Made by a program: the position numbers and the translations under genes
Shown here: one piece after another, positions 1 to 64,000 of the stretch
Layout of the letters: each line of letters starts with the position of its first letter
Numbering within the stretch: position 1 is the first letter of the stretch
The notes under the pieces: model-generated
The model's input: only the letters and a program-made list of their open reading frames with translations
What the model was told of the DNA's origin: nothing
The model's database searches: none
DNA from: Bacteroidales bacterium
GTDB lineage: Bacteria; Bacteroidota; Bacteroidia; Bacteroidales; Tenuifilaceae
Direction: 5' to 3'
NCBI GenBank assembly: GCA_003818205.1
Contig: RPRQ01000014.1
Location: 1-64,000, forward strand
DNA: 64,000 bases

Positions 1-171
1 AACCACAACTTGTCCCGATTTATCGGGAGAGGCAATTATAAAAAAACGACTGAGTATCAAAATGCAAAAGAATCACTAACACGAAAAACATAAATATTTT
101 CTCTGTGAAACTCTGTGCCCTCCGTTTCTCCGTGGTGAATAGTTACCTAATTTTAAATAAGTAAAAGAAAT
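1..171. repeat. Intergenic repeat fragments
   Basis: This non-coding leader holds a short perfect hairpin (TCCCGAT, TT loop, ATCGGGA) near base 13 and a segment at about 100-140 that reads like the interspersed 'CTCTGTGAAACTCTGTG...TCTCCGTGGTGAA' sequence common between Bacteroidota genes. A related fragment in the opposite orientation occurs near 4545-4578. No gene or clear promoter is seen. Confidence 0.45.
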
Positions 172-1479
172 ATGATAGTAAAAAAGCGAAACCACAATAA
201 CGATTCGCACATAAACAGGTGTTACGATTCTTCTGAAAACCAAGTGAGTTTTATATTCAGAAAGCCTAGCGTGATTAGCAAAATTGGTAACAATAGAAAT
301 CCGGCAACATGTGCTATGTATTTGATATACATATTGTTATTATTTAACCTAAGAATAACAGCCCAAGAGTATTCACGCTTTGAATTTGCTTCATTACCTT
401 ACCTTCAAAATATGGGTAACGAAGGCGTTTCTGTTATGTGGGTTACTAATAAAATTTGCAAATCGTATATAAAATATGGCGAAACGATGAACCTTGATCA
501 AAAAGCCATATCATCTCATGATGGTCAGATTGATGCAAATATGCCAGTTCAAAGAATAAGGCTTTCAAATCTAATGCCAGGTAAAACGTATTACTACAAA
601 GCGGTTTCGATAGAAATAAATGTATATGAACCATATTGGGTGAGATATGGAGATACTATTGCAAGCCCCACCTATTCATTTACCTTGCCTGCAAAAGATG
701 TTCAAGAATTTAGCTTTTTAGCATTTAACGATGTCCATGATTATCCGCAATACTTTGATAGCGTGTGTAATAAAAATCCTGATTTCAGTTTTGTTTGTTA
801 CAATGGCGATATAATGGATGATATAGTCTCTAAAGAGCAAATAGTAAACAATTTGTGCCAATCATCCGCAACAACTTTTGCCGGGAATAAACCCTTTTTT
901 TATACAAGGGGAAATCATGAAACGCGAGGAGCTTTTTCACGAATGCTGAAACAATACATCGAAACACCTAATGGATTGTACTACTATTCATTTGTTTGGG
1001 GTAATACCTATTTTATTTTTCTAGATACAGGTGAAGATAAACCCGATACTAATCAATATTACTACGGATTGGCCGATTACGATGAATATCGTTTGGCGCA
1101 ATCTGAATGGATAAAGGGGATAATAAAAACGAATGAATGGAAATCGGCAAAACATCGCATCGTTTGTTCGCACATACCAATTAATGTTAATGAATCAGAT
1201 TCAGAAGAAGACTACGCCGAAGCAGAGCTGTCAAAAAAAATTACTCCCATATTGAATGAGGCGAATATAGATATACTTATATGTGGGCACACGCATAGGG
1301 CTAAAATCTATAAACCGGATAAAAAGCGGAATTATGCTTTGGTTATAGGTGGAGGCCCTTTTTATAGAAACAATGGGGAAGGTGCAACTTATATAAAAGT
1401 TTATGTTGATGAGAATAATATTAGCGCAGAACTTCACAAAACGGACGGTACATTGATTGACAAATATTCGACCAAGTAA
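172..1479 (+). CDS. Secreted metallophosphoesterase, purple acid phosphatase-like
   Basis: Calcineurin-like phosphoesterase, predicted to hydrolyse phosphoesters outside the cytoplasm. After an N-terminal FN3-like segment (about residues 70-170, 'LPYLQNMGNEGVSVMWVT'), the metal-binding blocks appear in family order: FNDVHD, NGDIMDD, RGNHE, SHIPI and GHTH. This order and the FN3-like leader are those of purple acid phosphatase-like proteins. The start is uncertain. The first 48 residues look non-homologous, and an ATG at 316 opens directly on a classic signal peptide (MYLIYILLLFNLRITAQ), so 316 may be the real start. It stands alone, upstream of another exported protein in the same direction. 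The natural substrate cannot be told. Confidence 0.85.
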   Translation: MIVKKRNHNNDSHINRCYDSSENQVSFIFRKPSVISKIGNNRNPATCAMYLIYILLLFNLRITAQEYSRFEFASLPYLQNMGNEGVSVMWVTNKICKSYIKYGETMNLDQKAISSHDGQIDANMPVQRIRLSNLMPGKTYYYKAVSIEINVYEPYWVRYGDTIASPTYSFTLPAKDVQEFSFLAFNDVHDYPQYFDSVCNKNPDFSFVCYNGDIMDDIVSKEQIVNNLCQSSATTFAGNKPFFYTRGNHETRGAFSRMLKQYIETPNGLYYYSFVWGNTYFIFLDTGEDKPDTNQYYYGLADYDEYRLAQSEWIKGIIKTNEWKSAKHRIVCSHIPINVNESDSEEDYAEAELSKKITPILNEANIDILICGHTHRAKIYKPDKKRNYALVIGGGPFYRNNGEGATYIKVYVDENNISAELHKTDGTLIDKYSTK

Positions 1480-1807
1480 ATCAATGTCGTTTTGCAAAGC
1501 GTAAATGACATTATGCTGAAATACAATAGATTAATTACGATTGAAGTTCAGGGTAATTAAACATTATACCGATTAGATTATACATTAACGATTATCAATG
1601 TTGATTCTTAATATCTGATGCTTAACCAATATAAAATCTATTGAATGTTTATTATTGTTGCTCTTGAGTTGCCGTTCTAGAATCGAAAGAATGCAAAGGA
1701 GATGTAGGAAGTGTCATAAGTTTTGGATAGACAGCATCACATATTCATCGTTCTGTGGTAATTGGTTTTTTGCAAGCTTAAAGGGTATAAATTAATTGAT
1801 AAATACA
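1480..1807. other. Intergenic gap, nothing recognised
   Basis: About 330 AT-rich bases between two co-directional exported-protein genes. I see no reading frame, RNA gene, strong hairpin or repeat that I can support. Confidence 0.4.
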
Positions 1808-4249
1808 ATGAGAATCAGATATCTAATGTTTGCTTTATTGCTGATGACAGCGTGTAATTCAGCGATAACCCCCGAAGTAATCGTTATAAACTATCCTGTC
1901 AATGGTAGCATTTTCCCTCCTGATATTTCATCGCCCACTATACGATGGAGTAATAACCAAACGAATACAAGTGGTTATAAAATAACAATTACAAGTAATA
2001 CCGGTGAGATAATCTTCAACACCGAAAGCCACTTGAATTACCTAAAAATAGATGAACAGCAATGGTCCGCAATAAAAAAGGCTACACAGGCAAAAAGTGC
2101 TACAATAGAGGTGCTTGATAAAGACAATTCAAAAAAAGCAAGTGTAGAGATGTCAACCTCTACTGACTCGGTAAGCGCTCCGATATTTTATAGGGCAGTA
2201 CCACTACCTTTTAAATTTGCACGCGAAAATCTCGAAAAAGTGAGTTGGCATCTTGGTAATATATCTGATCTCAATCCAGCACCTGCAGCCCTTGAAAACA
2301 TGCCAGTTTGCGGTAATTGTCATTCGTTCTCGGGCAATGGTGCTACATTGGCCATGGACGTGGATGCCCGCGACGAAAAAGGTGCTTATGTTATTGCCAA
2401 ATTGAACAAGACAACCCCGTTAAACCAAACTGACATTATAAACTGGAGCGATTTTCAGAAAGGAGAATTCACCTATGGGTTGTTATCGCAAGTATCACCC
2501 GATGGGGGCAATGTTGTTAGCACTCTTAAAGATTGTGAGATATTTGTTGACCTTAATAATATGGAATACTCGCAGCTCTTCTTTCCGTTTAAGGGAATAT
2601 TAGCGGTATATAGCAAGGCAAATAATAGATTTTTTGCGCTAAATGGTGCTGATGATACAGTATTTGTGCATAGCAACCCTGCCTGGAGTCCTAATGGTGA
2701 ATATATATATTTTTGTAAAGCGAAAGCGGCTATGTTTGAGGAGAGCGGAGTTCAACACGGCTCTGTGGCGCTAAGTAATACTACTTACAATAATTTTCTG
2801 AACAATTTTATTGAGCGGAAAAAACTCTTTAAATTCGATATATACCGTATTCCATTTAATAATGGTAATGGAGGCGTCGCGCAACCTGTAAAAGGAGCCT
2901 CAATTAATGGGAAAAGTAATTTTTTTCCAAAAATATCGCCCGATGGAAAATGGATGGTTTTTACACAAGCCGAAAGTTTTATGCTCTTACAGAAAGACTC
3001 TAAATTATACATTGTGCCAGCGGAGGGCGGCGAACCACGATTGATGAATTGTAATACCAATAATATGAACTCTTGGCATTCGTGGTCGCCAAATGGAAAA
3101 TGGATTGTTTTTGCTTCGAAGGCAAATGGCCCCTATACGCAACTTTTTCTCACACATATTGACGAGAGAGGAAACGATTCTCCACCAATATTGCTCGAAA
3201 AATTTGTCATAGATGGAAAGGCTGCCAATATTCCCGAATTTGTAAATGTGCCACCCGATACCAAGTTAGAAATAGTACCTGCTTTTTTGGAGGGTGACGA
3301 TTTTAAACTCCGTATGGCACAGATACATGCTAAGAAAAATAATATAGATAAAGCATTAGGGCTATTCAATGAATTACTCGCAGGTGATCAGAAGAATCCA
3401 GAGGCATTAGTAGGCCGTGCTGATATCTATATGAAGAAGAGAATGACGGATAAAGCTTTTGCCGATTTCAATTTGGCAATCAAACTAAAGCCAACCATGG
3501 CAGCCTACTATATTTCACGAGGTACTGCGTTCGGTGATGTGCGGCAGCCGGAAAAAGCGATTAATGATTTTAGTAAAGCGATTGAACTTAACCCATATTC
3601 TTTCATGGCCTATAACAATAGGGGGTTAATAAAATTTAGGACAGGAAGAACAGAGGAGGCATTGAACGACTATAATAAATCGCTCGAACTGAACGATCGC
3701 GCTTACATGACTATAGTTAATATTGGTGTTGCATTGGCGAAATCCAATAAAAACGAAGAGGCAATGCAGTATTTTAATCAAGCCACAAATCTTAGCCCCG
3801 ATCAGACCATGGCATACAATGCCAAGGCAATCTTGTGTTTGCAAACAGGCAAACGAGTAGAAGCATTGAACAACCTTAATAAAGTACTGGAAATAGAACC
3901 TCGTAATGTTGATGCGCTGAACTATAGATCACATATCCTAGAGGACAATGCAGACTATTACAACGCGATAAACGACTACCTGCAATTATTAATCATCAAT
4001 GATAATTTGAAAGATTTTCAGCAAATTATGGCACTGTGCGTGAGAATTAAGGATTACAATTTAATGAACGATGTAACCGAGAGAATAATAAAAAACAACA
4101 TTTATTTTGGAGGTGAAGTATACTATTATAAGGCTATTGCCTTAAAAAAGATAGGGAAGCAAAAAGAAGCATGCGAAGCAATTATAAAATCAGCGGATAA
4201 CGGTTACAAACCAGCAAAGGATAGTTTAAAGGATTTTTGCGCTAACTAA
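1808..4249 (+). CDS. PD40 beta-propeller/TPR lipoprotein with a CxxCH haem motif
   Basis: Exported lipoprotein: 'MRIRYLMFALLLMTACNS' is a lipobox with the Cys close to the start. The ATG at 1808 is preferred to the in-frame TTG at 1796 because it begins the signal peptide. A CGNCHS motif near residue 165 fits covalent haem c attachment. Several TolB/PD40-type propeller blades follow (for example 'NPAWSPNGEYIYF', 'PKISPDGKWMVF', 'HSWSPNGKWIVF'). The last third (about residues 500-780) is a run of TPR units. This architecture recurs in Bacteroidota envelope proteins of unknown role. A single haem next to a propeller suggests electron transfer or redox sensing, which is inference. No obvious operon partner. 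Confidence 0.8.
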   Translation: MRIRYLMFALLLMTACNSAITPEVIVINYPVNGSIFPPDISSPTIRWSNNQTNTSGYKITITSNTGEIIFNTESHLNYLKIDEQQWSAIKKATQAKSATIEVLDKDNSKKASVEMSTSTDSVSAPIFYRAVPLPFKFARENLEKVSWHLGNISDLNPAPAALENMPVCGNCHSFSGNGATLAMDVDARDEKGAYVIAKLNKTTPLNQTDIINWSDFQKGEFTYGLLSQVSPDGGNVVSTLKDCEIFVDLNNMEYSQLFFPFKGILAVYSKANNRFFALNGADDTVFVHSNPAWSPNGEYIYFCKAKAAMFEESGVQHGSVALSNTTYNNFLNNFIERKKLFKFDIYRIPFNNGNGGVAQPVKGASINGKSNFFPKISPDGKWMVFTQAESFMLLQKDSKLYIVPAEGGEPRLMNCNTNNMNSWHSWSPNGKWIVFASKANGPYTQLFLTHIDERGNDSPPILLEKFVIDGKAANIPEFVNVPPDTKLEIVPAFLEGDDFKLRMAQIHAKKNNIDKALGLFNELLAGDQKNPEALVGRADIYMKKRMTDKAFADFNLAIKLKPTMAAYYISRGTAFGDVRQPEKAINDFSKAIELNPYSFMAYNNRGLIKFRTGRTEEALNDYNKSLELNDRAYMTIVNIGVALAKSNKNEEAMQYFNQATNLSPDQTMAYNAKAILCLQTGKRVEALNNLNKVLEIEPRNVDALNYRSHILEDNADYYNAINDYLQLLIINDNLKDFQQIMALCVRIKDYNLMNDVTERIIKNNIYFGGEVYYYKAIALKKIGKQKEACEAIIKSADNGYKPAKDSLKDFCAN

Positions 4250-4827
4250 TTCTTTGTTTGTAAAAAAGCTACAACTTCAAGAATCTACATATCTACAACT
4301 GTTCTAACTATAAATTTGAGTATGCTTTATTCATGTATCCCATTATAAACTCAGATTTTTTAATTCTTATACTACTGAACTACTGTGGTTTTTATTTCTG
4401 TTTGCTATTTGAGGGTATTTAATTTTGGCTTGGAATATTCAAATAGGGAGGTTTTATTTTGGAAAAAAATACAAATAGATATAACTATTCAACAGTAGGC
4501 GAAATAAAAAACCACGGACCTGCCCGCCGAGCTCAGGCAGGCGGGGAACACAGAGAAAATAGAGAAACACGGAGATGATTATTCAATAAAAAAATATTGG
4601 CATTGCATACCGTAAGCCAGTTTGCTAAGCTGTTTCAAGATTATTTCTCTGTGATTTGTGAAACAATAGTTACAAATAGATTAATTGATTTAGAAAAATA
4701 AGATTAATTCTATAATGTATATAAAAAAATATAATAAGTTGTTTTATTATAATAAATAAAATAGTAAATTGTACCCAGTAATTACTAAAGATAATGAATT
4801 ATAGTATTAATTTAAACAAATTGACCT
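4250..4827. repeat. Long intergenic region with palindromic repeat fragments
   Basis: About 580 AT-rich bases without a credible gene. At 4517-4546 a GC-rich imperfect palindrome (CCTGCCCGCC ... GGCAGGCGGGG) stands out, followed by an 'ACACAGAGAAAATAGAGAAACACGG' type repeat fragment. A related CTGCCGGCAG-type core is found at 6675-6694 and a partial one at 25482-25498. The final 130 bases before the next gene are almost pure A/T and probably contain its promoter, but I could not pin a box. Confidence 0.5.
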
Positions 4828-6591
4828 ATGAAATTAAAAATAATTATTTTCTTTCTGGCAATTGGGTTTGCAGCAAGCGTTGATGCACAAAATTCTGCTC
4901 TTTCGATGTATCAAACGCCAAATGATAATGCACAAGGCGACATTATTATTAAAACGGCTCGAGCCTCAATAACAACAGCCTGTACCTATTTTTGCGTAAA
5001 TAGGTTTGGTTTTACCAATAATGAAAATGGAGGTTATTCCGGCTTTCAGGATTCTCCAGATAAAGGACATTGCTATATTTATTCAATATGGGATGCGAGT
5101 AATAACCAGACAATTACTGCCGCTTACGTTGGATCTGGTACTGTTGTTGAAAATTTTGGAGGGGAGGGAACTGGTCTTAAATCAATGAATTCAACGTTAG
5201 GATGGACTTTAGGGCAATGGTATTCCTTTGCAACGAGAAGATGGGATGTTGGTAATCATACCTATTTTGGATATTGGGTAAGGGACATAAGCGGAGACAA
5301 ATGGACCCATTTGGTTACTATGGATTATCCTGTTGGTGGAATATATTTCAATGGAACAACCTATTCTTTCCTTGAGGACTGGTCAAGCACTGGTCAAAAT
5401 GTAAGGAAAATGGAGATCAAGGATGGCTTTAAAAGAAAAACGGATGGCACATGGCTTCCAATGACTACCTACACGTATAGCATAAATAGCGGTGATGCTG
5501 CCTCTGGTGGTCGTTCATATAATTACCGTACTGCATATGATGCAGGATTAACTGGTGGTGGTGTTTATATGCAGGCTGGAGGTTCTACTGCCAAAACGTT
5601 TACAGGTTTACCTCCTGTGTCTTTCAATGTTAACCCTGGTACTTCTCCCGCAAACTTGGCAATTGCTTTTACTATTACAAGCGCAACAACATCTTCTGTG
5701 AGCTGGAACGTTCCTGCCTCAAGTACTCCTCAGTTTAAATACACCATAAAAGTGAATGGAACACAGGTCGCTTCGGCTATTGCCTCAGAAGCAAGGAGTA
5801 AATCAATAAGTGCATCAAGCGGAGTTACCGTAGAGGTAATTCTCGAAGATATTCTGGGTAGGACTAGCAGTAAAACAGCAACCGTTGGTGGTGGTTCAAC
5901 CGTAACAACCGTAAAAGCCTTTGACAGTGAGGAAACTGTTGGTGAAAACGGAGCAGCCGTGAATGCGATTGACAATAATAATTCAACCATTTGGCACACT
6001 AAATGGTATAATGGTATAGCGAATTTGCCCCACTACATCACTCTCGATCTGGGAGCAAGCTATTCTATTACCGGCCTAAACTATTTACCACGACAGGTTG
6101 GTACAAATGGTATGATAAAGAACTACGAGATCTATGTCAGTACGGATAATGCAACCTGGGGATCGTATGTTAAAACTGGAACATGGGTTAAAAGTACTGG
6201 CGAAAAAAAGGTAACATTTACAGCTAAAACTGGAAGATACGTTAAGCTTGTTGCCAAATCAGAAGTGAATGGTAATCAGTACACATCGGCTGCAGAGATT
6301 AAAATTGTAACTACATCAGGGCTGAAGTCGTCGGGTCTTGTAACCAAAGAAATAACGCCTGTAAATGTAATGACCAGCGAACCAGAGATCAGAGGTTTTC
6401 AGGGAAATATTTATATTAATGCAGGCGAAGCCATTAATGTAAAGGTTTATAATCTTACAGGGGGATTAGTTTTGCAGAAAGAACTCAGTGGCGGACAACA
6501 AACAATAGCTATTCCTAACAAGGGTATATATATAGTAAAAGCACAAAACATTAATAAACAGGTTTTTACGAAAAAAGTATATCTTGAATAG
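4828..6591 (+). CDS. Secreted DUF3472/discoidin-domain protein with T9SS sorting tail
   Basis: Exported protein with a Sec signal (MKLKIIIFFLAIGFAASVDAQ). Residues about 25-250 match the DUF3472 pattern found in Bacteroidota surface proteins. An FN3-like linker follows (about 265-350). Residues about 355-495 form a F5/8 type C (discoidin, CBM32-like) module, with 'WHTKW', 'HYITLDLG' and 'GRYVKLVAKSE'. The last ~75 residues resemble a type A T9SS C-terminal domain (IYINAGEAINVKVYNLTGG ... GIYIVKA ... FTKKVYLE). It is therefore predicted to cross the outer membrane by type IX secretion and bind glycans. No catalytic residues are assigned. It is followed by a large nested palindrome. Confidence 0.85.
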   Translation: MKLKIIIFFLAIGFAASVDAQNSALSMYQTPNDNAQGDIIIKTARASITTACTYFCVNRFGFTNNENGGYSGFQDSPDKGHCYIYSIWDASNNQTITAAYVGSGTVVENFGGEGTGLKSMNSTLGWTLGQWYSFATRRWDVGNHTYFGYWVRDISGDKWTHLVTMDYPVGGIYFNGTTYSFLEDWSSTGQNVRKMEIKDGFKRKTDGTWLPMTTYTYSINSGDAASGGRSYNYRTAYDAGLTGGGVYMQAGGSTAKTFTGLPPVSFNVNPGTSPANLAIAFTITSATTSSVSWNVPASSTPQFKYTIKVNGTQVASAIASEARSKSISASSGVTVEVILEDILGRTSSKTATVGGGSTVTTVKAFDSEETVGENGAAVNAIDNNNSTIWHTKWYNGIANLPHYITLDLGASYSITGLNYLPRQVGTNGMIKNYEIYVSTDNATWGSYVKTGTWVKSTGEKKVTFTAKTGRYVKLVAKSEVNGNQYTSAAEIKIVTTSGLKSSGLVTKEITPVNVMTSEPEIRGFQGNIYINAGEAINVKVYNLTGGLVLQKELSGGQQTIAIPNKGIYIVKAQNINKQVFTKKVYLE

Positions 6592-6608
6592 GCATATTTG
6601 TCAGATTG

Positions 6609-6744
6609 AAAAGAAAAAGAGGATGTCTAAAAAGACCATTTAACTTCGTTGAGCCCTGCGGGGTTCACGCAAACCTTGCCTGCCGGCAGGCAAGATTTGC
6701 GTGAAACTATTATTGACTTTTTAAACAGCCTCTTTTTCTTTTTT
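6609..6744. repeat. Nested palindromic element, possible terminator
   Basis: Three inverted repeats are nested. The outer arms, about 26 bases (AAAAGAAAAAGAGG...AAAAAG at 6609-6634; its near-complement at 6718-6744), differ at about two positions. The middle arms are TTCACGCAAA / TTTGCGTGAA. The centre is a perfect 20-base palindrome, CTTGCCTGCCGGCAGGCAAG, at 6675-6694. It lies just past the stop of the T9SS protein and ends in a T-run, so it may terminate transcription. The nesting suggests a small interspersed element rather than a simple terminator. Confidence 0.65.
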
Positions 6745-6867
6745 AATCCCAAACTCTTCATTTTAGGCACTTTATTAGCATGTTAAGTGATTTTGGATTC
6801 ATGAAAATTTCAATGCCCTGTTTTTTATAAAAAGCAGAGTTGCAAATTTCTATATACATTAAACGGT

Positions 6868-8031
6868 TTAACCCCTCAGCTGATAATTGGCTTCTATCTC
6901 AACGAGTAACTCATTCCTGCAAATGTCAGCAAGTAAAAAAACTGCAGGAGTATCTCCATAATATTGTTTACATATTGATTGAACGGCTTCAAAATCGCTA
7001 GCATATTTTATATACACCACATAGCTTAATATTTGAATCTTTTCATTCTTAGTAATACCATGATTTTTCAGATTTATTTCTGAAATCAATAGATTAATAT
7101 TGTCGATGGTTGTATGAACTTGTCCTTTAACATCTCCGATGTGAATAGTATCCTCTCCAATGATAGATGCGGTTCCGGATACAAATAATAAATTTAAGCC
7201 GTTGGCCTCACAATATTTCCCCCTTTCAAACATCGGTCGAGATAATACCCTTTCTCGTAATTCTCCTTTTAATACATTTTCTGAATAATGATGTGCATCG
7301 AGTTGTTTTGGGTTTTGTAAAGGAACTATTAGGCAATTTTCACCCTTTTGAGCTATAACCTCAATCACAATGCCCCCATTATTCATTCCGATTCCTGTTG
7401 AAGCAGGGTAGCCATACTTAAATTCCGAACGGTTATAATATAACGCTCTGTACTCATTAAATATCTGATAATTTTGATGTTTGCCGATCTCGTTCGATTC
7501 TTCAATCACTATATCATTGATGTAATTCCATTGACGAACGATATCTGAAAATTCATAACCTTCATCTTTCAGTATAATGTGCAAATCTTCAAACGCTTTT
7601 TTTAAATTATCCTCAAATAATTTTTGGTCATGACTGTAAACTGAAACCTTTAAACATGAAAAACCATTAAATTCAAGCAATGTGAGTCTATTACCATTCT
7701 TGCTTTTATGTTGAAGAGTAATATCGATTCCACAATTAATTACAAACCATACTTCCAAACAGGTTCTTCCTCCACCTAAAGGAAGCTGATTGACGATGCT
7801 AATCGGAATTTGATGATTTGGGAAATTGTTATCGAGGACTGATCTTATTGTAATTATATCCTGGCTATAATTACCGCCTGATTGAAAATGTAATGTTGAT
7901 TTTAAAATTTTATAATCATTATATGAAAGCAAATGATTATTTAATTGACTTAAGCATTCAATTAAGGCTAATGAAAGATTCTCGTTATTGTTCGATCGAA
8001 AAAAATCTATTTTGAATTGGGTCTGTAACAT
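6868..8031 (-). CDS. FkbO/Hyg5-type chorismatase-like protein (RidA-related fold)
   Basis: The second half has the conserved blocks of the FkbO/Hyg5 chorismatase family as I recognise them: 'RQWNYINDI', 'YPASTGIGM', 'NPKQLDAHHY', 'FVSGTASIIGEDTIHIGD' and the C-terminal 'CRNELLVEIEA'. Known members hydrolyse chorismate to 3-hydroxybenzoate or to a dihydroxycyclohexadienoate plus pyruvate, feeding secondary metabolites. The C-terminal part resembles the RidA/YjgF fold. At 387 residues the length fits the family. No biosynthetic partners lie beside it: the neighbours are a T9SS protein and a ROK regulator. The enzymatic product is therefore unknown. Family assignment is fairly firm, activity is inference. 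Confidence 0.65.
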   Translation of the reverse strand: MLQTQFKIDFFRSNNNENLSLALIECLSQLNNHLLSYNDYKILKSTLHFQSGGNYSQDIITIRSVLDNNFPNHQIPISIVNQLPLGGGRTCLEVWFVINCGIDITLQHKSKNGNRLTLLEFNGFSCLKVSVYSHDQKLFEDNLKKAFEDLHIILKDEGYEFSDIVRQWNYINDIVIEESNEIGKHQNYQIFNEYRALYYNRSEFKYGYPASTGIGMNNGGIVIEVIAQKGENCLIVPLQNPKQLDAHHYSENVLKGELRERVLSRPMFERGKYCEANGLNLLFVSGTASIIGEDTIHIGDVKGQVHTTIDNINLLISEINLKNHGITKNEKIQILSYVVYIKYASDFEAVQSICKQYYGDTPAVFLLADICRNELLVEIEANYQLRG

Positions 8032-8287
8032 AGTTGTTTTTAGTAAAAAGAATCTTTCGAAAAAAAAACAATACTGCTGATTACTAAGGAGAACTATATA
8101 TCTTCTTAATGCTAATAAACCTTTATGTAACCTGTCTTATTTTTTGTGTTTCACTGACAACCTAATGATCTCTCAGTGAAAAGTCAATTATTTGTTGCCA
8201 CATTACTACATTCATCAACCTAATTCTATCCTCATAAATTTGCAGGAATTTCTTTATAGTTGGTTATAGCAATAACTATTATGAAAA

Positions 8288-9574
8288 TCACGAAAACTCC
8301 TCAGAAAACAACTTTGACATCACTACGGGTAATGTACCGAGGAGCGCTGCCTCTCCTTTTAGTTGCGAAACGAGGATTTGAGTGTCTTGTTTCATGAGGG
8401 TTATGGTATATTTGCTTATTTTCTGTTGAATTGGGTCTTTAATGAGTGAATCAGCATAAGCCATTTCTCCCCCAATAATAATGGCTTCTGGGTTAAATAG
8501 ATGGATTAAAATAGAAATTCCCTTTGAAAGATATTCACTGGCTTCCTCCAATAGTTCAATTGCAAATTGATCGCCTAGGTTAGCCGCATCGATTATCGTC
8601 TTGAGTTTAATTTTCTCTGGATTGTTGTCGGTTATTTTGGAGATTAGGGTATTCTTACCTTTTAAGATAATTTCCTTGGATCGTTTTACAATGGCTGTCC
8701 CGGATGCAACGGTTTCTAAACACCCGACCTTTCCGCAGTAGCATAGTTCCCCTTCAGGGTCCATTTGGATGTGTCCGAATTCACCGGAAAACCCAGAATG
8801 GCCTCGAAATAAGTTTCCGTTTAAGATCATGCTAAGACCTATTCCAGAGCCTATGTTAAGGAAGAGAACATCAGTAATGTTTTTGGCTAAACCAAACCAT
8901 TTCTCACCTAGGGCTATTGTTCGGGTATCGTGTTCAATAAAAACTGGACGATTAAGTATATCCTCGAATGTTTCTTTTAATGGTTTATCCCCTAACTGAG
9001 GGTAACTGTAGCTAACTCCTTTACGAATATCAATAAAACCAGGGATGGCAATACCAATACCAAGTATTTGCTCAATTTGTATGTTGTTTGTATTAAGAAG
9101 TTTGTCTACTGATTCTTTAAGAAATGTGAGAATATTCCCAGAGTTCGATAAACCTTCGTTCAATTCTAATATTTCGCCAATATAATTATTGTGAAGATTG
9201 AAAATGCACATTCTGGTGTATTGTCGACTTAAATCAATTCCAAGAATATAGCCTATATTAGTATTAATCCCATAAAGAGTTGGCTTTCTTCCTCCTTTTG
9301 AATGCCCCATACCGAAGCTGCAAATCCAACCGTCATTCGATAATTCACCTAATAAATTTGTAATATTAGGTACACTGTTATTTGTAATTTCGCACAGTTT
9401 AGGGATGGTTTTATTTCCTTCTTTGTAAAAGATCTCTATTATCTGTTTCTTTAATAAGTATTTCTTATAGGATACCCCATTATTTCGGTCCTCTGAGCCA
9501 AAACCTAGAGTTTGCATCAAATGATTCATGTTTCCGAGTTGTTTTAAGTGATAAAAATTAAAAAGGTACATCAA
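8288..9574 (-). CDS. ROK family transcriptional regulator (NagC/XylR type)
   Basis: An N-terminal winged helix-turn-helix (about residues 35-95) is followed by a ROK sugar-kinase-like domain. Visible marks are the ATP-binding 'GIDLSRQYTRMCIFNL', the 'VFIEHDTRTIALGEKWFG' segment, and the ROK zinc signature GH-x-CxCGxxGCxE ('CYCGKVGCLE'). The HTH plus ROK layout is that of sugar-responsive repressors rather than plain kinases. Start is ambiguous: an in-frame ATG at 9529 would remove 15 residues that look non-homologous. No sugar-use genes are next to it, so the regulon is not obvious here. Confidence 0.85.
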   Translation of the reverse strand: MMYLFNFYHLKQLGNMNHLMQTLGFGSEDRNNGVSYKKYLLKKQIIEIFYKEGNKTIPKLCEITNNSVPNITNLLGELSNDGWICSFGMGHSKGGRKPTLYGINTNIGYILGIDLSRQYTRMCIFNLHNNYIGEILELNEGLSNSGNILTFLKESVDKLLNTNNIQIEQILGIGIAIPGFIDIRKGVSYSYPQLGDKPLKETFEDILNRPVFIEHDTRTIALGEKWFGLAKNITDVLFLNIGSGIGLSMILNGNLFRGHSGFSGEFGHIQMDPEGELCYCGKVGCLETVASGTAIVKRSKEIILKGKNTLISKITDNNPEKIKLKTIIDAANLGDQFAIELLEEASEYLSKGISILIHLFNPEAIIIGGEMAYADSLIKDPIQQKISKYTITLMKQDTQILVSQLKGEAALLGTLPVVMSKLFSEEFS

Positions 9575-10049
9575 AATTAGAAATAAATTTACAAAGATTA
9601 TCTATTGTGGATTTATTATTCAGTATTTTTTCTACAGAAGATATAAATCATCCTCAACTATACAGGATTATAGTTTTAGTCAATAGAAAGTAAATAGTAG
9701 AAAATGCTTATCCGTTTTCTTACCTGCGTTTATTAAATGCGCCCTGAATGGGCAAATTATAGCTTTTGGCAACGCCTTGGGTCAATGTTTTATTGTTGTT
9801 CTTAACGGGCTGAAAGCCCAACTTAATCTGAATTTTCAGGGCGATAGAAAAATTTACAAACCATTGCCCAAGGCAATGCTTCACTTGTCGTTGGGCTGAA
9901 AAATTTGGGTTTACAGCCCGCTAAGGGATATACGGATAATCATGCACTAGAATATGAAATTAGGCAAAGAACCTTCAGCCCTAAGCCTTCCATTACTATT
10001 ACAAGGCTAAATTAATCTTCATCAACTAATTTATTTTAAAACTTTTTGT
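9575..10049. repeat. Intergenic REP-like palindromic cluster
   Basis: The 570-base gap before the nitrosative-stress cluster has no gene. Between about 9739 and 9924 several interlaced inverted repeats occur: GCCCTGAATGGGC, CGGGCTGAAAGCCC, and the pair CGCCTTGGGTCAATG / CATTGCCCAAGGCAATG, ending with a diverged TTGGGCTG...CAGCCCG. Such clusters of 'GCCCTGAAAGGGC'-like units recur between genes in Bacteroidota and look like decayed mobile repeats. No transposase is attached. Confidence 0.5.
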
Positions 10050-10065
10050 TGTAACATATGTTACA
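10050..10065. promoter_or_regulatory. CRP/FNR-type operator upstream of the hcp cluster
   Basis: A perfect 16-base palindrome, TGTAACATATGTTACA. Its centre (10057.5) lies about 42 bases before the start of transcription expected from the TAGATTTG box at 10087-10094. That is the usual position for class II activation by a CRP/FNR-family protein. HcpR-like regulators of this superfamily control hcp in other anaerobes. Which protein binds here is inference. Confidence 0.7.
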
Positions 10066-10086
10066 TTCTACAAGAATGAGTTGCTC

Positions 10087-10094
10087 TAGATTTG
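10087..10094 (+). promoter_or_regulatory. Promoter -7 box of the hcp cluster
   Basis: TAGATTTG fits the Bacteroidota -7 consensus TAnnTTTG exactly. No good -33 TTTG box lies at the usual distance upstream, which suits a promoter that depends on an activator bound at the palindrome centred at 10057.5. Confidence 0.55.
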
Positions 10095-10147
10095 CAACAA
10101 GAAACAGAGGTTATATATCAGGCAAGAAAAACTAAAAACTTTATAAT

Positions 10148-11068
10148 ATGAAACGAGACATTATTAAGATTGACCGCGATAAGTGCACAGGTTGTGGACT
10201 ATGTGTTACAGGATGCCACGAGGGAGCGTTACAAATTGTCGACGGCAAAGCCGTTATGATTAGCGAATTGATGTGCGATGGACTTGGTGCTTGTATTGGC
10301 GAGTGCCCCGAGGGTGCAATTGAGATTGAATCTCGCGAAGCCGCTGCCTACGATGAGGTTTTAACTCTTTCGAAAATGGTTGAGAATGGTAAGAATACCG
10401 TTATTGCTCACCTAAAACATCTGAAAGACCACGCTCAAAAGGAGTATATGCGTCAGGGTGTAGAGTGGATGTTGGCGAATAGGGCCAAAATAAATTTTGA
10501 AGTTGATGAGGTAATCCAAGCAGTTCATAGCCATAATCCTTCATCTATGAAAACTCCACAGCCTCCAAAACCTGTATTTGTGGCATCACCCAATCATGGT
10601 GGAAGTGCATGCGGATGCCCCGGCTCAGCCGAGCGCACATTTAGCCATGCCCCAGCTAATGCTGGCGCAGGAATGGTTTCTGCTAAATCGGAGCTGACCC
10701 ATTGGCCTATACAGATGCATTTAATCAATCCTTATGCACCTCATTTTAAGGGTTCGAATCTACTGCTTGCAGCTGACTGCGTTGCATTTTCACTTGGAGG
10801 TTTTCATAGCGAATACCTAAAAGGTAAAACGCTTACAATTGCTTGCCCTAAGCTTGACTCTAACAAGGAAACATACGTTGAGAAAATTACTGCATTGATT
10901 GACGAGGGAGGGATTGATACGCTTACCATTATGAAAATGGAGGTTCCTTGCTGTGGCGGTTTAGTCCAACTTGCAAAAATGGCTGCTGATAAAGCAACCC
11001 GCAAAGTTCCTATCAAGGTTACAACTGTTGGATTACAAGGCGATATCCTTGAATCGACGTGGGTTTAA
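10148..11068 (+). CDS. Ferredoxin-like 4Fe-4S protein of the hcp locus
   Basis: The N-terminal ferredoxin domain has a full CTGCGLCVTGC cluster motif (Cys13/16/19/23). The second motif, CDGLGACIGEC (Cys43/49/53), lacks the usual second Cys, a variant common in this subfamily. A long C-terminal region (about residues 60-306) carries more cysteines (CGCPG and CCGG) that could bind another metal centre. It is first gene after the operator and sits directly before hcp, so it probably supplies electrons to Hcp. This is inferred from context. It is far longer than a simple ferredoxin. Confidence 0.8.
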   Translation: MKRDIIKIDRDKCTGCGLCVTGCHEGALQIVDGKAVMISELMCDGLGACIGECPEGAIEIESREAAAYDEVLTLSKMVENGKNTVIAHLKHLKDHAQKEYMRQGVEWMLANRAKINFEVDEVIQAVHSHNPSSMKTPQPPKPVFVASPNHGGSACGCPGSAERTFSHAPANAGAGMVSAKSELTHWPIQMHLINPYAPHFKGSNLLLAADCVAFSLGGFHSEYLKGKTLTIACPKLDSNKETYVEKITALIDEGGIDTLTIMKMEVPCCGGLVQLAKMAADKATRKVPIKVTTVGLQGDILESTWV

Positions 11069-11082
11069 TATTGTCAATACCC

Positions 11083-11135
11083 CAATAACTTAATAACCAA
11101 TAACTTAATAACCAATAACTTAATAACCAATAACT
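11083..11135. repeat. AATAACTT/AATAACC tandem repeat in operon spacer
   Basis: The spacer before hcp is built of alternating AATAACTT and AATAACC units. Related arrays fill two later spacers of the same cluster (13245-13303 and 14891-15040). It leaves hcp without a Shine-Dalgarno-rich leader. Confidence 0.75.
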
Positions 11136-11156
11136 AAAAAACTAATATCTAAAGAA

Positions 11157-12815
11157 ATGAGCATGTTTTGTTATCAATGTCAAGAAGCAGCCAAAGGTAC
11201 CGGCTGCACAGGTTCAAAGGGTGTATGCGGTGTTTCAGATGAGGTTATACACCTTCAAGATTTATTTGTTCATCTATTAAAAGGCCTTTCGTATTTCACT
11301 TTAGAGGCAAAGAAGAATGGAATAGACTATGGTAATGCTAACGTTTTTATTACTGAGGGTTTATTTACTACCATTACCAATGCCAATTTTTCAAAGGATG
11401 TATTTGTTCAAAAGGTAAGAGATGCCATTTCGCTTCGCGAAACCATAAAAGCAAATCTTAAGAAAGCAGGTGTGCAGGTTGACCTAACTTCAAAGGAATA
11501 CTTAACATGGAATGAGCAGAGCGATGAGAAAATCTTAGCGAAAGCATTCACAATCGACAGTAAGATTGATGCTCCAAACGAGGATATTCGTTCGCTCCGA
11601 GCGCTTACTCTTTATGGATTAAAAGGTTTAGCGGCTTACGTTTTACACGCTCATAACTTAAACTTTGAGGATAAATCTCTATATACATTTATTCAAGAGG
11701 TCTTAGTAAAGCTAACTGATGATACCCTTACCGTTGCTGATAATATCAATCTTGTAATGGAGACAGGTAAGTTCGGTGTTACTGCAATGGCTCTGCTCGA
11801 TAAGGCGAACACCACATCATACGGTAATCCTGAGATTACTAAGGTAAATATTGGTGTTGGCACCAAGCCAGGTATCCTAATCAGCGGTCACGATTTAAAG
11901 GATATGGAAGAACTCCTTGCCCAAACCGATGGAACAGGCGTTGATGTTTATACCCATAGCGAGATGCTCCCTGCAAATTATTATCCTGAGTTTAAGAAAT
12001 ACAAGCATTTTGTAGGTAACTACGGTGGTAGCTGGTGGAGCCAGAAAGAGGAGTTTACTACATTTAACGGGCCAATCCTTTTCACCACAAACTGCATTGT
12101 ACCTCCAACCTCTACTGCAACCTATAAGGATAGGGTGTTTACTACGGGTGCTTCGGGATATCCTGGAAGCAAGCATATTCCTGAAAGAGTTGCTGGCAAG
12201 CAGAAAGATTTTTCAGAGATAATAGAACTAGCAAAGAAATGTCAAGCACCGATTGAAATTGAGAAGGGTGAGATTATTGGTGGATTCGCTCACGCACAGG
12301 TTTTCGCTTTAGCCGATAAGGTGGTTGAGGCGGTTAAGAGTGGTGCAATTCGTAAGTTCATCGTTATGGCTGGTTGCGATGGTCGTATGAAAGGTCGTGA
12401 GTACTATACCGATTTTGCTCAGAAACTTCCAAAGGATACAGTAATTCTTACTGCTGGTTGTGCGAAGTTCCGCTATAACAAGCTACAGTTGGGTGATATC
12501 AATGGTATTCCAAGGATTTTGGATGCTGGTCAGTGCAACGACTCATACTCATTAGCTGTTATCGCTCTTAAACTAAAAGAGGTATTCCAACTGAATGATA
12601 TTAACGAGCTGCCAATCGCTTACAATATCGCTTGGTACGAGCAAAAAGCGGTAATTGTTCTTCTTGCGCTTCTTCACTTAGGCGTTAAGAATATTCATCT
12701 CGGCCCAACTTTGCCAGCATTCCTATCGCCAAATGTGGCTAAAGTATTAGTTGATACTTTCGGAATTGCAGGTATTACAACTGTTGACGAGGATATTAAA
12801 TTATTAGTAGGTTAA
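11157..12815 (+). CDS. hcp: Hydroxylamine reductase / hybrid cluster protein Hcp
   Basis: 552 residues, the usual Hcp length. The N-terminal cluster motif is Cys5-x2-Cys8-x8-Cys17-x6-Cys24 ([17 protein letters not shown]...), the short spacing seen in Hcp of anaerobes. Hybrid-cluster regions are visible downstream, such as '[13 protein letters not shown]', 'FTTNCIVPP', '[14 protein letters not shown]', '[11 protein letters not shown]' and '[10 protein letters not shown]'. In well-studied bacteria Hcp reduces nitric oxide or hydroxylamine in the cytoplasm and protects against nitrosative stress. It lies in a cluster with a ferredoxin-like protein and a nitric oxide reductase. Control by the CRP/FNR-type site upstream is likely. 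Confidence 0.95.
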
Positions 12816-12822
12816 TTAATTC

Positions 12823-12878
12823 AACGCAACGTCGCGAAGACGCAACAAAAAATTTAGCGTCTTTGCGCCTTAGCGTTA
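12823..12878. repeat. Imperfect inverted repeat between hcp and cupin gene
   Basis: AACGCAACGTCGCGAAGACGC on the left is partly complementary to GCGTCTTTGCGCCTTAGCGTT on the right. This 'cgtctttgcgccttagcgtt' sequence is a familiar Bacteroidota interspersed repeat. It rules out the in-frame TTG at 12863 as start of the next gene. Confidence 0.55.
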
Positions 12879-12892
12879 AAAACTTAGAAACT

Positions 12893-13231
12893 ATGACAAC
12901 AAACGAATTTCCAAAAGGCAAACAGTTCCGCTTTACCAACGAGGTTGAGTATTCAAGCGGAGGAATTGTAAGTAAAAATGTGCTAAAGCGACCAACAGGG
13001 AATATCTCTGTTTTTGCTTTTGATAAAGGCGAAGGTCTTAGCGAGCACACAGCACCTTTCGATGCAATGGTGCAGGTTCTCGACGGAAAGGTAAAAATCA
13101 CCATTGGTGGTGAACCACACGATTTGGAGGTTGGTGAAACTATCATAATGCCTGCAAATGTTTCGCATGCGCTTCATGCAACTGAGCGGTTCAAGATGTT
13201 GTTGACGATGATTAAAGAGCCGGCAATTTGA
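12893..13231 (+). CDS. Small cupin-domain protein
   Basis: Single-domain cupin of 112 residues. The beta-barrel pattern is clear: 'GEGLSEHTAPFDAMVQVLDG' followed by 'LEVGETIIMPANVSHAL'. Metal ligands are incomplete compared with the classical HxH...E...H set, since only one His is present in the first motif. The ATG at 12893 is used because an upstream TTG would translate the repeat in front of it. It lies between hcp and the PepSY-type membrane gene. A second small cupin (15042-15347) lies in the same cluster, suggesting paired small-molecule or redox sensors. That role is inference. Confidence 0.8.
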   Translation: MTTNEFPKGKQFRFTNEVEYSSGGIVSKNVLKRPTGNISVFAFDKGEGLSEHTAPFDAMVQVLDGKVKITIGGEPHDLEVGETIIMPANVSHALHATERFKMLLTMIKEPAI

Positions 13232-13244
13232 TAATTTGCCAATG

Positions 13245-13303
13245 AACTAATAACTAATAACCAATAACTCAATAACCCAATAACCCAATAACCCAATAAC
13301 TAA
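13245..13303. repeat. AATAACCC tandem repeat in operon spacer
   Basis: Units AATAACT/AATAACC shift to AATAACCC (8 bases) repeated about four times, ending just before the ATG at 13312. Same sequence family as at 11083 and 14891. Confidence 0.75.
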
Positions 13304-13311
13304 AACCCCCA

Positions 13312-14883
13312 ATGAGCCGACTTTACAAGTCCTTTCAGAAGTATCATAAGTGGTTTGCGTTAATCTTTACGCTGTTTTTTATTCTCTTTGCCCTATCGGG
13401 TATAGTGCTAAACCATCGCTCATTAATTAGCGGGGTTGATGTTAACCGCAAATGGCTTCCCAATAGCTATGCACTTAAAAATTGGAATCTGGCATCAGTA
13501 AAGGGAGATGTAAAGGTAGGAGAGGACTCCATACTGTTTTATGGTGGTGCGGGTGTATGGTTGACGGATTCTGCATTATCGAAGTGGACGCCATTTATGA
13601 ATGGTTTTCCAAAAGGCTCCGACCAACGAAAGATTTTTGATTTAATCCAAACGCCTAATGGCGATTATTTTGCTGCTACACGATTTGGACTGTATCGGTA
13701 TTCAACAATACAGCAAAGTTGGAGTAAACAGCAATTTTTCTCGGAGGATGATGAATTCATTACAGGACTCGAAGTGGTTAAGGATAAACTTTACGTTTTA
13801 ACACGAAATCATCTTTATACATCATCTCTTGATAATGCAAACCTGTCATTTACTAAGGTTGAACTTATTGTTCCTGAAGGGAGCAAGCCAAAGATTACCA
13901 TTTTTAGGTTATTCTGGATAATTCATAGCGGCGAAATACTTGGTATTTCGGGTCGTTTGGTGGTTGATTTGATGGGATTGATAATGCTCTTCCTGAGCAT
14001 TACAGGTTTAATCTACTTTCTATTTCCTAAGATTATTAAAAGAGTAAAAGATAAAATTAGGTTAAGCCGTTTAAAACGTACCACCCGATTCTCATACAAT
14101 TGGCATATCAAGATTGGTATTTATACTTCTATATTACTAGTAATTGTAAGTTTTACAGGGATATTTCTTCGTCCACCGTTTTTGCTACTTGTTGTAAATG
14201 GAGTTATAACGCAAAGGTCTAATCCTAATAATATTAACGAGATATTTTGGAGCGATAAGCTCCGCGATATAAAATACGATGAGCAAAGGGATATCTTCCT
14301 TTTGGCAACTTCCGATGGGATTTATTATAGTCGTAATGGATTCACATCTGCACTCAAAAAATTTCCTGTCGAGCCACCTGTAAGTATTATGGGTATTAAT
14401 GTTTTGGAGATATTGGATAATGGTGATTATTTGGTAGGTAGTTTTAGTGGTGCTTACCGTTGGAATCCATACACAGGTTTGGTTGCCGAATATTTTTCGG
14501 GACAGCCAATACACGTCAATTCGGGATTTTCCTCTCCATTCGGAAGTTTTGCCATTGCAGGATTTTCGAATAATTCAGGGAAGGAATATTTCTTTGATTA
14601 TGACAAGGGTATTTTTTCAACTCAACCTAATATACACGTTTTTGAAATGCCTCAAATTGTTAAAGACTCATTCCCATTCCCACTCTGGAATCTAGCACAG
14701 GAGGTTCATACATGCAGAATTTATTCTCCTATCATTGGTCTTTTCTATATTCTCATTGTGCCTTTGGCTGGTATTGCAATGCTTGTTCTAATCATTACTG
14801 GGGTTTGGATGTGGTATAAGAAGTCGGGAGTCGGGAGTCGGAAGTCAGAAGTCGGGAGTCAGAAGTCAGAAGTCGGGAGTTAG
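13312..14883 (+). CDS. PepSY-associated membrane protein
   Basis: Inner-membrane protein of the PepSY-TM type. 'YHKWFALIFTLFFILFALSG' near the N-terminus is the typical first helix with a conserved His. Three further helical stretches lie near residues 220-245, 265-290 and 480-505 (VPLAGIAMLVLIITGVWMWY). Two soluble segments contain short propeller-like repeats ('DLIQTPNGDYFAATRFGLYRY', 'LEILDNGDYLVGSFSGAYRW'). Family members are linked to iron or flavin redox at the membrane. Here the setting suggests a part in NO or electron handling. Oddity: the last ~17 residues (SGVGSRKSEVGSQKSEVGS) are encoded by a 7-base tandem repeat that runs past the stop. Confidence 0.75.
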   Translation: MSRLYKSFQKYHKWFALIFTLFFILFALSGIVLNHRSLISGVDVNRKWLPNSYALKNWNLASVKGDVKVGEDSILFYGGAGVWLTDSALSKWTPFMNGFPKGSDQRKIFDLIQTPNGDYFAATRFGLYRYSTIQQSWSKQQFFSEDDEFITGLEVVKDKLYVLTRNHLYTSSLDNANLSFTKVELIVPEGSKPKITIFRLFWIIHSGEILGISGRLVVDLMGLIMLFLSITGLIYFLFPKIIKRVKDKIRLSRLKRTTRFSYNWHIKIGIYTSILLVIVSFTGIFLRPPFLLLVVNGVITQRSNPNNINEIFWSDKLRDIKYDEQRDIFLLATSDGIYYSRNGFTSALKKFPVEPPVSIMGINVLEILDNGDYLVGSFSGAYRWNPYTGLVAEYFSGQPIHVNSGFSSPFGSFAIAGFSNNSGKEYFFDYDKGIFSTQPNIHVFEMPQIVKDSFPFPLWNLAQEVHTCRIYSPIIGLFYILIVPLAGIAMLVLIITGVWMWYKKSGVGSRKSEVGSQKSEVGS

Positions 14884-14890
14884 AAGTCAG
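14822..14890. repeat. 7-base tandem repeat overlapping a gene 3' end
   Basis: About ten copies of AGTCRGR (AGTCGGG, AGTCAGA, AGTCGGA; one AGTTAGA supplies the stop codon). The array encodes the tail of the PepSY-type protein and directly abuts the AATAACCC array. Confidence 0.85.
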
Positions 14891-15040
14891 TAACCAATAA
14901 CCAATAACCCAATAACCCAATAACCCAATAACCCAATAACCCAATAACCCAATAACCAATAACCCAATAACCCAATAACCCAATAACCCAATAACCCAAT
15001 AACCCAATAACCAATAACCAATAACCAATAACCCAATAAC
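14891..15040. repeat. AATAACCC minisatellite, about 150 bases
   Basis: An almost pure array of AATAACCC (8 bases) mixed with AATAACC (7 bases). It fills the gap between the PepSY-type gene and the second cupin, ending directly at that gene's ATG. Copy number in such arrays can vary by slippage, so spacing between the two genes may differ between strains. Confidence 0.9.
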
Positions 15041-15041
15041 C

Positions 15042-15347
15042 ATGCACTTAACTACACTAGAAACCGCCGAAAAAGTCCCCTTCAACCTCGATGGTCATAA
15101 GATGTTTACTAACGAAAAGGTCGAATTGGTTCATCTTGCACTTAAACCAAACGAAGAGATTGCCTTACATGCAAATCCTTTCGATGTGATTTTCTTTGTT
15201 CTCGAAGGTGCAGGGTTAGTATTATTCGAGAAGGAGATATTCAATGTTGAGCCTAATACATCAATCTTTATTGAGAAGGATAAGCAACGAGGTATGAGGA
15301 ACCATAGCAACTCAATTTTTAGAGTCTTGGTCTGCAAGGTTTTTTAG
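15042..15347 (+). CDS. Second small cupin-domain protein
   Basis: A 101-residue single cupin: 'LKPNEEIALHANPFDVIFFVLEGAG' then 'FNVEPNTSIFIEKDKQRGMRN'. As in the first cupin of this cluster, only one His is seen in motif 1, and PFD follows it in both, so the two proteins look related (HANPFDVIFFVLEG compared with HTAPFDAMVQVLDG). The start codon follows the tandem repeat with no spacer and no ribosome-binding site. It precedes the nitric oxide reductase gene by 113 bases. Function unknown; context suggests the nitrosative-stress response. Confidence 0.8.
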   Translation: MHLTTLETAEKVPFNLDGHKMFTNEKVELVHLALKPNEEIALHANPFDVIFFVLEGAGLVLFEKEIFNVEPNTSIFIEKDKQRGMRNHSNSIFRVLVCKVF

Positions 15348-15460
15348 AACTCTATGTGCTGCAACTACTTTAGGCACTTAAGGCACTTGAAGTACTTTAG
15401 GCACTTTTCACTCAATTATAAATCACAATAGCAATTATTGTTTAACTTAAACCAACTAAT

Positions 15461-17707
15461 ATGAACACAAAAAAACTCTGGATTGGCTTTATCATCGTGA
15501 TGGTGGGCAGCTTCTCCGTTTTAGGTATTTTTGGATACGAGATATATCTTCAAAAACCACCGATACCCAATAAGGTGATAAGCGACAGCGGCGAGCAGCT
15601 TTTCATCGCTCAGGAAATAATGGATGGTCAAAGTGTTTGGCAATCAATTGGCGGTCAGGAGATGGGCACAGTTTGGGGACACGGTGCTTATGTTGCTCCC
15701 GATTGGTCGGCAGATTGGCTTCATCGCGAAGCGGTATTTATGCTGAATGTTCTTGCAAAAGAACAGGATTCTTCATCCTACGATAACTTGTCGCCCGAGC
15801 GTCAAGCATATCTGAAAGCCTTACTTCAGAAGGATATACGCACGAATCGCTACGATGAATCTACACAGACTTTAAAAATATCCGATTTAAGAGCAAAAGC
15901 AATTAAAGCAAATGCAGAATACTATAAAAACTTGTTTACCAATGGGAAAGAGCAAGAAAAGGAGCGTTTGGCTTACGCTATTCCTGAGAATACTATAAAA
16001 GATGAAGTTAGCATGCAAAAGATGAATGCTTTCTTTTTCTGGGCTTCGTGGGCATGCGTAACCGAGCGACCCAATAATGATATTACTTATACAAGCAATT
16101 GGCCTGGTGATGATTTAGTTGGTAACCATCCAACTGGTAAACATCTATTTTGGACAATGTTTAGTATTGTTGTTCTATTGTTAGGTATTGGATTGCTTGG
16201 TTTCTTCTACGCTAAAAATCAGGATAACGAAACGGGTGTGGAGAAATACCCCGAGAACGACCCTCTTATCAATTTGCAGGCGACACCATCGATGAAAGCA
16301 ACCCTAAAGTATTTTTGGATAGTTGCAGGATTGATTCTTCTACAGGTAATAACAGGTATTGTTACTGCCCATTTTGGCGTTGAGGGAAATAGTTTCTACG
16401 GATTAAATTTAGATACAATACTTCCTTATACTATTTCGCGAACATGGCACGTACAATTGGCTATTTTCTGGATTGCAACCGCTTGGTTGGCAACAGGTCT
16501 ATTCATTGCACCGGCAGTATCTGGGGTTGAACCTAAATATCAACGATTAGGTGTAAATGTTCTCTTTGGTGCTCTGTTGATAGTTGTTCTTGGTTCTATG
16601 GCAGGCGAATGGTTAGGTGTAATGCAGAAATTAGGCTTGGTTCAAAATTTCTATTTTGGACATTCTGGTTACGAATACATTGATTTAGGTAAGTTTTGGC
16701 AAATTCTCCTTTTTGGTGGTTTACTTATTTGGTTATTCTTAATGATTCGCGCACTATTACCTGCACTTAAGGTAAAATCGGAAAGCCGGAACTTGTTAGT
16801 TCTCTTTACCATCTCATCTATTGCCATTGCTGCTTTTTACGGAGCCGCTTTAATGATTGGCCGTCAAACGCACCTATCCATAGCTGAGTACTGGAGATGG
16901 TGGGTAGTTCATCTTTGGGTAGAGGGATTCTTCGAGGTCTTTGCAACTACAGTTATCGCTTTCGTATTGGTAAAACTTGGGTTACTAAATATTAAACGAG
17001 CAACTATTGGTTCTCTAATCGCAACAATCATTTATTTACTTGGAGGGATTATTGGAACATTCCATCATCTATACTTTGCAGGTGTGCCAATGTCAATAAT
17101 AGCTTTAGGTGCTTCGTTTAGCGCATTGGAGGTTGTTCCTCTTGTACTTATGGGATTTGAGGCTTGGCACAACTACACGTTGACCAAAACAACTCGTTGG
17201 ATGCTTAAGTACAAATGGGCAATCTACAGTTTTATTGCAGTTGCAGTTTGGAATTTAGTTGGAGCAGGAGTATTTGGTTTCTTGATTAATCCTCCACTTG
17301 CTTTGTACTACATGCAAGGGTTGAATTTAACACCTGTTCATGCACACACTGCTCTATTCGGAGTATATGGGATGCTAGGAATTGGTTTGATGCTTTTTTC
17401 CCTGCGAGGTATGACGATAAAAGAGGAGTGGAACGAGAAAATTTTGAAGTATTCATTCTGGTGCTTCCAAATAGGTTTGATATTAATGGTTACGATAAGC
17501 ATTTTGCCTGTTGGTATTAAGCAAACCATTGCTTCGGTTGACCATGGAATTTGGTATGCCCGCTCGATGGAATTTATGCAGGAACCTTCGATGTTAACTT
17601 TACGATGGTTACGCATAATTGGCGATACTATCTTTGCCCTTGGTAGCGTTGGCCTTGTTTACTTTGTCGTTGGACTAAAGACAGGTTGGTCGTTAAAAAA
17701 GAATTAA
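15461..17707 (+). CDS. norB: Quinol-type nitric oxide reductase, single subunit
   Basis: 748 residues, the length of single-subunit qNOR (NorZ) enzymes, which reduce 2 NO to N2O at the membrane with quinol as donor. An N-terminal helix and a periplasmic domain ('SIGGQEMGTVWGHGAYVAPDWSADWLHRE' region) precede about 13 helices. Expected haem and FeB ligands are visible: 'SRTWHVQLAIFW', 'WWVVHLWVEGFFEVFATT', 'GTFHHLYFAG' and 'HAHTALFGVYGMLG'. There is no partner NorC gene and no CxxCH motif, supporting the quinol type. It is the last gene of the hcp cluster and is followed by a strong terminator. The gene may also have its own promoter in the 113-base gap. Confidence 0.93.
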   Translation: MNTKKLWIGFIIVMVGSFSVLGIFGYEIYLQKPPIPNKVISDSGEQLFIAQEIMDGQSVWQSIGGQEMGTVWGHGAYVAPDWSADWLHREAVFMLNVLAKEQDSSSYDNLSPERQAYLKALLQKDIRTNRYDESTQTLKISDLRAKAIKANAEYYKNLFTNGKEQEKERLAYAIPENTIKDEVSMQKMNAFFFWASWACVTERPNNDITYTSNWPGDDLVGNHPTGKHLFWTMFSIVVLLLGIGLLGFFYAKNQDNETGVEKYPENDPLINLQATPSMKATLKYFWIVAGLILLQVITGIVTAHFGVEGNSFYGLNLDTILPYTISRTWHVQLAIFWIATAWLATGLFIAPAVSGVEPKYQRLGVNVLFGALLIVVLGSMAGEWLGVMQKLGLVQNFYFGHSGYEYIDLGKFWQILLFGGLLIWLFLMIRALLPALKVKSESRNLLVLFTISSIAIAAFYGAALMIGRQTHLSIAEYWRWWVVHLWVEGFFEVFATTVIAFVLVKLGLLNIKRATIGSLIATIIYLLGGIIGTFHHLYFAGVPMSIIALGASFSALEVVPLVLMGFEAWHNYTLTKTTRWMLKYKWAIYSFIAVAVWNLVGAGVFGFLINPPLALYYMQGLNLTPVHAHTALFGVYGMLGIGLMLFSLRGMTIKEEWNEKILKYSFWCFQIGLILMVTISILPVGIKQTIASVDHGIWYARSMEFMQEPSMLTLRWLRIIGDTIFALGSVGLVYFVVGLKTGWSLKKN

Positions 17708-17721
17708 ATATTGCTAATACT

Positions 17722-17769
17722 ATAGCCCCATTCAGATTTATAAAAATTATCTGAATGGGGCTATTTTTA
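17722..17769 (+). terminator. Rho-independent terminator after norB
   Basis: A perfect 16-base stem (ATAGCCCCATTCAGAT at 17722-17737 and its complement at 17749-17764) with an 11-base loop and a T-run after it. It closes the nitrosative-stress cluster. Confidence 0.9.
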
Positions 17770-17978
17770 TTTGGCACATTTATATTAGGCACTCTAAACA
17801 CAAAATATATATATATTCTGAATTTTTTTTTTGTAATAAAATATTAGACTCAACATTGGTGATTATAAAAATTTTGCTATCAATTTGTAGGCAATAAAAA
17901 AAACAATAACTTCACAAACGAAAGAAATAGATTTTACCAAATCTTCTATGAGATCGGATTTAATATAAATCATTTATT

Positions 17979-19358
17979 ATGAGTAAGATATTTCAGGTGA
18001 GAAACTTAGAAACATTAGTGATTATTTTATTGCTATTTACTGCTTGTACTAAGAAAGAGGAAGCGTCTTATAATATTGTTTTTAATGTTTTTGATAGGAA
18101 TTTTAAACCAGTTCAGGGAGCAACTATAGTTGTTAATAATACAATACTTCCTGAAACAAATGAAAAGGGAATTGCTTCAACTATTTTAAAAGCAGGAAAT
18201 TATACCTATAAGATAACGGCTAATAACTTTAGTACAATAGAAAAAGATTTAACAGTAATAGACTTTGATTGTCATATACATGAAAAATTAGTATATGTAA
18301 CTTATCAGGTTTCATTTAATACCGAAGGAGGAAGCGCCATACCTAATCAAATGGTAAGTTATGGAGATCTGGTACCTATTCCAAAAAACCCAATAAAAGA
18401 AGGCTGGTCTTTTGATGCATGGATTATGGGAGATACAAAATTTGATTTTTCAACACCCGTTAAATCGGATATAGTTCTGACAGCAAGATGGGGATATGCT
18501 GTTTTATTTGTTGATGGGAATAAAGTATATAGTAAGGTTGCACCCCTTCCATTAAAAAAGATTGCTGAATTACCTGTCCCTTCAGCTGAGTATTGTACGT
18601 TTGATTGTTGGGCGAGTTATTCTAAAGAGACTGGATTTGTAAAATTTGATGAAAAAACAGAAGTATTATCGGATTCCATAGTAGTATATGCAAAATGGGA
18701 AGTTACAGATGTTGATGGAAATGAATATCCTGCCGTTAAAATCAGGTACGATCTATGGATGTTAGCAAATTTAAAGGTAACAAAATATAACGATAACACG
18801 GAAATTCCGCTTGTTGAAGATGCGACTATATGGGAAAGTTTAACTACACCAGCTTATTGCAATTATAACAACGAAGCACAAAATAAAAACATTTATGGCA
18901 ACTTATATAATTTCTATACAATTGAAAAAAATAAGCTATGTCCAACAGGATGGCATATAGCTGACCCAAGTGATATGGATTTTCTGGAAATGAGTATGGG
19001 AATGCCTTTTGATATAATAGATAATATAAGTTCTTGGCATTATAGAGGAACTAATGAAGGAAGTAAACTAGCTGGAAGTCCTGAATTATGGACAGATGGA
19101 GCTTTAAAGCAGGATTCTAAATTTGCAACTAGTTCTTTTAATGCTGTACCGAGTGGTTTACGAGGAAAAGATGGGGGTTTTGAAGGAATTGGTAAAAAAT
19201 CAATTTGGTGGTATACTTCAAGTAATACTAATTATATTTATTATCGTTTCTTAAGTTACGATGATAGTAGACCATATAGTTATATGTATACGAATTACCA
19301 AAAAAATTATGGACTTTCTGTTAGATGTGTTGGAAATAAATCCTATAGTGTATGGTAA
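17979..19358 (+). CDS. FISUMP-domain lipoprotein with InlB B-type repeats
   Basis: Lipoprotein signal with 'LLLFTACTKK'. Residues about 30-105 resemble a carboxypeptidase-like regulatory/PEGA fold ('VFDRNFKPVQGATIVVNN'). Two Listeria-Bacteroides (InlB B) repeats follow: 'VSFNTEGGSAIPNQMVSYG...FDAWIMG...LTARW' and a diverged one ending 'VYAKW'. The C-terminal half is a Fibrobacter succinogenes major paralogous (FISUMP) domain, with 'NLYNFYTI...LCPTGWHIADPSDMDFLE', 'FNAVPSGLRG' and 'GLSVRCV'. These are abundant surface lipoproteins of unknown function in Bacteroidota. It stands alone. Confidence 0.85.
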   Translation: MSKIFQVRNLETLVIILLLFTACTKKEEASYNIVFNVFDRNFKPVQGATIVVNNTILPETNEKGIASTILKAGNYTYKITANNFSTIEKDLTVIDFDCHIHEKLVYVTYQVSFNTEGGSAIPNQMVSYGDLVPIPKNPIKEGWSFDAWIMGDTKFDFSTPVKSDIVLTARWGYAVLFVDGNKVYSKVAPLPLKKIAELPVPSAEYCTFDCWASYSKETGFVKFDEKTEVLSDSIVVYAKWEVTDVDGNEYPAVKIRYDLWMLANLKVTKYNDNTEIPLVEDATIWESLTTPAYCNYNNEAQNKNIYGNLYNFYTIEKNKLCPTGWHIADPSDMDFLEMSMGMPFDIIDNISSWHYRGTNEGSKLAGSPELWTDGALKQDSKFATSSFNAVPSGLRGKDGGFEGIGKKSIWWYTSSNTNYIYYRFLSYDDSRPYSYMYTNYQKNYGLSVRCVGNKSYSVW

Positions 19359-19389
19359 TTAACTAGGATTGTTCCTGTTTTGAAGCGGG

Positions 19390-19412
19390 AGGGGTACTTC
19401 CCAAGTACCCCT
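19390..19412. terminator. Hairpin downstream of the FISUMP gene
   Basis: AGGGGTACTT, CCC loop, AAGTACCCCT: a perfect 10-base stem 32 bases past the stop. No clear T-run follows, so it may be an mRNA-end hairpin or part of a repeat rather than a strong terminator. Confidence 0.5.
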
Positions 19413-19574
19413 AAGACGAGTTGTAGCCTTGTCATTTCCTGATGGCGCACGTTTATGATGCGTGTTAAAAAGTACGAGTACTTGCCTGAATGCGAGCGCT
19501 AACGTTGGTTAGTAAAATATTCACATGAATGTTTTTAATCCCAATAAATCAAAGCCAGTTTGTGGTAGTGGCAA

Positions 19575-19878
19575 TTATTTTATTAGGATTTCGATGTCGG
19601 CTTGTAATTTGGGTAAGCTTATATGGATTATTTGCCAAACCTCTTCAGCTGACTTTATGCCAATCAATATTACCTGATGTTTCCTCTAAAAACAAATCAG
19701 TAAATTTATCAACCATTTTTCCAATAACGATAAAGTTCATCATTGTTGCATCAAAAGAAAGGTTATTATTATAAAAATCATCGGCATGATTAAACTTGCT
19801 CGAATAGCTTTGAATCTTTTTAATGCAATCGAGCATATTTAATAAACAAGCAAAATCTTTGTGGGAAATATTAGACAT
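19575..19878 (-). pseudogene. Broken HepT-like HEPN toxin
   Basis: Starts at the ATG at 19878 (MSNISHKDFACLLNMLDCI), overlapping the stop of the MntA gene by 8 bases, as in intact mntA-hepT pairs. The frame stops early after '...DWHKVS'. One frame over, directly downstream, the sequence reads AEEVWQIIHISLPKLQADIEILIK and stop (19575-19577), which looks like the normal HepT C-terminus. The stretch expected between them, carrying the RX4-6H motif and nearby Tyr, is missing. A deletion of a non-multiple of three bases explains both facts. HEPN toxins need that motif for RNA cleavage, and MntA modifies the Tyr there, so the toxin should be dead. Confidence 0.75.
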
Positions 19879-20170
19879 ATTTTGCTTCTTGTAATATTTG
19901 ATCTCTGAAAAATGGTTTGATATACTTCTCGCGACAGATATCAACAGGCAATTTAAATATCGATTGTATTTCGCTTCTCAGTTTTTGTTTTAATTCATAC
20001 AGATTATCGGTTCCTTCTTCAAACTCAATTAGTATGTCAATATCACTTTTCTCTGTTTGCTCTCCTCTTGCAAACGATCCAAATACGCCAATACGTTTCA
20101 AGTGGTATTTCCTTTGAAACCGATCCTTGTTAATTGTCAAGTAATTTAGTATCTGTGTTGTATCTGTCAT
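19871..20170 (-). CDS. mntA: MntA-type minimal nucleotidyltransferase antitoxin
   Basis: A 99-residue nucleotidyltransferase with the signature GSx10DxD ('GSFARGEQTEKSDIDI'). In the MntA/HepT system this protein neutralises the HEPN toxin by adding AMP to a Tyr near its active site. The gene overlaps the following hepT relic by 8 bases, consistent with translational coupling. It appears intact although its toxin has lost the target region, so it may be a leftover or may act on another HepT in the genome. It lies in an accessory block beside an OLD-like ATPase. Confidence 0.85.
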   Translation of the reverse strand: MTDTTQILNYLTINKDRFQRKYHLKRIGVFGSFARGEQTEKSDIDILIEFEEGTDNLYELKQKLRSEIQSIFKLPVDICREKYIKPFFRDQILQEAKYV

Positions 20171-20284
20171 ATTCAGATCATTATTACAAGGTTACAACAT
20201 TTTATGGAAATCAAAAATTCCTTGTTTGCAACGGTGTCTATACCGCGTGTTATCGGCTGCCTTTCTTTTCAATCAATGGACATG

Positions 20285-21997
20285 TTAAGTTAATATTTTA
20301 TGAATAATGTCAAGTTTTTCCAACACCTCTTTATCAATATGTTCTGGTTTCATAAGCATAATTAATTGGTAGTAGTCTCTTTTGTAAAAATCTTGAGGCA
20401 ATCCAATTCTTTTGTAGAATTCAGGAAAAATTACATCTAACCAATCATCAGATAATTTTGCTTTGTGCCACCAATCATGACTTAAATCTTTTAAATAAAG
20501 GGGAACTGTTGAATCTTTAACAGTTTGCTCCATTGTTTCAACAAGTTTAGCAGAGCCAATTGCAGTATATTTATCACCTAGAAGTTTAGCAAACAGATAT
20601 AATATGTCAGGTTTAGCAAAATAATTTTCAAGTTCTCTTCTTGTCCAACAAATAACTTTTAGTTTGGGGTTCTCTTGTAAATTTGGTAAATTATCAAATA
20701 AAGCTAACCCTTTTAGTTGTGGAAAAATCTCTTGTAGCGAAGCAAAATTATTTATCGCAGTCCCAGGAACATTATCGGCAGTGTATTGAACATTTGCAAC
20801 CTTAAGTAAAGGTTCTACTTTATGTTTAAGCTTAATTGCGAGATGTTGTAGCATTTGCAAATCAGTTGAACCTTCAAGATAGAGAACATGCTTTCTTATT
20901 CGAGCTAAGTAATATTTTTCCCAACCAATTTCAGTCAATGCTTTTTTTATGTAGCGGATTTTTTGAGGAGAGGAAGATTCGTTTAATTCAAAAACTTTAT
21001 TTTCAATTAATGCAATCACTTTTGAAGCTTCAGCTGCTTCGTCTAAAACTACTTCTGAATGAGAAGCAATGATGATTTGAGAGTTCATTTCATTTGCCAC
21101 CTGATTAACAAGTTGAAAAGCTTCGCGTTGACGAATTACTTCAAGGTGAGCATCGGGCTCATCAAGTAAAAGAATTGTATTTGGATTTGCATACATATAG
21201 GAAAGCAGAAGGAGAGTTTGCTGAAACCCTCTACCACCAGAAGATATATCGTAGCGAATATTATTTTCAATATATTCAAGTTGAATAGTGCCTGTTACTT
21301 TTATATATTCAGGTTTTTGGAGGGCTGCTCCAAACATTGATTTAATTGCTAATGTTAATTTTCTCCATTTCTCCTCAGTATTTACGGAATCTTTTTTAGC
21401 AATTTCAGGGTATAAAACTTTGTAGCAAATATTCCTCAAAACCTCTGCAGTTCTTCCTTCTCCAAGCCTCCTATCAATAGCTCCTTGTTCAAATTTATCT
21501 TCAATTGAGGAGATACCTGACATAGGCTGTAAAAAGCCAAAATGAACTCCTTCTTGTTTTTCATAAATTTCTGTAATTTCATTTAATCCTGAGATTACTC
21601 TGCAACTAAAAGATTCTTCATTATAATAAGTAAACTCTGTTTTACAAACCCAATCCTTACCACCAGTATTTCCTTCAAGACTAATTTCTAACTTTAAATC
21701 TATTTTTTTCCCACCTGAATTAAATGCAACCTTTTGGTCTTTCCAAAGAAATCTCATGTTTGCAATAGGGCTATTAAGTAAACTCTGTCGATTTAGCGTA
21801 AGAGCTCCATTTTTATTTAATTTATTAACTTTTTTTGCATAAATAAAATTAGTAACCCCAATTTCCCATAAGCATAATGCCTGAAAAATCGTTGATTTAC
21901 CTGAGTTATTAGGTCCAATAATCACAACCGATTGAGATAGAGGAAAAGATATTTGCTCAAGTTTCTTGAAATTGTTTATGGTTATTCTAGTTATCAT
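20285..21997 (-). CDS. OLD-like AAA ATPase with C-terminal TOPRIM-like region
   Basis: 570 residues. The N-terminal ABC/SMC-like ATPase has Walker A GPNNSGKST (residues 28-36), an ABC signature-like 'SSGGRGFQQTLLLLSYM', Walker B 'TILLLDEPDAHLE' and a switch His in 'IIIASHSEVVLDEA'. After about residue 370, 'HVLYLEGSTDLQMLQHLA' (acidic E, TOPRIM-like), 'GLALFDNL' and 'RRELENYFAKPD' fit an OLD-family nuclease or a DUF4435-like domain. Such ATPases act in phage defence, sometimes with a UvrD-like partner (Gabija) or retrons. No partner is next to it here. The block next to MntA/HepT suggests a small defence island. Start ATG at 21997 is the only one that includes 'ITRITINNFKKL'. Confidence 0.75.
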   Translation of the reverse strand: MITRITINNFKKLEQISFPLSQSVVIIGPNNSGKSTIFQALCLWEIGVTNFIYAKKVNKLNKNGALTLNRQSLLNSPIANMRFLWKDQKVAFNSGGKKIDLKLEISLEGNTGGKDWVCKTEFTYYNEESFSCRVISGLNEITEIYEKQEGVHFGFLQPMSGISSIEDKFEQGAIDRRLGEGRTAEVLRNICYKVLYPEIAKKDSVNTEEKWRKLTLAIKSMFGAALQKPEYIKVTGTIQLEYIENNIRYDISSGGRGFQQTLLLLSYMYANPNTILLLDEPDAHLEVIRQREAFQLVNQVANEMNSQIIIASHSEVVLDEAAEASKVIALIENKVFELNESSSPQKIRYIKKALTEIGWEKYYLARIRKHVLYLEGSTDLQMLQHLAIKLKHKVEPLLKVANVQYTADNVPGTAINNFASLQEIFPQLKGLALFDNLPNLQENPKLKVICWTRRELENYFAKPDILYLFAKLLGDKYTAIGSAKLVETMEQTVKDSTVPLYLKDLSHDWWHKAKLSDDWLDVIFPEFYKRIGLPQDFYKRDYYQLIMLMKPEHIDKEVLEKLDIIHKILT

Positions 21998-22248
21998 TTT
22001 AAATTTATTGAACTTTTATTGTGACCCCAAAAAAGAATTTATCATTTACAAAAATAGAAAATCTATCTGTTTATTGTATTACAAAATAATAAATTCAAAG
22101 TCAACTAATTGAGTGCGGCTCTGTCTTTTTAAGGTTGCCACTAACTTATTAATATACAATAAAGGTAATGTTTTACGCCCAAAATAGTGTGCTGAACCCA
22201 CCTTTTATTATCTTATTAAATGACTCCCGTTATCAGTTTTGGAATGTT

Positions 22249-23307
22249 TTATTTCTTCATATCCTTCTTGAAATTCTTAACTATTTTTCCAAATATCTTC
22301 TCCTTTCGCTTTTTCTCGTGAACCGATGTTTCGAAATGGGCTTTCTCCCGTTCCATTTTCAGGTAGTTCTCGTAGGAATCCTTGTCGATTTCACCTTTTT
22401 CAACAGCATCAATAACGGCGCAGCCAACCTCATGCGCGTGAGTACAATCCTTGAATTTACACTTTTTCGAAAGGCTAAAGATGCTATTGAATGTGGCTTC
22501 CAACCCGCTAGCTGAGTCGGCAATGCCAACCTCACGCATGCCCGGGTTATCAATTAAAATTCCTCCGTTGTCAAGAACTATTAACTCTCGATAGCTGGTT
22601 ACATGCCGCCCTCGGTTTATGCTCTCGCTAATTTTATCGGTTTTCATTACGCTTTTACCAGCAAGGTTGTTCAAGAGCGTTGATTTTCCTACACCCGATG
22701 AACCAAGTATACAGTAGGTTTTACCCTTCTCAATAAATTTTTTTATTGCTTCAAATCCGCTTGGCGTTTCGTTGCTAATTGCAATTAGGGGAATATCTTT
22801 AATTCGTGCTTTTATGCCGCTTAGAATCTCATCTAACCTGGTCTCATCAATTAAATCAATCTTACTAAGCACAATTATTGGGTTAACTCTTGATGCATTG
22901 CAGATTGTAAGGTATCTTTCCAGCCTATTGATATTATAATCCCTGTCAACGGCTTGCACCAAAAACGCGTAATCGACATTTGTTGCAATAATCTGTATTT
23001 CGCCGAAATGGCCAACGGCTTGCCTTTTAATAATTGAGGAGCGTGGCAGTATTTTATGAATAATTGCAAGGTCGGAGTCGTAAGTTGTTAGTGCAACCCA
23101 ATCGCCTACGGCAGGAAAATCTTCGCGACCTTTTGCTGTAAAGCGCATGTTGCCTGTTATCTCTGCATCATATTCGGCAGTATCCGTTTTTACAATAAAT
23201 CGTTCTTTATGCTCGGTAGTAACCCTGCCTATCTCAAAGTCCTTGAGATTATTATCAACCCTGAATCTTTCAAGATTTTCATTGTATCCAAAATCTTTTA
23301 ATCTCAT
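22249..23307 (-). CDS. rsgA: Ribosome small subunit-dependent GTPase A
   Basis: Circularly permuted GTPase that helps late maturation of the 30S subunit. An N-terminal OB-fold region (about residues 20-100) is followed by motifs in the permuted order G4 ('LSKIDLID'), G1 ('GSSGVGKSTLLNNL') and G3 ('DNPGMREVGI'). The C-terminal zinc finger is visible as 'KCKFKDCTHAHEVGCAV'. It ends in a lysine-rich tail (KKRKEKIFGKIVKNFKKDMKK), common in Bacteroidota orthologues. Length 352 is normal. Single gene, transcribed towards the accessory block. Confidence 0.95.
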   Translation of the reverse strand: MRLKDFGYNENLERFRVDNNLKDFEIGRVTTEHKERFIVKTDTAEYDAEITGNMRFTAKGREDFPAVGDWVALTTYDSDLAIIHKILPRSSIIKRQAVGHFGEIQIIATNVDYAFLVQAVDRDYNINRLERYLTICNASRVNPIIVLSKIDLIDETRLDEILSGIKARIKDIPLIAISNETPSGFEAIKKFIEKGKTYCILGSSGVGKSTLLNNLAGKSVMKTDKISESINRGRHVTSYRELIVLDNGGILIDNPGMREVGIADSASGLEATFNSIFSLSKKCKFKDCTHAHEVGCAVIDAVEKGEIDKDSYENYLKMEREKAHFETSVHEKKRKEKIFGKIVKNFKKDMKK

Positions 23308-23448
23308 TTCAGTATGTAATCGTTAAAAGGTATTCTGTAATTTGAATATGGACTAACGTTGTTAACCCATTTAATTGTTAAAATTACAAATAACTTGCTT
23401 GCAAGTAAATGGGAGTTCTTTCTTTTAGAAGATGTGAGAAAATGGGAT

Positions 23449-23482
23449 AAAAAAAACTGACAGATACTCTCGAATCTGTCAG
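23449..23482 (-). terminator. Terminator of the KAS III-like gene
   Basis: CTGACAGAT / ATCTGTCAG, a perfect 9-base stem with an 8-base loop. On the minus strand it is followed by eight T residues. It lies 25 bases past the stop of the gene at 23507-24583. Confidence 0.85.
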
Positions 23483-23506
23483 TGTAAGTTGTGTGATTGG
23501 GTAATT

Positions 23507-24583
23507 TTAGAACTTATAAACGAATGAATTGATATTCATCCCTGCACCAACCGATGCGAAAATAACTACATCACCTTTATTTATTTTATGATCGGGTAGT
23601 TGTCCTTTAACGATCATATCGTATAGCGTTGGTACTGTGGCTACTGAGCTGTTGCCGAGTTCGTGGATGCTCATCGGCATTATATTATTAGGAACTTCTC
23701 GAATTTTGTATAGTTTGTAGAATCGTTGAACTATGGCTTCGTCCATCTTCTCATTGGCCTGATGGATTAATATTTTATTTACTTCTTCAATCGGAATGCC
23801 CGAACGGTCAAGGGCTGCTTTCATAGCCGATGGTACATGCATTAACGAGTATTCATATATCTTACGTCCGAGCATCTTCATGTATCTAACCTTTGGATCG
23901 CTTTCTGGAGCATTCGATTTTCCTAGGTAAAGATATGATGCCTCCTCTTGGGTGTGCGATGCCATTGCAGTTGAGAGAATACCTACTTTTTCATCCGATT
24001 CAACACCCTCTAGTATTGTAGCCCCTGCTCCATCGGAGAATATCATGGTATCCCTATCGTATTTATCAACAACTCGCGAAAGGGTTTCTGCGCCAATCAC
24101 TAAGCAGCGTTTAGCCATACCCGAACGGATGTAGCTGTCTGCTTGAATCATCCCTTGTATCCAACCGGGGCATCCGAAGATTATATCGTAGGGAATGCAA
24201 TTAGGGTTTTTAATTCCCAATTTATTCTTTACCCTTGAAGCAAGGCTGGGTAGTTGATCGGTTTGTATAGAATCTTTACAAACATCACCGAAATTCTCTG
24301 CGAGAATAATCTGATCGATGGTCTCACGGTCAATCCCTGCATCAGCAATAGCCTTTTCGGCAGCAATGGCTGCAATATCCGATGCAGTTTGTCCTTCCTT
24401 TACCCAACGACGCTCTCTGATTCCTGTAATATCCTTGAACTTCTCCACTACTTCTAATCCGTTCCCATCTACAACCGTTCCATCCTTTTCGTAGAAGATG
24501 TGTTTTAAGAAATATTGATTGGGAATTATTACTTCTGGAGTATAACTACCTGAACCTGTGATAACTGTATTGATGTTTTTCAT
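23507..24583 (-). CDS. 3-oxoacyl-ACP synthase III-like protein
   Basis: 358-residue thiolase-fold condensing enzyme of the FabH/KAS III family. The Cys-His-Asn set is visible: active Cys in 'IFGCPGWIQGM', His in 'ILIHQANEKM' and Asn in 'LGNSSVATVPTLY'. An insertion near residues 25-50 ('FLKHIFYEKDGTVVDGNG') is not in typical FabH (about 320 residues) and is typical of Bacteroidota paralogues. It may start fatty acids or build a special lipid. It is a single gene with its own terminator, divergent from transaldolase, outside any fatty-acid operon. Confidence 0.85.
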   Translation of the reverse strand: MKNINTVITGSGSYTPEVIIPNQYFLKHIFYEKDGTVVDGNGLEVVEKFKDITGIRERRWVKEGQTASDIAAIAAEKAIADAGIDRETIDQIILAENFGDVCKDSIQTDQLPSLASRVKNKLGIKNPNCIPYDIIFGCPGWIQGMIQADSYIRSGMAKRCLVIGAETLSRVVDKYDRDTMIFSDGAGATILEGVESDEKVGILSTAMASHTQEEASYLYLGKSNAPESDPKVRYMKMLGRKIYEYSLMHVPSAMKAALDRSGIPIEEVNKILIHQANEKMDEAIVQRFYKLYKIREVPNNIMPMSIHELGNSSVATVPTLYDMIVKGQLPDHKINKGDVVIFASVGAGMNINSFVYKF

Positions 24584-24727
24584 GATAAAATGATAATGAC
24601 GTTTTTAGTACGAAATTCGAAAGATATAACTTTTTAGCTTTAAAATTTCAATTTTTGCGATTGAAAAACAAGATGACCTGTTGATAACCTAATAAAAACA
24701 ACACCTATAAGTTTTAAAAAAATGGGT

Positions 24728-24735
24728 TAACTTTG
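24728..24735 (+). promoter_or_regulatory. Promoter -7 box upstream of transaldolase
   Basis: TAACTTTG fits TAnnTTTG, 36 bases before the ATG at 24772. No convincing -33 box was found. Confidence 0.45.
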
Positions 24736-24771
24736 CCGTGATCAAAATGATAACCATAAATCCATTATACC

Positions 24772-25428
24772 ATGAAATTTTTTATCGATACTGCGAATTT
24801 ATCGCAGATAAAGGAAGCCAATGATTTAGGTGTACTCGATGGTGTTACAACCAACCCATCGTTAATGGCTAAGGAAAACATTAAGGGAGAGGCGAATATC
24901 AAACAGCATTACATTGATATTTGTAATATCGTTAAGGGTGATGTTAGCGCCGAGGTAATTGCTCTTGACTATGAGGGCATGATTCGTGAAGGCAAAGAGC
25001 TGGCTGCTTTGCATCCTCAAATCGTTGTAAAGGTACCAATTACAAAGGATGGTATTAAGGCCATTAAATATTTTAGCGATCATGGCATTCGGACCAACTG
25101 TACTTTAGTATTTTCAGTTGGTCAGGCATTATTGGCAGCAAAAGCAGGGGCAACCTATGTTTCACCTTTTATTGGTCGTTTGGATGATGTTTCAACCGAT
25201 GGTGTTGCCTTGATTCGCCAAATCGTTGATGTTTATAACTACTATGAGTACGAAACGAAAGTTTTAGCAGCATCAATTCGTCATACCATGCACATTGTGC
25301 AGTGCCTTGAGGCAGGAGCCGATGTGGCTACTTGTCCTTTGAATGCAATTGTTGGATTGCTAAACCATCCGCTTACTGATATCGGTCTTCAGAAGTTTAT
25401 GGAGGATTATAAAAAAGTGAACGGATAA
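24772..25428 (+). CDS. tal: Transaldolase (small TalC type)
   Basis: 218-residue class I aldolase of the pentose phosphate pathway, transferring a dihydroxyacetone unit between sugar phosphates. The Schiff-base Lys is Lys87 in '[14 protein letters not shown]'. Small proteins like this are often named fructose-6-phosphate aldolase (Fsa). Two positions that separate the groups read Glu61 ('VSAEVIAL') and Phe133 ('[11 protein letters not shown]'), whereas E. coli FsaA has Gln and Tyr there. This supports transaldolase activity. 'RTNCTLVFS' also fits. It is followed after 89 bases by tsaC in the same direction. Confidence 0.9.
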
Positions 25429-25481
25429 CAAGTTGATACGTTGACAAGTTATAAAGTCTCAAACAACCGTCAACAAAAAAC

Positions 25482-25498
25482 CCTGCCCGGTAGGCAGG
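25482..25498. repeat. CCTGCC/GGCAGG hairpin
   Basis: CCTGCC, 5-base loop, GGCAGG, followed by a T-run. It may end the transaldolase transcript. The core resembles the GC-rich palindromes at 4517-4546 and 6675-6694. Confidence 0.5.
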
Positions 25499-25517
25499 TG
25501 TCTATTTTTTCAAAAAA

Positions 25518-26129
25518 ATGATAATAAAGATATACCCTCAGAACCCCAATCCGCGTGAAATTTCTCGTGTGGTTGGGGTTTTGCGTAGCGGGGGTATTAT
25601 TATCTATCCTACAGATACAGTGTATGGCTTAGGATGCGATATAACCAATCAGAGGGCTGTTGAAAAGATTATCCGAATCAAAGGGATTAAAGCAAAGGAT
25701 GCCCATTTCTCCTTTATATGCTCGGATCTTAGCCATATCGCTGATTTTGCAAAGGTTAACAATCCTACCTTCAAATTGATGAAGAAGAATTTACCCGGTC
25801 CATTCACATTTATTCTTCCTGGGTTAAATAAAGTTCCCGATTATTTCATTAGCAAAAGGAAAACTGTTGGTATTCGAATTCCCGACAATCCTATTCCTAT
25901 AGAGATTGTTAAGGAGTTAGGCAATCCAATAATGACCACTTCGATTAAGGACGATGACGGTGTGATCGAATACACCACTGATCCGGAATTGATCCACGAA
26001 CGTTATCAGGATGTTGTTGATATGGTGATCGATGGTGGTTTTGGTGATAATCATCCTTCAACCGTTGTGGATTGCACAGCTGATGACCCCGAAATAATTC
26101 GAGAAGGGAAAGGGGTACTACTTTTTTAA
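25518..26129 (+). CDS. tsaC: L-threonylcarbamoyladenylate synthase (YrdC/TsaC family)
   Basis: 203-residue YrdC-domain protein that makes threonylcarbamoyl-AMP from Thr, bicarbonate and ATP, the first step to t6A37 in tRNA. The signature 'SGGIIIYPTDTVYGLGCD' and the downstream 'LPGPFTFILPG' and 'VGIRIPDNP' are plain. It lacks the extra C-terminal domain of Sua5, so it is the short TsaC-like form. Co-directional with transaldolase and convergent with the aspartase fusion. Confidence 0.9.
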   Translation: MIIKIYPQNPNPREISRVVGVLRSGGIIIYPTDTVYGLGCDITNQRAVEKIIRIKGIKAKDAHFSFICSDLSHIADFAKVNNPTFKLMKKNLPGPFTFILPGLNKVPDYFISKRKTVGIRIPDNPIPIEIVKELGNPIMTTSIKDDDGVIEYTTDPELIHERYQDVVDMVIDGGFGDNHPSTVVDCTADDPEIIREGKGVLLF

Positions 26130-26258
26130 AGTCAAAGTTCAAAAGACAAAAGCCAAAGACATCAACACACAACCTGATGGTTGGTTTATCACCGTGGGGC
26201 ATTCGTCTGATCTGCCAATGGTAGGCAACAGAAAGTTGACAATTAATAACCGATAACC

Positions 26259-28121
26259 TTAGTCCAGCTTCATCCTTCTAGGCTTTATCATATTCTCAGG
26301 TTCAAGGATTTGATCGAGCTGCTCTTTGGTTAATAAACCCTTTTCAAGCACTAGCTCATATACACCGCGATTACTTGTGAGCGCCTCCTTGGCAAGCTTC
26401 GATGATATCTCATATCCAAGGAATGGATTTAATGCAGTAACTAGCCCAATACTATTGTAAACCATCATTCTGCAACGCTCCTCGTTGGCGGTTATTCCGT
26501 CAATACAACGGTATTTAAGAGTATTCATACCATTTTTTAGCATCTCGATAGATTCAAAGATGCTTTGCACAATTACGGGTTCGAATACATTGAGCTCTAA
26601 TTGACCCCCCTCAGCGGCCATGGTTACCGTAAGGTCATTTCCGATAACCTTGAATGCAATTTGGTTGACTACCTCAGGGATAACTGGGTTTACCTTGCCT
26701 GGCATAATAGATGAGCCAGGTTGCATCGGAGGCAAATTAATTTCGTTGAAGCCAGTTCTTGGCCCAGATGATAGTAACCTTAGATCATTGCAAATTTTCG
26801 ATAGTTTGACAGCTAAGCGTTTTACTGCTGACGAATACATGATGAATGCCCCTGTATCCTGTGTTGCTTCAACGAGGTTCGATGCAAGGATTATATCGAA
26901 TCCGGATACCCTTCTAAGGTGATTGATAACAATATCGCTATAGCCTGGCTCAGAGTTAATTCCAGTTCCTATTGCCGTTGCTCCCATATTCACTTCAAGG
27001 AATAGCTTAGCGTTCTGATTTAGTCTTTCAACCTCTTCGCTTAAAGTAACTGCGTAAGCCTCAAAACCTTGACCTAATGTCATCGGAACGGCATCCTGTA
27101 GCTGCGTTCTTCCCATTTTAATAACATGTGCAAACTCTTGGGCTTTATTTCTAAACGATTCAATTAACAGCTGAAGCACCTGAACCAACTTTTTATTGGA
27201 GTTAATCAGCGCTATTTTAACGGCTGTTGGATAGGCATCGTTTGTTGATTGTGATAAGTTTACGTGGTTATTAGGATGACAGAACTGGTAATCTCCCTTT
27301 TCGTATCCGAGTATTTCAAGTGCACGGTTTGCGATTACCTCATTGGCGTTCATGTTGGTTGATGTTCCTGCTCCACCCTGAATCATATCCACTACGAAGT
27401 GGTTATGGTATTTCCCGTTAATGATATCGTGGCAAGCAGAAACGATAGCATTTTTAATCTTCTCATCAATCAACCCCAATTCGAAATTCGCCTCAGCTGC
27501 AGCCTCTTTCACCATGGCTAAAGCATCTACAAGCGAAGGGAAGAAGTTTAACGTAACCCCCGAAATGTTGAAGTTTTCAATAGCTCTGAGGGTTTGTATT
27601 CCATAGTAATACTCGAAAGGAACATCACGCTCTCCGAGTAAATCGTGTTCTCTTCTTGTTTGCCCCGATTCGTACTGAGCAGCAGGGTTTATCATTCGGC
27701 TATTCACGCTACGCATTCGCCTTGAGATAACTCTAGCGATGTTCGAGAAGATTTTCAGGGTAGTATCGGCATCCTTATTGAAGAAATCGCTATTAATTGC
27801 TAGGACTATTGTTGGTTGAAGTGCCCTTGCAGATGTTGAATGGGGTGAATCGTTTGCCCACGAACCTTCTCCCAAGAAATCACCTTTTCCAAAAAGGGTC
27901 AACCTTAGCTCAACCCCATAGGGATTACTTTTAAATAGTTCTACTTGTCCCTCAAATATTATAAAGATATCCTCGCGTGGTCCATTCTCGCGGAAGAGAA
28001 GATCGCCAACCTTATAGCTCTTTTCTTTTACGCTTTTAGCGAGTTCTCTTAGCTCATTGTCGCTAAGATTTCTGAATAGTTCGATTCTTTTTAAAAATAT
28101 AAGGGTGTCGTTTAAATCCAT
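26259..28121 (-). CDS. aspA: Aspartate ammonia-lyase fused to a cyclic-nucleotide-binding domain
   Basis: Two domains. Residues about 15-130 (counting from the ATG at 28121) form a CAP_ED cyclic-nucleotide-binding domain ('[20 protein letters not shown]', 'FEGQVELFK', '[20 protein letters not shown]'). From about 155 to the end is a full aspartase/fumarase-superfamily enzyme: '[15 protein letters not shown]', '[15 protein letters not shown]' and the '[15 protein letters not shown]' signature. Aspartase releases ammonia and fumarate from aspartate. The cNMP domain could make it respond to a nucleotide or be a degenerate regulatory module. ATG 28121 is preferred over 28175 because AGAGGA lies just before it. 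It ends convergent to tsaC. Confidence 0.88.
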
Positions 28122-28202
28122 GGTCGTTCCTCTATTAAATAAATCATTATTTGAAGGAGTAAATTTACTTAACAATAATTGATTGAATTAGTTTACCCTT
28201 AA

Positions 28203-28241
28203 TTTTTTTTAAAAAATAAACCCCGCCTTTTGAGCGGGGTT
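28203..28241 (-). terminator. Terminator of the trypsin-like gene
   Basis: AACCCCGC / GCGGGGTT stem with a 7-base loop. On the minus strand it is followed by a T-rich run. It lies 19 bases after the stop of the gene at 28260-29102. Confidence 0.85.
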
Positions 28242-28259
28242 ACCAAACAAACAAGTAGC

Positions 28260-29102
28260 CTAGCTAAGGCTGATATCAAACTCTTGCTTTACCCTTTCGT
28301 TGTTGTACTCATGCGATGAATTTTCGTTGAAGTACGACAAGATTTGATCAAGCATAACAACATGGGTAGTTCCTTGTGCCGTGTATCGGTATAGATTATT
28401 CGCTAACTGCTTCACCTGGTTCTGATTGGCAATTAATACCTGAATTGGATCAACATCTCCGTATTTCACTATGCCCTGAGTTTTGGAAAGCTCATCGATG
28501 TTAGCCGTTATAATATCCGATAAAAGTTTATACGATTGTGAGGCGGGTGTATTTCTGCGAGATACAATCCCAATAACCTGCATGTTTTCAGGGTCAATTA
28601 TAGGGGCTCCGCTATTACCAAGGCAGGAGAGGCCATCGAAATGAAAGAACCTATTACCCTGTGAGTTAGAAAAGAAGGATGAAATTATTCCTGAACGAAG
28701 TGATAGGTTCGGACACCCTGAGCTGAAAGCAAGCATTACTACTTCATTCCCAATTTGAAATTTTCTCCGTTCGCACAACTTAAGCCCTGGGATTTCTCTG
28801 AAGTCAGGGAAGTCGAGTTTGAAGATTGAGTAGCCAGTTTGGTTATCGAATATTCCAATACGAAGATCGTTTATAAACTCTTGGTAAGGGATTCTCATCG
28901 ATGTAACAACCGTATTGGCATCTTCATCAACAAATGAGATTTCAACTTTCTTTGCCTTGGGTATGTAGAAAGCGTAGTCGGTAGTTACCAATGAGTGATT
29001 CACCTTGAATCCTGTAAGTGTGTCAATGCTTACACCGCGCTCATTCAAAAAATTTAAGCAGCAAACCGAACTGTGACATGACTTCCAAACTTGACTAAGC
29101 AT
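28260..29102 (-). CDS. Trypsin-fold (S1-like) protein, probably pseudoprotease
   Basis: 280 residues with the chymotrypsin-fold serine motif 'SCLGNSGAPIID' (Ser164) and the following 'VIGIVSRR'. Where the catalytic His is expected ('lvTaaH'), the sequence reads 'SLVTTDYAF', placing Tyr43 at the His position. The usual Asp block seems to be 'TGYSIFKLD', without an Asp at the right place. So I see a Ser but not the His or Asp. No signal peptide, so it is cytosolic. It is the last gene of a three-gene operon and has its own terminator. The divergent NACHT-like gene suggests it is an effector or sensor. Function inferred only. Confidence 0.65.
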   Translation of the reverse strand: MLSQVWKSCHSSVCCLNFLNERGVSIDTLTGFKVNHSLVTTDYAFYIPKAKKVEISFVDEDANTVVTSMRIPYQEFINDLRIGIFDNQTGYSIFKLDFPDFREIPGLKLCERRKFQIGNEVVMLAFSSGCPNLSLRSGIISSFFSNSQGNRFFHFDGLSCLGNSGAPIIDPENMQVIGIVSRRNTPASQSYKLLSDIITANIDELSKTQGIVKYGDVDPIQVLIANQNQVKQLANNLYRYTAQGTTHVVMLDQILSYFNENSSHEYNNERVKQEFDISLS

Positions 29103-29130
29103 CGTATTAGGTTTTAGGTACTGGTTTATA

Positions 29131-29253
29131 TCAGAAATTTCTAACTATTGTAAAAACGAATAGCATGGTAATTAGGAAGAAAACGATGAAAACGCCAAGG
29201 TCAAATTTTCGCAATGGCTCCTTCGTAATAATGTATTCTTTAATCTTTTTCAT
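29131..29253 (-). CDS. 40-residue single-helix membrane peptide
   Basis: A short frame with ATG at 29253 and TGA at 29131-29133. A charged N-terminus (MKKIKEYIITKEPLRKFDLG) is followed by a hydrophobic helix (VFIVFFLITMLFVFTIV) and a short RNF end. It begins 2 bases after the stop of the upstream gene and ends 28 bases before the next ATG, so it sits exactly in the operon. Tight placement and a clean transmembrane segment argue that it is translated. It may anchor the operon's proteins to the membrane. No family recognised. Confidence 0.6.
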   Translation of the reverse strand: MKKIKEYIITKEPLRKFDLGVFIVFFLITMLFVFTIVRNF

Positions 29254-29255
29254 AA

Positions 29256-30074
29256 TTAGGATTGTTTCCATAGTGGATTTGATAAAAGAAATCCACGATT
29301 AATAATTGCCACGGATTCTTGTCCATACTTCTCTAGCATTATACTATCGAGATTTTCATCGCAAAACGATTCGGCGATACCCGCAATAACTCTTCGGTGA
29401 TTGTAGTTTAGCGTAATGCGGGTAAAATGGGTTATAAACTTCTGATTGGGATAATTAGGGCTTGTTAATAGGAAACGGAACGATTCGGACTCCTCAACGT
29501 ATTCCTCTAAAATGTTATTAAAGCAGCTCCCAATGAAAACAACATATTGGCGAGGATAAGCGATTACCCCATTTAAAACCCTTTCAACAAAAGGTTTACA
29601 CGCATTGTAGTTAACCATAAAATCTTTTTCGCCGAAATCAGGCGATGGGTACGGAACTAGCCCAAGTTCTAGTTTCTCGGTAGTTAATTTTTTAAGGTTT
29701 TTTGTAATCGAATCCCCATCGAATCGAATGGTATTGAATGGTTTCAAGTAGTTAAACATTCTAATATCTGAAGAGTAAATTGATTCGAATTCTTTTTCGT
29801 TCTCTAGATCAAGGAAGTTTTCACCAAGTTTTTGACTTTTATACTGATACGATTCAAAGTCAATGGGGGCATTCCCTTTGCACAGGTACTCTTTGTTGGA
29901 GCTAAATGTAATTAGTGCTAATCTTGATCGAATATTTCCAATGAAATAATGGGGCGTGCTGTACGAAAACTGTTTAGATGTTAGCTTTTTAACTTTTTCT
30001 ATGAGCTGAATCTTACCTGTTTTCAAAAGTTCTCCATACTCTTTTTCCAACTCAGTCATGAATGTAGCTTCCAT
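29256..30074 (-). CDS. Unknown protein of the NACHT-associated operon
   Basis: 272 residues, no family recognised with confidence. It has no signal peptide or membrane helix. A glycine-containing strand 'YVVFIGSCFNN', a 'GLVPYPSPDF' loop and a 'RSRLALITFSSNKEY' strand suggest an alpha/beta nucleotide- or nucleic-acid-binding fold, faintly like the uracil-DNA glycosylase superfamily, which I would not claim. It is the first gene of the minus-strand operon: 2 bases separate it from the 40-residue membrane peptide and the trypsin-fold gene follows. The start lies 164 bases from the divergent NTPase gene. An internal ATG (residue 6) is an alternative start. Confidence 0.6.
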   Translation of the reverse strand: MEATFMTELEKEYGELLKTGKIQLIEKVKKLTSKQFSYSTPHYFIGNIRSRLALITFSSNKEYLCKGNAPIDFESYQYKSQKLGENFLDLENEKEFESIYSSDIRMFNYLKPFNTIRFDGDSITKNLKKLTTEKLELGLVPYPSPDFGEKDFMVNYNACKPFVERVLNGVIAYPRQYVVFIGSCFNNILEEYVEESESFRFLLTSPNYPNQKFITHFTRITLNYNHRRVIAGIAESFCDENLDSIMLEKYGQESVAIINRGFLLSNPLWKQS

Positions 30075-30090
30075 ACTTAAATTGTTTCTG

Positions 30091-30098
30091 CAAATGTA
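30091..30098 (-). promoter_or_regulatory. -7 box of the minus-strand operon
   Basis: On the minus strand it reads TACATTTG, matching TAnnTTTG, 17 bases before the ATG at 30074. No clear -33 box. Confidence 0.4.
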
Positions 30099-30175
30099 TT
30101 CTTCCCATTACCCTTCGAGAGTGGTCAAATTGGTCAATATTTTTTTAAAGGCATGAATAATATAATAATCCTAAT

Positions 30176-30183
30176 TATATTTG
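30176..30183 (+). promoter_or_regulatory. -7 box of the NACHT-like gene
   Basis: TATATTTG, matching TAnnTTTG, 56 bases before the ATG at 30239. With the opposite box at 30091-30098 it makes a divergent control region of about 80 bases between the two boxes. Confidence 0.45.
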
Positions 30184-30238
30184 TAAAACACAATACAATC
30201 AAAGGATTACAAATTAATGCACCCCTTTATAGATCAAA

Positions 30239-32737
30239 ATGCTTGAAAGGCTAAAGGTTACGGTTGAAAAAAAGTTTGAGAAAAAAATAACTTCTCAAAA
30301 AGATTGCAAAGCATTGTCTGTTAGTATATTAGAATCATCTGGGGAGTACATAAGCCCTGCAACCCTTCGGCGAGTCTTCGGCCTCCTTTTAACGAATTCT
30401 AATCCGTCGCGTGTCACGCACGATATTCTTTGCCGTTATGTTGGTATTGAGGATTGGGAGCATTTTGTTGAGTTGAATCGAGAGGCTGGGAGCAATCGGA
30501 ATCAGGTTACAGCGGTTTGGAGTAGAATTTCTGATAGGTCTAGAAAAATTAGCCTGAATACCCTTGATACCATTAAGGATAGGTGTGGAATGGGTTTTAA
30601 TAACGCCATTGAGCGACAGTTTGCCGATGAAAGACTTAACTATTTCTTTAGCAGTGAGTGTAATTCAACCGCCTTAATTGGCCCTGGCGGGTATGGTAAA
30701 TCAACGTTGCTAGCTAAGTGGTTTGAGAAGAATATTTCTAAAAGAGGTTATTCGAATGATGTCATACTATTTATTCAGGCTTTGGCTCTAAACTCCTTTG
30801 CCAATTCAGAGACCTATTTCGAGGATTGGCTGATGCGGCTGTTAGGATTATCGTCCGATTATAATCTTTTAATAGATTTTAAAAGCAGCAACGTCAACCC
30901 TCCTGGAAAATTTATTCTAATTATTGATGGATTGGACGAAGCAAATCTACATGGGTCCAAACTTGAAAAGGTTTATACTTCGATAGCTAATTTTTCAATG
31001 AAATTCTCGAAGGTTAAATGGGTTAAAATTGTTATATCCACTCGGCTTTTCGCTTGGAATAGGTTTAAGCCATTTGTTAATAGTTTTGATAGTTGGTTTC
31101 ATGTTGATGATGAATCGTTTTCATCCGATGGGGCAAATATGCCTCTTCTCACGTCAACCGAAATACAAAAAATCCTAGATAATACAATTGCTTCGAGCTA
31201 TGATAAAAGAATATTGCTCGATGAGCTCTCTCTAGAGTTGAAAGATACGCTTTCGTACCCCTATTTTTTACAACTTTTTGTTGCTATTTTTCATCCCGAA
31301 AATGAGTATTTGCTTAATGATCAGCTAGAACTATTTAGAGAGTTTCTTAATAAGCAGATTTATAATGCCAATTATTCGGAGGAGAAGGGCGATATAATTA
31401 ATAAAATTCTTGACCTATCCGATTATGGGCTTAATCCTGATGCCGTTAAAAAAAATACGTTGAAGGAATTTTATCCAATCCACTTAAAACTTGCGGGGAA
31501 CTATTTTGCGGCATACGAAGATCTAATCTCTTTTGGAATCGTTGTCGAGGATGATGTCGATAACAAGTTTGGGGGTCATTGTAAAGTGTTAAGAATAGCG
31601 AATAGCAATCTTTTCGAGATTCTTATTGCAAAAAGTTACCTCGAAAATGAGGAGGATATTTCAATTACTCTTTTTAATAGGATCGAGAAGAAGTATAAGG
31701 GTCATGAACTATTGCCTAACCTAATAATTCGCCTTTATCAATTTGCCTACAAAGGAAGGGTTCTTAAACCACTGATGAATTTTTTCGATCTAAATAGCAC
31801 AACCCTAAAAGCAGTTCTCTCAAATCCAAAAATAGCCATTACGCTTAGGAAGGATGAATATTTACGTAAACACTTGCTTCCAATTTATGCAAGTATCCCG
31901 ATGGCAAGGAAATATTTTTTCGAGGATTTTCCTGATTTGAATAGTATTACAGGGACTTTCTCTGTTGGTATCGATTACTACCTTAAGCACTACGATACCC
32001 CAGGAGAGGAAATCATCGGGTTGATTTACAATATTTATTCAGGGTTTCTTTCATTGGATGAAGGACGTGTAGAAAGGTATTACACTCAATTAAAAGAGTT
32101 TAAGCCTAGCGTGAATTTAAACTCAAATATTGCAGGGAAATGGTTTGCCTGTAAGTTAATGTACCACTACCTTTTAAAGAGTGAAGAGGCTGAAAAGGTA
32201 TTTAACGAAACGGTTGATTATTTAAAATCGATACGGTTATCAAAAAATTATAAATACGGATCATTCGAGTCGGCATTTTACTTTGCTTTGGTAATTACTA
32301 ATCAGTATAATGCGTTATATGAGCTGACGGAAGACGATGAGAGAAAACAATTGTTAACCAACCGTAAGGAGCTAATGTTATATAGGTTTATCGGGTTGAT
32401 AAATTCGGGTAAGCCGTTAGGTATAAAAGATATTATCGAAATCGACTTGATTTTATCGCAATTAAATCCGTTGGATAGTTTTACGTATAAAATTATTGGT
32501 CAGGTGCTAAAGGCAGTTTATTATATGAATAGCAATGAAATGACTAATGCTTACGAGTGCTATCGAAACTCAACTGAGTTAAGCAATCTTGCAGGGTATA
32601 AGATTATAGAAGTAAAGCTGATGAAGAATCTATCCAATGCGCTTCTTAAGCTTGGAGAGAAGTCTAAATCGGTTGAATGTAGCAACTTTGCTGAGCGGTT
32701 GACAAAAAAAACAGGGTTTAGCTACGAGCGGTTTTAG
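30239..32737 (+). CDS. NACHT/STAND-like NTPase with helical repeats
   Basis: 832 residues. An N-terminal helical region (about 1-80, 'KDCKALSVSILESSGEYISPATLRRVFGLL') looks like an HTH-type module used in Bacteroidota regulators. The NTPase has Walker A GPGGYGKST (148-156) and Walker B 'FILIIDGLDEAN' (about 225-235), the hhhhDGLDE form of NACHT/STAND proteins, plus a sensor-like 'KIVISTRL'. The last ~400 residues are helical, TPR-like, with 'AYECYRNSTELSNLAGYKIIE' near the end. STAND proteins oligomerise on sensing a ligand. It is divergent from a three-gene operon with a trypsin-fold protein and overlaps the convergent kinase gene by 4 bases. Confidence 0.75.
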   Translation: MLERLKVTVEKKFEKKITSQKDCKALSVSILESSGEYISPATLRRVFGLLLTNSNPSRVTHDILCRYVGIEDWEHFVELNREAGSNRNQVTAVWSRISDRSRKISLNTLDTIKDRCGMGFNNAIERQFADERLNYFFSSECNSTALIGPGGYGKSTLLAKWFEKNISKRGYSNDVILFIQALALNSFANSETYFEDWLMRLLGLSSDYNLLIDFKSSNVNPPGKFILIIDGLDEANLHGSKLEKVYTSIANFSMKFSKVKWVKIVISTRLFAWNRFKPFVNSFDSWFHVDDESFSSDGANMPLLTSTEIQKILDNTIASSYDKRILLDELSLELKDTLSYPYFLQLFVAIFHPENEYLLNDQLELFREFLNKQIYNANYSEEKGDIINKILDLSDYGLNPDAVKKNTLKEFYPIHLKLAGNYFAAYEDLISFGIVVEDDVDNKFGGHCKVLRIANSNLFEILIAKSYLENEEDISITLFNRIEKKYKGHELLPNLIIRLYQFAYKGRVLKPLMNFFDLNSTTLKAVLSNPKIAITLRKDEYLRKHLLPIYASIPMARKYFFEDFPDLNSITGTFSVGIDYYLKHYDTPGEEIIGLIYNIYSGFLSLDEGRVERYYTQLKEFKPSVNLNSNIAGKWFACKLMYHYLLKSEEAEKVFNETVDYLKSIRLSKNYKYGSFESAFYFALVITNQYNALYELTEDDERKQLLTNRKELMLYRFIGLINSGKPLGIKDIIEIDLILSQLNPLDSFTYKIIGQVLKAVYYMNSNEMTNAYECYRNSTELSNLAGYKIIEVKLMKNLSNALLKLGEKSKSVECSNFAERLTKKTGFSYERF

Positions 32738-33579
32738 GTCTTTTGGATATGATAGCTCAATAGCGTTTCAACAGGGTAACGGTTAAACCCTTTAATTACA
32801 AACCCTTTATCTTCAGCTAATTTTAGTAAAATTTCTTGGAAAACAGAGCCTACAGAGCCAACCACGCCAAGACCATAGGTTTTCAATTCGGGTAATACCT
32901 TTAGGTGTTTATCGTATAGATTTTCAAATATGTTGTAAACGAGCTGGTTGATAAAGGGGTGAGAAATATTCTCTTTTACGAACGGAACGAATGATGCAAG
33001 ATACGCCGATGGCTTGGGCTGAGCATATACTCGATCTAGTACATGCCCTAAATCCAAGGCGAATTGTTTTTTTAAGGATTCGGATAGCTCCAATGGTAGT
33101 AAATTGTAGTAGAACGATTGAATCAGCTGCTTACCAATATAGGAGCCGCTACCCTCATCGCCAAGAATAAAGCCAAGTGATGGTGTTCGATGAATTACCT
33201 GACAACCATCGTAAAATGCTATATTTGAACCTGTTCCAAGAATAGCGATAACTCCTTTGTCATCGCCAAATAGAGAACGGGCAGCTGCTAGCAAGTCTGA
33301 ATACGCGTTAACCTTAGCCTTAGTGAAAAATGACTGCAAGGCTTGCTGAGCCTTAAAACCTTTCTCCTCTCCGGCACAACCTGAACCGTAGAAAAAAACT
33401 TCTTTAACTTTCGTTGGTTCAGCATGCGATGGGAAGGCGGATTGCAGTGCTATATGGTAATCCTCTTCGGAACAGAAAAAAGGGCTTAAGCCCTTGGTCT
33501 CAAAAGGTATAACACTTTTATCGTTAAGCACCAATCTCCAATCAGTTTTGGTTAATCCGCTATCTGCAATTAGTAACAT
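32734..33579 (-). CDS. BadF/BcrA-type kinase, N-acetylglucosamine kinase-like
   Basis: 281-residue ASKHA-fold protein. The phosphate-binding 'ADSGLTKTDWRLV', the adenosine-side 'GVIAILGTGSNIAFYDG' and 'LGFILGDEGSGSYIGK' match the BadF/BadG/BcrA ATPase family, whose short members include mammalian-type N-acetylglucosamine kinase. Role probably phosphorylation of an amino sugar recovered from cell wall, which is inference. Its stop overlaps the 3' end of the NACHT-like gene by 4 bases in convergent orientation. Confidence 0.8.
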   Translation of the reverse strand: MLLIADSGLTKTDWRLVLNDKSVIPFETKGLSPFFCSEEDYHIALQSAFPSHAEPTKVKEVFFYGSGCAGEEKGFKAQQALQSFFTKAKVNAYSDLLAAARSLFGDDKGVIAILGTGSNIAFYDGCQVIHRTPSLGFILGDEGSGSYIGKQLIQSFYYNLLPLELSESLKKQFALDLGHVLDRVYAQPKPSAYLASFVPFVKENISHPFINQLVYNIFENLYDKHLKVLPELKTYGLGVVGSVGSVFQEILLKLAEDKGFVIKGFNRYPVETLLSYHIQKT

Positions 33580-33777
33580 AATATGAGTTCGATATATGAC
33601 ATTTTTTTATTTAAAGTGCAAATATATCTTTTGGATTTGGAAAACTATCTATTTTTAGGCAGAAAGAAGCAATTGGGGTTTCAAACCTCCGTGTTTTTTA
33701 CCGTCTTTCGGTTGGCAAGGGCCACTCTATATTTCTTATTTTCATCATTTAACCAATTGTTTTTGTACGGAAACACG

Positions 33778-35424
33778 TTACTTGAAAACCTTTTTTACCT
33801 CTTTTAGATTTAGTAGGTTCATCGGATTGCATTCGAGACCCTGAACGTCAATATTTACAAATCGCACAACTTTATCGTAGAATAGCGGAATAGCAATAGC
33901 ATTGGCAATAACCAATGAATCCATTTGTTTATAGTAAATCAAACGCTTTTGTATCGACACTTCCGCTAAGGCGCTTGAGTAAAGTTTGTCGAAATGCTCA
34001 TTTTTATAATGAGTGTAGTTCGGTCCTGAAGGGCTGAAATTTTGGCTGTTGAAAAGAGCTAAATAATTCTCAGGATCGGCATAATCTGCAACCCAGGATG
34101 CTCTAAAGAAAGTGAGTTTAGAGTTGGCTAGCATCTCTCTATAGGCAGCACCAGGATAAACATCCACTTTAATGTCGAACCCGATATCGTTCAGCTGATG
34201 CTGAATAAACTCGCAGATATCGACATAGTCATCGGTTGTTGCTAAAGAAAAGGATGGAACAGGGTTGGATGTGCTAAATCCAACCTGCTTTAGCAGCTGC
34301 TGCGATGTATTAGGGTTGTAATCGAAGCCTATGGTAAGCTTATCAAAGTATGGCATTCCATTTGGGACAAATCCATTGAATGCGGGATAGCCCATATTGC
34401 TTCGAAGATACATCATCAGCTTGGCACGATCAATGCCATATCCAACAGCTTTTCGAACATTGAGTATAAGTAAAGGGTTGTTTTTAGCTGATTGGGCGGT
34501 GCTATCAACGAGAATTCCTATATACTCAGTATTTAAATAGGGTCCGGTTAGCATTTTTACCTTTCCAATGTATGATGGGTTTAAGCTGCCTGTACGGGTG
34601 AGCAGCTCATCCTTTGATGCAGGGTTAACCCCCGATATAAAATCGATGTTCCCTTTTACAAATTCTAGAAACTCCGATTGCTTATCGGCAATGAATGTGA
34701 TGCTTACGGCTTCAAGGTAGGGCAAGCAATTACCGTTCTTATCCTTCTCGAAATAGTTTTGATTTCGCCTGAATATTAGCTTTTCACCCTCCTTCCAATA
34801 CTTCAGGTAGAATGGACCTGTTCCTACGGGGTGATTTCGAAAATCCTTGCCGTAGAATTCAATGGCTTCGTGAGGAACAACATAGCAATAGGGCATTGAA
34901 AGCATTCCTAGAAATGCGGGGAATGGGCTTTTAAGGTGCACCTCAAATACGGAATCGTTTATGGCCACACAACCGTTGGTTGTTCCTAACTTTTTTTTAT
35001 CGAGAATAGATAGAACCCATGCACCAGGGGATGCAATTTCAGGATTGATAATTCTATTGAAACTATATACAAAATCGGATGCGGTTACCCTGCGCCCTAT
35101 TCCTTTAGAGAACACCTCGGATGGGTGAAAATAAACATCAGCTCGAAGCTTGAAGGTGAACGTCTTTCCATTGTTTGAGATGTTCCATTCTTTTGCTATG
35201 CAGGGCTTTACGTTTAACGAATCGTCAAGCTGAACCAATCCGTTGTAGAGCTGATGTGTTGGCCATATCAATGGGAGATTACGGGCAAAGGCAGGATCGA
35301 GCGTAGTGATGCTTTTGCTTTCGTTGTAACGAAAAATCTGATGTTTTTTGTAATTATTATGTGAATTACGGCAAGTGCTAAAAAGGAATATTATAAGAAA
35401 GATGTAAAATGAATTTCTCATCAA
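33778..35424 (-). CDS. Peptide/oligopeptide-binding lipoprotein (SBP_bac_5)
   Basis: 548-residue extracytoplasmic solute-binding protein of the OppA/DppA family. A lipobox is seen in 'FLIIFLFSTCRNS'. The family pattern 'ITTLDPAFARNLP', 'LYNGLVQLDDSLNVKPCIAKEW', 'NGKTFTFKLRADVYFHP' and 'NVRKAVGYGIDRAKLM' is clear. It would deliver peptides to an ABC importer. No permease or ATPase gene lies beside it, so the transporter partner is elsewhere or the protein works alone in the envelope. Length and ends look complete. Confidence 0.88.
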   Translation of the reverse strand: MMRNSFYIFLIIFLFSTCRNSHNNYKKHQIFRYNESKSITTLDPAFARNLPLIWPTHQLYNGLVQLDDSLNVKPCIAKEWNISNNGKTFTFKLRADVYFHPSEVFSKGIGRRVTASDFVYSFNRIINPEIASPGAWVLSILDKKKLGTTNGCVAINDSVFEVHLKSPFPAFLGMLSMPYCYVVPHEAIEFYGKDFRNHPVGTGPFYLKYWKEGEKLIFRRNQNYFEKDKNGNCLPYLEAVSITFIADKQSEFLEFVKGNIDFISGVNPASKDELLTRTGSLNPSYIGKVKMLTGPYLNTEYIGILVDSTAQSAKNNPLLILNVRKAVGYGIDRAKLMMYLRSNMGYPAFNGFVPNGMPYFDKLTIGFDYNPNTSQQLLKQVGFSTSNPVPSFSLATTDDYVDICEFIQHQLNDIGFDIKVDVYPGAAYREMLANSKLTFFRASWVADYADPENYLALFNSQNFSPSGPNYTHYKNEHFDKLYSSALAEVSIQKRLIYYKQMDSLVIANAIAIPLFYDKVVRFVNIDVQGLECNPMNLLNLKEVKKVFK

Positions 35425-35498
35425 AACATAAGTTCATGAAAAACAAAAGTATTGATTTTTTATGAATTTTGATGAGTACTTATAGACATTGAAAAACA

Positions 35499-35524
35499 AA
35501 AACGGGATTCTTCAATCCCGTTTT
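35499..35524. terminator. Hairpin, terminator of the minus-strand miaA operon
   Basis: AAAACGGGATT / AATCCCGTTTT with a 4-base loop, A/T-rich on both sides, so it could work in both directions. On the minus strand it lies downstream of the gene at 35747-36340 and upstream of the binding-protein gene. Confidence 0.75.
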
Positions 35525-35746
35525 CACACCCTAAAAATTAACCTAAAAAACCAAAATCATAACCAACTATTAACCCTAAAACCTAAAATTATGAAGTTGC
35601 CTTCCACCTATATTAACGCAAATTTAAGGCTATTGTTTCAGTGAAACATTAAATATTTAGATGATTGTAATCATCTTTGGTGAATAGATGTATGTATTTG
35701 TTTATTAGGTAAATATATGAATAAAAATGTATTAGGCGTTATTAAA
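35525..35746. other. Intergenic region with A/C-rich leader-like tract
   Basis: The stretch after the hairpin reads CCTAAAAATTAACCTAAAAAACC and similar A/C-rich units up to an ATG at 35591. That ATG opens only a 17-codon frame. Such tracts resemble 5' leaders of Bacteroidota outer-membrane genes, but no gene follows on the plus strand. It may be a remnant. Nothing else recognised. Confidence 0.3.
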
Positions 35747-36340
35747 TCAGAGAAGGAATAGATCGAGTACCCTACGAATGGCTGTTAATGGGGAAGAGGG
35801 TTTTAAGGCGGGTAATTTTGCGAATTTGTTTCGGACAAAATTGATCTTTTCGTTTGAGATTTCAGCATCGGATAATCCGTAATGGGACAAAAAAGCGTAA
35901 ACTGTTTTTAATGACGAACTTTTTACCCTTACGGTTTCTTTAGAATGTCTGCTCGGGTGGATATGGATGTATCGTTCATCGGTTTGCCCAAATCTTAGAG
36001 TCCAGTTCGAACCATCGGAAAGTGAGATGCAGCGGTAATCTGTATTCTCGGAGATTAACCATTCCTTGTACTCGGTTGGGTTGAAAGCATTTTCGGCTTT
36101 TAGCTGAGCGATAACCTCATTGGCAATGGTGAGAATATCGAGGGTGCCGATGTAATAATCGATATTCGATTCACCAATAAGCGGAACTATTTCACGAATA
36201 AAATTATCGATCTTGCTATAATTGGTTCGATTATTCAAAGCGTTTCGAGCGAAACCCAAATGGTGCTTCCAACAGCTAAACGCTATGGTTTTAGGTAGTT
36301 CTTGGCTAATCGGCTTAATATCTTGATGGTTATCATCCAT
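35747..36340 (-). CDS. Conserved protein of unknown function after miaA
   Basis: 197 residues from the ATG at 36340, which overlaps the miaA stop by 8 bases (ATGGATGA), a typical coupled start. The longer frame from 36367 lies inside miaA and is less likely. No family recognised. It is mixed alpha/beta in look, with 'AFSCWKHHLGFARNAL', 'WTLRFGQTDERYIHIHPSRHS' and 'FVRNKFAKLP'. The 'RFGQ...RYIHIHPSRHS' segment could be a nucleic-acid or phosphate-binding surface. Coupling to miaA suggests a link with tRNA modification or simple co-expression. Confidence 0.65.
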   Translation of the reverse strand: MDDNHQDIKPISQELPKTIAFSCWKHHLGFARNALNNRTNYSKIDNFIREIVPLIGESNIDYYIGTLDILTIANEVIAQLKAENAFNPTEYKEWLISENTDYRCISLSDGSNWTLRFGQTDERYIHIHPSRHSKETVRVKSSSLKTVYAFLSHYGLSDAEISNEKINFVRNKFAKLPALKPSSPLTAIRRVLDLFLL

Positions 36341-37250
36341 TCTGAATGCGATTTTTAGTATATTCAATAATCAAGTTTGCCTGTTCGGGGTTAAACCAAG
36401 CAATTTCCTTGTCGCGAGTCCACCATGTGAGCTGTCGTTTAGCGTATCGGCGCGAATTCCGTTTAATTAACTCGATAGCCTCCTCCAATGTGATTTTCCC
36501 ATCGAGGGAATCAAAAATCTCCTTGTATCCAACGGTGTTTAGCGAGTTTAAATGCTTGAATTCGTATAAACCCTTAACCTCAGCAAGAAGCCCATCGGCA
36601 ACCATGCCATCAACCCTGTTGTTGATTCGCTGATACAGTTCATCACGGGTTCGGTTTAACCCGATTTTTATAGGGATAAATGACCGTGGTTTATTGGGCT
36701 GGGTTCGGAACGATGAGAAGGGTCTTCCTGTTTGGAGGCAAACCTCTACGGCTTTTAGAATTCGTTGGGTATTTTTAAGATCAACCTGATTGTAATAATC
36801 GGGATCGAGAGTCTGCAATTGCTTACGAAGGCTATCGATTCCATTGATGCTCAGCTGTTGATAGAGCTCCTTTCGAAGGTCGATGTCGGGAGCAGGGAAA
36901 TCGTCAATCCCATTGCAAACAGCATCTATATATAGTCCTGACCCACCAACGAGCATTGCCGATTGGTGAGTTTTATAAATACCCTCTAACCGATCCAAGG
37001 CTTCGAGTTCGAACATGCCGCAGCTGTAACGCTCAGCGATGGATTTATTTCCAATAAAATGATGTGGCGCAGCGTTGAGGGTTTCCTCGGAGGGGGTGGC
37101 GGTTCCAATTCTCATTTCGCGGTAGAATTGCCGAGAATCGGCTGATAGGATGGGCGCGTTGAATTGGTAGGAGAGGATTATGCTCAAATCGGTCTTGCCC
37201 ACTCCCGTTGGGCCAAGTAAAACGATAAGATATTTAGAATTACTAGGCAT
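36333..37250 (-). CDS. miaA: tRNA dimethylallyltransferase
   Basis: 305 residues. It transfers a dimethylallyl group to N6 of A37 in tRNAs reading UNN codons. The P-loop 'GPTGVGKTDL', the 'SADSRQFYREMRIGTATPS' segment, 'LVGGSGLYIDAVCNG' and the C-terminal 'NSRRYAKRQLTWWTRD' are diagnostic. It is coupled by an 8-base overlap to the unknown gene behind it and lies 54 bases after the pRiA4b-like gene. Confidence 0.97.
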   Translation of the reverse strand: MPSNSKYLIVLLGPTGVGKTDLSIILSYQFNAPILSADSRQFYREMRIGTATPSEETLNAAPHHFIGNKSIAERYSCGMFELEALDRLEGIYKTHQSAMLVGGSGLYIDAVCNGIDDFPAPDIDLRKELYQQLSINGIDSLRKQLQTLDPDYYNQVDLKNTQRILKAVEVCLQTGRPFSSFRTQPNKPRSFIPIKIGLNRTRDELYQRINNRVDGMVADGLLAEVKGLYEFKHLNSLNTVGYKEIFDSLDGKITLEEAIELIKRNSRRYAKRQLTWWTRDKEIAWFNPEQANLIIEYTKNRIQNG

Positions 37251-37304
37251 TGTTATAAGAATGGTTTTGAGAAAATGTAGTATGGAGCTAGAATGCTGAT
37301 GTTA

Positions 37305-37832
37305 TTACTCAATATCCCCATCATAGCCCTCGGCGCCAATCTCGTAATCCTCTGAATCGAATTCGTTAAAAATCTCATCAATGGATTCATCGCTGTTAAT
37401 GGGTAACCTCGAACCTGCTAGGGGATCGGTTTGCAATGGTGGCTCACCAATCGAAGCGGAGCAGGAAGGGTATTTCACGGCACAATCAGGGACGAAGATG
37501 TCCATCAGCTCCAAGAAAAATGAATTGTCGCTAAAAATATCGTAAACGTAGAGCAATCGCTCCTTTCTTTCTTTCAGTATATCTTTTATCCTAACGGAGT
37601 TCATCGGTATGGCCGCTGGTCCGCTATCGTTCTCCATATCGATTAGGGTTAGCTCTAACCCTTTATTCCAGTGCTTGTCGGCTAAGAAAAACGATGCGAG
37701 CTGGTTTGGGTCATAGCTGAGGTTGTGCTGAATGAGTGTATGAAACTCAAGAAAAGTCTGATTTGAGTCGATTTTATAATCACGTAAAAACGCTTTGTTA
37801 TCGCCCGATATCATTCTAAACTTATAAATCAT
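37305..37832 (-). CDS. pRiA4b ORF-3-like (TnpR passenger-type) protein
   Basis: 175 residues. The pattern 'YKFRMISGDNKAFLRDYKI', 'TFLEFHTLIQHNLSYDPNQLASFFLADKHWNKGLELTLID' and the later 'LLYVYDIFSDNSFFLELMDI' match the plasmid pRiA4b ORF-3 family, which Bacteroidota keep on the chromosome as a housekeeping-like protein of unknown function. The tail is strongly acidic (FDSEDYEIGAEGYDGDIE). Probably co-transcribed with miaA. Confidence 0.75.
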   Translation of the reverse strand: MIYKFRMISGDNKAFLRDYKIDSNQTFLEFHTLIQHNLSYDPNQLASFFLADKHWNKGLELTLIDMENDSGPAAIPMNSVRIKDILKERKERLLYVYDIFSDNSFFLELMDIFVPDCAVKYPSCSASIGEPPLQTDPLAGSRLPINSDESIDEIFNEFDSEDYEIGAEGYDGDIE

Positions 37833-37900
37833 ATGAAAAACATTTGATTGTTATATGGTTTAAAGAGCTCCATAATCTTTACGCATTAATAAGGAATGGG

Positions 37901-38959
37901 CTACAGTTTTGCTAAAAACTCAATAGTGTCGATTCCATCGGCGAACTCATCTATGCTAGGATTTTGGCATGTTCCAAATGGAATAGCATTTGGAATAGTG
38001 CTACCATCGCCAACAACGCATTGCAATTCGCCCTGATGGTTTTGAATAAATGTAAGTGCTGTTTGGATATTGTCATACTCCTTATAGTGAACAACTCCAA
38101 CTGTTGAGCCGATTGAATCGTTCTGCTTCAGGAGCATAAAATCAGTATCAATATGATCGATAAGGTTCATGAGGTTCATGGTCTTCTGAAACTCGTAGTT
38201 ATTCATGTACTTATTATGGGTATCGAGGTTCTGCCATGTTTTAAAGGCTTTTAGTAATTCTTTGAAGCTGTATCCGATAGGAACTAAAAGCATTGAAATA
38301 CTGCGGCAACCTAATCCGAAGTACAAGAAAATATCATCGCTAAGCAAGGTCAGCTCCTCTTCGGTCTCGTTACCGCTTAGAACCGCAATGCTATTGCGAT
38401 GCTTTCGAATAATGGTTGGATAGTTTTTAAAATAGTAATCGAAGTAGCGCGATGAGTTATCGCTACCTGTTGCTATTACTGCATCGAAGCCATGGAGGGT
38501 TACTTCTGACAGTTCGATAAGGTTTTTAAAACCGGGTTCAATTTCGATTAGGAGTTCGATAGTTGCTGATATCAGATGACCATCCTTTGAAGATACTTTA
38601 CCCAAGAAGCGATGCCCTGTAAGCAGAATGCAAATTAAATCGTGAAGCCCTGCAAATGGGATGTTTCCTGCCATAATAACCACTACCTTCTTTGAAGCGC
38701 TTGGTTCAAAATAATTTTTTGGATACTTAGAGGTGAATGAATTTAACATTTCACGGGTTAGCCAGTGGTTGGCGATGGAATCGATGGCATAATAGACATT
38801 TTCGGATGTAAACCAAGGATTATGAATACTCGCATCCTTAATGGTTAATTCAAATTTTGAGCCACAATCCTGCTTTGAATCGTAAAGCATTCTTTGGCCT
38901 AACTGAACAAATGCGTCAATGCGAGAATTTAGATTCATCAATGGGAATGTTTGAGACAA
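37901..38959 (-). CDS. LuxC-like acyl-CoA reductase
   Basis: 352-residue member of the aldehyde dehydrogenase superfamily related to LuxC, which reduces acyl-CoA or acyl esters to aldehydes. 'VVVIMAGNIPFAGLHDLICILLTGH' and 'VIATGSDNSSRYFDYYFKNYPTIIRKHRNSIAVLSG' are typical of the Bacteroidota acyl-CoA reductase family. The Cys in 'YFGLGCRSISMLLVP' is the likely catalytic nucleophile. The same genes often go with fatty-acid or lipid enzymes, but none is adjacent. The start ATG 38959 fits. Confidence 0.8.
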   Translation of the reverse strand: MSQTFPLMNLNSRIDAFVQLGQRMLYDSKQDCGSKFELTIKDASIHNPWFTSENVYYAIDSIANHWLTREMLNSFTSKYPKNYFEPSASKKVVVIMAGNIPFAGLHDLICILLTGHRFLGKVSSKDGHLISATIELLIEIEPGFKNLIELSEVTLHGFDAVIATGSDNSSRYFDYYFKNYPTIIRKHRNSIAVLSGNETEEELTLLSDDIFLYFGLGCRSISMLLVPIGYSFKELLKAFKTWQNLDTHNKYMNNYEFQKTMNLMNLIDHIDTDFMLLKQNDSIGSTVGVVHYKEYDNIQTALTFIQNHQGELQCVVGDGSTIPNAIPFGTCQNPSIDEFADGIDTIEFLAKL

Positions 38960-39094
38960 AATAATATGGAAAAGTAATTATTTTTTTGGAAATACATAAA
39001 GTCTTTTATACAATTGAACCGAAAGATATGCAACAATTACATGCTACGATAAACTATTTATTATTTTTTAGCTTAATGGTTGGTAAAGTTCTAC

Positions 39095-39102
39095 TAACTT
39101 TG
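39095..39102 (+). promoter_or_regulatory. -7 box of the MacB-like permease gene
   Basis: TAACTTTG fits TAnnTTTG, 30 bases before the ATG at 39132. Confidence 0.45.
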
Positions 39103-39131
39103 AATCGTTAAAAGATAAAATATAAAATTAT

Positions 39132-40379
39132 ATGAAATACGGTGCGCTTATAAAAGAGAATTTAAAAATCTCATTCAATGCCATTAGAACAAATACCCTG
39201 CGTTCAATCCTAACAATCTTTATTATTGCATTGGGGATAATGGCTTTGGTTGGAATTCTTACTGCTATCGATTCAATAAAAGGAAGCATAAGCAGTGAGT
39301 TTTCGAGTATGGGGGCAAATACGTTCAGCATCGCAAGTAGAGGGATGCGGGTAAATGTTGCTGGGAAAAGATATAGAACGAAAAACCATCCATACGTCAA
39401 CATGAGGCAGGCGAAGGAGTTCAAGGAGCGTTTTCAGTTCCCTGCAACGGTATCAATATCGGTTTATGCTTCAGGAACTAGCACGATTAAGCAAAAATCG
39501 AAGAAAACAAACCCCAATATATCTGTTTATGGCATAGATGAGAATTATGTTGCCACCGGTGGCCTTGAGATAAACGCTGGCCGAAATTTTTCAGCACACG
39601 AATTAGAGGCAGGTAGGGCGGTAGCCATTATAGGTAATGGAATTGCCACTAAAATATTTGAAAAGAACGAGGATCCATTGGACAAATTCATAAGTGTTGG
39701 CGGAGGCAAGTATAGGGTTATCGGTGTGCTTAAATCGAAGGGGGGTGGATTTGGTGGTGGTCCCGATCTTTCGGTCTATTTACCCTATGGCAATGTTGCA
39801 ACCTACTTTTCGAGACCGAACATGGACTATACCGTTAGCATAAAACCTGATGATCCTAAACTTCTTGAGTATGCCGTAAGCGAGGCCGAGGGTACGTTTA
39901 GGATTGTTAGAGGCTTAAAGGCTACCGATGAATCGGATTTTAATATAGAGAAGAGCGATAGCTTGGCTAAAATATTACTCGAAAATTTAGAGAATGTTAC
40001 CTGGGTGGCTACTATTATTGGTATAATCACGCTGCTCGGTGCGGCCATTGGGCTTATGAATATTATGCTTGTTGCAGTGGCTGAGCGTACCAGAGAGATT
40101 GGAACTCGTAAAGCAATAGGGGCAACCTCAGCAACCATTAAACAACAATTTCTCTTTGAAGCCATTATGATTTGTCAACTGGGTGGTATTTTAGGTGTTG
40201 TGCTTGGTATCCTAATTGGCAATATCATGTCGATGCTAACCGAGAGTCCGTTTATTGTACCATGGAATTGGATGTTCATTGGTCTTACGCTATGCTTTGG
40301 GGTTGGACTTGCATCGGGCTATTTGCCTGCTGTAAAAGCTTCGCGGTTAGATCCTATTGAGGCGTTGCGGTATGAGTAA
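39132..40379 (+). CDS. MacB/FtsX-type ABC transporter permease
   Basis: 415 residues. One N-terminal helix ('ILTIFIIALGIMALVGILTAI'), a large MacB-like periplasmic domain (about 45-270) and three C-terminal helices of the FtsX domain, with the hallmark 'AIGLMNIMLVAVAERTREIGTRKAIGAT'. Such permeases work with a MacB-type ATPase and often export peptides, lipids or lipoproteins. No ATPase or membrane-fusion gene is adjacent, so partners are elsewhere. A strong terminator follows 26 bases after the stop. Confidence 0.88.
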   Translation: MKYGALIKENLKISFNAIRTNTLRSILTIFIIALGIMALVGILTAIDSIKGSISSEFSSMGANTFSIASRGMRVNVAGKRYRTKNHPYVNMRQAKEFKERFQFPATVSISVYASGTSTIKQKSKKTNPNISVYGIDENYVATGGLEINAGRNFSAHELEAGRAVAIIGNGIATKIFEKNEDPLDKFISVGGGKYRVIGVLKSKGGGFGGGPDLSVYLPYGNVATYFSRPNMDYTVSIKPDDPKLLEYAVSEAEGTFRIVRGLKATDESDFNIEKSDSLAKILLENLENVTWVATIIGIITLLGAAIGLMNIMLVAVAERTREIGTRKAIGATSATIKQQFLFEAIMICQLGGILGVVLGILIGNIMSMLTESPFIVPWNWMFIGLTLCFGVGLASGYLPAVKASRLDPIEALRYE

Positions 40380-40404
40380 AAGATAATATAAGGAGTTTGT
40401 AAAT

Positions 40405-40443
40405 CGAGAGGGGATTTCTCTTATTATGAGAAATCCCCTCTCG
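40405..40443. terminator. Bidirectional terminator hairpin
   Basis: CGAGAGGGGATTTCTC and its exact complement form a 16-base stem around a 7-base loop. It lies between convergent genes (permease and lipoprotein) and probably serves both. Confidence 0.85.
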
Positions 40444-40467
40444 TAGTAATGAGTTTACACTAAATAT

Positions 40468-41568
40468 TTAATTCATTTTAGCCCCTGCACCATAGGCGTT
40501 GAAAAGCCCTTCGTTATCAAAAATAAAGTACATCATAATATCACCTTCCAGAACAAAGTATGCTTTGCCCTGATAGGTTGGAAAGTCAGGATCAAAATGA
40601 TCGGCATATAATACATTTGGTAAATGAGGGCATTGGGTGATGTTCTCGAAATACTCGTTGTCGGATAGTACTCCATCAATTTCGAGAGCACATGTACCTG
40701 TGCCATCACTCTTTATTAATGCATTCCCTCCAAGTTTCTTACCATCCTCCACAACACCAACAAACTTATAGGTACCCGTTAGCTGAGCAATGGGAATGGT
40801 AGTGCTAGGGATTTTAAGCCCAAGGATATATCCATTACCTGTACCCATATCGAGTAGGAATGTCGCTGAACTTCCAGATGTGTAAGAGAATCCGGTGTAT
40901 TGAGTTCCTTGTATCCCAACATTAAGTTTAGCTTTATCGTCACCATTTACGCTCCATGATCCTTGTAAATCGCCAGAGGATAGAGGAAGAGATGTGTTGA
41001 ATTCTTCAGGAGCTAGAGGTGTTAAGCCTGACAAACCAGGATCACCGCCAGTCGCATAGGGTTTAATATAAAGAGTCCCATTTGCTAATACTGATACAAT
41101 ACCCCACTCTTTGTTTCGAACATTACCATTTATGGCGCTATTGCAGAAATGAATGTATATATAGTTTCCAGCAATTTGAGATTCTTTTCCAACGTTATTA
41201 ATTGATGATGATACCCCGAAAGATATTTTGTTTTCTGCGTGCCCTGATGGAAAATTCGCAGCAAGAGCTTGATTGTCCAATTCAACAGCATAAAAATAGT
41301 GCCCTCCTGTGGATACTTTGTATATGCCATCTAGTTCACCATCCATTATAGTGTATGAACCACTCTCTGAGGCTCCTGTTGTTTCGTTATCAACGCTATA
41401 CGTTTTATCGGTTTTGTTAATTTCAAAGGTTACAAGGTCTCCTCGGGAGGCTGAACCCACATAAACACCTCTATCGGAACTATCGTCCTTTGAGCAGCTG
41501 CTAATTACAAAAATAGAGATACCCATCAATGCGAATGGATATGCCCAGAATTTAATTGTTTTTCTCAT
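40468..41568 (-). CDS. Hypothetical lipoprotein
   Basis: About 366 residues from the ATG at 41568, which opens on 'MRKTIKFWAYPFALMGISIF' and a lipobox in 'FVISSCSKDD'. The frame from 41592 only adds an 8-residue head. The rest is beta-rich with repeated 'GSYTIMDGELDGIYKVSTGGH'-like and 'TGTYKFVGVVEDGKKLGG'-like strands. No family recognised. Predicted to be anchored in the envelope. It is a single gene, separated from the IS element by about 245 bases. Confidence 0.7.
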   Translation of the reverse strand: MRKTIKFWAYPFALMGISIFVISSCSKDDSSDRGVYVGSASRGDLVTFEINKTDKTYSVDNETTGASESGSYTIMDGELDGIYKVSTGGHYFYAVELDNQALAANFPSGHAENKISFGVSSSINNVGKESQIAGNYIYIHFCNSAINGNVRNKEWGIVSVLANGTLYIKPYATGGDPGLSGLTPLAPEEFNTSLPLSSGDLQGSWSVNGDDKAKLNVGIQGTQYTGFSYTSGSSATFLLDMGTGNGYILGLKIPSTTIPIAQLTGTYKFVGVVEDGKKLGGNALIKSDGTGTCALEIDGVLSDNEYFENITQCPHLPNVLYADHFDPDFPTYQGKAYFVLEGDIMMYFIFDNEGLFNAYGAGAKMN

Positions 41569-41813
41569 AGTTAGTTTTTTAATTTTTTGCAATGGCTATA
41601 TTGACCGTGCTTTTAGTAATGTTCTGAAAAATTGAACTAATATATTTAATATCAATCATATCGATTCGCTTTTTTAGCTGTATGTTGACGAAAGTTATTT
41701 TTTTGCTGATAGGTTTAGTTTTTTGATGCGTAAACTAAAAATCAATTTGGTTTACATAATATCTTCTCCTAGAAAAGAGTGTTTTGAAAAAAGAAAAACC
41801 CCAGTTTTTGAAG

Positions 41814-41832
41814 TGACCCCAAAAAGTTGGAC
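41814..41832 (+). repeat. IS left terminal inverted repeat
   Basis: TGACCCCAAAAAGTTGGAC, pairing with the right end apart from one shifted base in the A/C run. Confidence 0.85.
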
Positions 41833-41846
41833 GGTTAATAATTCTG

Positions 41847-42638
41847 TTATAGAGAAAGAGTTCGGTATTCAACTGGACTCTTTCCTTTTAATTGAGCCTT
41901 TATTCTTTTGTTGTTGTAGTAGTCTATGTACTCTTCCAGCTCTTGATGGAAGTGTTGGACTGAATTGAATTTCTGCAAATATAGCAACTCTGACTTCAGT
42001 ATGCCAAAGAAACTTTCCATCGCGGCATTATCCAAGCAGGTCCCTTTTCTTGACATGCTTTGGTGCACACCTTGTTCTTTCAGCCTTTGCTGATAGTTGC
42101 GATGCTGATACTGCCAACCCTGATCTGAATGTAGGATGAGGTCAGCACCCTTCGGTAGCCTTTTAAGAGCTGCATCAACCGTATTCAGGACTAAATCAAG
42201 TGTTGGCCGATAGGTTATGCTGTAGCTAACTATTTCCCCGTTATACAAATCGATAATGGGAGATAGGTAGCACCTCGTTCCGGATAGGGAAAACTCGGTA
42301 ACATCGGTTGCCCATTTCTGACAGGGTCTTTCTGCCTTAAAATTCCTCTCAAGGATATTGGGGGCAATTGCTCCTACCTGACCCCTGTATGAGCGGTACC
42401 TCTTCATTCTGACCTGACATTTTAGCCCAAGCACGTTCATCAGCTTTGATACCGTTTTGTGATTCAGGAGCATGCCCCTGTTGCGCAGCTCAAGAGCAAT
42501 ACGCCGATAGCCATACCTACCCTTGTTCTCGCTGAATATTTCTGCTATTACCTGCTTTTCAACCCCGTACTTGTCATTGCCGTTCAAGCGCTTTTGGTGG
42601 TAGTAGAAAGTGCTTCTGGCCATCCCCGACACACCCAA
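41847..42638 (-). CDS. IS3-family transposase OrfB (DDE integrase core)
   Basis: 263 residues in the open frame, though translation probably enters by frameshift from OrfA. HTH_21 region 'NKGRYGYRRIALELRNRG' is followed by the rve core with DDE residues: D in 'WATDVTEF', D in 'LILHSDQGWQYQ' and E in 'NAAMESFFGILKSE'. Upstream in the same frame, 'QVIQELRPKYALSLLLGVSG' reads as the normal OrfB N-terminus with no stop, so the functional product is the OrfAB fusion. Confidence 0.92.
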   Translation of the reverse strand: MGVSGMARSTFYYHQKRLNGNDKYGVEKQVIAEIFSENKGRYGYRRIALELRNRGMLLNHKTVSKLMNVLGLKCQVRMKRYRSYRGQVGAIAPNILERNFKAERPCQKWATDVTEFSLSGTRCYLSPIIDLYNGEIVSYSITYRPTLDLVLNTVDAALKRLPKGADLILHSDQGWQYQHRNYQQRLKEQGVHQSMSRKGTCLDNAAMESFFGILKSELLYLQKFNSVQHFHQELEEYIDYYNNKRIKAQLKGKSPVEYRTLSL

Positions 42639-42664
42639 CAGTAGCGAGAGTGCGTATTTTGGCC

Positions 42665-43207
42665 TTAACTCTTGGATGACCTGGGTTCGCTGGATTTGCG
42701 GTGAACTCCTTTTTTTTGAGTTAAGGCCTGTACCTTTTTTAGGTAATCGTTTTCTGCGCGCAGCCGCTCATTCTCATGGAGCAGCTCTTCTATGCTCTTC
42801 GGTTCATTGCTCCTTTTGCTCTTGCTTTTTTGCATTTTAGGTGGCCTCCCTCGTTTCATTGCTTTCAAAAAAGCTGATGCCCCATGCTGCTCATACCTTC
42901 TCTTCCATGCATGGAGTACAGATGGTGATATGCGATGAAGCAACGACATTTCATGCAAAGATAGCCCATGCTCCTCCATTTCTTTCATGGCAGAAAGCTT
43001 AAATTCTCCTGAAAAATCGCTGCTGGCCTTGAACGACAACCCCTTCCTCCCGTATCGCGTATAGCAGTCCACCCATAGGGATACTAGGCGATGACTCGTC
43101 TTTAGCGCTCTAGCTGCAGAGCGATAGGATTCTGAACCTTTCACGATGGAAAGAACAACCTGTTCCTTCTTATCGATACTGAACTTGTTTCTTTTTTCTT
43201 TTGACAT
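42665..43207 (-). CDS. IS3-family OrfA (HTH protein)
   Basis: 180 residues from the ATG at 43207; the TTG at 43234 lies inside the terminal repeat and is rejected. Two helix-turn-helix regions ('YRSAARALKTSHRLVSLWV' and 'LSLHEMSLLHRISPSVLHAWKRRY') are followed by a leucine-zipper-like segment ('IEELLHENERLRAENDYLKK'), as in IS150-type OrfA. It binds the element's ends and provides dimerisation for the OrfAB transposase. Confidence 0.9.
   Translation of the reverse strand: MSKEKRNKFSIDKKEQVVLSIVKGSESYRSAARALKTSHRLVSLWVDCYTRYGRKGLSFKASSDFSGEFKLSAMKEMEEHGLSLHEMSLLHRISPSVLHAWKRRYEQHGASAFLKAMKRGRPPKMQKSKSKRSNEPKSIEELLHENERLRAENDYLKKVQALTQKKGVHRKSSEPRSSKS
42710..42717 (-). promoter_or_regulatory. 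Programmed -1 frameshift site of the IS
   Basis: Eight consecutive A residues on the minus strand (reading CAAAAAAAAGG) near the end of orfA. A -1 slip here moves the ribosome from '...LTQKK' into the frame '...RSSPQIQRTQVIQEL...' that leads into OrfB without a stop. Confidence 0.75.
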
Positions 43208-43228
43208 AAAAAACACCCCAAATGTTGT

Positions 43229-43247
43229 GTCCAACTTTTGGGGTGCA
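43229..43247 (-). repeat. IS right terminal inverted repeat
   Basis: On the minus strand it reads TGCACCCCAAAAGTTGGAC. Confidence 0.85.
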
Positions 43248-43269
43248 GTTCATTTCTGAGGTTTTCATA

Positions 43270-44298
<1,029 letters not shown>

Positions 44299-44451
44299 TT
44301 ATTATGGTAATTTATTCTCTTCAAAGGTAGTTAAAAAGGGTTTGATTTGAGCAGATAAGTCATGATTTGAGCTGTTTTTATTGTAATTAATTAAAGGGTT
44401 GATGGGTAATAAGTATAGGCTGTTGTAATACCCCTTTTGATATAAGTCATT

Positions 44452-44655
44452 CTACTTCTCATCAAAATCCTTAAGGATTTTATGCACCTCCTCTTCGGTA
44501 TTTTTAAGCTTCATTTTGCAGAAGGATAATAGCTCTGCAACACGTTTAACATTTACAGAAAGATCATCGATATTGAGTTCCTGATTTTCAATTTTATGGA
44601 TGATGGTTTCTATCTCATCAATGGCGTTGTTGTAGGTCAATTGTTTTTTCGACAT
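44452..44655 (-). CDS. xseB: Exodeoxyribonuclease VII small subunit
   Basis: 67 residues, the XseB three-helix pattern: 'TYNNAIDEIETIIHKIENQELNIDDLSVNVKRVAELLSFC', then 'KLKNTEEEVHKILKDF'. XseB binds XseA to form exonuclease VII, which degrades single-stranded DNA. Unusually, it is separated from xseA by two large histidine kinase genes. It begins 5 bases after the stop of the nearer kinase gene, so it is surely co-transcribed. Confidence 0.92.
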   Translation of the reverse strand: MSKKQLTYNNAIDEIETIIHKIENQELNIDDLSVNVKRVAELLSFCKMKLKNTEEEVHKILKDFDEK

Positions 44656-44660
44656 TCTAA

Positions 44661-47543
44661 TTACGATTTTAATTTTTGATTGGGCAATGTAATAATAAAT
44701 GTTGTACCAAAATTAGGTTCGCTTTCAACGGCAATGCTTCCTCTGTTCTTTTCTATAAACTCCTTGCAGATAATTAACCCAAGGCCTGTTCCCGATTCTT
44801 GGTTTGTTCCTTTTGTAGTAATATTACTATCAATCTTGAAAAGGTTTTTCACTCCCTCTTTGCTAATCCCAACACCTGTATCGGTGATGAAGATGTTAAT
44901 TTTTTCATTTTCGGTATTCGTCAAAATGGTAATGCTTCCACCTTTTCCTGTAAATTTTATGGAGTTTGAAAGCAAATTTCTGATTACAGTGGTAACCGTT
45001 TCCTTATCGGCAAAAGCGATGTCGTTACTGTTTATGCCCGATTTTATGGATATACTTTTATCCTCGGCAGATAACGCAGCAACTTCAATGCACGAATCAA
45101 CAATCTCTTTAATGCTTATGAAATCAGGGTTTAGACGAATTTTTCCGGTTTGGCTTCTCGACCAATTGAGCAGGTTGTCGATAAGCGTTAGCACCTTGTT
45201 TGACGAGGTATTTAAATGATTGCTTATCTCTTTGATTTCTGTAGCTGAGAGGGTATCGACTCTACTGCTTAATATATCAGTTAGCCCAACAAGTGCATTG
45301 AATGGACTTTTAAGATCGTGCGCAATGATTGAGAATAGCTTATCCTTTGTTTGTACGTTAACCTTTAGCAATTCTTCGGAAACGGATAGCTTGTCGTTTA
45401 TATCACGGATAATTGTAATTTTCTCTTTTAGTATATGATTGTGCCTTTTTTTCTGTCGATACCCCAAAAATGATAGCCCCCCAAGGCTAAGGATAAGTAT
45501 CGATAATGCAATGGCAAAGTATTTCTGCGCTCGTTGCTTTTTTAGCTCAAGCTCTTTGATTAGCGCTTCCTGCCTTAGCAGCAGAACCTCACCTTCCATC
45601 GTTTTTATCTCTTCCTTCTTTTTGTCAAGTTCTAGGTCGAGCTGAGCCTCAAGGTTTTTTTCATTCCTTCTATAGCTGTCGAGGCTATCGCGAATTTTAA
45701 TATGCTTGGTAAAGTATTCTAATGCGAGTTTGCTGTTGTTGGTTGATTTGAAGAGCTCATGCTTTGCTAGGTAGCCATAATGGACTAACACCATATTTAC
45801 AATCTCTTTCCCGATGGAAATGGATTGATCGATATTCTTTTCGGCAATGTCGTATTTTCCTTGTTTAACCTGAATTTCGCCAATTTTCCTTAAGCATAGA
45901 GCTTTTCCATCGTAATTGGCCGATTCATCGTAGATTTTAATGGCATCTTCGAAGTATTTTATTGCAACCAGAAGATTTCCAACCTGACGCTCTAAATTAC
46001 CTAATTCATTATAGGTGTCGGCAATTGCTTTGCCATCGTTTAGTTTAAGCGATATTTTAAGGGCTACAATATAGCTGTCTCGCGCTCTATCGGCCTGGTC
46101 CATTTGGGATTGAACCTGTGCAATGCTGCGAAGTGTTCGAGCAATACTTGCTTCATCGCCTGTTTTTCTACGCATGGTTAGAGCCTCTTGAAATACCATG
46201 AGGGCGATGTTGTGCTTTTTTTGGTCGATGTATAAATTTCCAAGATTAACAAGAACGTATGCAGCCTCTGAGGGGTCTTTCCCCTCAATAATCATATCTC
46301 GCGCTTGTTCAAGGTAGGCAATGGCATTCTTGGTTAATCCTAGTTTACGATAGGTTATCCCAATATTAGTCAGCGATTTTGCTATTTCTTGATTATTACC
46401 TATGTTTTGCCTTATCTTCAGCGACATAAGGTATCTCCTTAGCGCTTCGGCGATATTCCCCTTCTGATTGAATAGGTTACCTATTTCGTTAAGGGTGGAT
46501 GCAATGGCTGATCGGTCTTGTAGCTGTTCTCTGATTTTCAACGCCTCATCTAGGGTCTGATAGGCATCGTCAAACTGCGATTTTTGGCTATAGACCCTCG
46601 CTAAGTTTTCAAGAGTATTCGCCGTTGAGTTGAGCAAACTGTCATTTGTTCGGATTTCTAAACTTTGCTTATAGTAAAGAATGGCTTCGTTATAACGATT
46701 GAATCGGTAATGCAAACTACCTAGGAGGTTTAATATTTCTGATGTTTCTATTTTGCTATTCGTTATGTCTGTTAGTTTCAGCGCTTGATTGAGTTGGCTT
46801 AACGCTTTATCGAAGTTGCTTAGGTCGCGGTAAACCAATCCGAGATTTTTTAACGAGGCAATTATACCAACAGTATCCTTTATCGATTCTCTAATTATGT
46901 AGGATTTGTAATAGTTTTCAAGAGCTTCCTGATAATGGCTATAGTACCAATAGGTGCTACCGATGCTATTCCACGATTCGGCGATTAATAGTTTATTGTT
47001 TGATTTTGTTGCCCTTTCGAGGGCTTTCCTTTTTGCGGTTAAGGATCGTTCAAAGTTACCTGATGATTTGAAGAAGTCACCCATTAGCAATTCTAGCTTA
47101 ATCTCCTCATCAATTAATTTTGATTTCCGGGCTAAACCGCTTGCCTTTGATACCTCTGATAAAAAAAGATTGTTGTCACCCTGTTCTCGGCTTAGTTTGC
47201 CGTATAGGATTAAACAACGAATTTGTAGTTCGAGCAGATTATGTTGATTTGATCGTAACGTTGCCGAGTCCAGGTAGGCCTTTGCATCGTCGAATTGCTT
47301 AAAGTTTATGCCCGATTCAGCTATTGCAAGGTAGGATTCAACGAGTAATGCCTGATTGTTGAGGGATTTTGATTTTGACACAGCCATTTTTGCTATTTGC
47401 TGCGCTTTGTTAGGATCTTCAGAAATATATGTTTTTGCTTGTTTAATAATGGTTTCAACTTCAACGGTACTATTATTCTGACCTCTTCCCAACAAGCTTA
47501 TGGCAGCTAGTAATGCTAATATAATTGTTTTTTTAATTTTCAT
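44661..47543 (-). CDS. TPR-repeat sensor histidine kinase 2
   Basis: About 960 residues from the ATG at 47543, which begins the signal peptide 'MKIKKTIILALLAAISLLGRGQ' (upstream ATGs only lengthen it). A periplasmic array of some 12 TPR units (residues about 30-640) is followed by a coiled coil, one helix ('YFAIALSILILSLGGLSFLGY'), a HisKA domain with the H-box 'IIAHDLKSPFNALVG', and a HATPase domain with N-box 'VIRNLLSNSIKFTG', 'ITDTGVGIS' and 'ESGTGLGLIICKEF'. No receiver is fused. It is a paralogue of the gene upstream. The signal sensed is unknown; TPRs suggest a protein partner. Confidence 0.9.
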   Translation of the reverse strand: MKIKKTIILALLAAISLLGRGQNNSTVEVETIIKQAKTYISEDPNKAQQIAKMAVSKSKSLNNQALLVESYLAIAESGINFKQFDDAKAYLDSATLRSNQHNLLELQIRCLILYGKLSREQGDNNLFLSEVSKASGLARKSKLIDEEIKLELLMGDFFKSSGNFERSLTAKRKALERATKSNNKLLIAESWNSIGSTYWYYSHYQEALENYYKSYIIRESIKDTVGIIASLKNLGLVYRDLSNFDKALSQLNQALKLTDITNSKIETSEILNLLGSLHYRFNRYNEAILYYKQSLEIRTNDSLLNSTANTLENLARVYSQKSQFDDAYQTLDEALKIREQLQDRSAIASTLNEIGNLFNQKGNIAEALRRYLMSLKIRQNIGNNQEIAKSLTNIGITYRKLGLTKNAIAYLEQARDMIIEGKDPSEAAYVLVNLGNLYIDQKKHNIALMVFQEALTMRRKTGDEASIARTLRSIAQVQSQMDQADRARDSYIVALKISLKLNDGKAIADTYNELGNLERQVGNLLVAIKYFEDAIKIYDESANYDGKALCLRKIGEIQVKQGKYDIAEKNIDQSISIGKEIVNMVLVHYGYLAKHELFKSTNNSKLALEYFTKHIKIRDSLDSYRRNEKNLEAQLDLELDKKKEEIKTMEGEVLLLRQEALIKELELKKQRAQKYFAIALSILILSLGGLSFLGYRQKKRHNHILKEKITIIRDINDKLSVSEELLKVNVQTKDKLFSIIAHDLKSPFNALVGLTDILSSRVDTLSATEIKEISNHLNTSSNKVLTLIDNLLNWSRSQTGKIRLNPDFISIKEIVDSCIEVAALSAEDKSISIKSGINSNDIAFADKETVTTVIRNLLSNSIKFTGKGGSITILTNTENEKINIFITDTGVGISKEGVKNLFKIDSNITTKGTNQESGTGLGLIICKEFIEKNRGSIAVESEPNFGTTFIITLPNQKLKS

Positions 47544-47593
47544 TATTTTAAAATTTAGCATTGTGGCTAGCATGTAATGACTTGTAATTAGGC

Positions 47594-49792
47594 TTAAAAG
47601 CTAAATCGCTTTGCCTTTGGTATTGTAAAAAAGAAGGTGCTCCCTTTCCCCTTGTTGCTAGCTGCCCATATACGGCCATGATTCATTTCGGTAAACTCTT
47701 TGCAGAGTAAAAGCCCAAGCCCTGTACCATCCTCGTTGGCCGTACCTTTGTTTGAGATTGAACTGTTGAGTTGGAATATTTTATCCAGATCATCGCTATC
47801 GATACCAATGCCTGAATCAGAAATTGAGACTTCTACTTCGGTTGCAAGCTCTTTAACGCTTACCTCAACATATCCGTTGGTGTTGGTAAATTTAATGGCA
47901 TTGCTAATGAGGTTTCTAATAACCGATGATATTATGTTCTTATCGGCAAATGCTGTAATCGATTCTATGGCATGTACTTTAATTTCAATTCTCTTTTTTT
48001 CGGCGTTTATGTGTAGTAAGGTAACCTCCTGGTTGATTAGAGGAAGTATTTCGAATTGTTCGGGGTGATAGGCTATTGAGTTGGTTTGGGTTCTTGACCA
48101 CTGCAAAAGATTGTCGAGCAGTTTAAAGAGGCTTTGCGATGATTCGTAAATAACACCAATGTACTCTTTAATCTCATCCTGCGTGCATGTGTCGTAACTT
48201 TTTTCGAGAAGTTCGCTGAAACCGAGGAGCGCATTGAACGGATTTTTGAGGTCATGGGCGATAATTGAGAAGAATTTATCTTTTGTAGCATTCAGCTCCA
48301 TGAGGTTCTTTTCCGATTCTTTAAGTTTTCTGTTGGCAATTTCAAGCTCTTTGTTTTTTATGGATAGCAGAAAGTTAGCTTTCCTTCTACGTTTTTGGCT
48401 GTAAAGGATTACGAAAACGAGTACAATAAATAGGAATAGTGAAAGGATTAAGTATTTCTGTAAAATTTTATGTCGGTCAAACTCAAGTTCGCTAATCTCT
48501 TTATCCTTTTTTAGGAGCTGAATCTCTTTTTCCTTGGCTTCGGTTTCGAATCGGGTTTGCATTTCGGCAATGCTACTCGTTTTTTGTTGGATAAAAAGGC
48601 TGTCGTTATATGCTAGTTGTATGCCTTGGTATTCATAGGCTGTGCGATAATCACCTTTTTTTGAATGTATTCTAGAAAGTATTTGATAACTCTCCTGAAT
48701 GAAATTGAGGGCTGTAATATTTTTCGAATATTTTAACGACTGTTTGACATACTCTTCTGCTTTTTCAAGGTTGTCTGCACTCAAATAGGCCGCTGCAATA
48801 TTATTAAGCGTATTGGCATAGTTGTCTTTATCAAAAAACCGAGAGCTATAGGCTAATGATTGAAAATAGTAATCGATCCCTTTTTTGATTTCACCCAACT
48901 CAACGTAAATCAGACCAATATTATTCATGGCTGTTGATATACCTTCGTCATCATTCAGCTGCTTGGAGTAGTCTAGCGATTTTGTGTAATACTCAATGGC
49001 TTTTGGATTATCCTTCTTTTCGTTGAATACTATACCAAGGTTATTCAAAGCGATAGACATTCCTTGAATGTCATTTTCTTTTGAAAATAAGTTTAATGAT
49101 TTTATAAAATACTCTTCGGCTAGATCGCTGTTTTTTAAATTGTTATGAATCCTTCCTATGAAGTTGTATGTAGTGGCTAAGTTTTTATCGTTGTTGTGAA
49201 TAATTTGAATGTTAGCGGATTTAATAGCATATTCTAAGGCTTTGTTAAAGTCGGTGATATCAAAATAGTTTAATGATATTTTATAAAGCAATAACCCTTC
49301 GCTTTTAAAGTCTTCAATTTCCTTTGCGATTTCAATGGCATGTTTGTAGGTGTCGATGGCTTCGCTAAATCTTTTTAGGTTTCTAAATACATTGCCTATT
49401 GATAGTAGAATGCTTATTTGGCTGCTTTTATCATTTGTTTTATTGATATACTCCTTTGATTTTAAAAAATTTTCCAATGCAATGGCATGCTCAAACTTAT
49501 CGGTATAAGCTTCACCTAAAAGTTTGAACGCTTTGTAAAAGCTTAAATCGCTTTTGTCTTTCTTTGCCGATTCTAGGGCAAGATTGGCAAAGTAGAAGAC
49601 AGAGTCAATATTTTTCCCTCTGTATTGATCTGATAACTTCTGATAGAGGATTACTTTATCCTCTTCGGAGTAGATTCTTGTAAGGATAAGCAAGCTGTCA
49701 ACTTTCTTTTTTGAGAATGTTTGCTTTGCTTTTAAAGGGTTAACCAAAAAAAGCATGAGCAACAATGGAAGAAAGATTTTTGGTTTAATCAC
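47594..49792 (-). CDS. TPR-repeat sensor histidine kinase 1
   Basis: 732 residues. Signal peptide 'MIKPKIFLPLLLMLFLVNPLKA', about eight TPR units (40-400), a coiled-coil stretch ('QTRFETEAKEKEIQLLKKDKE' region), a helix ('YLILSLFLFIVLVFVILY'), HisKA with 'SIIAHDLKNPFNALLGFSELLE', and HATPase with 'VIRNLISNAIKFTN', 'ISDSGIGIDSDD' and 'EDGTGLGLLLCKEF'. It shares layout with the kinase 50 bases downstream, so the pair arose by duplication. No response regulator gene is near. It lies between xseA and xseB in one co-directional run. Confidence 0.9.
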   Translation of the reverse strand: MIKPKIFLPLLLMLFLVNPLKAKQTFSKKKVDSLLILTRIYSEEDKVILYQKLSDQYRGKNIDSVFYFANLALESAKKDKSDLSFYKAFKLLGEAYTDKFEHAIALENFLKSKEYINKTNDKSSQISILLSIGNVFRNLKRFSEAIDTYKHAIEIAKEIEDFKSEGLLLYKISLNYFDITDFNKALEYAIKSANIQIIHNNDKNLATTYNFIGRIHNNLKNSDLAEEYFIKSLNLFSKENDIQGMSIALNNLGIVFNEKKDNPKAIEYYTKSLDYSKQLNDDEGISTAMNNIGLIYVELGEIKKGIDYYFQSLAYSSRFFDKDNYANTLNNIAAAYLSADNLEKAEEYVKQSLKYSKNITALNFIQESYQILSRIHSKKGDYRTAYEYQGIQLAYNDSLFIQQKTSSIAEMQTRFETEAKEKEIQLLKKDKEISELEFDRHKILQKYLILSLFLFIVLVFVILYSQKRRRKANFLLSIKNKELEIANRKLKESEKNLMELNATKDKFFSIIAHDLKNPFNALLGFSELLEKSYDTCTQDEIKEYIGVIYESSQSLFKLLDNLLQWSRTQTNSIAYHPEQFEILPLINQEVTLLHINAEKKRIEIKVHAIESITAFADKNIISSVIRNLISNAIKFTNTNGYVEVSVKELATEVEVSISDSGIGIDSDDLDKIFQLNSSISNKGTANEDGTGLGLLLCKEFTEMNHGRIWAASNKGKGSTFFFTIPKAKRFSF

Positions 49793-49872
49793 TTTCTGTT
49801 TTTTTGAAATGGAAATGTATAAAAAGCATCATTCATTTACAATACATTCAGCGAGAAGATTCGTATTGGCGT

Positions 49873-51246
49873 TTAATTAACGGTACTTTCAATAACCCCT
49901 TGATTTAGAGTTGTTTTTATTGCATCCCCCTTTACAACGGCTTTTGAATCTTTAAGGGTTTTCCCGTTGTGGGTGGTTATAGAATATCCCATCCTAAGAA
50001 TGTTTATAGGATTTAATGAGCCGATTTTATTTTCAAGTCTATCAGCCATATTTTTTTGACTTTTAATATAGCTCAACGTCTTATCGTCTAAGAGCTGATT
50101 TATATGCTTTATACTGTTCTTTGAGTTTGTAAGTTGCACTAGGGACTTTATTTCGAAAAGTTTCACTTTTCTTGTAATGCTTGCTTTCTCGTTGGCAAGA
50201 TATTTATTGGCTGCGAGTGAGGCTTTGCTCTGTTTTCGCTCAAGGGTAATCCTTTCGTTTGATGTGCTCTGAAGAATGGTGGGTATTAATGATATTAAAG
50301 GCTGCTCGATTTGCTGTTTGTATGTCGAAAAGATTTCATCCAAGGCTATTTCTAATCGTTCTTTAGACTCAACGATAATGGATTCGGCTACAAAAAATTT
50401 GTCGATTATAAATTCAGCCACCGCTGTTGGCGTTTTAAGCTTGGTGTGAGCTACAAGGTCAACAACCGAAGTGTCCTTGTCGTGTCCAATTCCTGTTACG
50501 ATTGGCAAAGGGAATTGCGCAACGTGTGCGGCTAGCCAATAGCTGTCAAAGCAAGAAAGATCCGCCTGCGATCCTCCCCCACGAATTATTGCCACTATAT
50601 CGAATTCGTTTGAACTAGCATTGATTTTGTCGAGCGCATCAATAATGGACTCCTCGGCTTCACCACCCTGCATGCTGGCATTAAATAGGGTGTGCTCAAT
50701 TGTATAACCGTATTTATTCGAAAGGAGTTGATTTACAAAATCCTGTAAACCAGCAGCGGTAGCAGAGGATACAACAGCAACCCTTTTGGGGAGCAGGGGT
50801 AGTTCGAGGCTTTTGTTCATATCGAAAACCCCTTCGGTGATGAGTTTCTCAATAGTCTCACGCCGTTTCTGCTCAATATCCCCAAGTGTGAAATTGGGTT
50901 CGATATCTGTTATATTTAATGAGTAACCATAAACCTCATGAAAAATCACCTCAACAGATACCAATACTTTCATTCCTGAGGAAAGTGTTATTCCTGTTGA
51001 TGTTTCGAAATAGGGCTTTAACATTCTGTAGGTGTATGCCCAGATGGTTGCTCGAGCTTTAGCCTTCGGCGTGTCCTTGAGCTCATCCTTTTGAATCAGC
51101 TCAAGGTAGCAATGGCCTGAATTATTCTCTTTAATCTCGCTAACCTCAGCAATAACCCAATAATGAGCCTTGAAGGATAATGCAAGGGCATTTTTCACTC
51201 TTTGGTTCAGCTCGTAAAGCGTTATTTTTTCAGGCGAATGCATCAT
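49873..51246 (-). CDS. xseA: Exodeoxyribonuclease VII large subunit
   Basis: 457 residues. N-terminal OB-fold ('HYWVIAEVSEIKENNSGHCYLELIQKD') and the catalytic domain with 'LPLLPKRVAVVSSATAAGLQDF', 'IIRGGGSQADLSCFDSYWLA', 'GIGHDKDTSVVDLVAHTKLKTPTAVAEFI' and a long coiled coil before the 'NPINILRMGYSIT' end. Catalytic half of exonuclease VII; its partner XseB is encoded at the end of the same gene run. The first codon pair is Met-Met; the second ATG would serve equally. Confidence 0.96.
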   Translation of the reverse strand: MMHSPEKITLYELNQRVKNALALSFKAHYWVIAEVSEIKENNSGHCYLELIQKDELKDTPKAKARATIWAYTYRMLKPYFETSTGITLSSGMKVLVSVEVIFHEVYGYSLNITDIEPNFTLGDIEQKRRETIEKLITEGVFDMNKSLELPLLPKRVAVVSSATAAGLQDFVNQLLSNKYGYTIEHTLFNASMQGGEAEESIIDALDKINASSNEFDIVAIIRGGGSQADLSCFDSYWLAAHVAQFPLPIVTGIGHDKDTSVVDLVAHTKLKTPTAVAEFIIDKFFVAESIIVESKERLEIALDEIFSTYKQQIEQPLISLIPTILQSTSNERITLERKQSKASLAANKYLANEKASITRKVKLFEIKSLVQLTNSKNSIKHINQLLDDKTLSYIKSQKNMADRLENKIGSLNPINILRMGYSITTHNGKTLKDSKAVVKGDAIKTTLNQGVIESTVN

Positions 51247-51276
51247 AGTTTATTATCTAAAGGATGATTTGGTAAT

Positions 51277-52095
51277 TTAGTAACCACCACCCATTTTTTT
51301 GAAGAACTCTTCAACCGAAGGTTCTTGAATTTTGCCAGCGTTGGATATCATCTGCTGGAGCGTTTCGCTTTCCTTTTCAAGGAATTGATTATTATTCTCG
51401 GATATTCCGTTTGTGTATTTAATCTCACCGGTTAGCTTTCCTTCTGCATCGTACATTTTCCAAGTGCCATCCTTGAGCCCATTCGTGTAGTTTCCTTCAA
51501 CACGTAGTTTGCCATCGAAGTAATATACCCTAACTTTGCCATTCTGAACCCCTGAAACAAACTTTGCGTAAGCCTTATAGGAGCCATCAGGGTAGTATTG
51601 GATAAGTTCACCGTTCATTTGTCCATCTTTCCAATGAATGGTTTCGCCAACATTACCATTCTCGTAATAACTTTTATGTAAACCGTTCTTTTTACCATTC
51701 TTGTAAGAATCCACGTAAACAAGTTTTTGGCTTTGGCTGTAATATTTCCAAACGCTATCCTTCTGATTGTTGATGTATAATCCTTCGGCGGCAACATTGC
51801 CATTTAGGTAGTAAAATGTAACCTTCGAGCTAACTCCATCGTTGCTGTATAATAGTAAGGCTTTAATGGGGCCACCCTCATGGTAACGCTTAAATATTCC
51901 AGTTGGTTTATCATTCTTGAAGAATCCTTGGTATGCAATATTTCCATTGGGATACCTCTTTTTCCAATATCCCTGTTTAAGGTTATTGTTGTCTCTCTGA
52001 TTAAAGATGGTGTCGTTTTGAGAAGCAATGGCTGAATATGATGATATTGTCGCCCAAAGCAATAATAGGAGAGCGGTTGGTTTGATAAGTTGCAT
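51277..52095 (-). CDS. YwqK-type MORN-like repeat protein
   Basis: 272 residues with a Sec signal ('LLLLLWATISSYSAIASQ'). It is a series of about eight 22-24 residue YwqK/MORN-like units such as 'GYWKKRYPNGNIAYQGFF', 'GIFKRYHEGGPIKALLLY' and 'GLHKSYYENGNVGETIHW'. Databases often label these 'toxin-antitoxin system YwqK family antitoxin', which is not supported here: no toxin is near and the protein is exported. It is 30 bases upstream of xseA and probably in the same transcript. Confidence 0.85.
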   Translation of the reverse strand: MQLIKPTALLLLLWATISSYSAIASQNDTIFNQRDNNNLKQGYWKKRYPNGNIAYQGFFKNDKPTGIFKRYHEGGPIKALLLYSNDGVSSKVTFYYLNGNVAAEGLYINNQKDSVWKYYSQSQKLVYVDSYKNGKKNGLHKSYYENGNVGETIHWKDGQMNGELIQYYPDGSYKAYAKFVSGVQNGKVRVYYFDGKLRVEGNYTNGLKDGTWKMYDAEGKLTGEIKYTNGISENNNQFLEKESETLQQMISNAGKIQEPSVEEFFKKMGGGY

Positions 52096-52177
52096 ACTCT
52101 AGTTTTTTTCAAAGGTAACCGATTTCAATAAAAAAGCCCCCATCGCTGAGGGCTATTCATTTATCTAGCAAAAAAAA

Positions 52178-54085
52178 TTATTTAACTTCCTCGAAGTCAA
52201 CATCGGTTACCTCTTTATCCTTTTCGGTTGCATTCTGAGCCGATGATGCATTTGACGATTGGTTATCCTGTGGGTTTGCACCCTGAGTGTTTTTATAAAT
52301 TTCCTCAGAAGCAGCCTGCCAAACCTTGGTTAACTCCTCGGTTGCCGATTCGATGGTAGGTATATCCTGACCCTTATGGGCTTCTTTTAGCCGTGCTAAG
52401 GCTTGCTCTATAGGAGTTTTTTTATCAGCAGGAATTTTATCGCCAAACTCTTTAAGCTGCTTCTCTGTTTGGAAAATTAAGCTATCAGCCGCATTAAGTT
52501 TATCGATTTTTTCCTTCTCAATTCTGTCCGACTCCTCGTTGGCTTTAGCCTCATCGCGCATGCGCTTAATCTCATTCTCGGTTAACCCCGACGATGCCTC
52601 GATTCTGATGCGTTGTTCTTTACCAGTGCCCTTATCCTTTGCCGATACGTGTAGAATACCGTTTGCATCGATATCGAAGGTTACCTCAATCTGAGGAACT
52701 CCGCGTGGGGCGGGTGGAATGCCATCGAGGTGGAAACGTCCTATGGTTTTGTTGTCCTTTGCCATGGGTCGTTCACCTTGAAGGATATGAATTTCAACGG
52801 ATGGCTGATTATCCGATGCAGTTGTGAATGTTTCAGATTTACGTGTTGGTATTGTTGTATTCGATTCAATTAAACGGGTGAATACGCTGCCCATGGTTTC
52901 AATACCAAGTGATAGCGGAGTAACATCAAGAAGAAGTACATCCTTAACTTCGCCGGTTAAAACTCCTCCCTGAATAGCTGCGCCAACAGCAACAACCTCA
53001 TCGGGGTTTACGCTCTTATTGGGAACTCTTCCAAAGATCTTCTCAACTAGTGCCTGAATAGCAGGAATTCGAGTTGAACCTCCAACTAAAATAACCTCGT
53101 GAATATCGGATATTTGTAATCCTGCGTCGCTAATAGCTTTGCGGCATGGTTCAACGGTACGTTGAATCAATTTATCGCAAAGTTTCTCGAATTGTGCACG
53201 GGTTAAAGTTCTTACTAAGTGTTTTGGTATGCCGTTAACAGGCATGATGTAAGGAAGATTGATCTCTGTAGATGTTGAACTTGAAAGTTCAATTTTAGCC
53301 TTTTCAGCAGCTTCTTTCAACCGTTGTAAGGCCATTGGATCTAATCTTAAATCAAGGCCTTCGTCTTTCTTGAACTCATCGGCTAGCCAATCAACCAAAA
53401 CGTGGTCGAAATCGTCACCGCCAAGGTGTGTGTCGCCATTGGTCGATTTTACCTCGAATACGCCATCCCCTAGTTCGAGGATTGAAATATCGAACGTTCC
53501 GCCACCTAGGTCGAATACTGCAATTTTATGATCGGACGATTTTTTGTCGAGGCCATAAGCTAATGCCGCTGCGGTTGGCTCGTTGATAATACGACGAACG
53601 ATTAAACCGGCGATTTCCCCAGCCTCTTTTGTTGCTTGACGCTGAGAATCGCTAAAGTAAGCAGGAACAGTGATTACGGCTTCGGTAACCTCTTGCCCAA
53701 GATAATCTTCAGCAGTTTTCTTCATTTTTTGAAGAACCATTGCTGAAATTTCTTGGGGTGAATATTTACGATCGTCAATTACAACCCTAGGGGTGTTGTT
53801 TTCACCCTTAACCACTTGATATGATACTCGTTTAATCTCCAATGTAACCTTATCGAAGGTTTCACCCATGAATCTTTTAATCGAGAAAACGGTTTTCTTC
53901 GGATTTGTAATCGCCTGACGTTTTGCAGGATCGCCCACTTTTCGTTCACCATTTTCAACAAAAGCTACAATTGATGGGGTAGTACGTTTTCCTTCGCTAT
54001 TTGCTATAACTACAGGCTCGTTACCCTCCATGACAGAAACACATGAGTTGGTTGTTCCTAAATCGATTCCAATTATTTTGCCCAT
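52178..54085 (-). CDS. dnaK: Chaperone protein DnaK (Hsp70)
   Basis: 635 residues. Nucleotide-binding domain begins '[18 protein letters not shown]' and carries '[12 protein letters not shown]'; the linker '[18 protein letters not shown]' and the substrate-binding domain follow, ending in the conserved 'DVDFEEVK'. ATP-driven folding chaperone. No grpE or dnaJ is adjacent, as is common in this phylum. The gene is divergent from panB. Confidence 0.99.
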
Positions 54086-54448
54086 TTTTTATTGAGTTTT
54101 TATGTTTGTTCAGCTTGTTTGCTGACAAATGCCTTCAATCGCTATGCCAACTCAGATAGCTATTTTTTTTAGGTAATTGTGGCATAATTTGCTTGCTGAG
54201 TAAACAGAAAATGGCAGATACCCATTTTTAATATTGATGTATCCCAAACATACTAGTGTTATGTTATTCATACGATGACGTAATAGTATCCAGCGCTATA
54301 ACCGATGGGTTAACCCATCGGTTATTATAAAAACGTAATAATAAATACTTAACATTATACTAGCTGTAATTCGTGTGTATGTATTGCCTGTCAATTCGTC
54401 AGGTTCTGGTTGGCGTATTTTATTATTCGTTTTAAAGATTAGCCATAA
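54086..54448. other. dnaK-panB divergent intergenic region
   Basis: About 430 bases separate the two genes. The left 200 bases should hold the dnaK promoter, but I found no CIRCE-like element or clean box. At 54298-54325 lies a perfect 28-base palindrome, listed separately. No gene seen. Confidence 0.35.
54298..54325. repeat. Perfect 28-base palindrome
   Basis: ATAACCGATGGGTT followed at once by its complement, with no loop. It lies about 210 bases from dnaK and 190 from panB, too far from either to be a simple terminator. It could be an operator or a leftover terminator. Confidence 0.65.
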
Positions 54449-54481
54449 TTTGGGGTTAATTGAATTAATACTTTAAATTTG
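54449..54481 (+). promoter_or_regulatory. Promoter of panB
   Basis: TTTG at 54449-54452 and TAAATTTG at 54474-54481, separated by 21 bases, fit the Bacteroidota -33/-7 pattern. The ATG follows 37 bases later. Confidence 0.55.
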
Positions 54482-54518
54482 AGGTCTTGAATAAGCGCAT
54501 AATTTAATACATACAACT

Positions 54519-55334
54519 ATGTCAAGCGAGAGTAAAGCCCGAGTAATTACCACGCATGTGCTTGGTGAGATGAAGCATAGAGGCGAGAAAATTGCGATGC
54601 TTACCGCATACGATTTTTCAATGGCTCGCATACTCGATGCCGCAGGAATTGATGTTATTTTAGTTGGAGATTCTGCTTCAAATGTAATGGCGGGCTACGA
54701 GTCAACGCTGCCAATAACATTGGACCATATGATTTATCATGCATCATCGGTGGTGCGTGCAATCAAAAGGGCGTTAGTTGTAGTCGATATGCCATTTGGA
54801 ACCTATCAGGGCAATTCGAAGCTGGCGCTTAACTCTGCAATCAGAATCATGAAGGAGAGCGGTGCCGATGCCGTTAAGCTTGAGGGTGGACGTGAAATTG
54901 TTGATTCGGTTTCTCGGATTCTTTCAGCGGGAATACCTGTAATGGGACATCTTGGGCTTACCCCTCAATCTATACATAAATTCGGTACATACGTTGTAAG
55001 GGCTAAAGACGAGGAAGAAGCTGATAAGTTAGTTGAGGATGCTCAGATATTGCAGGATACGGGATGCTTCGCAATAGTTTTGGAGAAAATTCCGGCAAAA
55101 CTTGGGGCAAAGGTTTCCCGTGATTTGAAAATTCCTGCAATAGGCATTGGTGCTGGGAATGGTGTTGATGGACAGGTTCTTGTAACCCATGATATGCTTG
55201 GTATTACCCAAGAGTTTTCTCCTCGGTTTTTAAGGCGATACCATAATCTGTACGATGAGATGCATGGGGCGTTTAAGGCATATATTAGCGATGTGAAAAA
55301 CTTAGATTTCCCCAACGAAAAAGAACAGTACTAG
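54519..55334 (+). CDS. panB: 3-methyl-2-oxobutanoate hydroxymethyltransferase
   Basis: 271 residues. First committed step of pantothenate synthesis: adds a hydroxymethyl group from methylene-THF to ketoisovalerate. '[34 protein letters not shown]', '[35 protein letters not shown]', '[16 protein letters not shown]' and '[18 protein letters not shown]' are diagnostic. The RluA-type gene follows after 12 bases, so they are probably co-transcribed. Confidence 0.97.
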
Positions 55335-55346
55335 CAATATTTCTCT

Positions 55347-56033
55347 ATGAACTTTACTTCCGACCGCATCCTGTTTGAGGATAATCACCTTATTGCTGTT
55401 TATAAAACAAATAACGATATCGTTCAAAGCGATAAAACGGGTGATGAGCCTTTAATTGAGCAGATTAGGGCATTCATAAAGCAGCGCGATAAAAAACCAG
55501 GAAATGTTTTCCTTGAGGTGATTCACCGCATCGACAGGCCTGTGAGCGGAGTGGTGCTATTTGCAAAAACGAGCAAGGTGTTACCCCGTATGAATAAACT
55601 CTTTCACGATGGGTTAGTTACAAAGATTTATTGGGCTGTGGTAAAGAATATGCCACCGAAAGAGAGTGATACCTTGATTCACTATTTGCTTCGGAACAGC
55701 AAACAGAATAAATCATATGTTTATGATACTCCAAAACCTGAATCGAAAGAGGCTCGCTTAAACTATAAGGTGGTTGGAAAAACGAACACGTTCTATCTGC
55801 TAGAAATTGAGTTGATTACAGGAAGGCATCATCAGATTCGAAGTCAACTCGCAAAAATAGGTTGCCCCATTAAGGGCGATTTAAAGTATGGCTTCCCTCG
55901 TTCAAACCCCGATGGAGGCATTCATCTTCATTCTAGAAAGGTTGGATTCGTCCATCCCGTAACAAACGAGGCTATCGAGATTATTGCTCAACCCCCACAG
56001 GATGTGCTTTGGAAAGAGTTTCTATTTTTATAA
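55347..56033 (+). CDS. RluA-family pseudouridine synthase
   Basis: 228 residues with the RluA catalytic motif 'EVIHRIDRPVSGVVLFAKTSK' (Asp in HRIDRP) and the later 'TGRHHQIRSQLAKIGCPIKGDLKYG'. There is no N-terminal S4 domain, so it is a short RluA-type enzyme. The target uridine (rRNA or tRNA) cannot be told from sequence. Located in a small run panB, rluA-like, cyclase. Confidence 0.9.
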   Translation: MNFTSDRILFEDNHLIAVYKTNNDIVQSDKTGDEPLIEQIRAFIKQRDKKPGNVFLEVIHRIDRPVSGVVLFAKTSKVLPRMNKLFHDGLVTKIYWAVVKNMPPKESDTLIHYLLRNSKQNKSYVYDTPKPESKEARLNYKVVGKTNTFYLLEIELITGRHHQIRSQLAKIGCPIKGDLKYGFPRSNPDGGIHLHSRKVGFVHPVTNEAIEIIAQPPQDVLWKEFLFL

Positions 56034-56055
56034 TACTTTTTGTTAAATATTCGTA

Positions 56056-57660
56056 ATGGGCTATAAGGTACTGATAATTAGTGATGCTCCAAAACTGATA
56101 CTTGAAATTGAAAAGTTATTCAATTCCACCGATGATTTTTTAATTTTAGGGATTAATAATACATCGTCTAATGCTTATGTCATCAACGACTTTTTACCTG
56201 ACCTTATTCTGTTCGATGCGCGTAGAATCGATGATGTGTCAACAGAACGGATTACCGATTTGAAAATTGAAAGAAATTCTTCCGAGATACCCTTGATTGC
56301 TATAACTAGCCTCGATGATAGGAATAATAATCTATCCCTTTTCCATGCAGGTGTTGAGGATTTTATTAACTACCCATTCACAAAGAGCGAGCTGATTCAA
56401 AGGGTTAGCATAGGCATTCAGCGTGGGCATATTATTGAGACGCTCAAGAAGCAAGCGGTTCAGTTTAGTGATGTTTCGTTAGCGGCTAATAGCGCTGGGA
56501 ACTCCATCATGATAATCGATAATGCCGGATCAATAGTATGGGTTAACGGTGGTTTTGAACGTTTGTATGAGTGTAAGCTAAGCGAGTTTACGAGTATGTT
56601 CGGAAAAAATCTTTTCGATTCAAGCATAAATAAAACCACCTATGAGGCGATGATGCGTTGTCGTCAATCAGAGGATTACGTGGTGTACGATAATGTGTGG
56701 GAAACCCCATCGGGGAAGGTTAAGAGCATACAAACAACGCTTACCCCAATCTTCGATGATTCGGGGAAATTCAGCAAGATTGTGGTCATGGAATCCGATA
56801 TTACCGATCTTATTGAAACTGAAAGAGCGTTGGAGGAGAAGCATGACCACCTTTTAACCCTCACTGAGCATTTGGAGGAGGCCAATATTCTGCTCGATGA
56901 GCAGCGTAATGAGATTGAGGCGCAGAAGGAATCGGTTGAGATTGAGAAGGCAAAATCGGAGGAACTATTACGTAATATCCTTCCTTGGGAGGTTGCTCGT
57001 TCGCTTCAGAAGAAAGGGGTTTACAAACCAAAGAAATTTAAGGAAGTAACCATTCTTTTTGCTGACTTTGTCGATTTTTCAAGAATATCAGCAACTTATG
57101 ATGATGCTGAGGCACTGCTCAACGTTTTAAGCTGTTACTTTGAAACTTTCGATGAGATTACCTCTACCCGTTTTATTGAAAAGATTAAGACCATTGGGGA
57201 CTGCTACATGTGTGCAGGTGGGTTACCCCGTGCTAACCGAAGCCATCCGTTTGATATTCTGCTTGCGGCACTAAAGATGCAGAAATTTGTTAAGGATAAA
57301 GCGGTTGAGGATGAGAAGAATGGCAGAAAAATTTGGCGATTACGAATCGGGATTCATACTGGAAGCGTTATTGCAGGGGTAATCGGTAAATGGAAGTTTG
57401 CCTACGATATATGGGGTGGTGATGTGAATATTGCAAGCAGACTCGAATCATCGGGGGAGGCGGGTGCAATCAATATCTCAGAGTCAACCTATCAAATTAT
57501 TAAGGATTATTTTGAATGTACTTTCAGAGGGAAAATCCATGCAAAGAATATTGGAGATATCAATATGTACTTCGTGGAGCGGATTTTACCTGAATACTCC
57601 GAGGATGAGCAGGGCTTTACCCCCAATGCGGTGTTGAGGAAGATTGTAGGTTCATTCTAG
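56056..57660 (+). CDS. Class III adenylate/guanylate cyclase with receiver-like and PAS domains
   Basis: 534 residues. Residues 1-125 are a receiver fold: 'DLILFDAR' has the phospho-Asp position, but the Lys of the usual 'KPF' is Tyr ('INYPFTKSE') and the acidic pair is reduced, so it may be a pseudo-receiver. A PAS domain follows (about 135-260), then a coiled coil and the cyclase domain (about 320-510). Metal Asp residues sit in 'LFADFVDFS' and 'KTIGDCYMCAGG'. 'FIEKIKTIGD' (Lys) and 'FAYDIWGGDVN' (Asp) favour ATP over GTP as substrate. Probably cytosolic, making cAMP. A cNMP-binding domain occurs elsewhere in this window on aspartase. Confidence 0.85.
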   Translation: MGYKVLIISDAPKLILEIEKLFNSTDDFLILGINNTSSNAYVINDFLPDLILFDARRIDDVSTERITDLKIERNSSEIPLIAITSLDDRNNNLSLFHAGVEDFINYPFTKSELIQRVSIGIQRGHIIETLKKQAVQFSDVSLAANSAGNSIMIIDNAGSIVWVNGGFERLYECKLSEFTSMFGKNLFDSSINKTTYEAMMRCRQSEDYVVYDNVWETPSGKVKSIQTTLTPIFDDSGKFSKIVVMESDITDLIETERALEEKHDHLLTLTEHLEEANILLDEQRNEIEAQKESVEIEKAKSEELLRNILPWEVARSLQKKGVYKPKKFKEVTILFADFVDFSRISATYDDAEALLNVLSCYFETFDEITSTRFIEKIKTIGDCYMCAGGLPRANRSHPFDILLAALKMQKFVKDKAVEDEKNGRKIWRLRIGIHTGSVIAGVIGKWKFAYDIWGGDVNIASRLESSGEAGAINISESTYQIIKDYFECTFRGKIHAKNIGDINMYFVERILPEYSEDEQGFTPNAVLRKIVGSF

Positions 57661-57667
57661 TTAAGCT

Positions 57668-58159
57668 TTACTTTACGGCATCGTTCACGCTAGAGAAGTT
57701 GAACGGTAGGAGAAAGGTAACATCTTCAATCACGTAAACCCTTTCTTTTCCAACAAGAATTACCCTCATGGGCTTATTCCCAATATTTCTCGATTCTATC
57801 ATTACCTGTCGGCATGCACCGCAGGGCGACAGGGGTTCGCTCACCTGTTGATTGTTGAAACTTGCGGTTATGGCAATTGTATTGATAGGAATATTCGGAA
57901 ACTTTACCCCTGCATAAAACAGCGCTACACGTTCGGCGCAAAGTCCCGATGGGTATGAGCCATTCTCCTGATTGCTCCCTTGGATTATTTCACCATTTTC
58001 TAGTTGAATTGCTGCTCCAACCTTAAAGTTTGAATAGGGCGAATAGCTCGATTTTTGTGCTTCAACAGCGTTTTCAATCAATCGAATATCTTCGGTAGAG
58101 AGTTCTTTTTTGTTTGTGTATTCGGAGTATCTAAATCCAGACTCTTTGACTATTTTCAT
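57668..58159 (-). CDS. cdd: Cytidine deaminase
   Basis: 163 residues. Zinc site: Cys-Ala-Glu in 'GLCAERVALFYAG' and 'SPCGACRQVMIE'. The N-terminal 'SYSPYSNFKVGAAIQLENGEIIQGSNQENGSYP' is the substrate-binding segment. Converts cytidine and deoxycytidine to the uridine forms in pyrimidine salvage. Convergent with the cyclase gene, 7 bases apart. Confidence 0.95.
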   Translation of the reverse strand: MKIVKESGFRYSEYTNKKELSTEDIRLIENAVEAQKSSYSPYSNFKVGAAIQLENGEIIQGSNQENGSYPSGLCAERVALFYAGVKFPNIPINTIAITASFNNQQVSEPLSPCGACRQVMIESRNIGNKPMRVILVGKERVYVIEDVTFLLPFNFSSVNDAVK

Positions 58160-58257
58160 GGGTCAGAATTTTCGTTGAATAGTTATTAACATCACCAAAG
58201 GTATAAAATACTTCGATTTAAAGCCATTATTGCAACAAAAGTTAGCTGAAATAAGAT

Positions 58258-58286
58258 TTTGTTAATGTAACAATTTGATACTTTTG
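58258..58286 (+). promoter_or_regulatory. Promoter of the glucosaminidase gene
   Basis: TTTG (58258-58261), a 17-base spacer and TACTTTTG (58279-58286) fit the -33/-7 pattern. The ATG is 18 bases further on. Confidence 0.5.
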
Positions 58287-58304
58287 TAGCGAAAAAAATA
58301 AACG

Positions 58305-59249
58305 ATGAAGATTTTCTATTATCTCTTTTTTATAGCCTTTTTACCTACAGCGGTGTTTGCCCAAAAAAAGCAAACACGTGATGAGTATATAAATAGGTAT
58401 AAGGATGTCGCTATTTACCAGATGAAAACGCAGGGTGTTCCTGCAAGTATCATTCTTGCTCAGGGCTTATTGGAGAGTGATAACGGGAATAGCTATTTGG
58501 CGGTAAAGGCAAATAACCATTTTGGCATAAAATGCCATAAAACTTGGAGCGGACCAACCGTCCATCAGGATGATGATGCACGGAATGAGTGTTTTAGAAA
58601 GTATTCCAATCCTGAGAAATCGTATAAAGATCATTCCGATTTTTTAAGGGGAGCACGCCGATATGCTCTGCTATTCGACCTTGAACCAACCGATTATAAG
58701 GGGTGGTCATATGGTCTGAAAAAGGCAGGGTATGCCACCAACCCCCATTACGCAGAGATGCTCATTAAGATCATTGAGGATAATAGCCTATATGCCTTCG
58801 ATAGGGGAATTACCGTTGAGGTCGAGTCACCAACCAAGGGGTTAGGCGATCTGGTTGATATCGATAAGTTTGTAATCGATATGAATAAGCATCGAAAGGT
58901 TTATACCCGCAATAGAATTAAGTATATCATTGTAAAGAAAGGCGATAATTATGCGAGTTTGACCAAGGAGCTCGAATTACTGCCTTGGCAATTGGCCAGC
59001 TATAATGAGATTAGCAAGGATTCCTCGCTGAAAGATGGTCAAGAGCTCTACATCCAACCAAAACGAACGAAAGCCGAGATTAACCATTCCGTTCATGTTG
59101 TCGAGAAGGGAGAAACGATGTACTCCATTTCGCAGATGTATGGCATTAAGATGAAGAGTTTATATCGTAAAAATAGGATGCAGATTGGCAATGATATAGA
59201 AGTTGGTCAGGTTATTCATCTCCGAAAGCGGAAGGCAATGGATCGTTGA
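58305..59249 (+). CDS. Secreted glucosaminidase (GH73-like) with LysM
   Basis: 314 residues. Signal peptide 'YYLFFIAFLPTAVFA', then an endo-beta-N-acetylglucosaminidase domain (about 25-165): 'GVPASIILAQGLLESDNGNSYLAVKANNHFGIKCHKTW' contains the likely catalytic Glu in 'LLES'. A weak LysM lies near 205-255 and a clear one at the end ('HVVEKGETMYSISQMYGIKMKSLYRKN'). It binds and cleaves peptidoglycan in the periplasm. Confidence 0.92.
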   Translation: MKIFYYLFFIAFLPTAVFAQKKQTRDEYINRYKDVAIYQMKTQGVPASIILAQGLLESDNGNSYLAVKANNHFGIKCHKTWSGPTVHQDDDARNECFRKYSNPEKSYKDHSDFLRGARRYALLFDLEPTDYKGWSYGLKKAGYATNPHYAEMLIKIIEDNSLYAFDRGITVEVESPTKGLGDLVDIDKFVIDMNKHRKVYTRNRIKYIIVKKGDNYASLTKELELLPWQLASYNEISKDSSLKDGQELYIQPKRTKAEINHSVHVVEKGETMYSISQMYGIKMKSLYRKNRMQIGNDIEVGQVIHLRKRKAMDR

Positions 59250-59370
59250 TAAGAGAACGGTCGGCGGTATGCGCCGTAGGGGATTTCGGAGTTGCGTTTG
59301 TATCACCCGTTATGAACCCTGATGCGAGCTGAAACGCTTGATATACCACTAAAACCCCTATGGCGTATGA

Positions 59371-59390
59371 CCGCTTGTTAGCAACAGGTG
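59371..59390 (-). repeat. 20-base dyad, left boundary of the IetAS block
   Basis: The minus strand reads CACCTGTTGCTAACAAGCGG. It matches the dyad at 63361-63380 at 18 of 20 positions, in inverted orientation. The two mismatches are both C/T. Confidence 0.6.
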
Positions 59391-59510
59391 TTTTTATTTT
59401 ATCATTCATTTAGCTCTCATTTACCTTATCAATTTGCACTGCTGTATCCACAAAGCACAAATTTATTTTGTTTTTTTGCGTTGGTCAAAATGCGTTGTAA
59501 AGGCGGAAGA

Positions 59511-59581
59511 TCTTTTGCAAGCCTTTGGTTTTGGGAATGGCTCGTGTGGGCTTGCAGATGTGCTTGCGACTGTGCGCTGGC
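59511..59581 (+). repeat. Hairpin-bearing direct repeat, copy A
   Basis: Carries TGCAAGCC (59516-59523) pairing with GGCTTGCA (59549-59556), with 'GGCTCGTGTG' in the loop. Copy B at 63152-63222 has the same layout and the same 33-base arm offset, with TGCAAGTT pairing with AACTTGCA. Confidence 0.65.
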
Positions 59582-62092
59582 TTATTGTATTTTTATAATT
59601 ACAGGAATTTCAATCATATTTTTAACAGTTGTATAAAGTTCAACATCTTGTGCAGGAGTATCAAGTGAAATAATCAATGAATAACGAGTTTTTGTATCTA
59701 CTTTATTTAGATGCTTGCGCTCTCTCCACCATCCAATTACTGGATATATAGCTAAATAATTACATGTGGCTATTGCAGCTGCCGTACTTTCAATATAGTC
59801 AGAATGCATTGAACCATTGCTACGATTATTCGCTCCAATTGCCCATCTACCACTACCTGAATTACTATTTATTATTTCTCCTTCCTCTCTTGCCTCTACA
59901 TTGATTCGTTTTCGGAAATCATCTTCTAATTCACCATCGTTATTAATATCAAACCTTAAGCCATGCGATTGAAAACGGTACTTGTCCTTCCAACCAATTT
60001 CACCTGCACCAGGTTCTATAAAGTAGGAAAGTGTAATTCTAAATTTTACAGGAGTTGCACCAAGTGATAATAGTAAATCCTTAGGCCAAGGAAGATTGAA
60101 AAAGTGAATCTCATTCGTTTCAGGTTGGTTTTTGTCATTGAATCCATACGGCTGAATAATTTCCTGTGCAATAAAAGTCAATGCACTTTCTTTACTATAT
60201 AAGGCTCTGTCAAGATTTGGAAAACCATATCCATAGACTCTAAGTAAATTAACAAAATCCTTTTTCTTTTTTTGATTTATATCCATTTGGTTAAACATGT
60301 TATCATTCCAACTAGCAGAATGTACCATTAAACCTCGAATGGTTTCAGGCCAAGCATCAGAATATTCATAAGCAATTTTTGCAGCAAACCATGATGCTTG
60401 AGCTGTTGCTGCACTAGTGGCATTAATAGTATCAAATGGTTTTATATTAAAGGACTTAGATGTAGAAAGCAATTCCAAATCTTCATGTGGTAATATTGAA
60501 TTATCTGGGGCTTTTAAAAGATTGCCACCTTCAAAAACCACATCAGGCTTAATGGGCCATTTTTTCTCCCAAACCAAAGACGTGGAACTAAAAGGCGAAA
60601 GTTCACCCTGATTTGCAAGCGGAGTATAATCCTTAAATTTATCATCACTTACTCGAACTTTATCGGTATATGCCCCAATTGTCAATGCATTCCATGATTG
60701 AGCAGGATTCTCAATGGTCGTTACAAAATTTGTGTTAGGATAATCTTTCCAAGCCTCTTCATCATTAATATTGCCAGCAGAAATAATTATTAATTTTTGA
60801 TTTTCTCCATCACCAAATGCAAGATTGTCTAATGCTCCAGACCATGACGAAGGGCGACCAATGCCGGCATCTTCTTTTGATGTAACTGCCATACAATAAA
60901 CCAAGATTAGGCCAGGATTTTGAATTTCTGCTCTGGCAATACCCTGTGCTGTGATATCTCCCCATAACTCTTTTGGTGTGGATTCATGCAAAGGTGGTGG
61001 CAAAATCTTGACTGAGCAAAGTTTATGAGTAATGGGAACCCCATTTCTAGTAGATAAAATTTCTTCAAAATTGCCATATCCTGCAACGCCTGCCATTAAT
61101 GTCCCATGGCCTGCTCTACCACCATTATAATGGTCGTTTGTCCCCCATTCAGGATTAACCGTCAAAGTATTTTCATTATCTAATAATGGCTGTAAAAGCT
61201 GGTGACCATTGTTTACTCCAGTGTCTAACACGCAAACTTTTATATTGCTCTCAATCAGTTCTATTCTTTTAAGTAAATCATCAACCCAAGTTTGTTGCTC
61301 GGCTGCACTTTCTCTTACCCAAAAACCAGCTAGCTCTTGACCTGCTCTGAATTCGGCCAAAAAATCGCTACTCATCATTAGCTCAATTAATTGAGTTCGG
61401 TTTGAATTAATCAGTATAACGGCTCTTTCTGGAAAAACAATAACGTTTTGTTTATATTCAATTTTGATTTTTTCCAGCGTTGCCCAAAATTTAGCAATCT
61501 GTTCCTTTTCTTTCTTATCTTTTGTGTTGACGTTCAACCAAGCCTCACACCATTTGGAGTTTGTTCCGGGTATTAATTGTTCGTTATCTGTCCAAAGTCC
61601 TTCTAGTAAAGCAATACTTACATCTTCTATGCTGTTTACCAAGGGTGCATTCTTTGGCTTACCTGTAGGTGATAATTTAGCTTCATCTTGATAATCGGAA
61701 ATTTTCTTTATAAAGAATCCTTCCATCCCATTGGGCACATAAACAGTTGCTTTTATTTGATTTAAGCCCTCACTCGTAATTTCTTCTTGAATATTGAGAA
61801 GTCGGATTCCTTTTGGAATATTTTCTAAACTCTTTGTAATTAAATCATGCCCAGCAGCACTAATAAATGAAAGGTATGTTCCTTCACGAGTCGCTATCTT
61901 CTCAGCAGCCCTTGTGGTTTGTAATTTTTCTTTTTCTTTCCAAATTTCACCGAACTCTTTTAGGAGTTTTGCACTGTGTGAAGCTCTATCTCGCTGTGGA
62001 ATTATTGGTTGTTTGCCTGGCTTTTGAGAAACCTTATATTTTTCAGGCTTAGCATTTCCTTTAATGAAAATGTGCTTATATGAATCTGCCAT
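59582..62092 (-). CDS. ietS: IetS-like subtilisin (S8) protease
   Basis: 836 residues, no signal peptide. The subtilase triad is present in order: Asp290 ('VCVLDTGV'), His329 ('GHGTLMAGV') and Ser560 ('NATSAATAQ'), with the oxyanion Asn441 ('ISAGNIN'). A 280-residue N-terminal extension without known domain precedes the protease, and a beta-rich C-terminal region follows it. Together with the AAA ATPase encoded 9 bases upstream this is the layout of IetAS, an anti-phage system also known for plasmid incompatibility. Presumably the ATPase controls the protease. The triad is intact, so activity is expected. Confidence 0.85.
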   Translation of the reverse strand: MADSYKHIFIKGNAKPEKYKVSQKPGKQPIIPQRDRASHSAKLLKEFGEIWKEKEKLQTTRAAEKIATREGTYLSFISAAGHDLITKSLENIPKGIRLLNIQEEITSEGLNQIKATVYVPNGMEGFFIKKISDYQDEAKLSPTGKPKNAPLVNSIEDVSIALLEGLWTDNEQLIPGTNSKWCEAWLNVNTKDKKEKEQIAKFWATLEKIKIEYKQNVIVFPERAVILINSNRTQLIELMMSSDFLAEFRAGQELAGFWVRESAAEQQTWVDDLLKRIELIESNIKVCVLDTGVNNGHQLLQPLLDNENTLTVNPEWGTNDHYNGGRAGHGTLMAGVAGYGNFEEILSTRNGVPITHKLCSVKILPPPLHESTPKELWGDITAQGIARAEIQNPGLILVYCMAVTSKEDAGIGRPSSWSGALDNLAFGDGENQKLIIISAGNINDEEAWKDYPNTNFVTTIENPAQSWNALTIGAYTDKVRVSDDKFKDYTPLANQGELSPFSSTSLVWEKKWPIKPDVVFEGGNLLKAPDNSILPHEDLELLSTSKSFNIKPFDTINATSAATAQASWFAAKIAYEYSDAWPETIRGLMVHSASWNDNMFNQMDINQKKKKDFVNLLRVYGYGFPNLDRALYSKESALTFIAQEIIQPYGFNDKNQPETNEIHFFNLPWPKDLLLSLGATPVKFRITLSYFIEPGAGEIGWKDKYRFQSHGLRFDINNDGELEDDFRKRINVEAREEGEIINSNSGSGRWAIGANNRSNGSMHSDYIESTAAAIATCNYLAIYPVIGWWRERKHLNKVDTKTRYSLIISLDTPAQDVELYTTVKNMIEIPVIIKIQ

Positions 62093-62101
62093 CGTGTAAT
62101 G

Positions 62102-63055
62102 TTATTTATGATATGCTGCATTTCGGTCTTCTATTGCTTTAAGTATTAAATCGTTATTCATGGTTTGCTTTTCGTTTAGAACTGTTTCTTTTATGGCATC
62201 TAAACAAGCTAATGAAATCTCTGAATGGCTTAGACCATTAATATTAGGTAGTAATTTGGCAAAATTGACTTTCTTGTTAAATCGTGCTAAACGGTTTTTA
62301 AGCAATTCTAATTTCTCTTTCTCGGAAGGCAAATGGTATAATATTACATCATCAAATCTACGGAATAATGCTTGGTCTAATAGTGATTTATTATTTGTGA
62401 TAGCAATTATCAAACTACCAGAGTTATCTCTATCAATAAATTGAAGAAAAGAATTGAGAATCCTACGCATTTCTCCAACATCATTGTCTCTACTTCTTTC
62501 CCCTCCAATTGCATCAAATTCATCAAATAGATAAACCCCTTGCTTATGCTCTATTAAATCAAATATCTGACGTAACTTGGCACTAGTTTCACCCATGAAT
62601 TTCGTCACCATTTTATCCATAAGAATAGTATAAAGTGGTAAATTTAATTCATTTGCAATAATTGATGCAGTAAGGGTTTTACCTGTTCCAGGAGGGCCTG
62701 AAAGTAGAATTTTTCTACGATTTTCTAAATCGTGCTTCCGCAGTTTATCTCGTTGGACAAATTCTTTTATTATTCGTTCAATTTTGCTTACAATATCATC
62801 AGAGGAAATTATATCACTAAGGGTTACTGCAGGTACATTTTCTATAATTAGCCCTTGTAAATCAGCATTAAAAACCTTGGGTTTCTGTTTGTTTTCTTTG
62901 GCTTTGTCAATAAGAGATTTAATCTCATTTGCGACTACTGCATGTCCTAATTTAGCTTCATGAGCAGCTATTTGCAATGCCAGAGTAGTGAATCGCTCAG
63001 GTTCATTGTCATAATGAGATTTTATAAGTGATAATATGTATTCTGCTTTTGCCAT
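62102..63055 (-). CDS. ietA: IetA-like AAA+ ATPase
   Basis: 317 residues. A helical N-terminal part (about 1-75) precedes a classic AAA domain: Walker A GPPGTGKT (120-127), Walker B 'GVYLFDEFDAIGG' (about 173-185), sensor 1 'IIAITNN' and Arg fingers in 'ALFRRFDDV'. Such ATPases remodel proteins. It is 9 bases upstream of the S8 protease gene, as in IetAS systems. A minus-strand TAAATTTG (63063-63070) lies 7 bases before the ATG and would give a nearly leaderless transcript if used. No upstream partner. Confidence 0.87.
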   Translation of the reverse strand: MAKAEYILSLIKSHYDNEPERFTTLALQIAAHEAKLGHAVVANEIKSLIDKAKENKQKPKVFNADLQGLIIENVPAVTLSDIISSDDIVSKIERIIKEFVQRDKLRKHDLENRRKILLSGPPGTGKTLTASIIANELNLPLYTILMDKMVTKFMGETSAKLRQIFDLIEHKQGVYLFDEFDAIGGERSRDNDVGEMRRILNSFLQFIDRDNSGSLIIAITNNKSLLDQALFRRFDDVILYHLPSEKEKLELLKNRLARFNKKVNFAKLLPNINGLSHSEISLACLDAIKETVLNEKQTMNNDLILKAIEDRNAAYHK

Positions 63056-63151
63056 ATGCCTACAAATTTAGGCTTTTTATTAACATTTTTAAACTAATAA
63101 CTTAAGTTTAAATTTGCAATAGTGTCTTGGGTGCGTCTAGGAAATTGTAGC

Positions 63152-63222
63152 TCTTTTGCAAGTTTTTGGTTTGAGCATCGGCTCGTGTGAACTTGCAAAT
63201 GCTCTGCAATGTGGGTTGGGTT
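63152..63222 (+). repeat. Hairpin-bearing direct repeat, copy B
   Basis: TGCAAGTT (63157-63164) pairs with AACTTGCA (63190-63197) around 'GGCTCGTGTG'. It is a diverged copy of 59511-59581 in the same orientation. Confidence 0.65.
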
Positions 63223-63360
63223 TCTTTTTTCTTTTTTGAGTGTGGGTAAAAACAAAAAAATCATCCAATTTGCACCAACCTATCAAAGAGTTAAATTCCA
63301 CTTCTCTATTTGTCAATCTATCAATTTTGCACGTATCTATTGAACTGCACGATTTTTTTA

Positions 63361-63380
63361 CACTTGTTGCTAACAAGTGG
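63361..63380 (+). repeat. 20-base dyad, right boundary of the IetAS block
   Basis: CACTTGTTGCTAACAAGTGG: arms CACTTGTT/AACAAGTG around GCT form a perfect hairpin. Related in inverted orientation to 59371-59390. Confidence 0.6.
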
Positions 63381-63441
63381 ATAAGTAGGAACGTGGTTCG
63401 TTTATCAGAAGTCAAGTATCCAGTGCCAGATATCTGGGATA

Positions 63442-64000
63442 TTAAATCATTCTTAACGGAATCAAATCTCTCAATCCATTCAGCATATCGCTTGTTTTCA
63501 TTGGTCGTTTACCTGCGAGTTGTATTTCGGCAATGCTTATAAATTCATCGCTACATGCAACTTGTAAAACGTTCTTCCCGTCTATTTTTATTGAGCCGAA
63601 TTCAAGATTATGTTTCTTTTCAATCAGGCTTGATCTTAGTATCTTAGCCTGAATGGAACTTCCATTATCAAAGGTAATCTCAGTCCAAGCGGCAGGGTAG
63701 GGGCTTAATCCTCGGATGAGGTTGTGAATCTCTTGGGCTGTTTTACTCCAATCGATTCGGCAAGTATCTCTAAAAATTTTTGGAGCAGATTTAATGATTC
63801 GATCTGTTTTAAGTAGATTCTCCTGAGAAATAGGTTTAATACAATTATCCGCTAACCCCTTAACGGTTTTAAGTACTAGTTCAGCCCCTATAACCATTAG
63901 CCTATCATGAAGTTCGCCAGCTGTTTCATTCTCGGATACATTTATTTCTTCGCTGAAAATAACTTTTCCTGTATCAATCTCATGATCTATCAGGAATGTA
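63442..64000 (-). CDS. fmt: Methionyl-tRNA formyltransferase, C-terminal part (cut by window end)
   Basis: The frame stays open to the window edge, so the 5' end is missing. Visible part: 'FLIDHEIDTGKVIFSEEI', 'ETAGELHDRLMVIGAELVLKTV' and 'IDWSKTAQEIHNLIRGLSPYPAAW', then the Fmt C-terminal domain ending '...LQVACSDEFISIAEIQLAGKRPMKTSDMLNG'. Fmt formylates initiator Met-tRNA. The catalytic N-terminal residues lie outside. The ATG at 63897 is internal, not the start. Confidence 0.93.
   Translation of the reverse strand, partial: TFLIDHEIDTGKVIFSEEINVSENETAGELHDRLMVIGAELVLKTVKGLADNCIKPISQENLLKTDRIIKSAPKIFRDTCRIDWSKTAQEIHNLIRGLSPYPAAWTEITFDNGSSIQAKILRSSLIEKKHNLEFGSIKIDGKNVLQVACSDEFISIAEIQLAGKRPMKTSDMLNGLRDLIPLRMI

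Follow-up and report, generated by a model that had tools for sequence, protein, structure and literature searches.

The closest described counterparts of the locus analysed here are the cassettes of sedentary chromosomal integrons, which form one-directional arrays with one hairpin site (attC) per cassette, G|TT ends, complementarity between the ends of each cassette and a bottom-strand bias in their sites. Canonical integron core boxes are 7 bp long (RYYYAAC / GTTRRRY), and the complementarity of the ends usually consists of this core. Two other kinds of hairpin invite comparison: elements of the IS200/IS605 family carry hairpins at both ends, and an intrinsic terminator is a stem directly followed by a T-tract. 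For the integron integrase, passages of two papers state that an IntI-specific insert near patch III is required for integron recombination (PMC9668308, PMC8138268), and a passage of the latter reports incomplete conservation of this insert even in its own integron-like group (PMC8138268). For Bacteroidetes, a passage of the IntegronFinder 2.0 paper gives Salinibacter ruber as the complete integron (PMC9024848).

The window, the whole 64,000-nucleotide stretch of Bacteroidales DNA that was analysed, carries an IetA-IetS anti-phage operon flanked by two similar hairpins, H_A and H_B. Because these hairpins bracket the operon in an apparent movable cassette, a known gene-shuffling route may carry whole defence operons in Bacteroidota. 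We lean, if only slightly, towards an overall explanation in which an integron-type cassette would be moved by a XerA-like enzyme and H would form a border within it.

The predicted IetAS cassette and its ends

IetA, an AAA ATPase of 317 aa (62102..63055, minus strand; PADLOC IetA, 2.9e-70; PF00004, 2.8e-30), is accompanied by IetS, a subtilase (peptidase S8) of 836 aa (59582..62092, minus strand; PADLOC IetS, 2e-31; PF00082, 5.3e-59). An AAA ATPase and a subtilase in a single operon is the arrangement that defines IetAS, and both window proteins match the PADLOC models of that system; the window copy differs in sitting in a predicted integron-type cassette, and its activity is a prediction. 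Between H_B and IetA stands TAAATTTG (63063..63070, minus strand), a -7-like promoter element that we take to resemble the Bacteroidota -7 promoter motif.

The predicted cassette, 4,116 bp on the minus strand (59258..63373), has ends assigned by the G|TT rule that close into a complete attC-like site. Outside it lie a glucosaminidase gene with a LysM domain on the left (58305..59249, plus strand; domain match) and, on the right, a gene with a formyltransferase C-terminal domain, read as fmt (63442..63897, minus strand; PF02911). Its 3' end is an attC-like hairpin (59258..59384, minus strand) composed of an R''-like TTGCTAAC on the minus strand followed by the stem; one of the attC-like sites in the array of a relative, G007, is identical to it at 112 of 128 aligned bases, and the fold of 59250-59395 reaches -49 kcal/mol (z -2.55). 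The predicted start, TTAGCAAC after G|TT (63366..63373, minus strand), assigned from sequence and a closed-junction test, is complementary to the cassette's own R'', and joining the two ends in that test yields the complete attC-like site. An inverted TTGTTAGCAACA pair found in the window by the repeat finder can be accounted for by R'' of the cassette together with the start of that same cassette. The window core, GTTAGCAA, is one R short of the integron consensus, as it is in several relatives, and the complementarity of the ends here extends past the core. The left and right window shells were also considered as mutual inverted repeats, a possibility that found no support (score 23, while 200 shuffles reach 31).

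In two genomes of the same genus, G004 (L208) and G002 (L210), the neighbours lie adjacent and insert-free. An exact junction had at first been matched by eye in G004, and the offset test did not bear it out: the predicted end pair ranks 437th of 1,681 offsets, better offsets lie tens of bases away, and this genome cannot place the junction to the base because its spacer is too diverged. It is probable that the block is a cassette, which would have moved by excision and integration at G|TT; our confidence in this reading was slightly higher before the G004 junction test and was lowered because of it.

The arrays of relatives provide a broader view of these ends. Among 45 cassettes bounded on either side by attC-like sites, R'' matches the start of its own cassette at 4 or more of 5 bases in 40 and that of the next cassette in 8; the mean match is 4.62 of 5 bases with the own start and 2.13 with the next, and the highest value in 2,000 permutations is 2.58. 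R'' is thus complementary to the start of its own cassette, not of the next one, which is integron logic. A 5.7-kb stretch with H (L044) fails this end-match rule at 2/5. The detector of attC-like sites gave 117 matches in real loci against 13 in the same loci reversed, and G.T wobble pairs in these sites fall 160 times on the bottom strand and 18 times on the top (99 sites), or 60 against 13 (72 sites) once one conserved position, which supplies much of the bias, is removed; the bias is consistent with sites that fold on the bottom strand. Arrays running in one direction, a single hairpin site for each cassette, ends at G|TT, complementary own ends and a bottom-strand bias are shared with sedentary chromosomal integrons, whereas multi-gene cassettes and the inner hairpins H set the present ones apart.

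A XerA-like recombinase beside the arrays

XerA-like tyrosine recombinases stand beside attC-like arrays at 7 of 12 recombinase loci; in L185 the attC-like sites lie upstream of the recombinase on the opposite strand. The other five loci have no attC-like site: four have the gene within about 1.3 kb of a contig end downstream, and the fifth is a true IntI. In the source genome of the window, a XerA-like recombinase gene adjoins the array on contig C150. These enzymes are tyrosine recombinases of the same kind as IntI4, from which the two recombinases checked (G007 and G000) differ in that the IntI-specific insert is absent when they are aligned to it. The G000 recombinase aligns with IntI4 (PDB 2a3v) in two stretches (E 1.7e-34), with IntI4 residues 184-240 (57 aa) opposite just 15 aa, and is fitted better by XerA and XerC-like chains than by IntI4. 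Matches of the IntI model to the recombinases are split. TIGR02249 matches 16 of 16 genomes tested and also 14 of 14 controls, so that a match to it alone says little.

It seems reasonably likely that the XerA-like enzyme drives cassette movement. In the mechanism that we propose, its substrate would be the bottom strand of the attC-like site in folded form, and the cassette would be excised and integrated at G|TT. More tentatively, H would work as folded DNA, either single strand or cruciform, and would mark the shell's inner border, at which operons would be joined to the shell or swapped within it; the roles would thus be divided, with attC serving cassette movement and H holding or receiving cargo. 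If this is true, integron-like gene shuffling is widespread in Bacteroidota through an enzyme without the mark used for recognising IntI, and the system moves whole defence operons, beyond single genes.

A Bacteroidota-wide hairpin family

H_A (59508..59560, plus strand; model match 59489-59585, 70.6 bits) lies between the IetS stop and the attC-like site, and H_B (63149..63201, plus strand; model match 63130-63224, 74.1 bits) lies upstream of IetA; the repeat finder returns them as a single 53-nt direct repeat of 79% identity. Direct reading of both copies confirmed the arms, spacing and shared inner sequence given in the preliminary description, with TGCAAGCC at 59516 and GGCTTGCA at 59549 in copy A, TGCAAGTT at 63157 and AACTTGCA at 63190 in copy B, a spacing of 33 bases in each, and GGCTCGTGTG common to both at 59539 and 63180. 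The fold consists of two stems of about 9 pairs each, P1 outside and P2 inside. On the H strand it reaches z -2.03 for H_A (8 of 200 shuffles equally good) and -3.33 for H_B (0 of 200), and on the opposite strand -1.29 (28/200) and -3.98 (1/200), respectively. The fold of H_A alone beats chance only modestly, and the case rests on the family.

Both hairpins are members of a large Bacteroidota-wide family, in which the earlier proposal that the fold itself is kept holds well: P1 and P2 covary over 84 distinct copies. P1 positions 3 and 7 are paired in 94% and 93% of these (shuffle means 44% and 41%) and P2 positions 1 and 2 in 98% and 94% (77% and 45%), with three common pair types at P2 position 2; at P1 positions 10-12 pairing is no higher than chance. 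Copies that lose the pairing, which had been named as evidence that would speak against the fold, are rare: 5 of the 118 sites parsed for covariation (of 124, with 6 skipped) pair badly in P1, in P2 or in both, and L040:8470 is a further case judged by eye. Since the pattern used for searching constrained the loop and CTCTTT and left the arms free, conservation of the loop is partly built in and covariation of the arms is not. An alternative pattern, with P1 fixed and P2 free, gave seven H sites, all of which keep the P2 stem with varied sequence (scores 8-12). Genome counts should be read as minima, because one search scored no more than 150 candidates per genome and another no more than 14.

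The setting of H is equally regular. Genes on both sides are antisense to H at 63 of 72 sites, and the strand of the attC-like site relative to H is constant (86/86). For 65 of 160 H an attC-like site lies downstream in the same locus, within 200 nt in 47 and at 142-149 nt in 21; this set comprises 16 of 19 model matches (omitting both matches in the window and also L184:5978, E 0.007) and all 144 others, and is counted with the 100 of 117 attC-like sites scoring at least 14. GCGTTGGC, set by the search pattern as CGTTGGC(T) within the H loop only, recurs at 6 or more of 8 bases on both outer edges of H at fixed positions (51/82 and 51/80; expected 11.2 and 8.7), and these outer boxes are direct, not inverted. 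A query with the window's own shell (59258-59580) found no match in plasmids or phages, and one exact H pattern was absent from viral contigs, negatives that reach little further than this shell and this pattern. As a weak negative, no description of H hairpins or of a XerA-like integron system in Bacteroidota was found in open-licence titles and abstract openings.

What the hairpin may do

The preliminary description had offered two identities for the hairpins, an attC-like recombination site or a structured RNA. The former holds for the system but not for these hairpins: the part of attC-like site falls to the separate hairpin at 59258-59384, outside H_A, through which the cassette closes. 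That H itself is the attC-like site is very improbable. Its hairpin form, covariation and position after genes would suit such a site; however, H has no inverted R''/R' ends, its boxes being direct, the complementarity of the ends belongs to the other hairpin, and 36 of 40 verified cassettes have no H (in L193, none has one). Just as improbable is an IS200/IS605-like (Y1 transposase) element that carries IetAS and has H_A and H_B as its left and right end hairpins. Two similar direct hairpins near both ends of the block do recall such elements, which likewise have hairpins on both sides of genes, but the interval from H_A to H_B encodes nothing except IetS and IetA, without a transposase, and a conserved shell with attC-like ends extends outside H.

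The main rival sees in H an RNA or transcription element, H_A ending or protecting the operon mRNA and H_B insulating the operon from upstream read-through; we regard this as unlikely, though a serious contender. A position at gene 3' ends, which had been suggested as a check for attC sites, is found in part: the stop of the downstream gene lies 17-59 nt ahead of H, with H in gene sense, at 64 of 98 sites, while H_B lies upstream of its operon and the cargo comprises an operon instead of a single gene. A role in RNA would also agree with the promoter-like TANNTTTG after H_B in 12 of 27 segments (expected 1.5; several of the 12 are near-identical loci), but TANNTTTG is enriched after H_A as well (20/92, expected 2.1). 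The few verified cassettes with H (1.5, 6.7, 7.1 and 7.5 kb) are longer than those without, as an RNA element would have it (4 vs 36, P 0.0012), a contrast that is no more than indicative because the lengths come mostly from H-picked loci and were cut at 8 kb. H follows genes as intrinsic terminators do but, unlike them, shows no T-tract right behind its stem in the sequences inspected by eye; a terminator role was rejected on this ground, together with the composition of the H_A-to-attC stretch (C 0.18, G 0.17 in 35 segments), which is not C-rich like Rho sites. Rfam gave no family at H over 58000-64000, with one chance-level snoU30 match elsewhere. Wobble pairs in H number 27 G.T and 22 A.C (0.20 and 0.17 of the null), with a G.U excess on neither strand, unlike the trace of a structured RNA (tRNA control 5 vs 0, 6 tRNAs) and unlike the bottom-strand bias of the attC-like sites. 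This lack of strand bias favours a fold that would act at the DNA level, and the structured RNA of the preliminary description is disfavoured and kept as a rival.

Less likely again, H could be mere shared homology, with arms mended by template switching in replication and cargo swapped by homologous recombination. Arms that vary as whole blocks, G.T and A.C mismatches that are equally rare, and L040:8470, one hybrid H without cargo that fits the product of an H_A x H_B recombination, would all agree with this. Against it, a purine.purine mismatch inside P1, which arm repair should erase, persists in 57 of 84 sites (a count that common descent may inflate), the boxes and the orientation are constant, as in many cases is the distance to attC, and hybrids are rare. 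Frequent crossing over in the H loop found no support, as exact patterns for A/B hybrids matched 0 of 395 genomes in either direction, a search of low power (8 intact B sites, in 7/395); the thin support for recombination at H also weighs against the explanation that we propose.

Our preferred reading, a tentative one, is that H may form the inward-facing boundary of a cassette shell into which cargo is received. A stronger version, in which the shell (attC-like ends with H_B and H_A) would capture unrelated operons between H sites by structure-dependent joining and so turn them into integron cassettes, is speculative and rather doubtful; were it true, it would provide a direct mechanism of cassette genesis, an open question for integrons, acting phylum-wide with a non-IntI recombinase. 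If the explanation is right, the conserved H opens a way to study how cargo of several genes is made into a cassette. Of ten cargo proteins compared with PADLOC, five gave no match. Across Bacteroidota, H sits beside attC-like sites in a single fixed orientation, where conserved cassette shells end on their cargo side, and in pairs of loci with the same shell and different cargo (for A, 81 pairs drawn from 45 sites; for B, 54 drawn from 23; selected for shared shell and unshared cargo, with the edge not imposed) similarity falls to background at the cargo-side edge of H.

The hairpin family and its distribution

The two hairpins of the preliminary description are both present in the window and form one 53-nt direct repeat (H_A, 59508-59560; H_B, 63149-63201); compared with shuffled sequences, the fold is clearly better for H_B and modestly better for H_A. 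The proposal that the fold is maintained holds across 84 distinct copies of this family (H), in which both the outer stem P1 and the inner stem P2 covary strongly; RNAalifold recovered fewer pairs from the uncorrected MAFFT alignment: 16, of which six show two-sided changes. A strict pattern allowing up to three mismatches matches the genome of origin only at H_A and H_B; with a covariance model trained on 62 copies, six matches appear there at E≤0.001, two each on contigs C41 and C137 and one each on C74 and C38. At the same threshold H is found in at least 21 of 27 genomes of the same taxonomic family, and at E≤1e-6, with stricter filters, in at least 44 of 296 genomes sampled across the phylum. 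One scan of genome contigs with a pattern for the loop plus CTCTTT returned at least 120 stretches, and among the matches listed 110 of 120 bear titles naming Bacteroidota; the same pattern found no H in viral contigs. Titles outside Bacteroidota on H-bearing contigs are Delongbacteria (L055), Patescibacteria (L065), Desulfobulbaceae (L072), Atribacteria (L083), Nealsonbacteria (L088), Chlorobiota (L104), Ignavibacteriales (L142), Methanobrevibacter (L149), Clostridia (L150) and Ignavibacteria (L159), which points to misbinned contigs or to transfer from Bacteroidota into other lineages.

GCGTTGGC-like boxes occupy the loop and both outer edges of H, all in the same direction. The loop box is mostly imposed by the search pattern; the outer-edge boxes reach 6/8 or better at 51 of 82 and 51 of 80 sites, against 11.2 and 8.7 expected. 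At three loci (L055:1018-1108, L074:3749-3858 and L085:5745-5850) a small palindrome, TCCCGA...TCGGGA, is inserted within H on its 3' side near AATG/TG, and L104 carries a different insert at the same place; H may be the target of a REP-like element.

Cassettes bounded by attC-like sites

The nearest ORF on either side is encoded on the strand opposite to H at 63 of the 72 sites that have one on each side. In most regions read, a longer hairpin whose ends resemble R'' and R' lies gene-sense downstream of H_A. A detector of such attC-like sites gave 117 matches in real loci against 13 in reversed loci, and in H-bearing loci the sites are on the sense strand in 86/86; where a site follows H (n=65), it lies within 200 nt in 47 and at 142-149 nt in 21.

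The arrangement follows the logic of an integron. In the related genome G007 a tyrosine recombinase gene precedes a same-strand series of genes, each ended by an attC-like site. Among 45 two-site cassettes, R'' agrees with the cassette's own start at 4.62 of 5 bases (40 at 4 or better) and with the start of the next cassette at 2.13 (8 at 4 or better), the maximum in permutations being 2.58. Four H-containing intervals of 1.5 to 7.5 kb (L056, L141, L160 and L043) obey this end-match rule, and one (L044) does not. Because R'' matches its own start and four H intervals obey the rule, we infer that the attC-like site delimits the mobile unit and that H lies within it.

In the window, the IetA-IetS operon lies between H_A and H_B, and the attC-like site (59258-59384) is identical at 112 of 128 aligned bases to one in the G007 array. 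The rule predicts a 4,116-bp minus-strand cassette with ends at 59257/59258 and 63373/63374, whose closure yields a complete attC-like site that contains TTGCTAAC and GTTAGCAA. The cassette is solitary within 64 kb; the detector reported no attC-like site over the window, 59258-59384 included, and misses this one because its R' sits at a foreign site. In G004, of the same genus, the formyltransferase gene directly follows the LysM gene and the block is absent; the two genes also adjoin without the block in G002 (L210), and L212 has a similar arrangement of neighbours, but aligns weakly. By eye the G004 spacer appeared to match the predicted junction, which ranked 437th of 1,681 offset pairs tested; G004 is therefore evidence of the block's absence and not of its exact ends.

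On contig C137 of the same genome, a type ISP restriction-modification protein and an AAA protein lie between two H (L187:4837-10798) and an attC-like site comes next, so that this genome has another cassette like that of the window.

H at the border of the cargo

Between cassettes that share the conserved outer part (the shell) and differ in the genes between two H (the cargo), similarity persists as far as the edge of H that faces the cargo and drops to background beyond it; this holds on either side (81 pairs for one, 54 for the other), so that H is the inner end of the shell. On contig C3 of G009, five cargo units, each flanked by H, lie in a row between 45 and 99 kb; the four joints measure 510-520 bp (from covariance-model coordinates), and a recombinase lies at 105 kb. 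Their cargo includes Mokosh-like, type III restriction and OLD/Gabija-like proteins and an RND efflux operon; PADLOC gave no match for five of ten cargo proteins (nine from G009, one from C137). Large ORFs, of 1,446 and 1,447 aa, occur in the G009 units L197:595-8942 and L041:268-18566; the former ORF encodes an AcrB-type protein fused to an outer-membrane efflux domain. These units also have sets of small ORFs that recur with matching lengths, as if amplified.

The preliminary description had suggested an attC-like site or a structured RNA. H lacked the defining features of attC that were tested and is not classed as one, and its wobble counts are equal (G.T 27, A.C 22), unlike those of an RNA and also unlike those of the attC-like sites, where G.T stands at 160 on the bottom strand against 18 on the top. 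Read on the H strand, P1 has an inner purine.purine mismatch in 57 of 84 copies. The unit at L040:8470 has one hybrid H and no cargo; hybrid H are rare. We take H to be a fold at the DNA level, placed where the cargo begins; H may also be where cargo is loaded. A role of H in transcription is possible.

Recombinases and known integrons

A recombinase gene of the window's genome (contig C150, L186:6938-8044) has attC-like sites after it, on its own strand. Such sites occur at seven of 12 recombinase loci (L184, L185, L186, L189, L191, L193 and L195), L185 being exceptional in having them upstream of the recombinase on the opposite strand; none was found at the other five examined (L188, L190, L192, L194 and L196). 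Against solved structures, two recombinases best matched XerA and XerC-like chains; IntI4 aligned to them in two stretches only, with 57 of its residues opposite 15 in the enzyme of the window's genome. An integron integrase model was matched by 16 of 16 genomes tested, but also by 14 of 14 controls. Since the tested defining features of IntI were absent, the recombinase is not classed as such. Integrons are reported in Bacteroidota, according to excerpts of PMC8618304 and PMC9668308, and we place the present system with integron-type cassettes, as a new variant; titles and abstract beginnings of the open-licence papers searched gave no name for H.

In G033, of the same order, a true IntI scores above the NCBIfam cut-off (L196, contig C50), and the 12 kb read there held no attC-like site of the described type. 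At L184:4662-5756, near a recombinase, a beta-lactamase-family protein (PF00144) is encoded between two attC-like sites.
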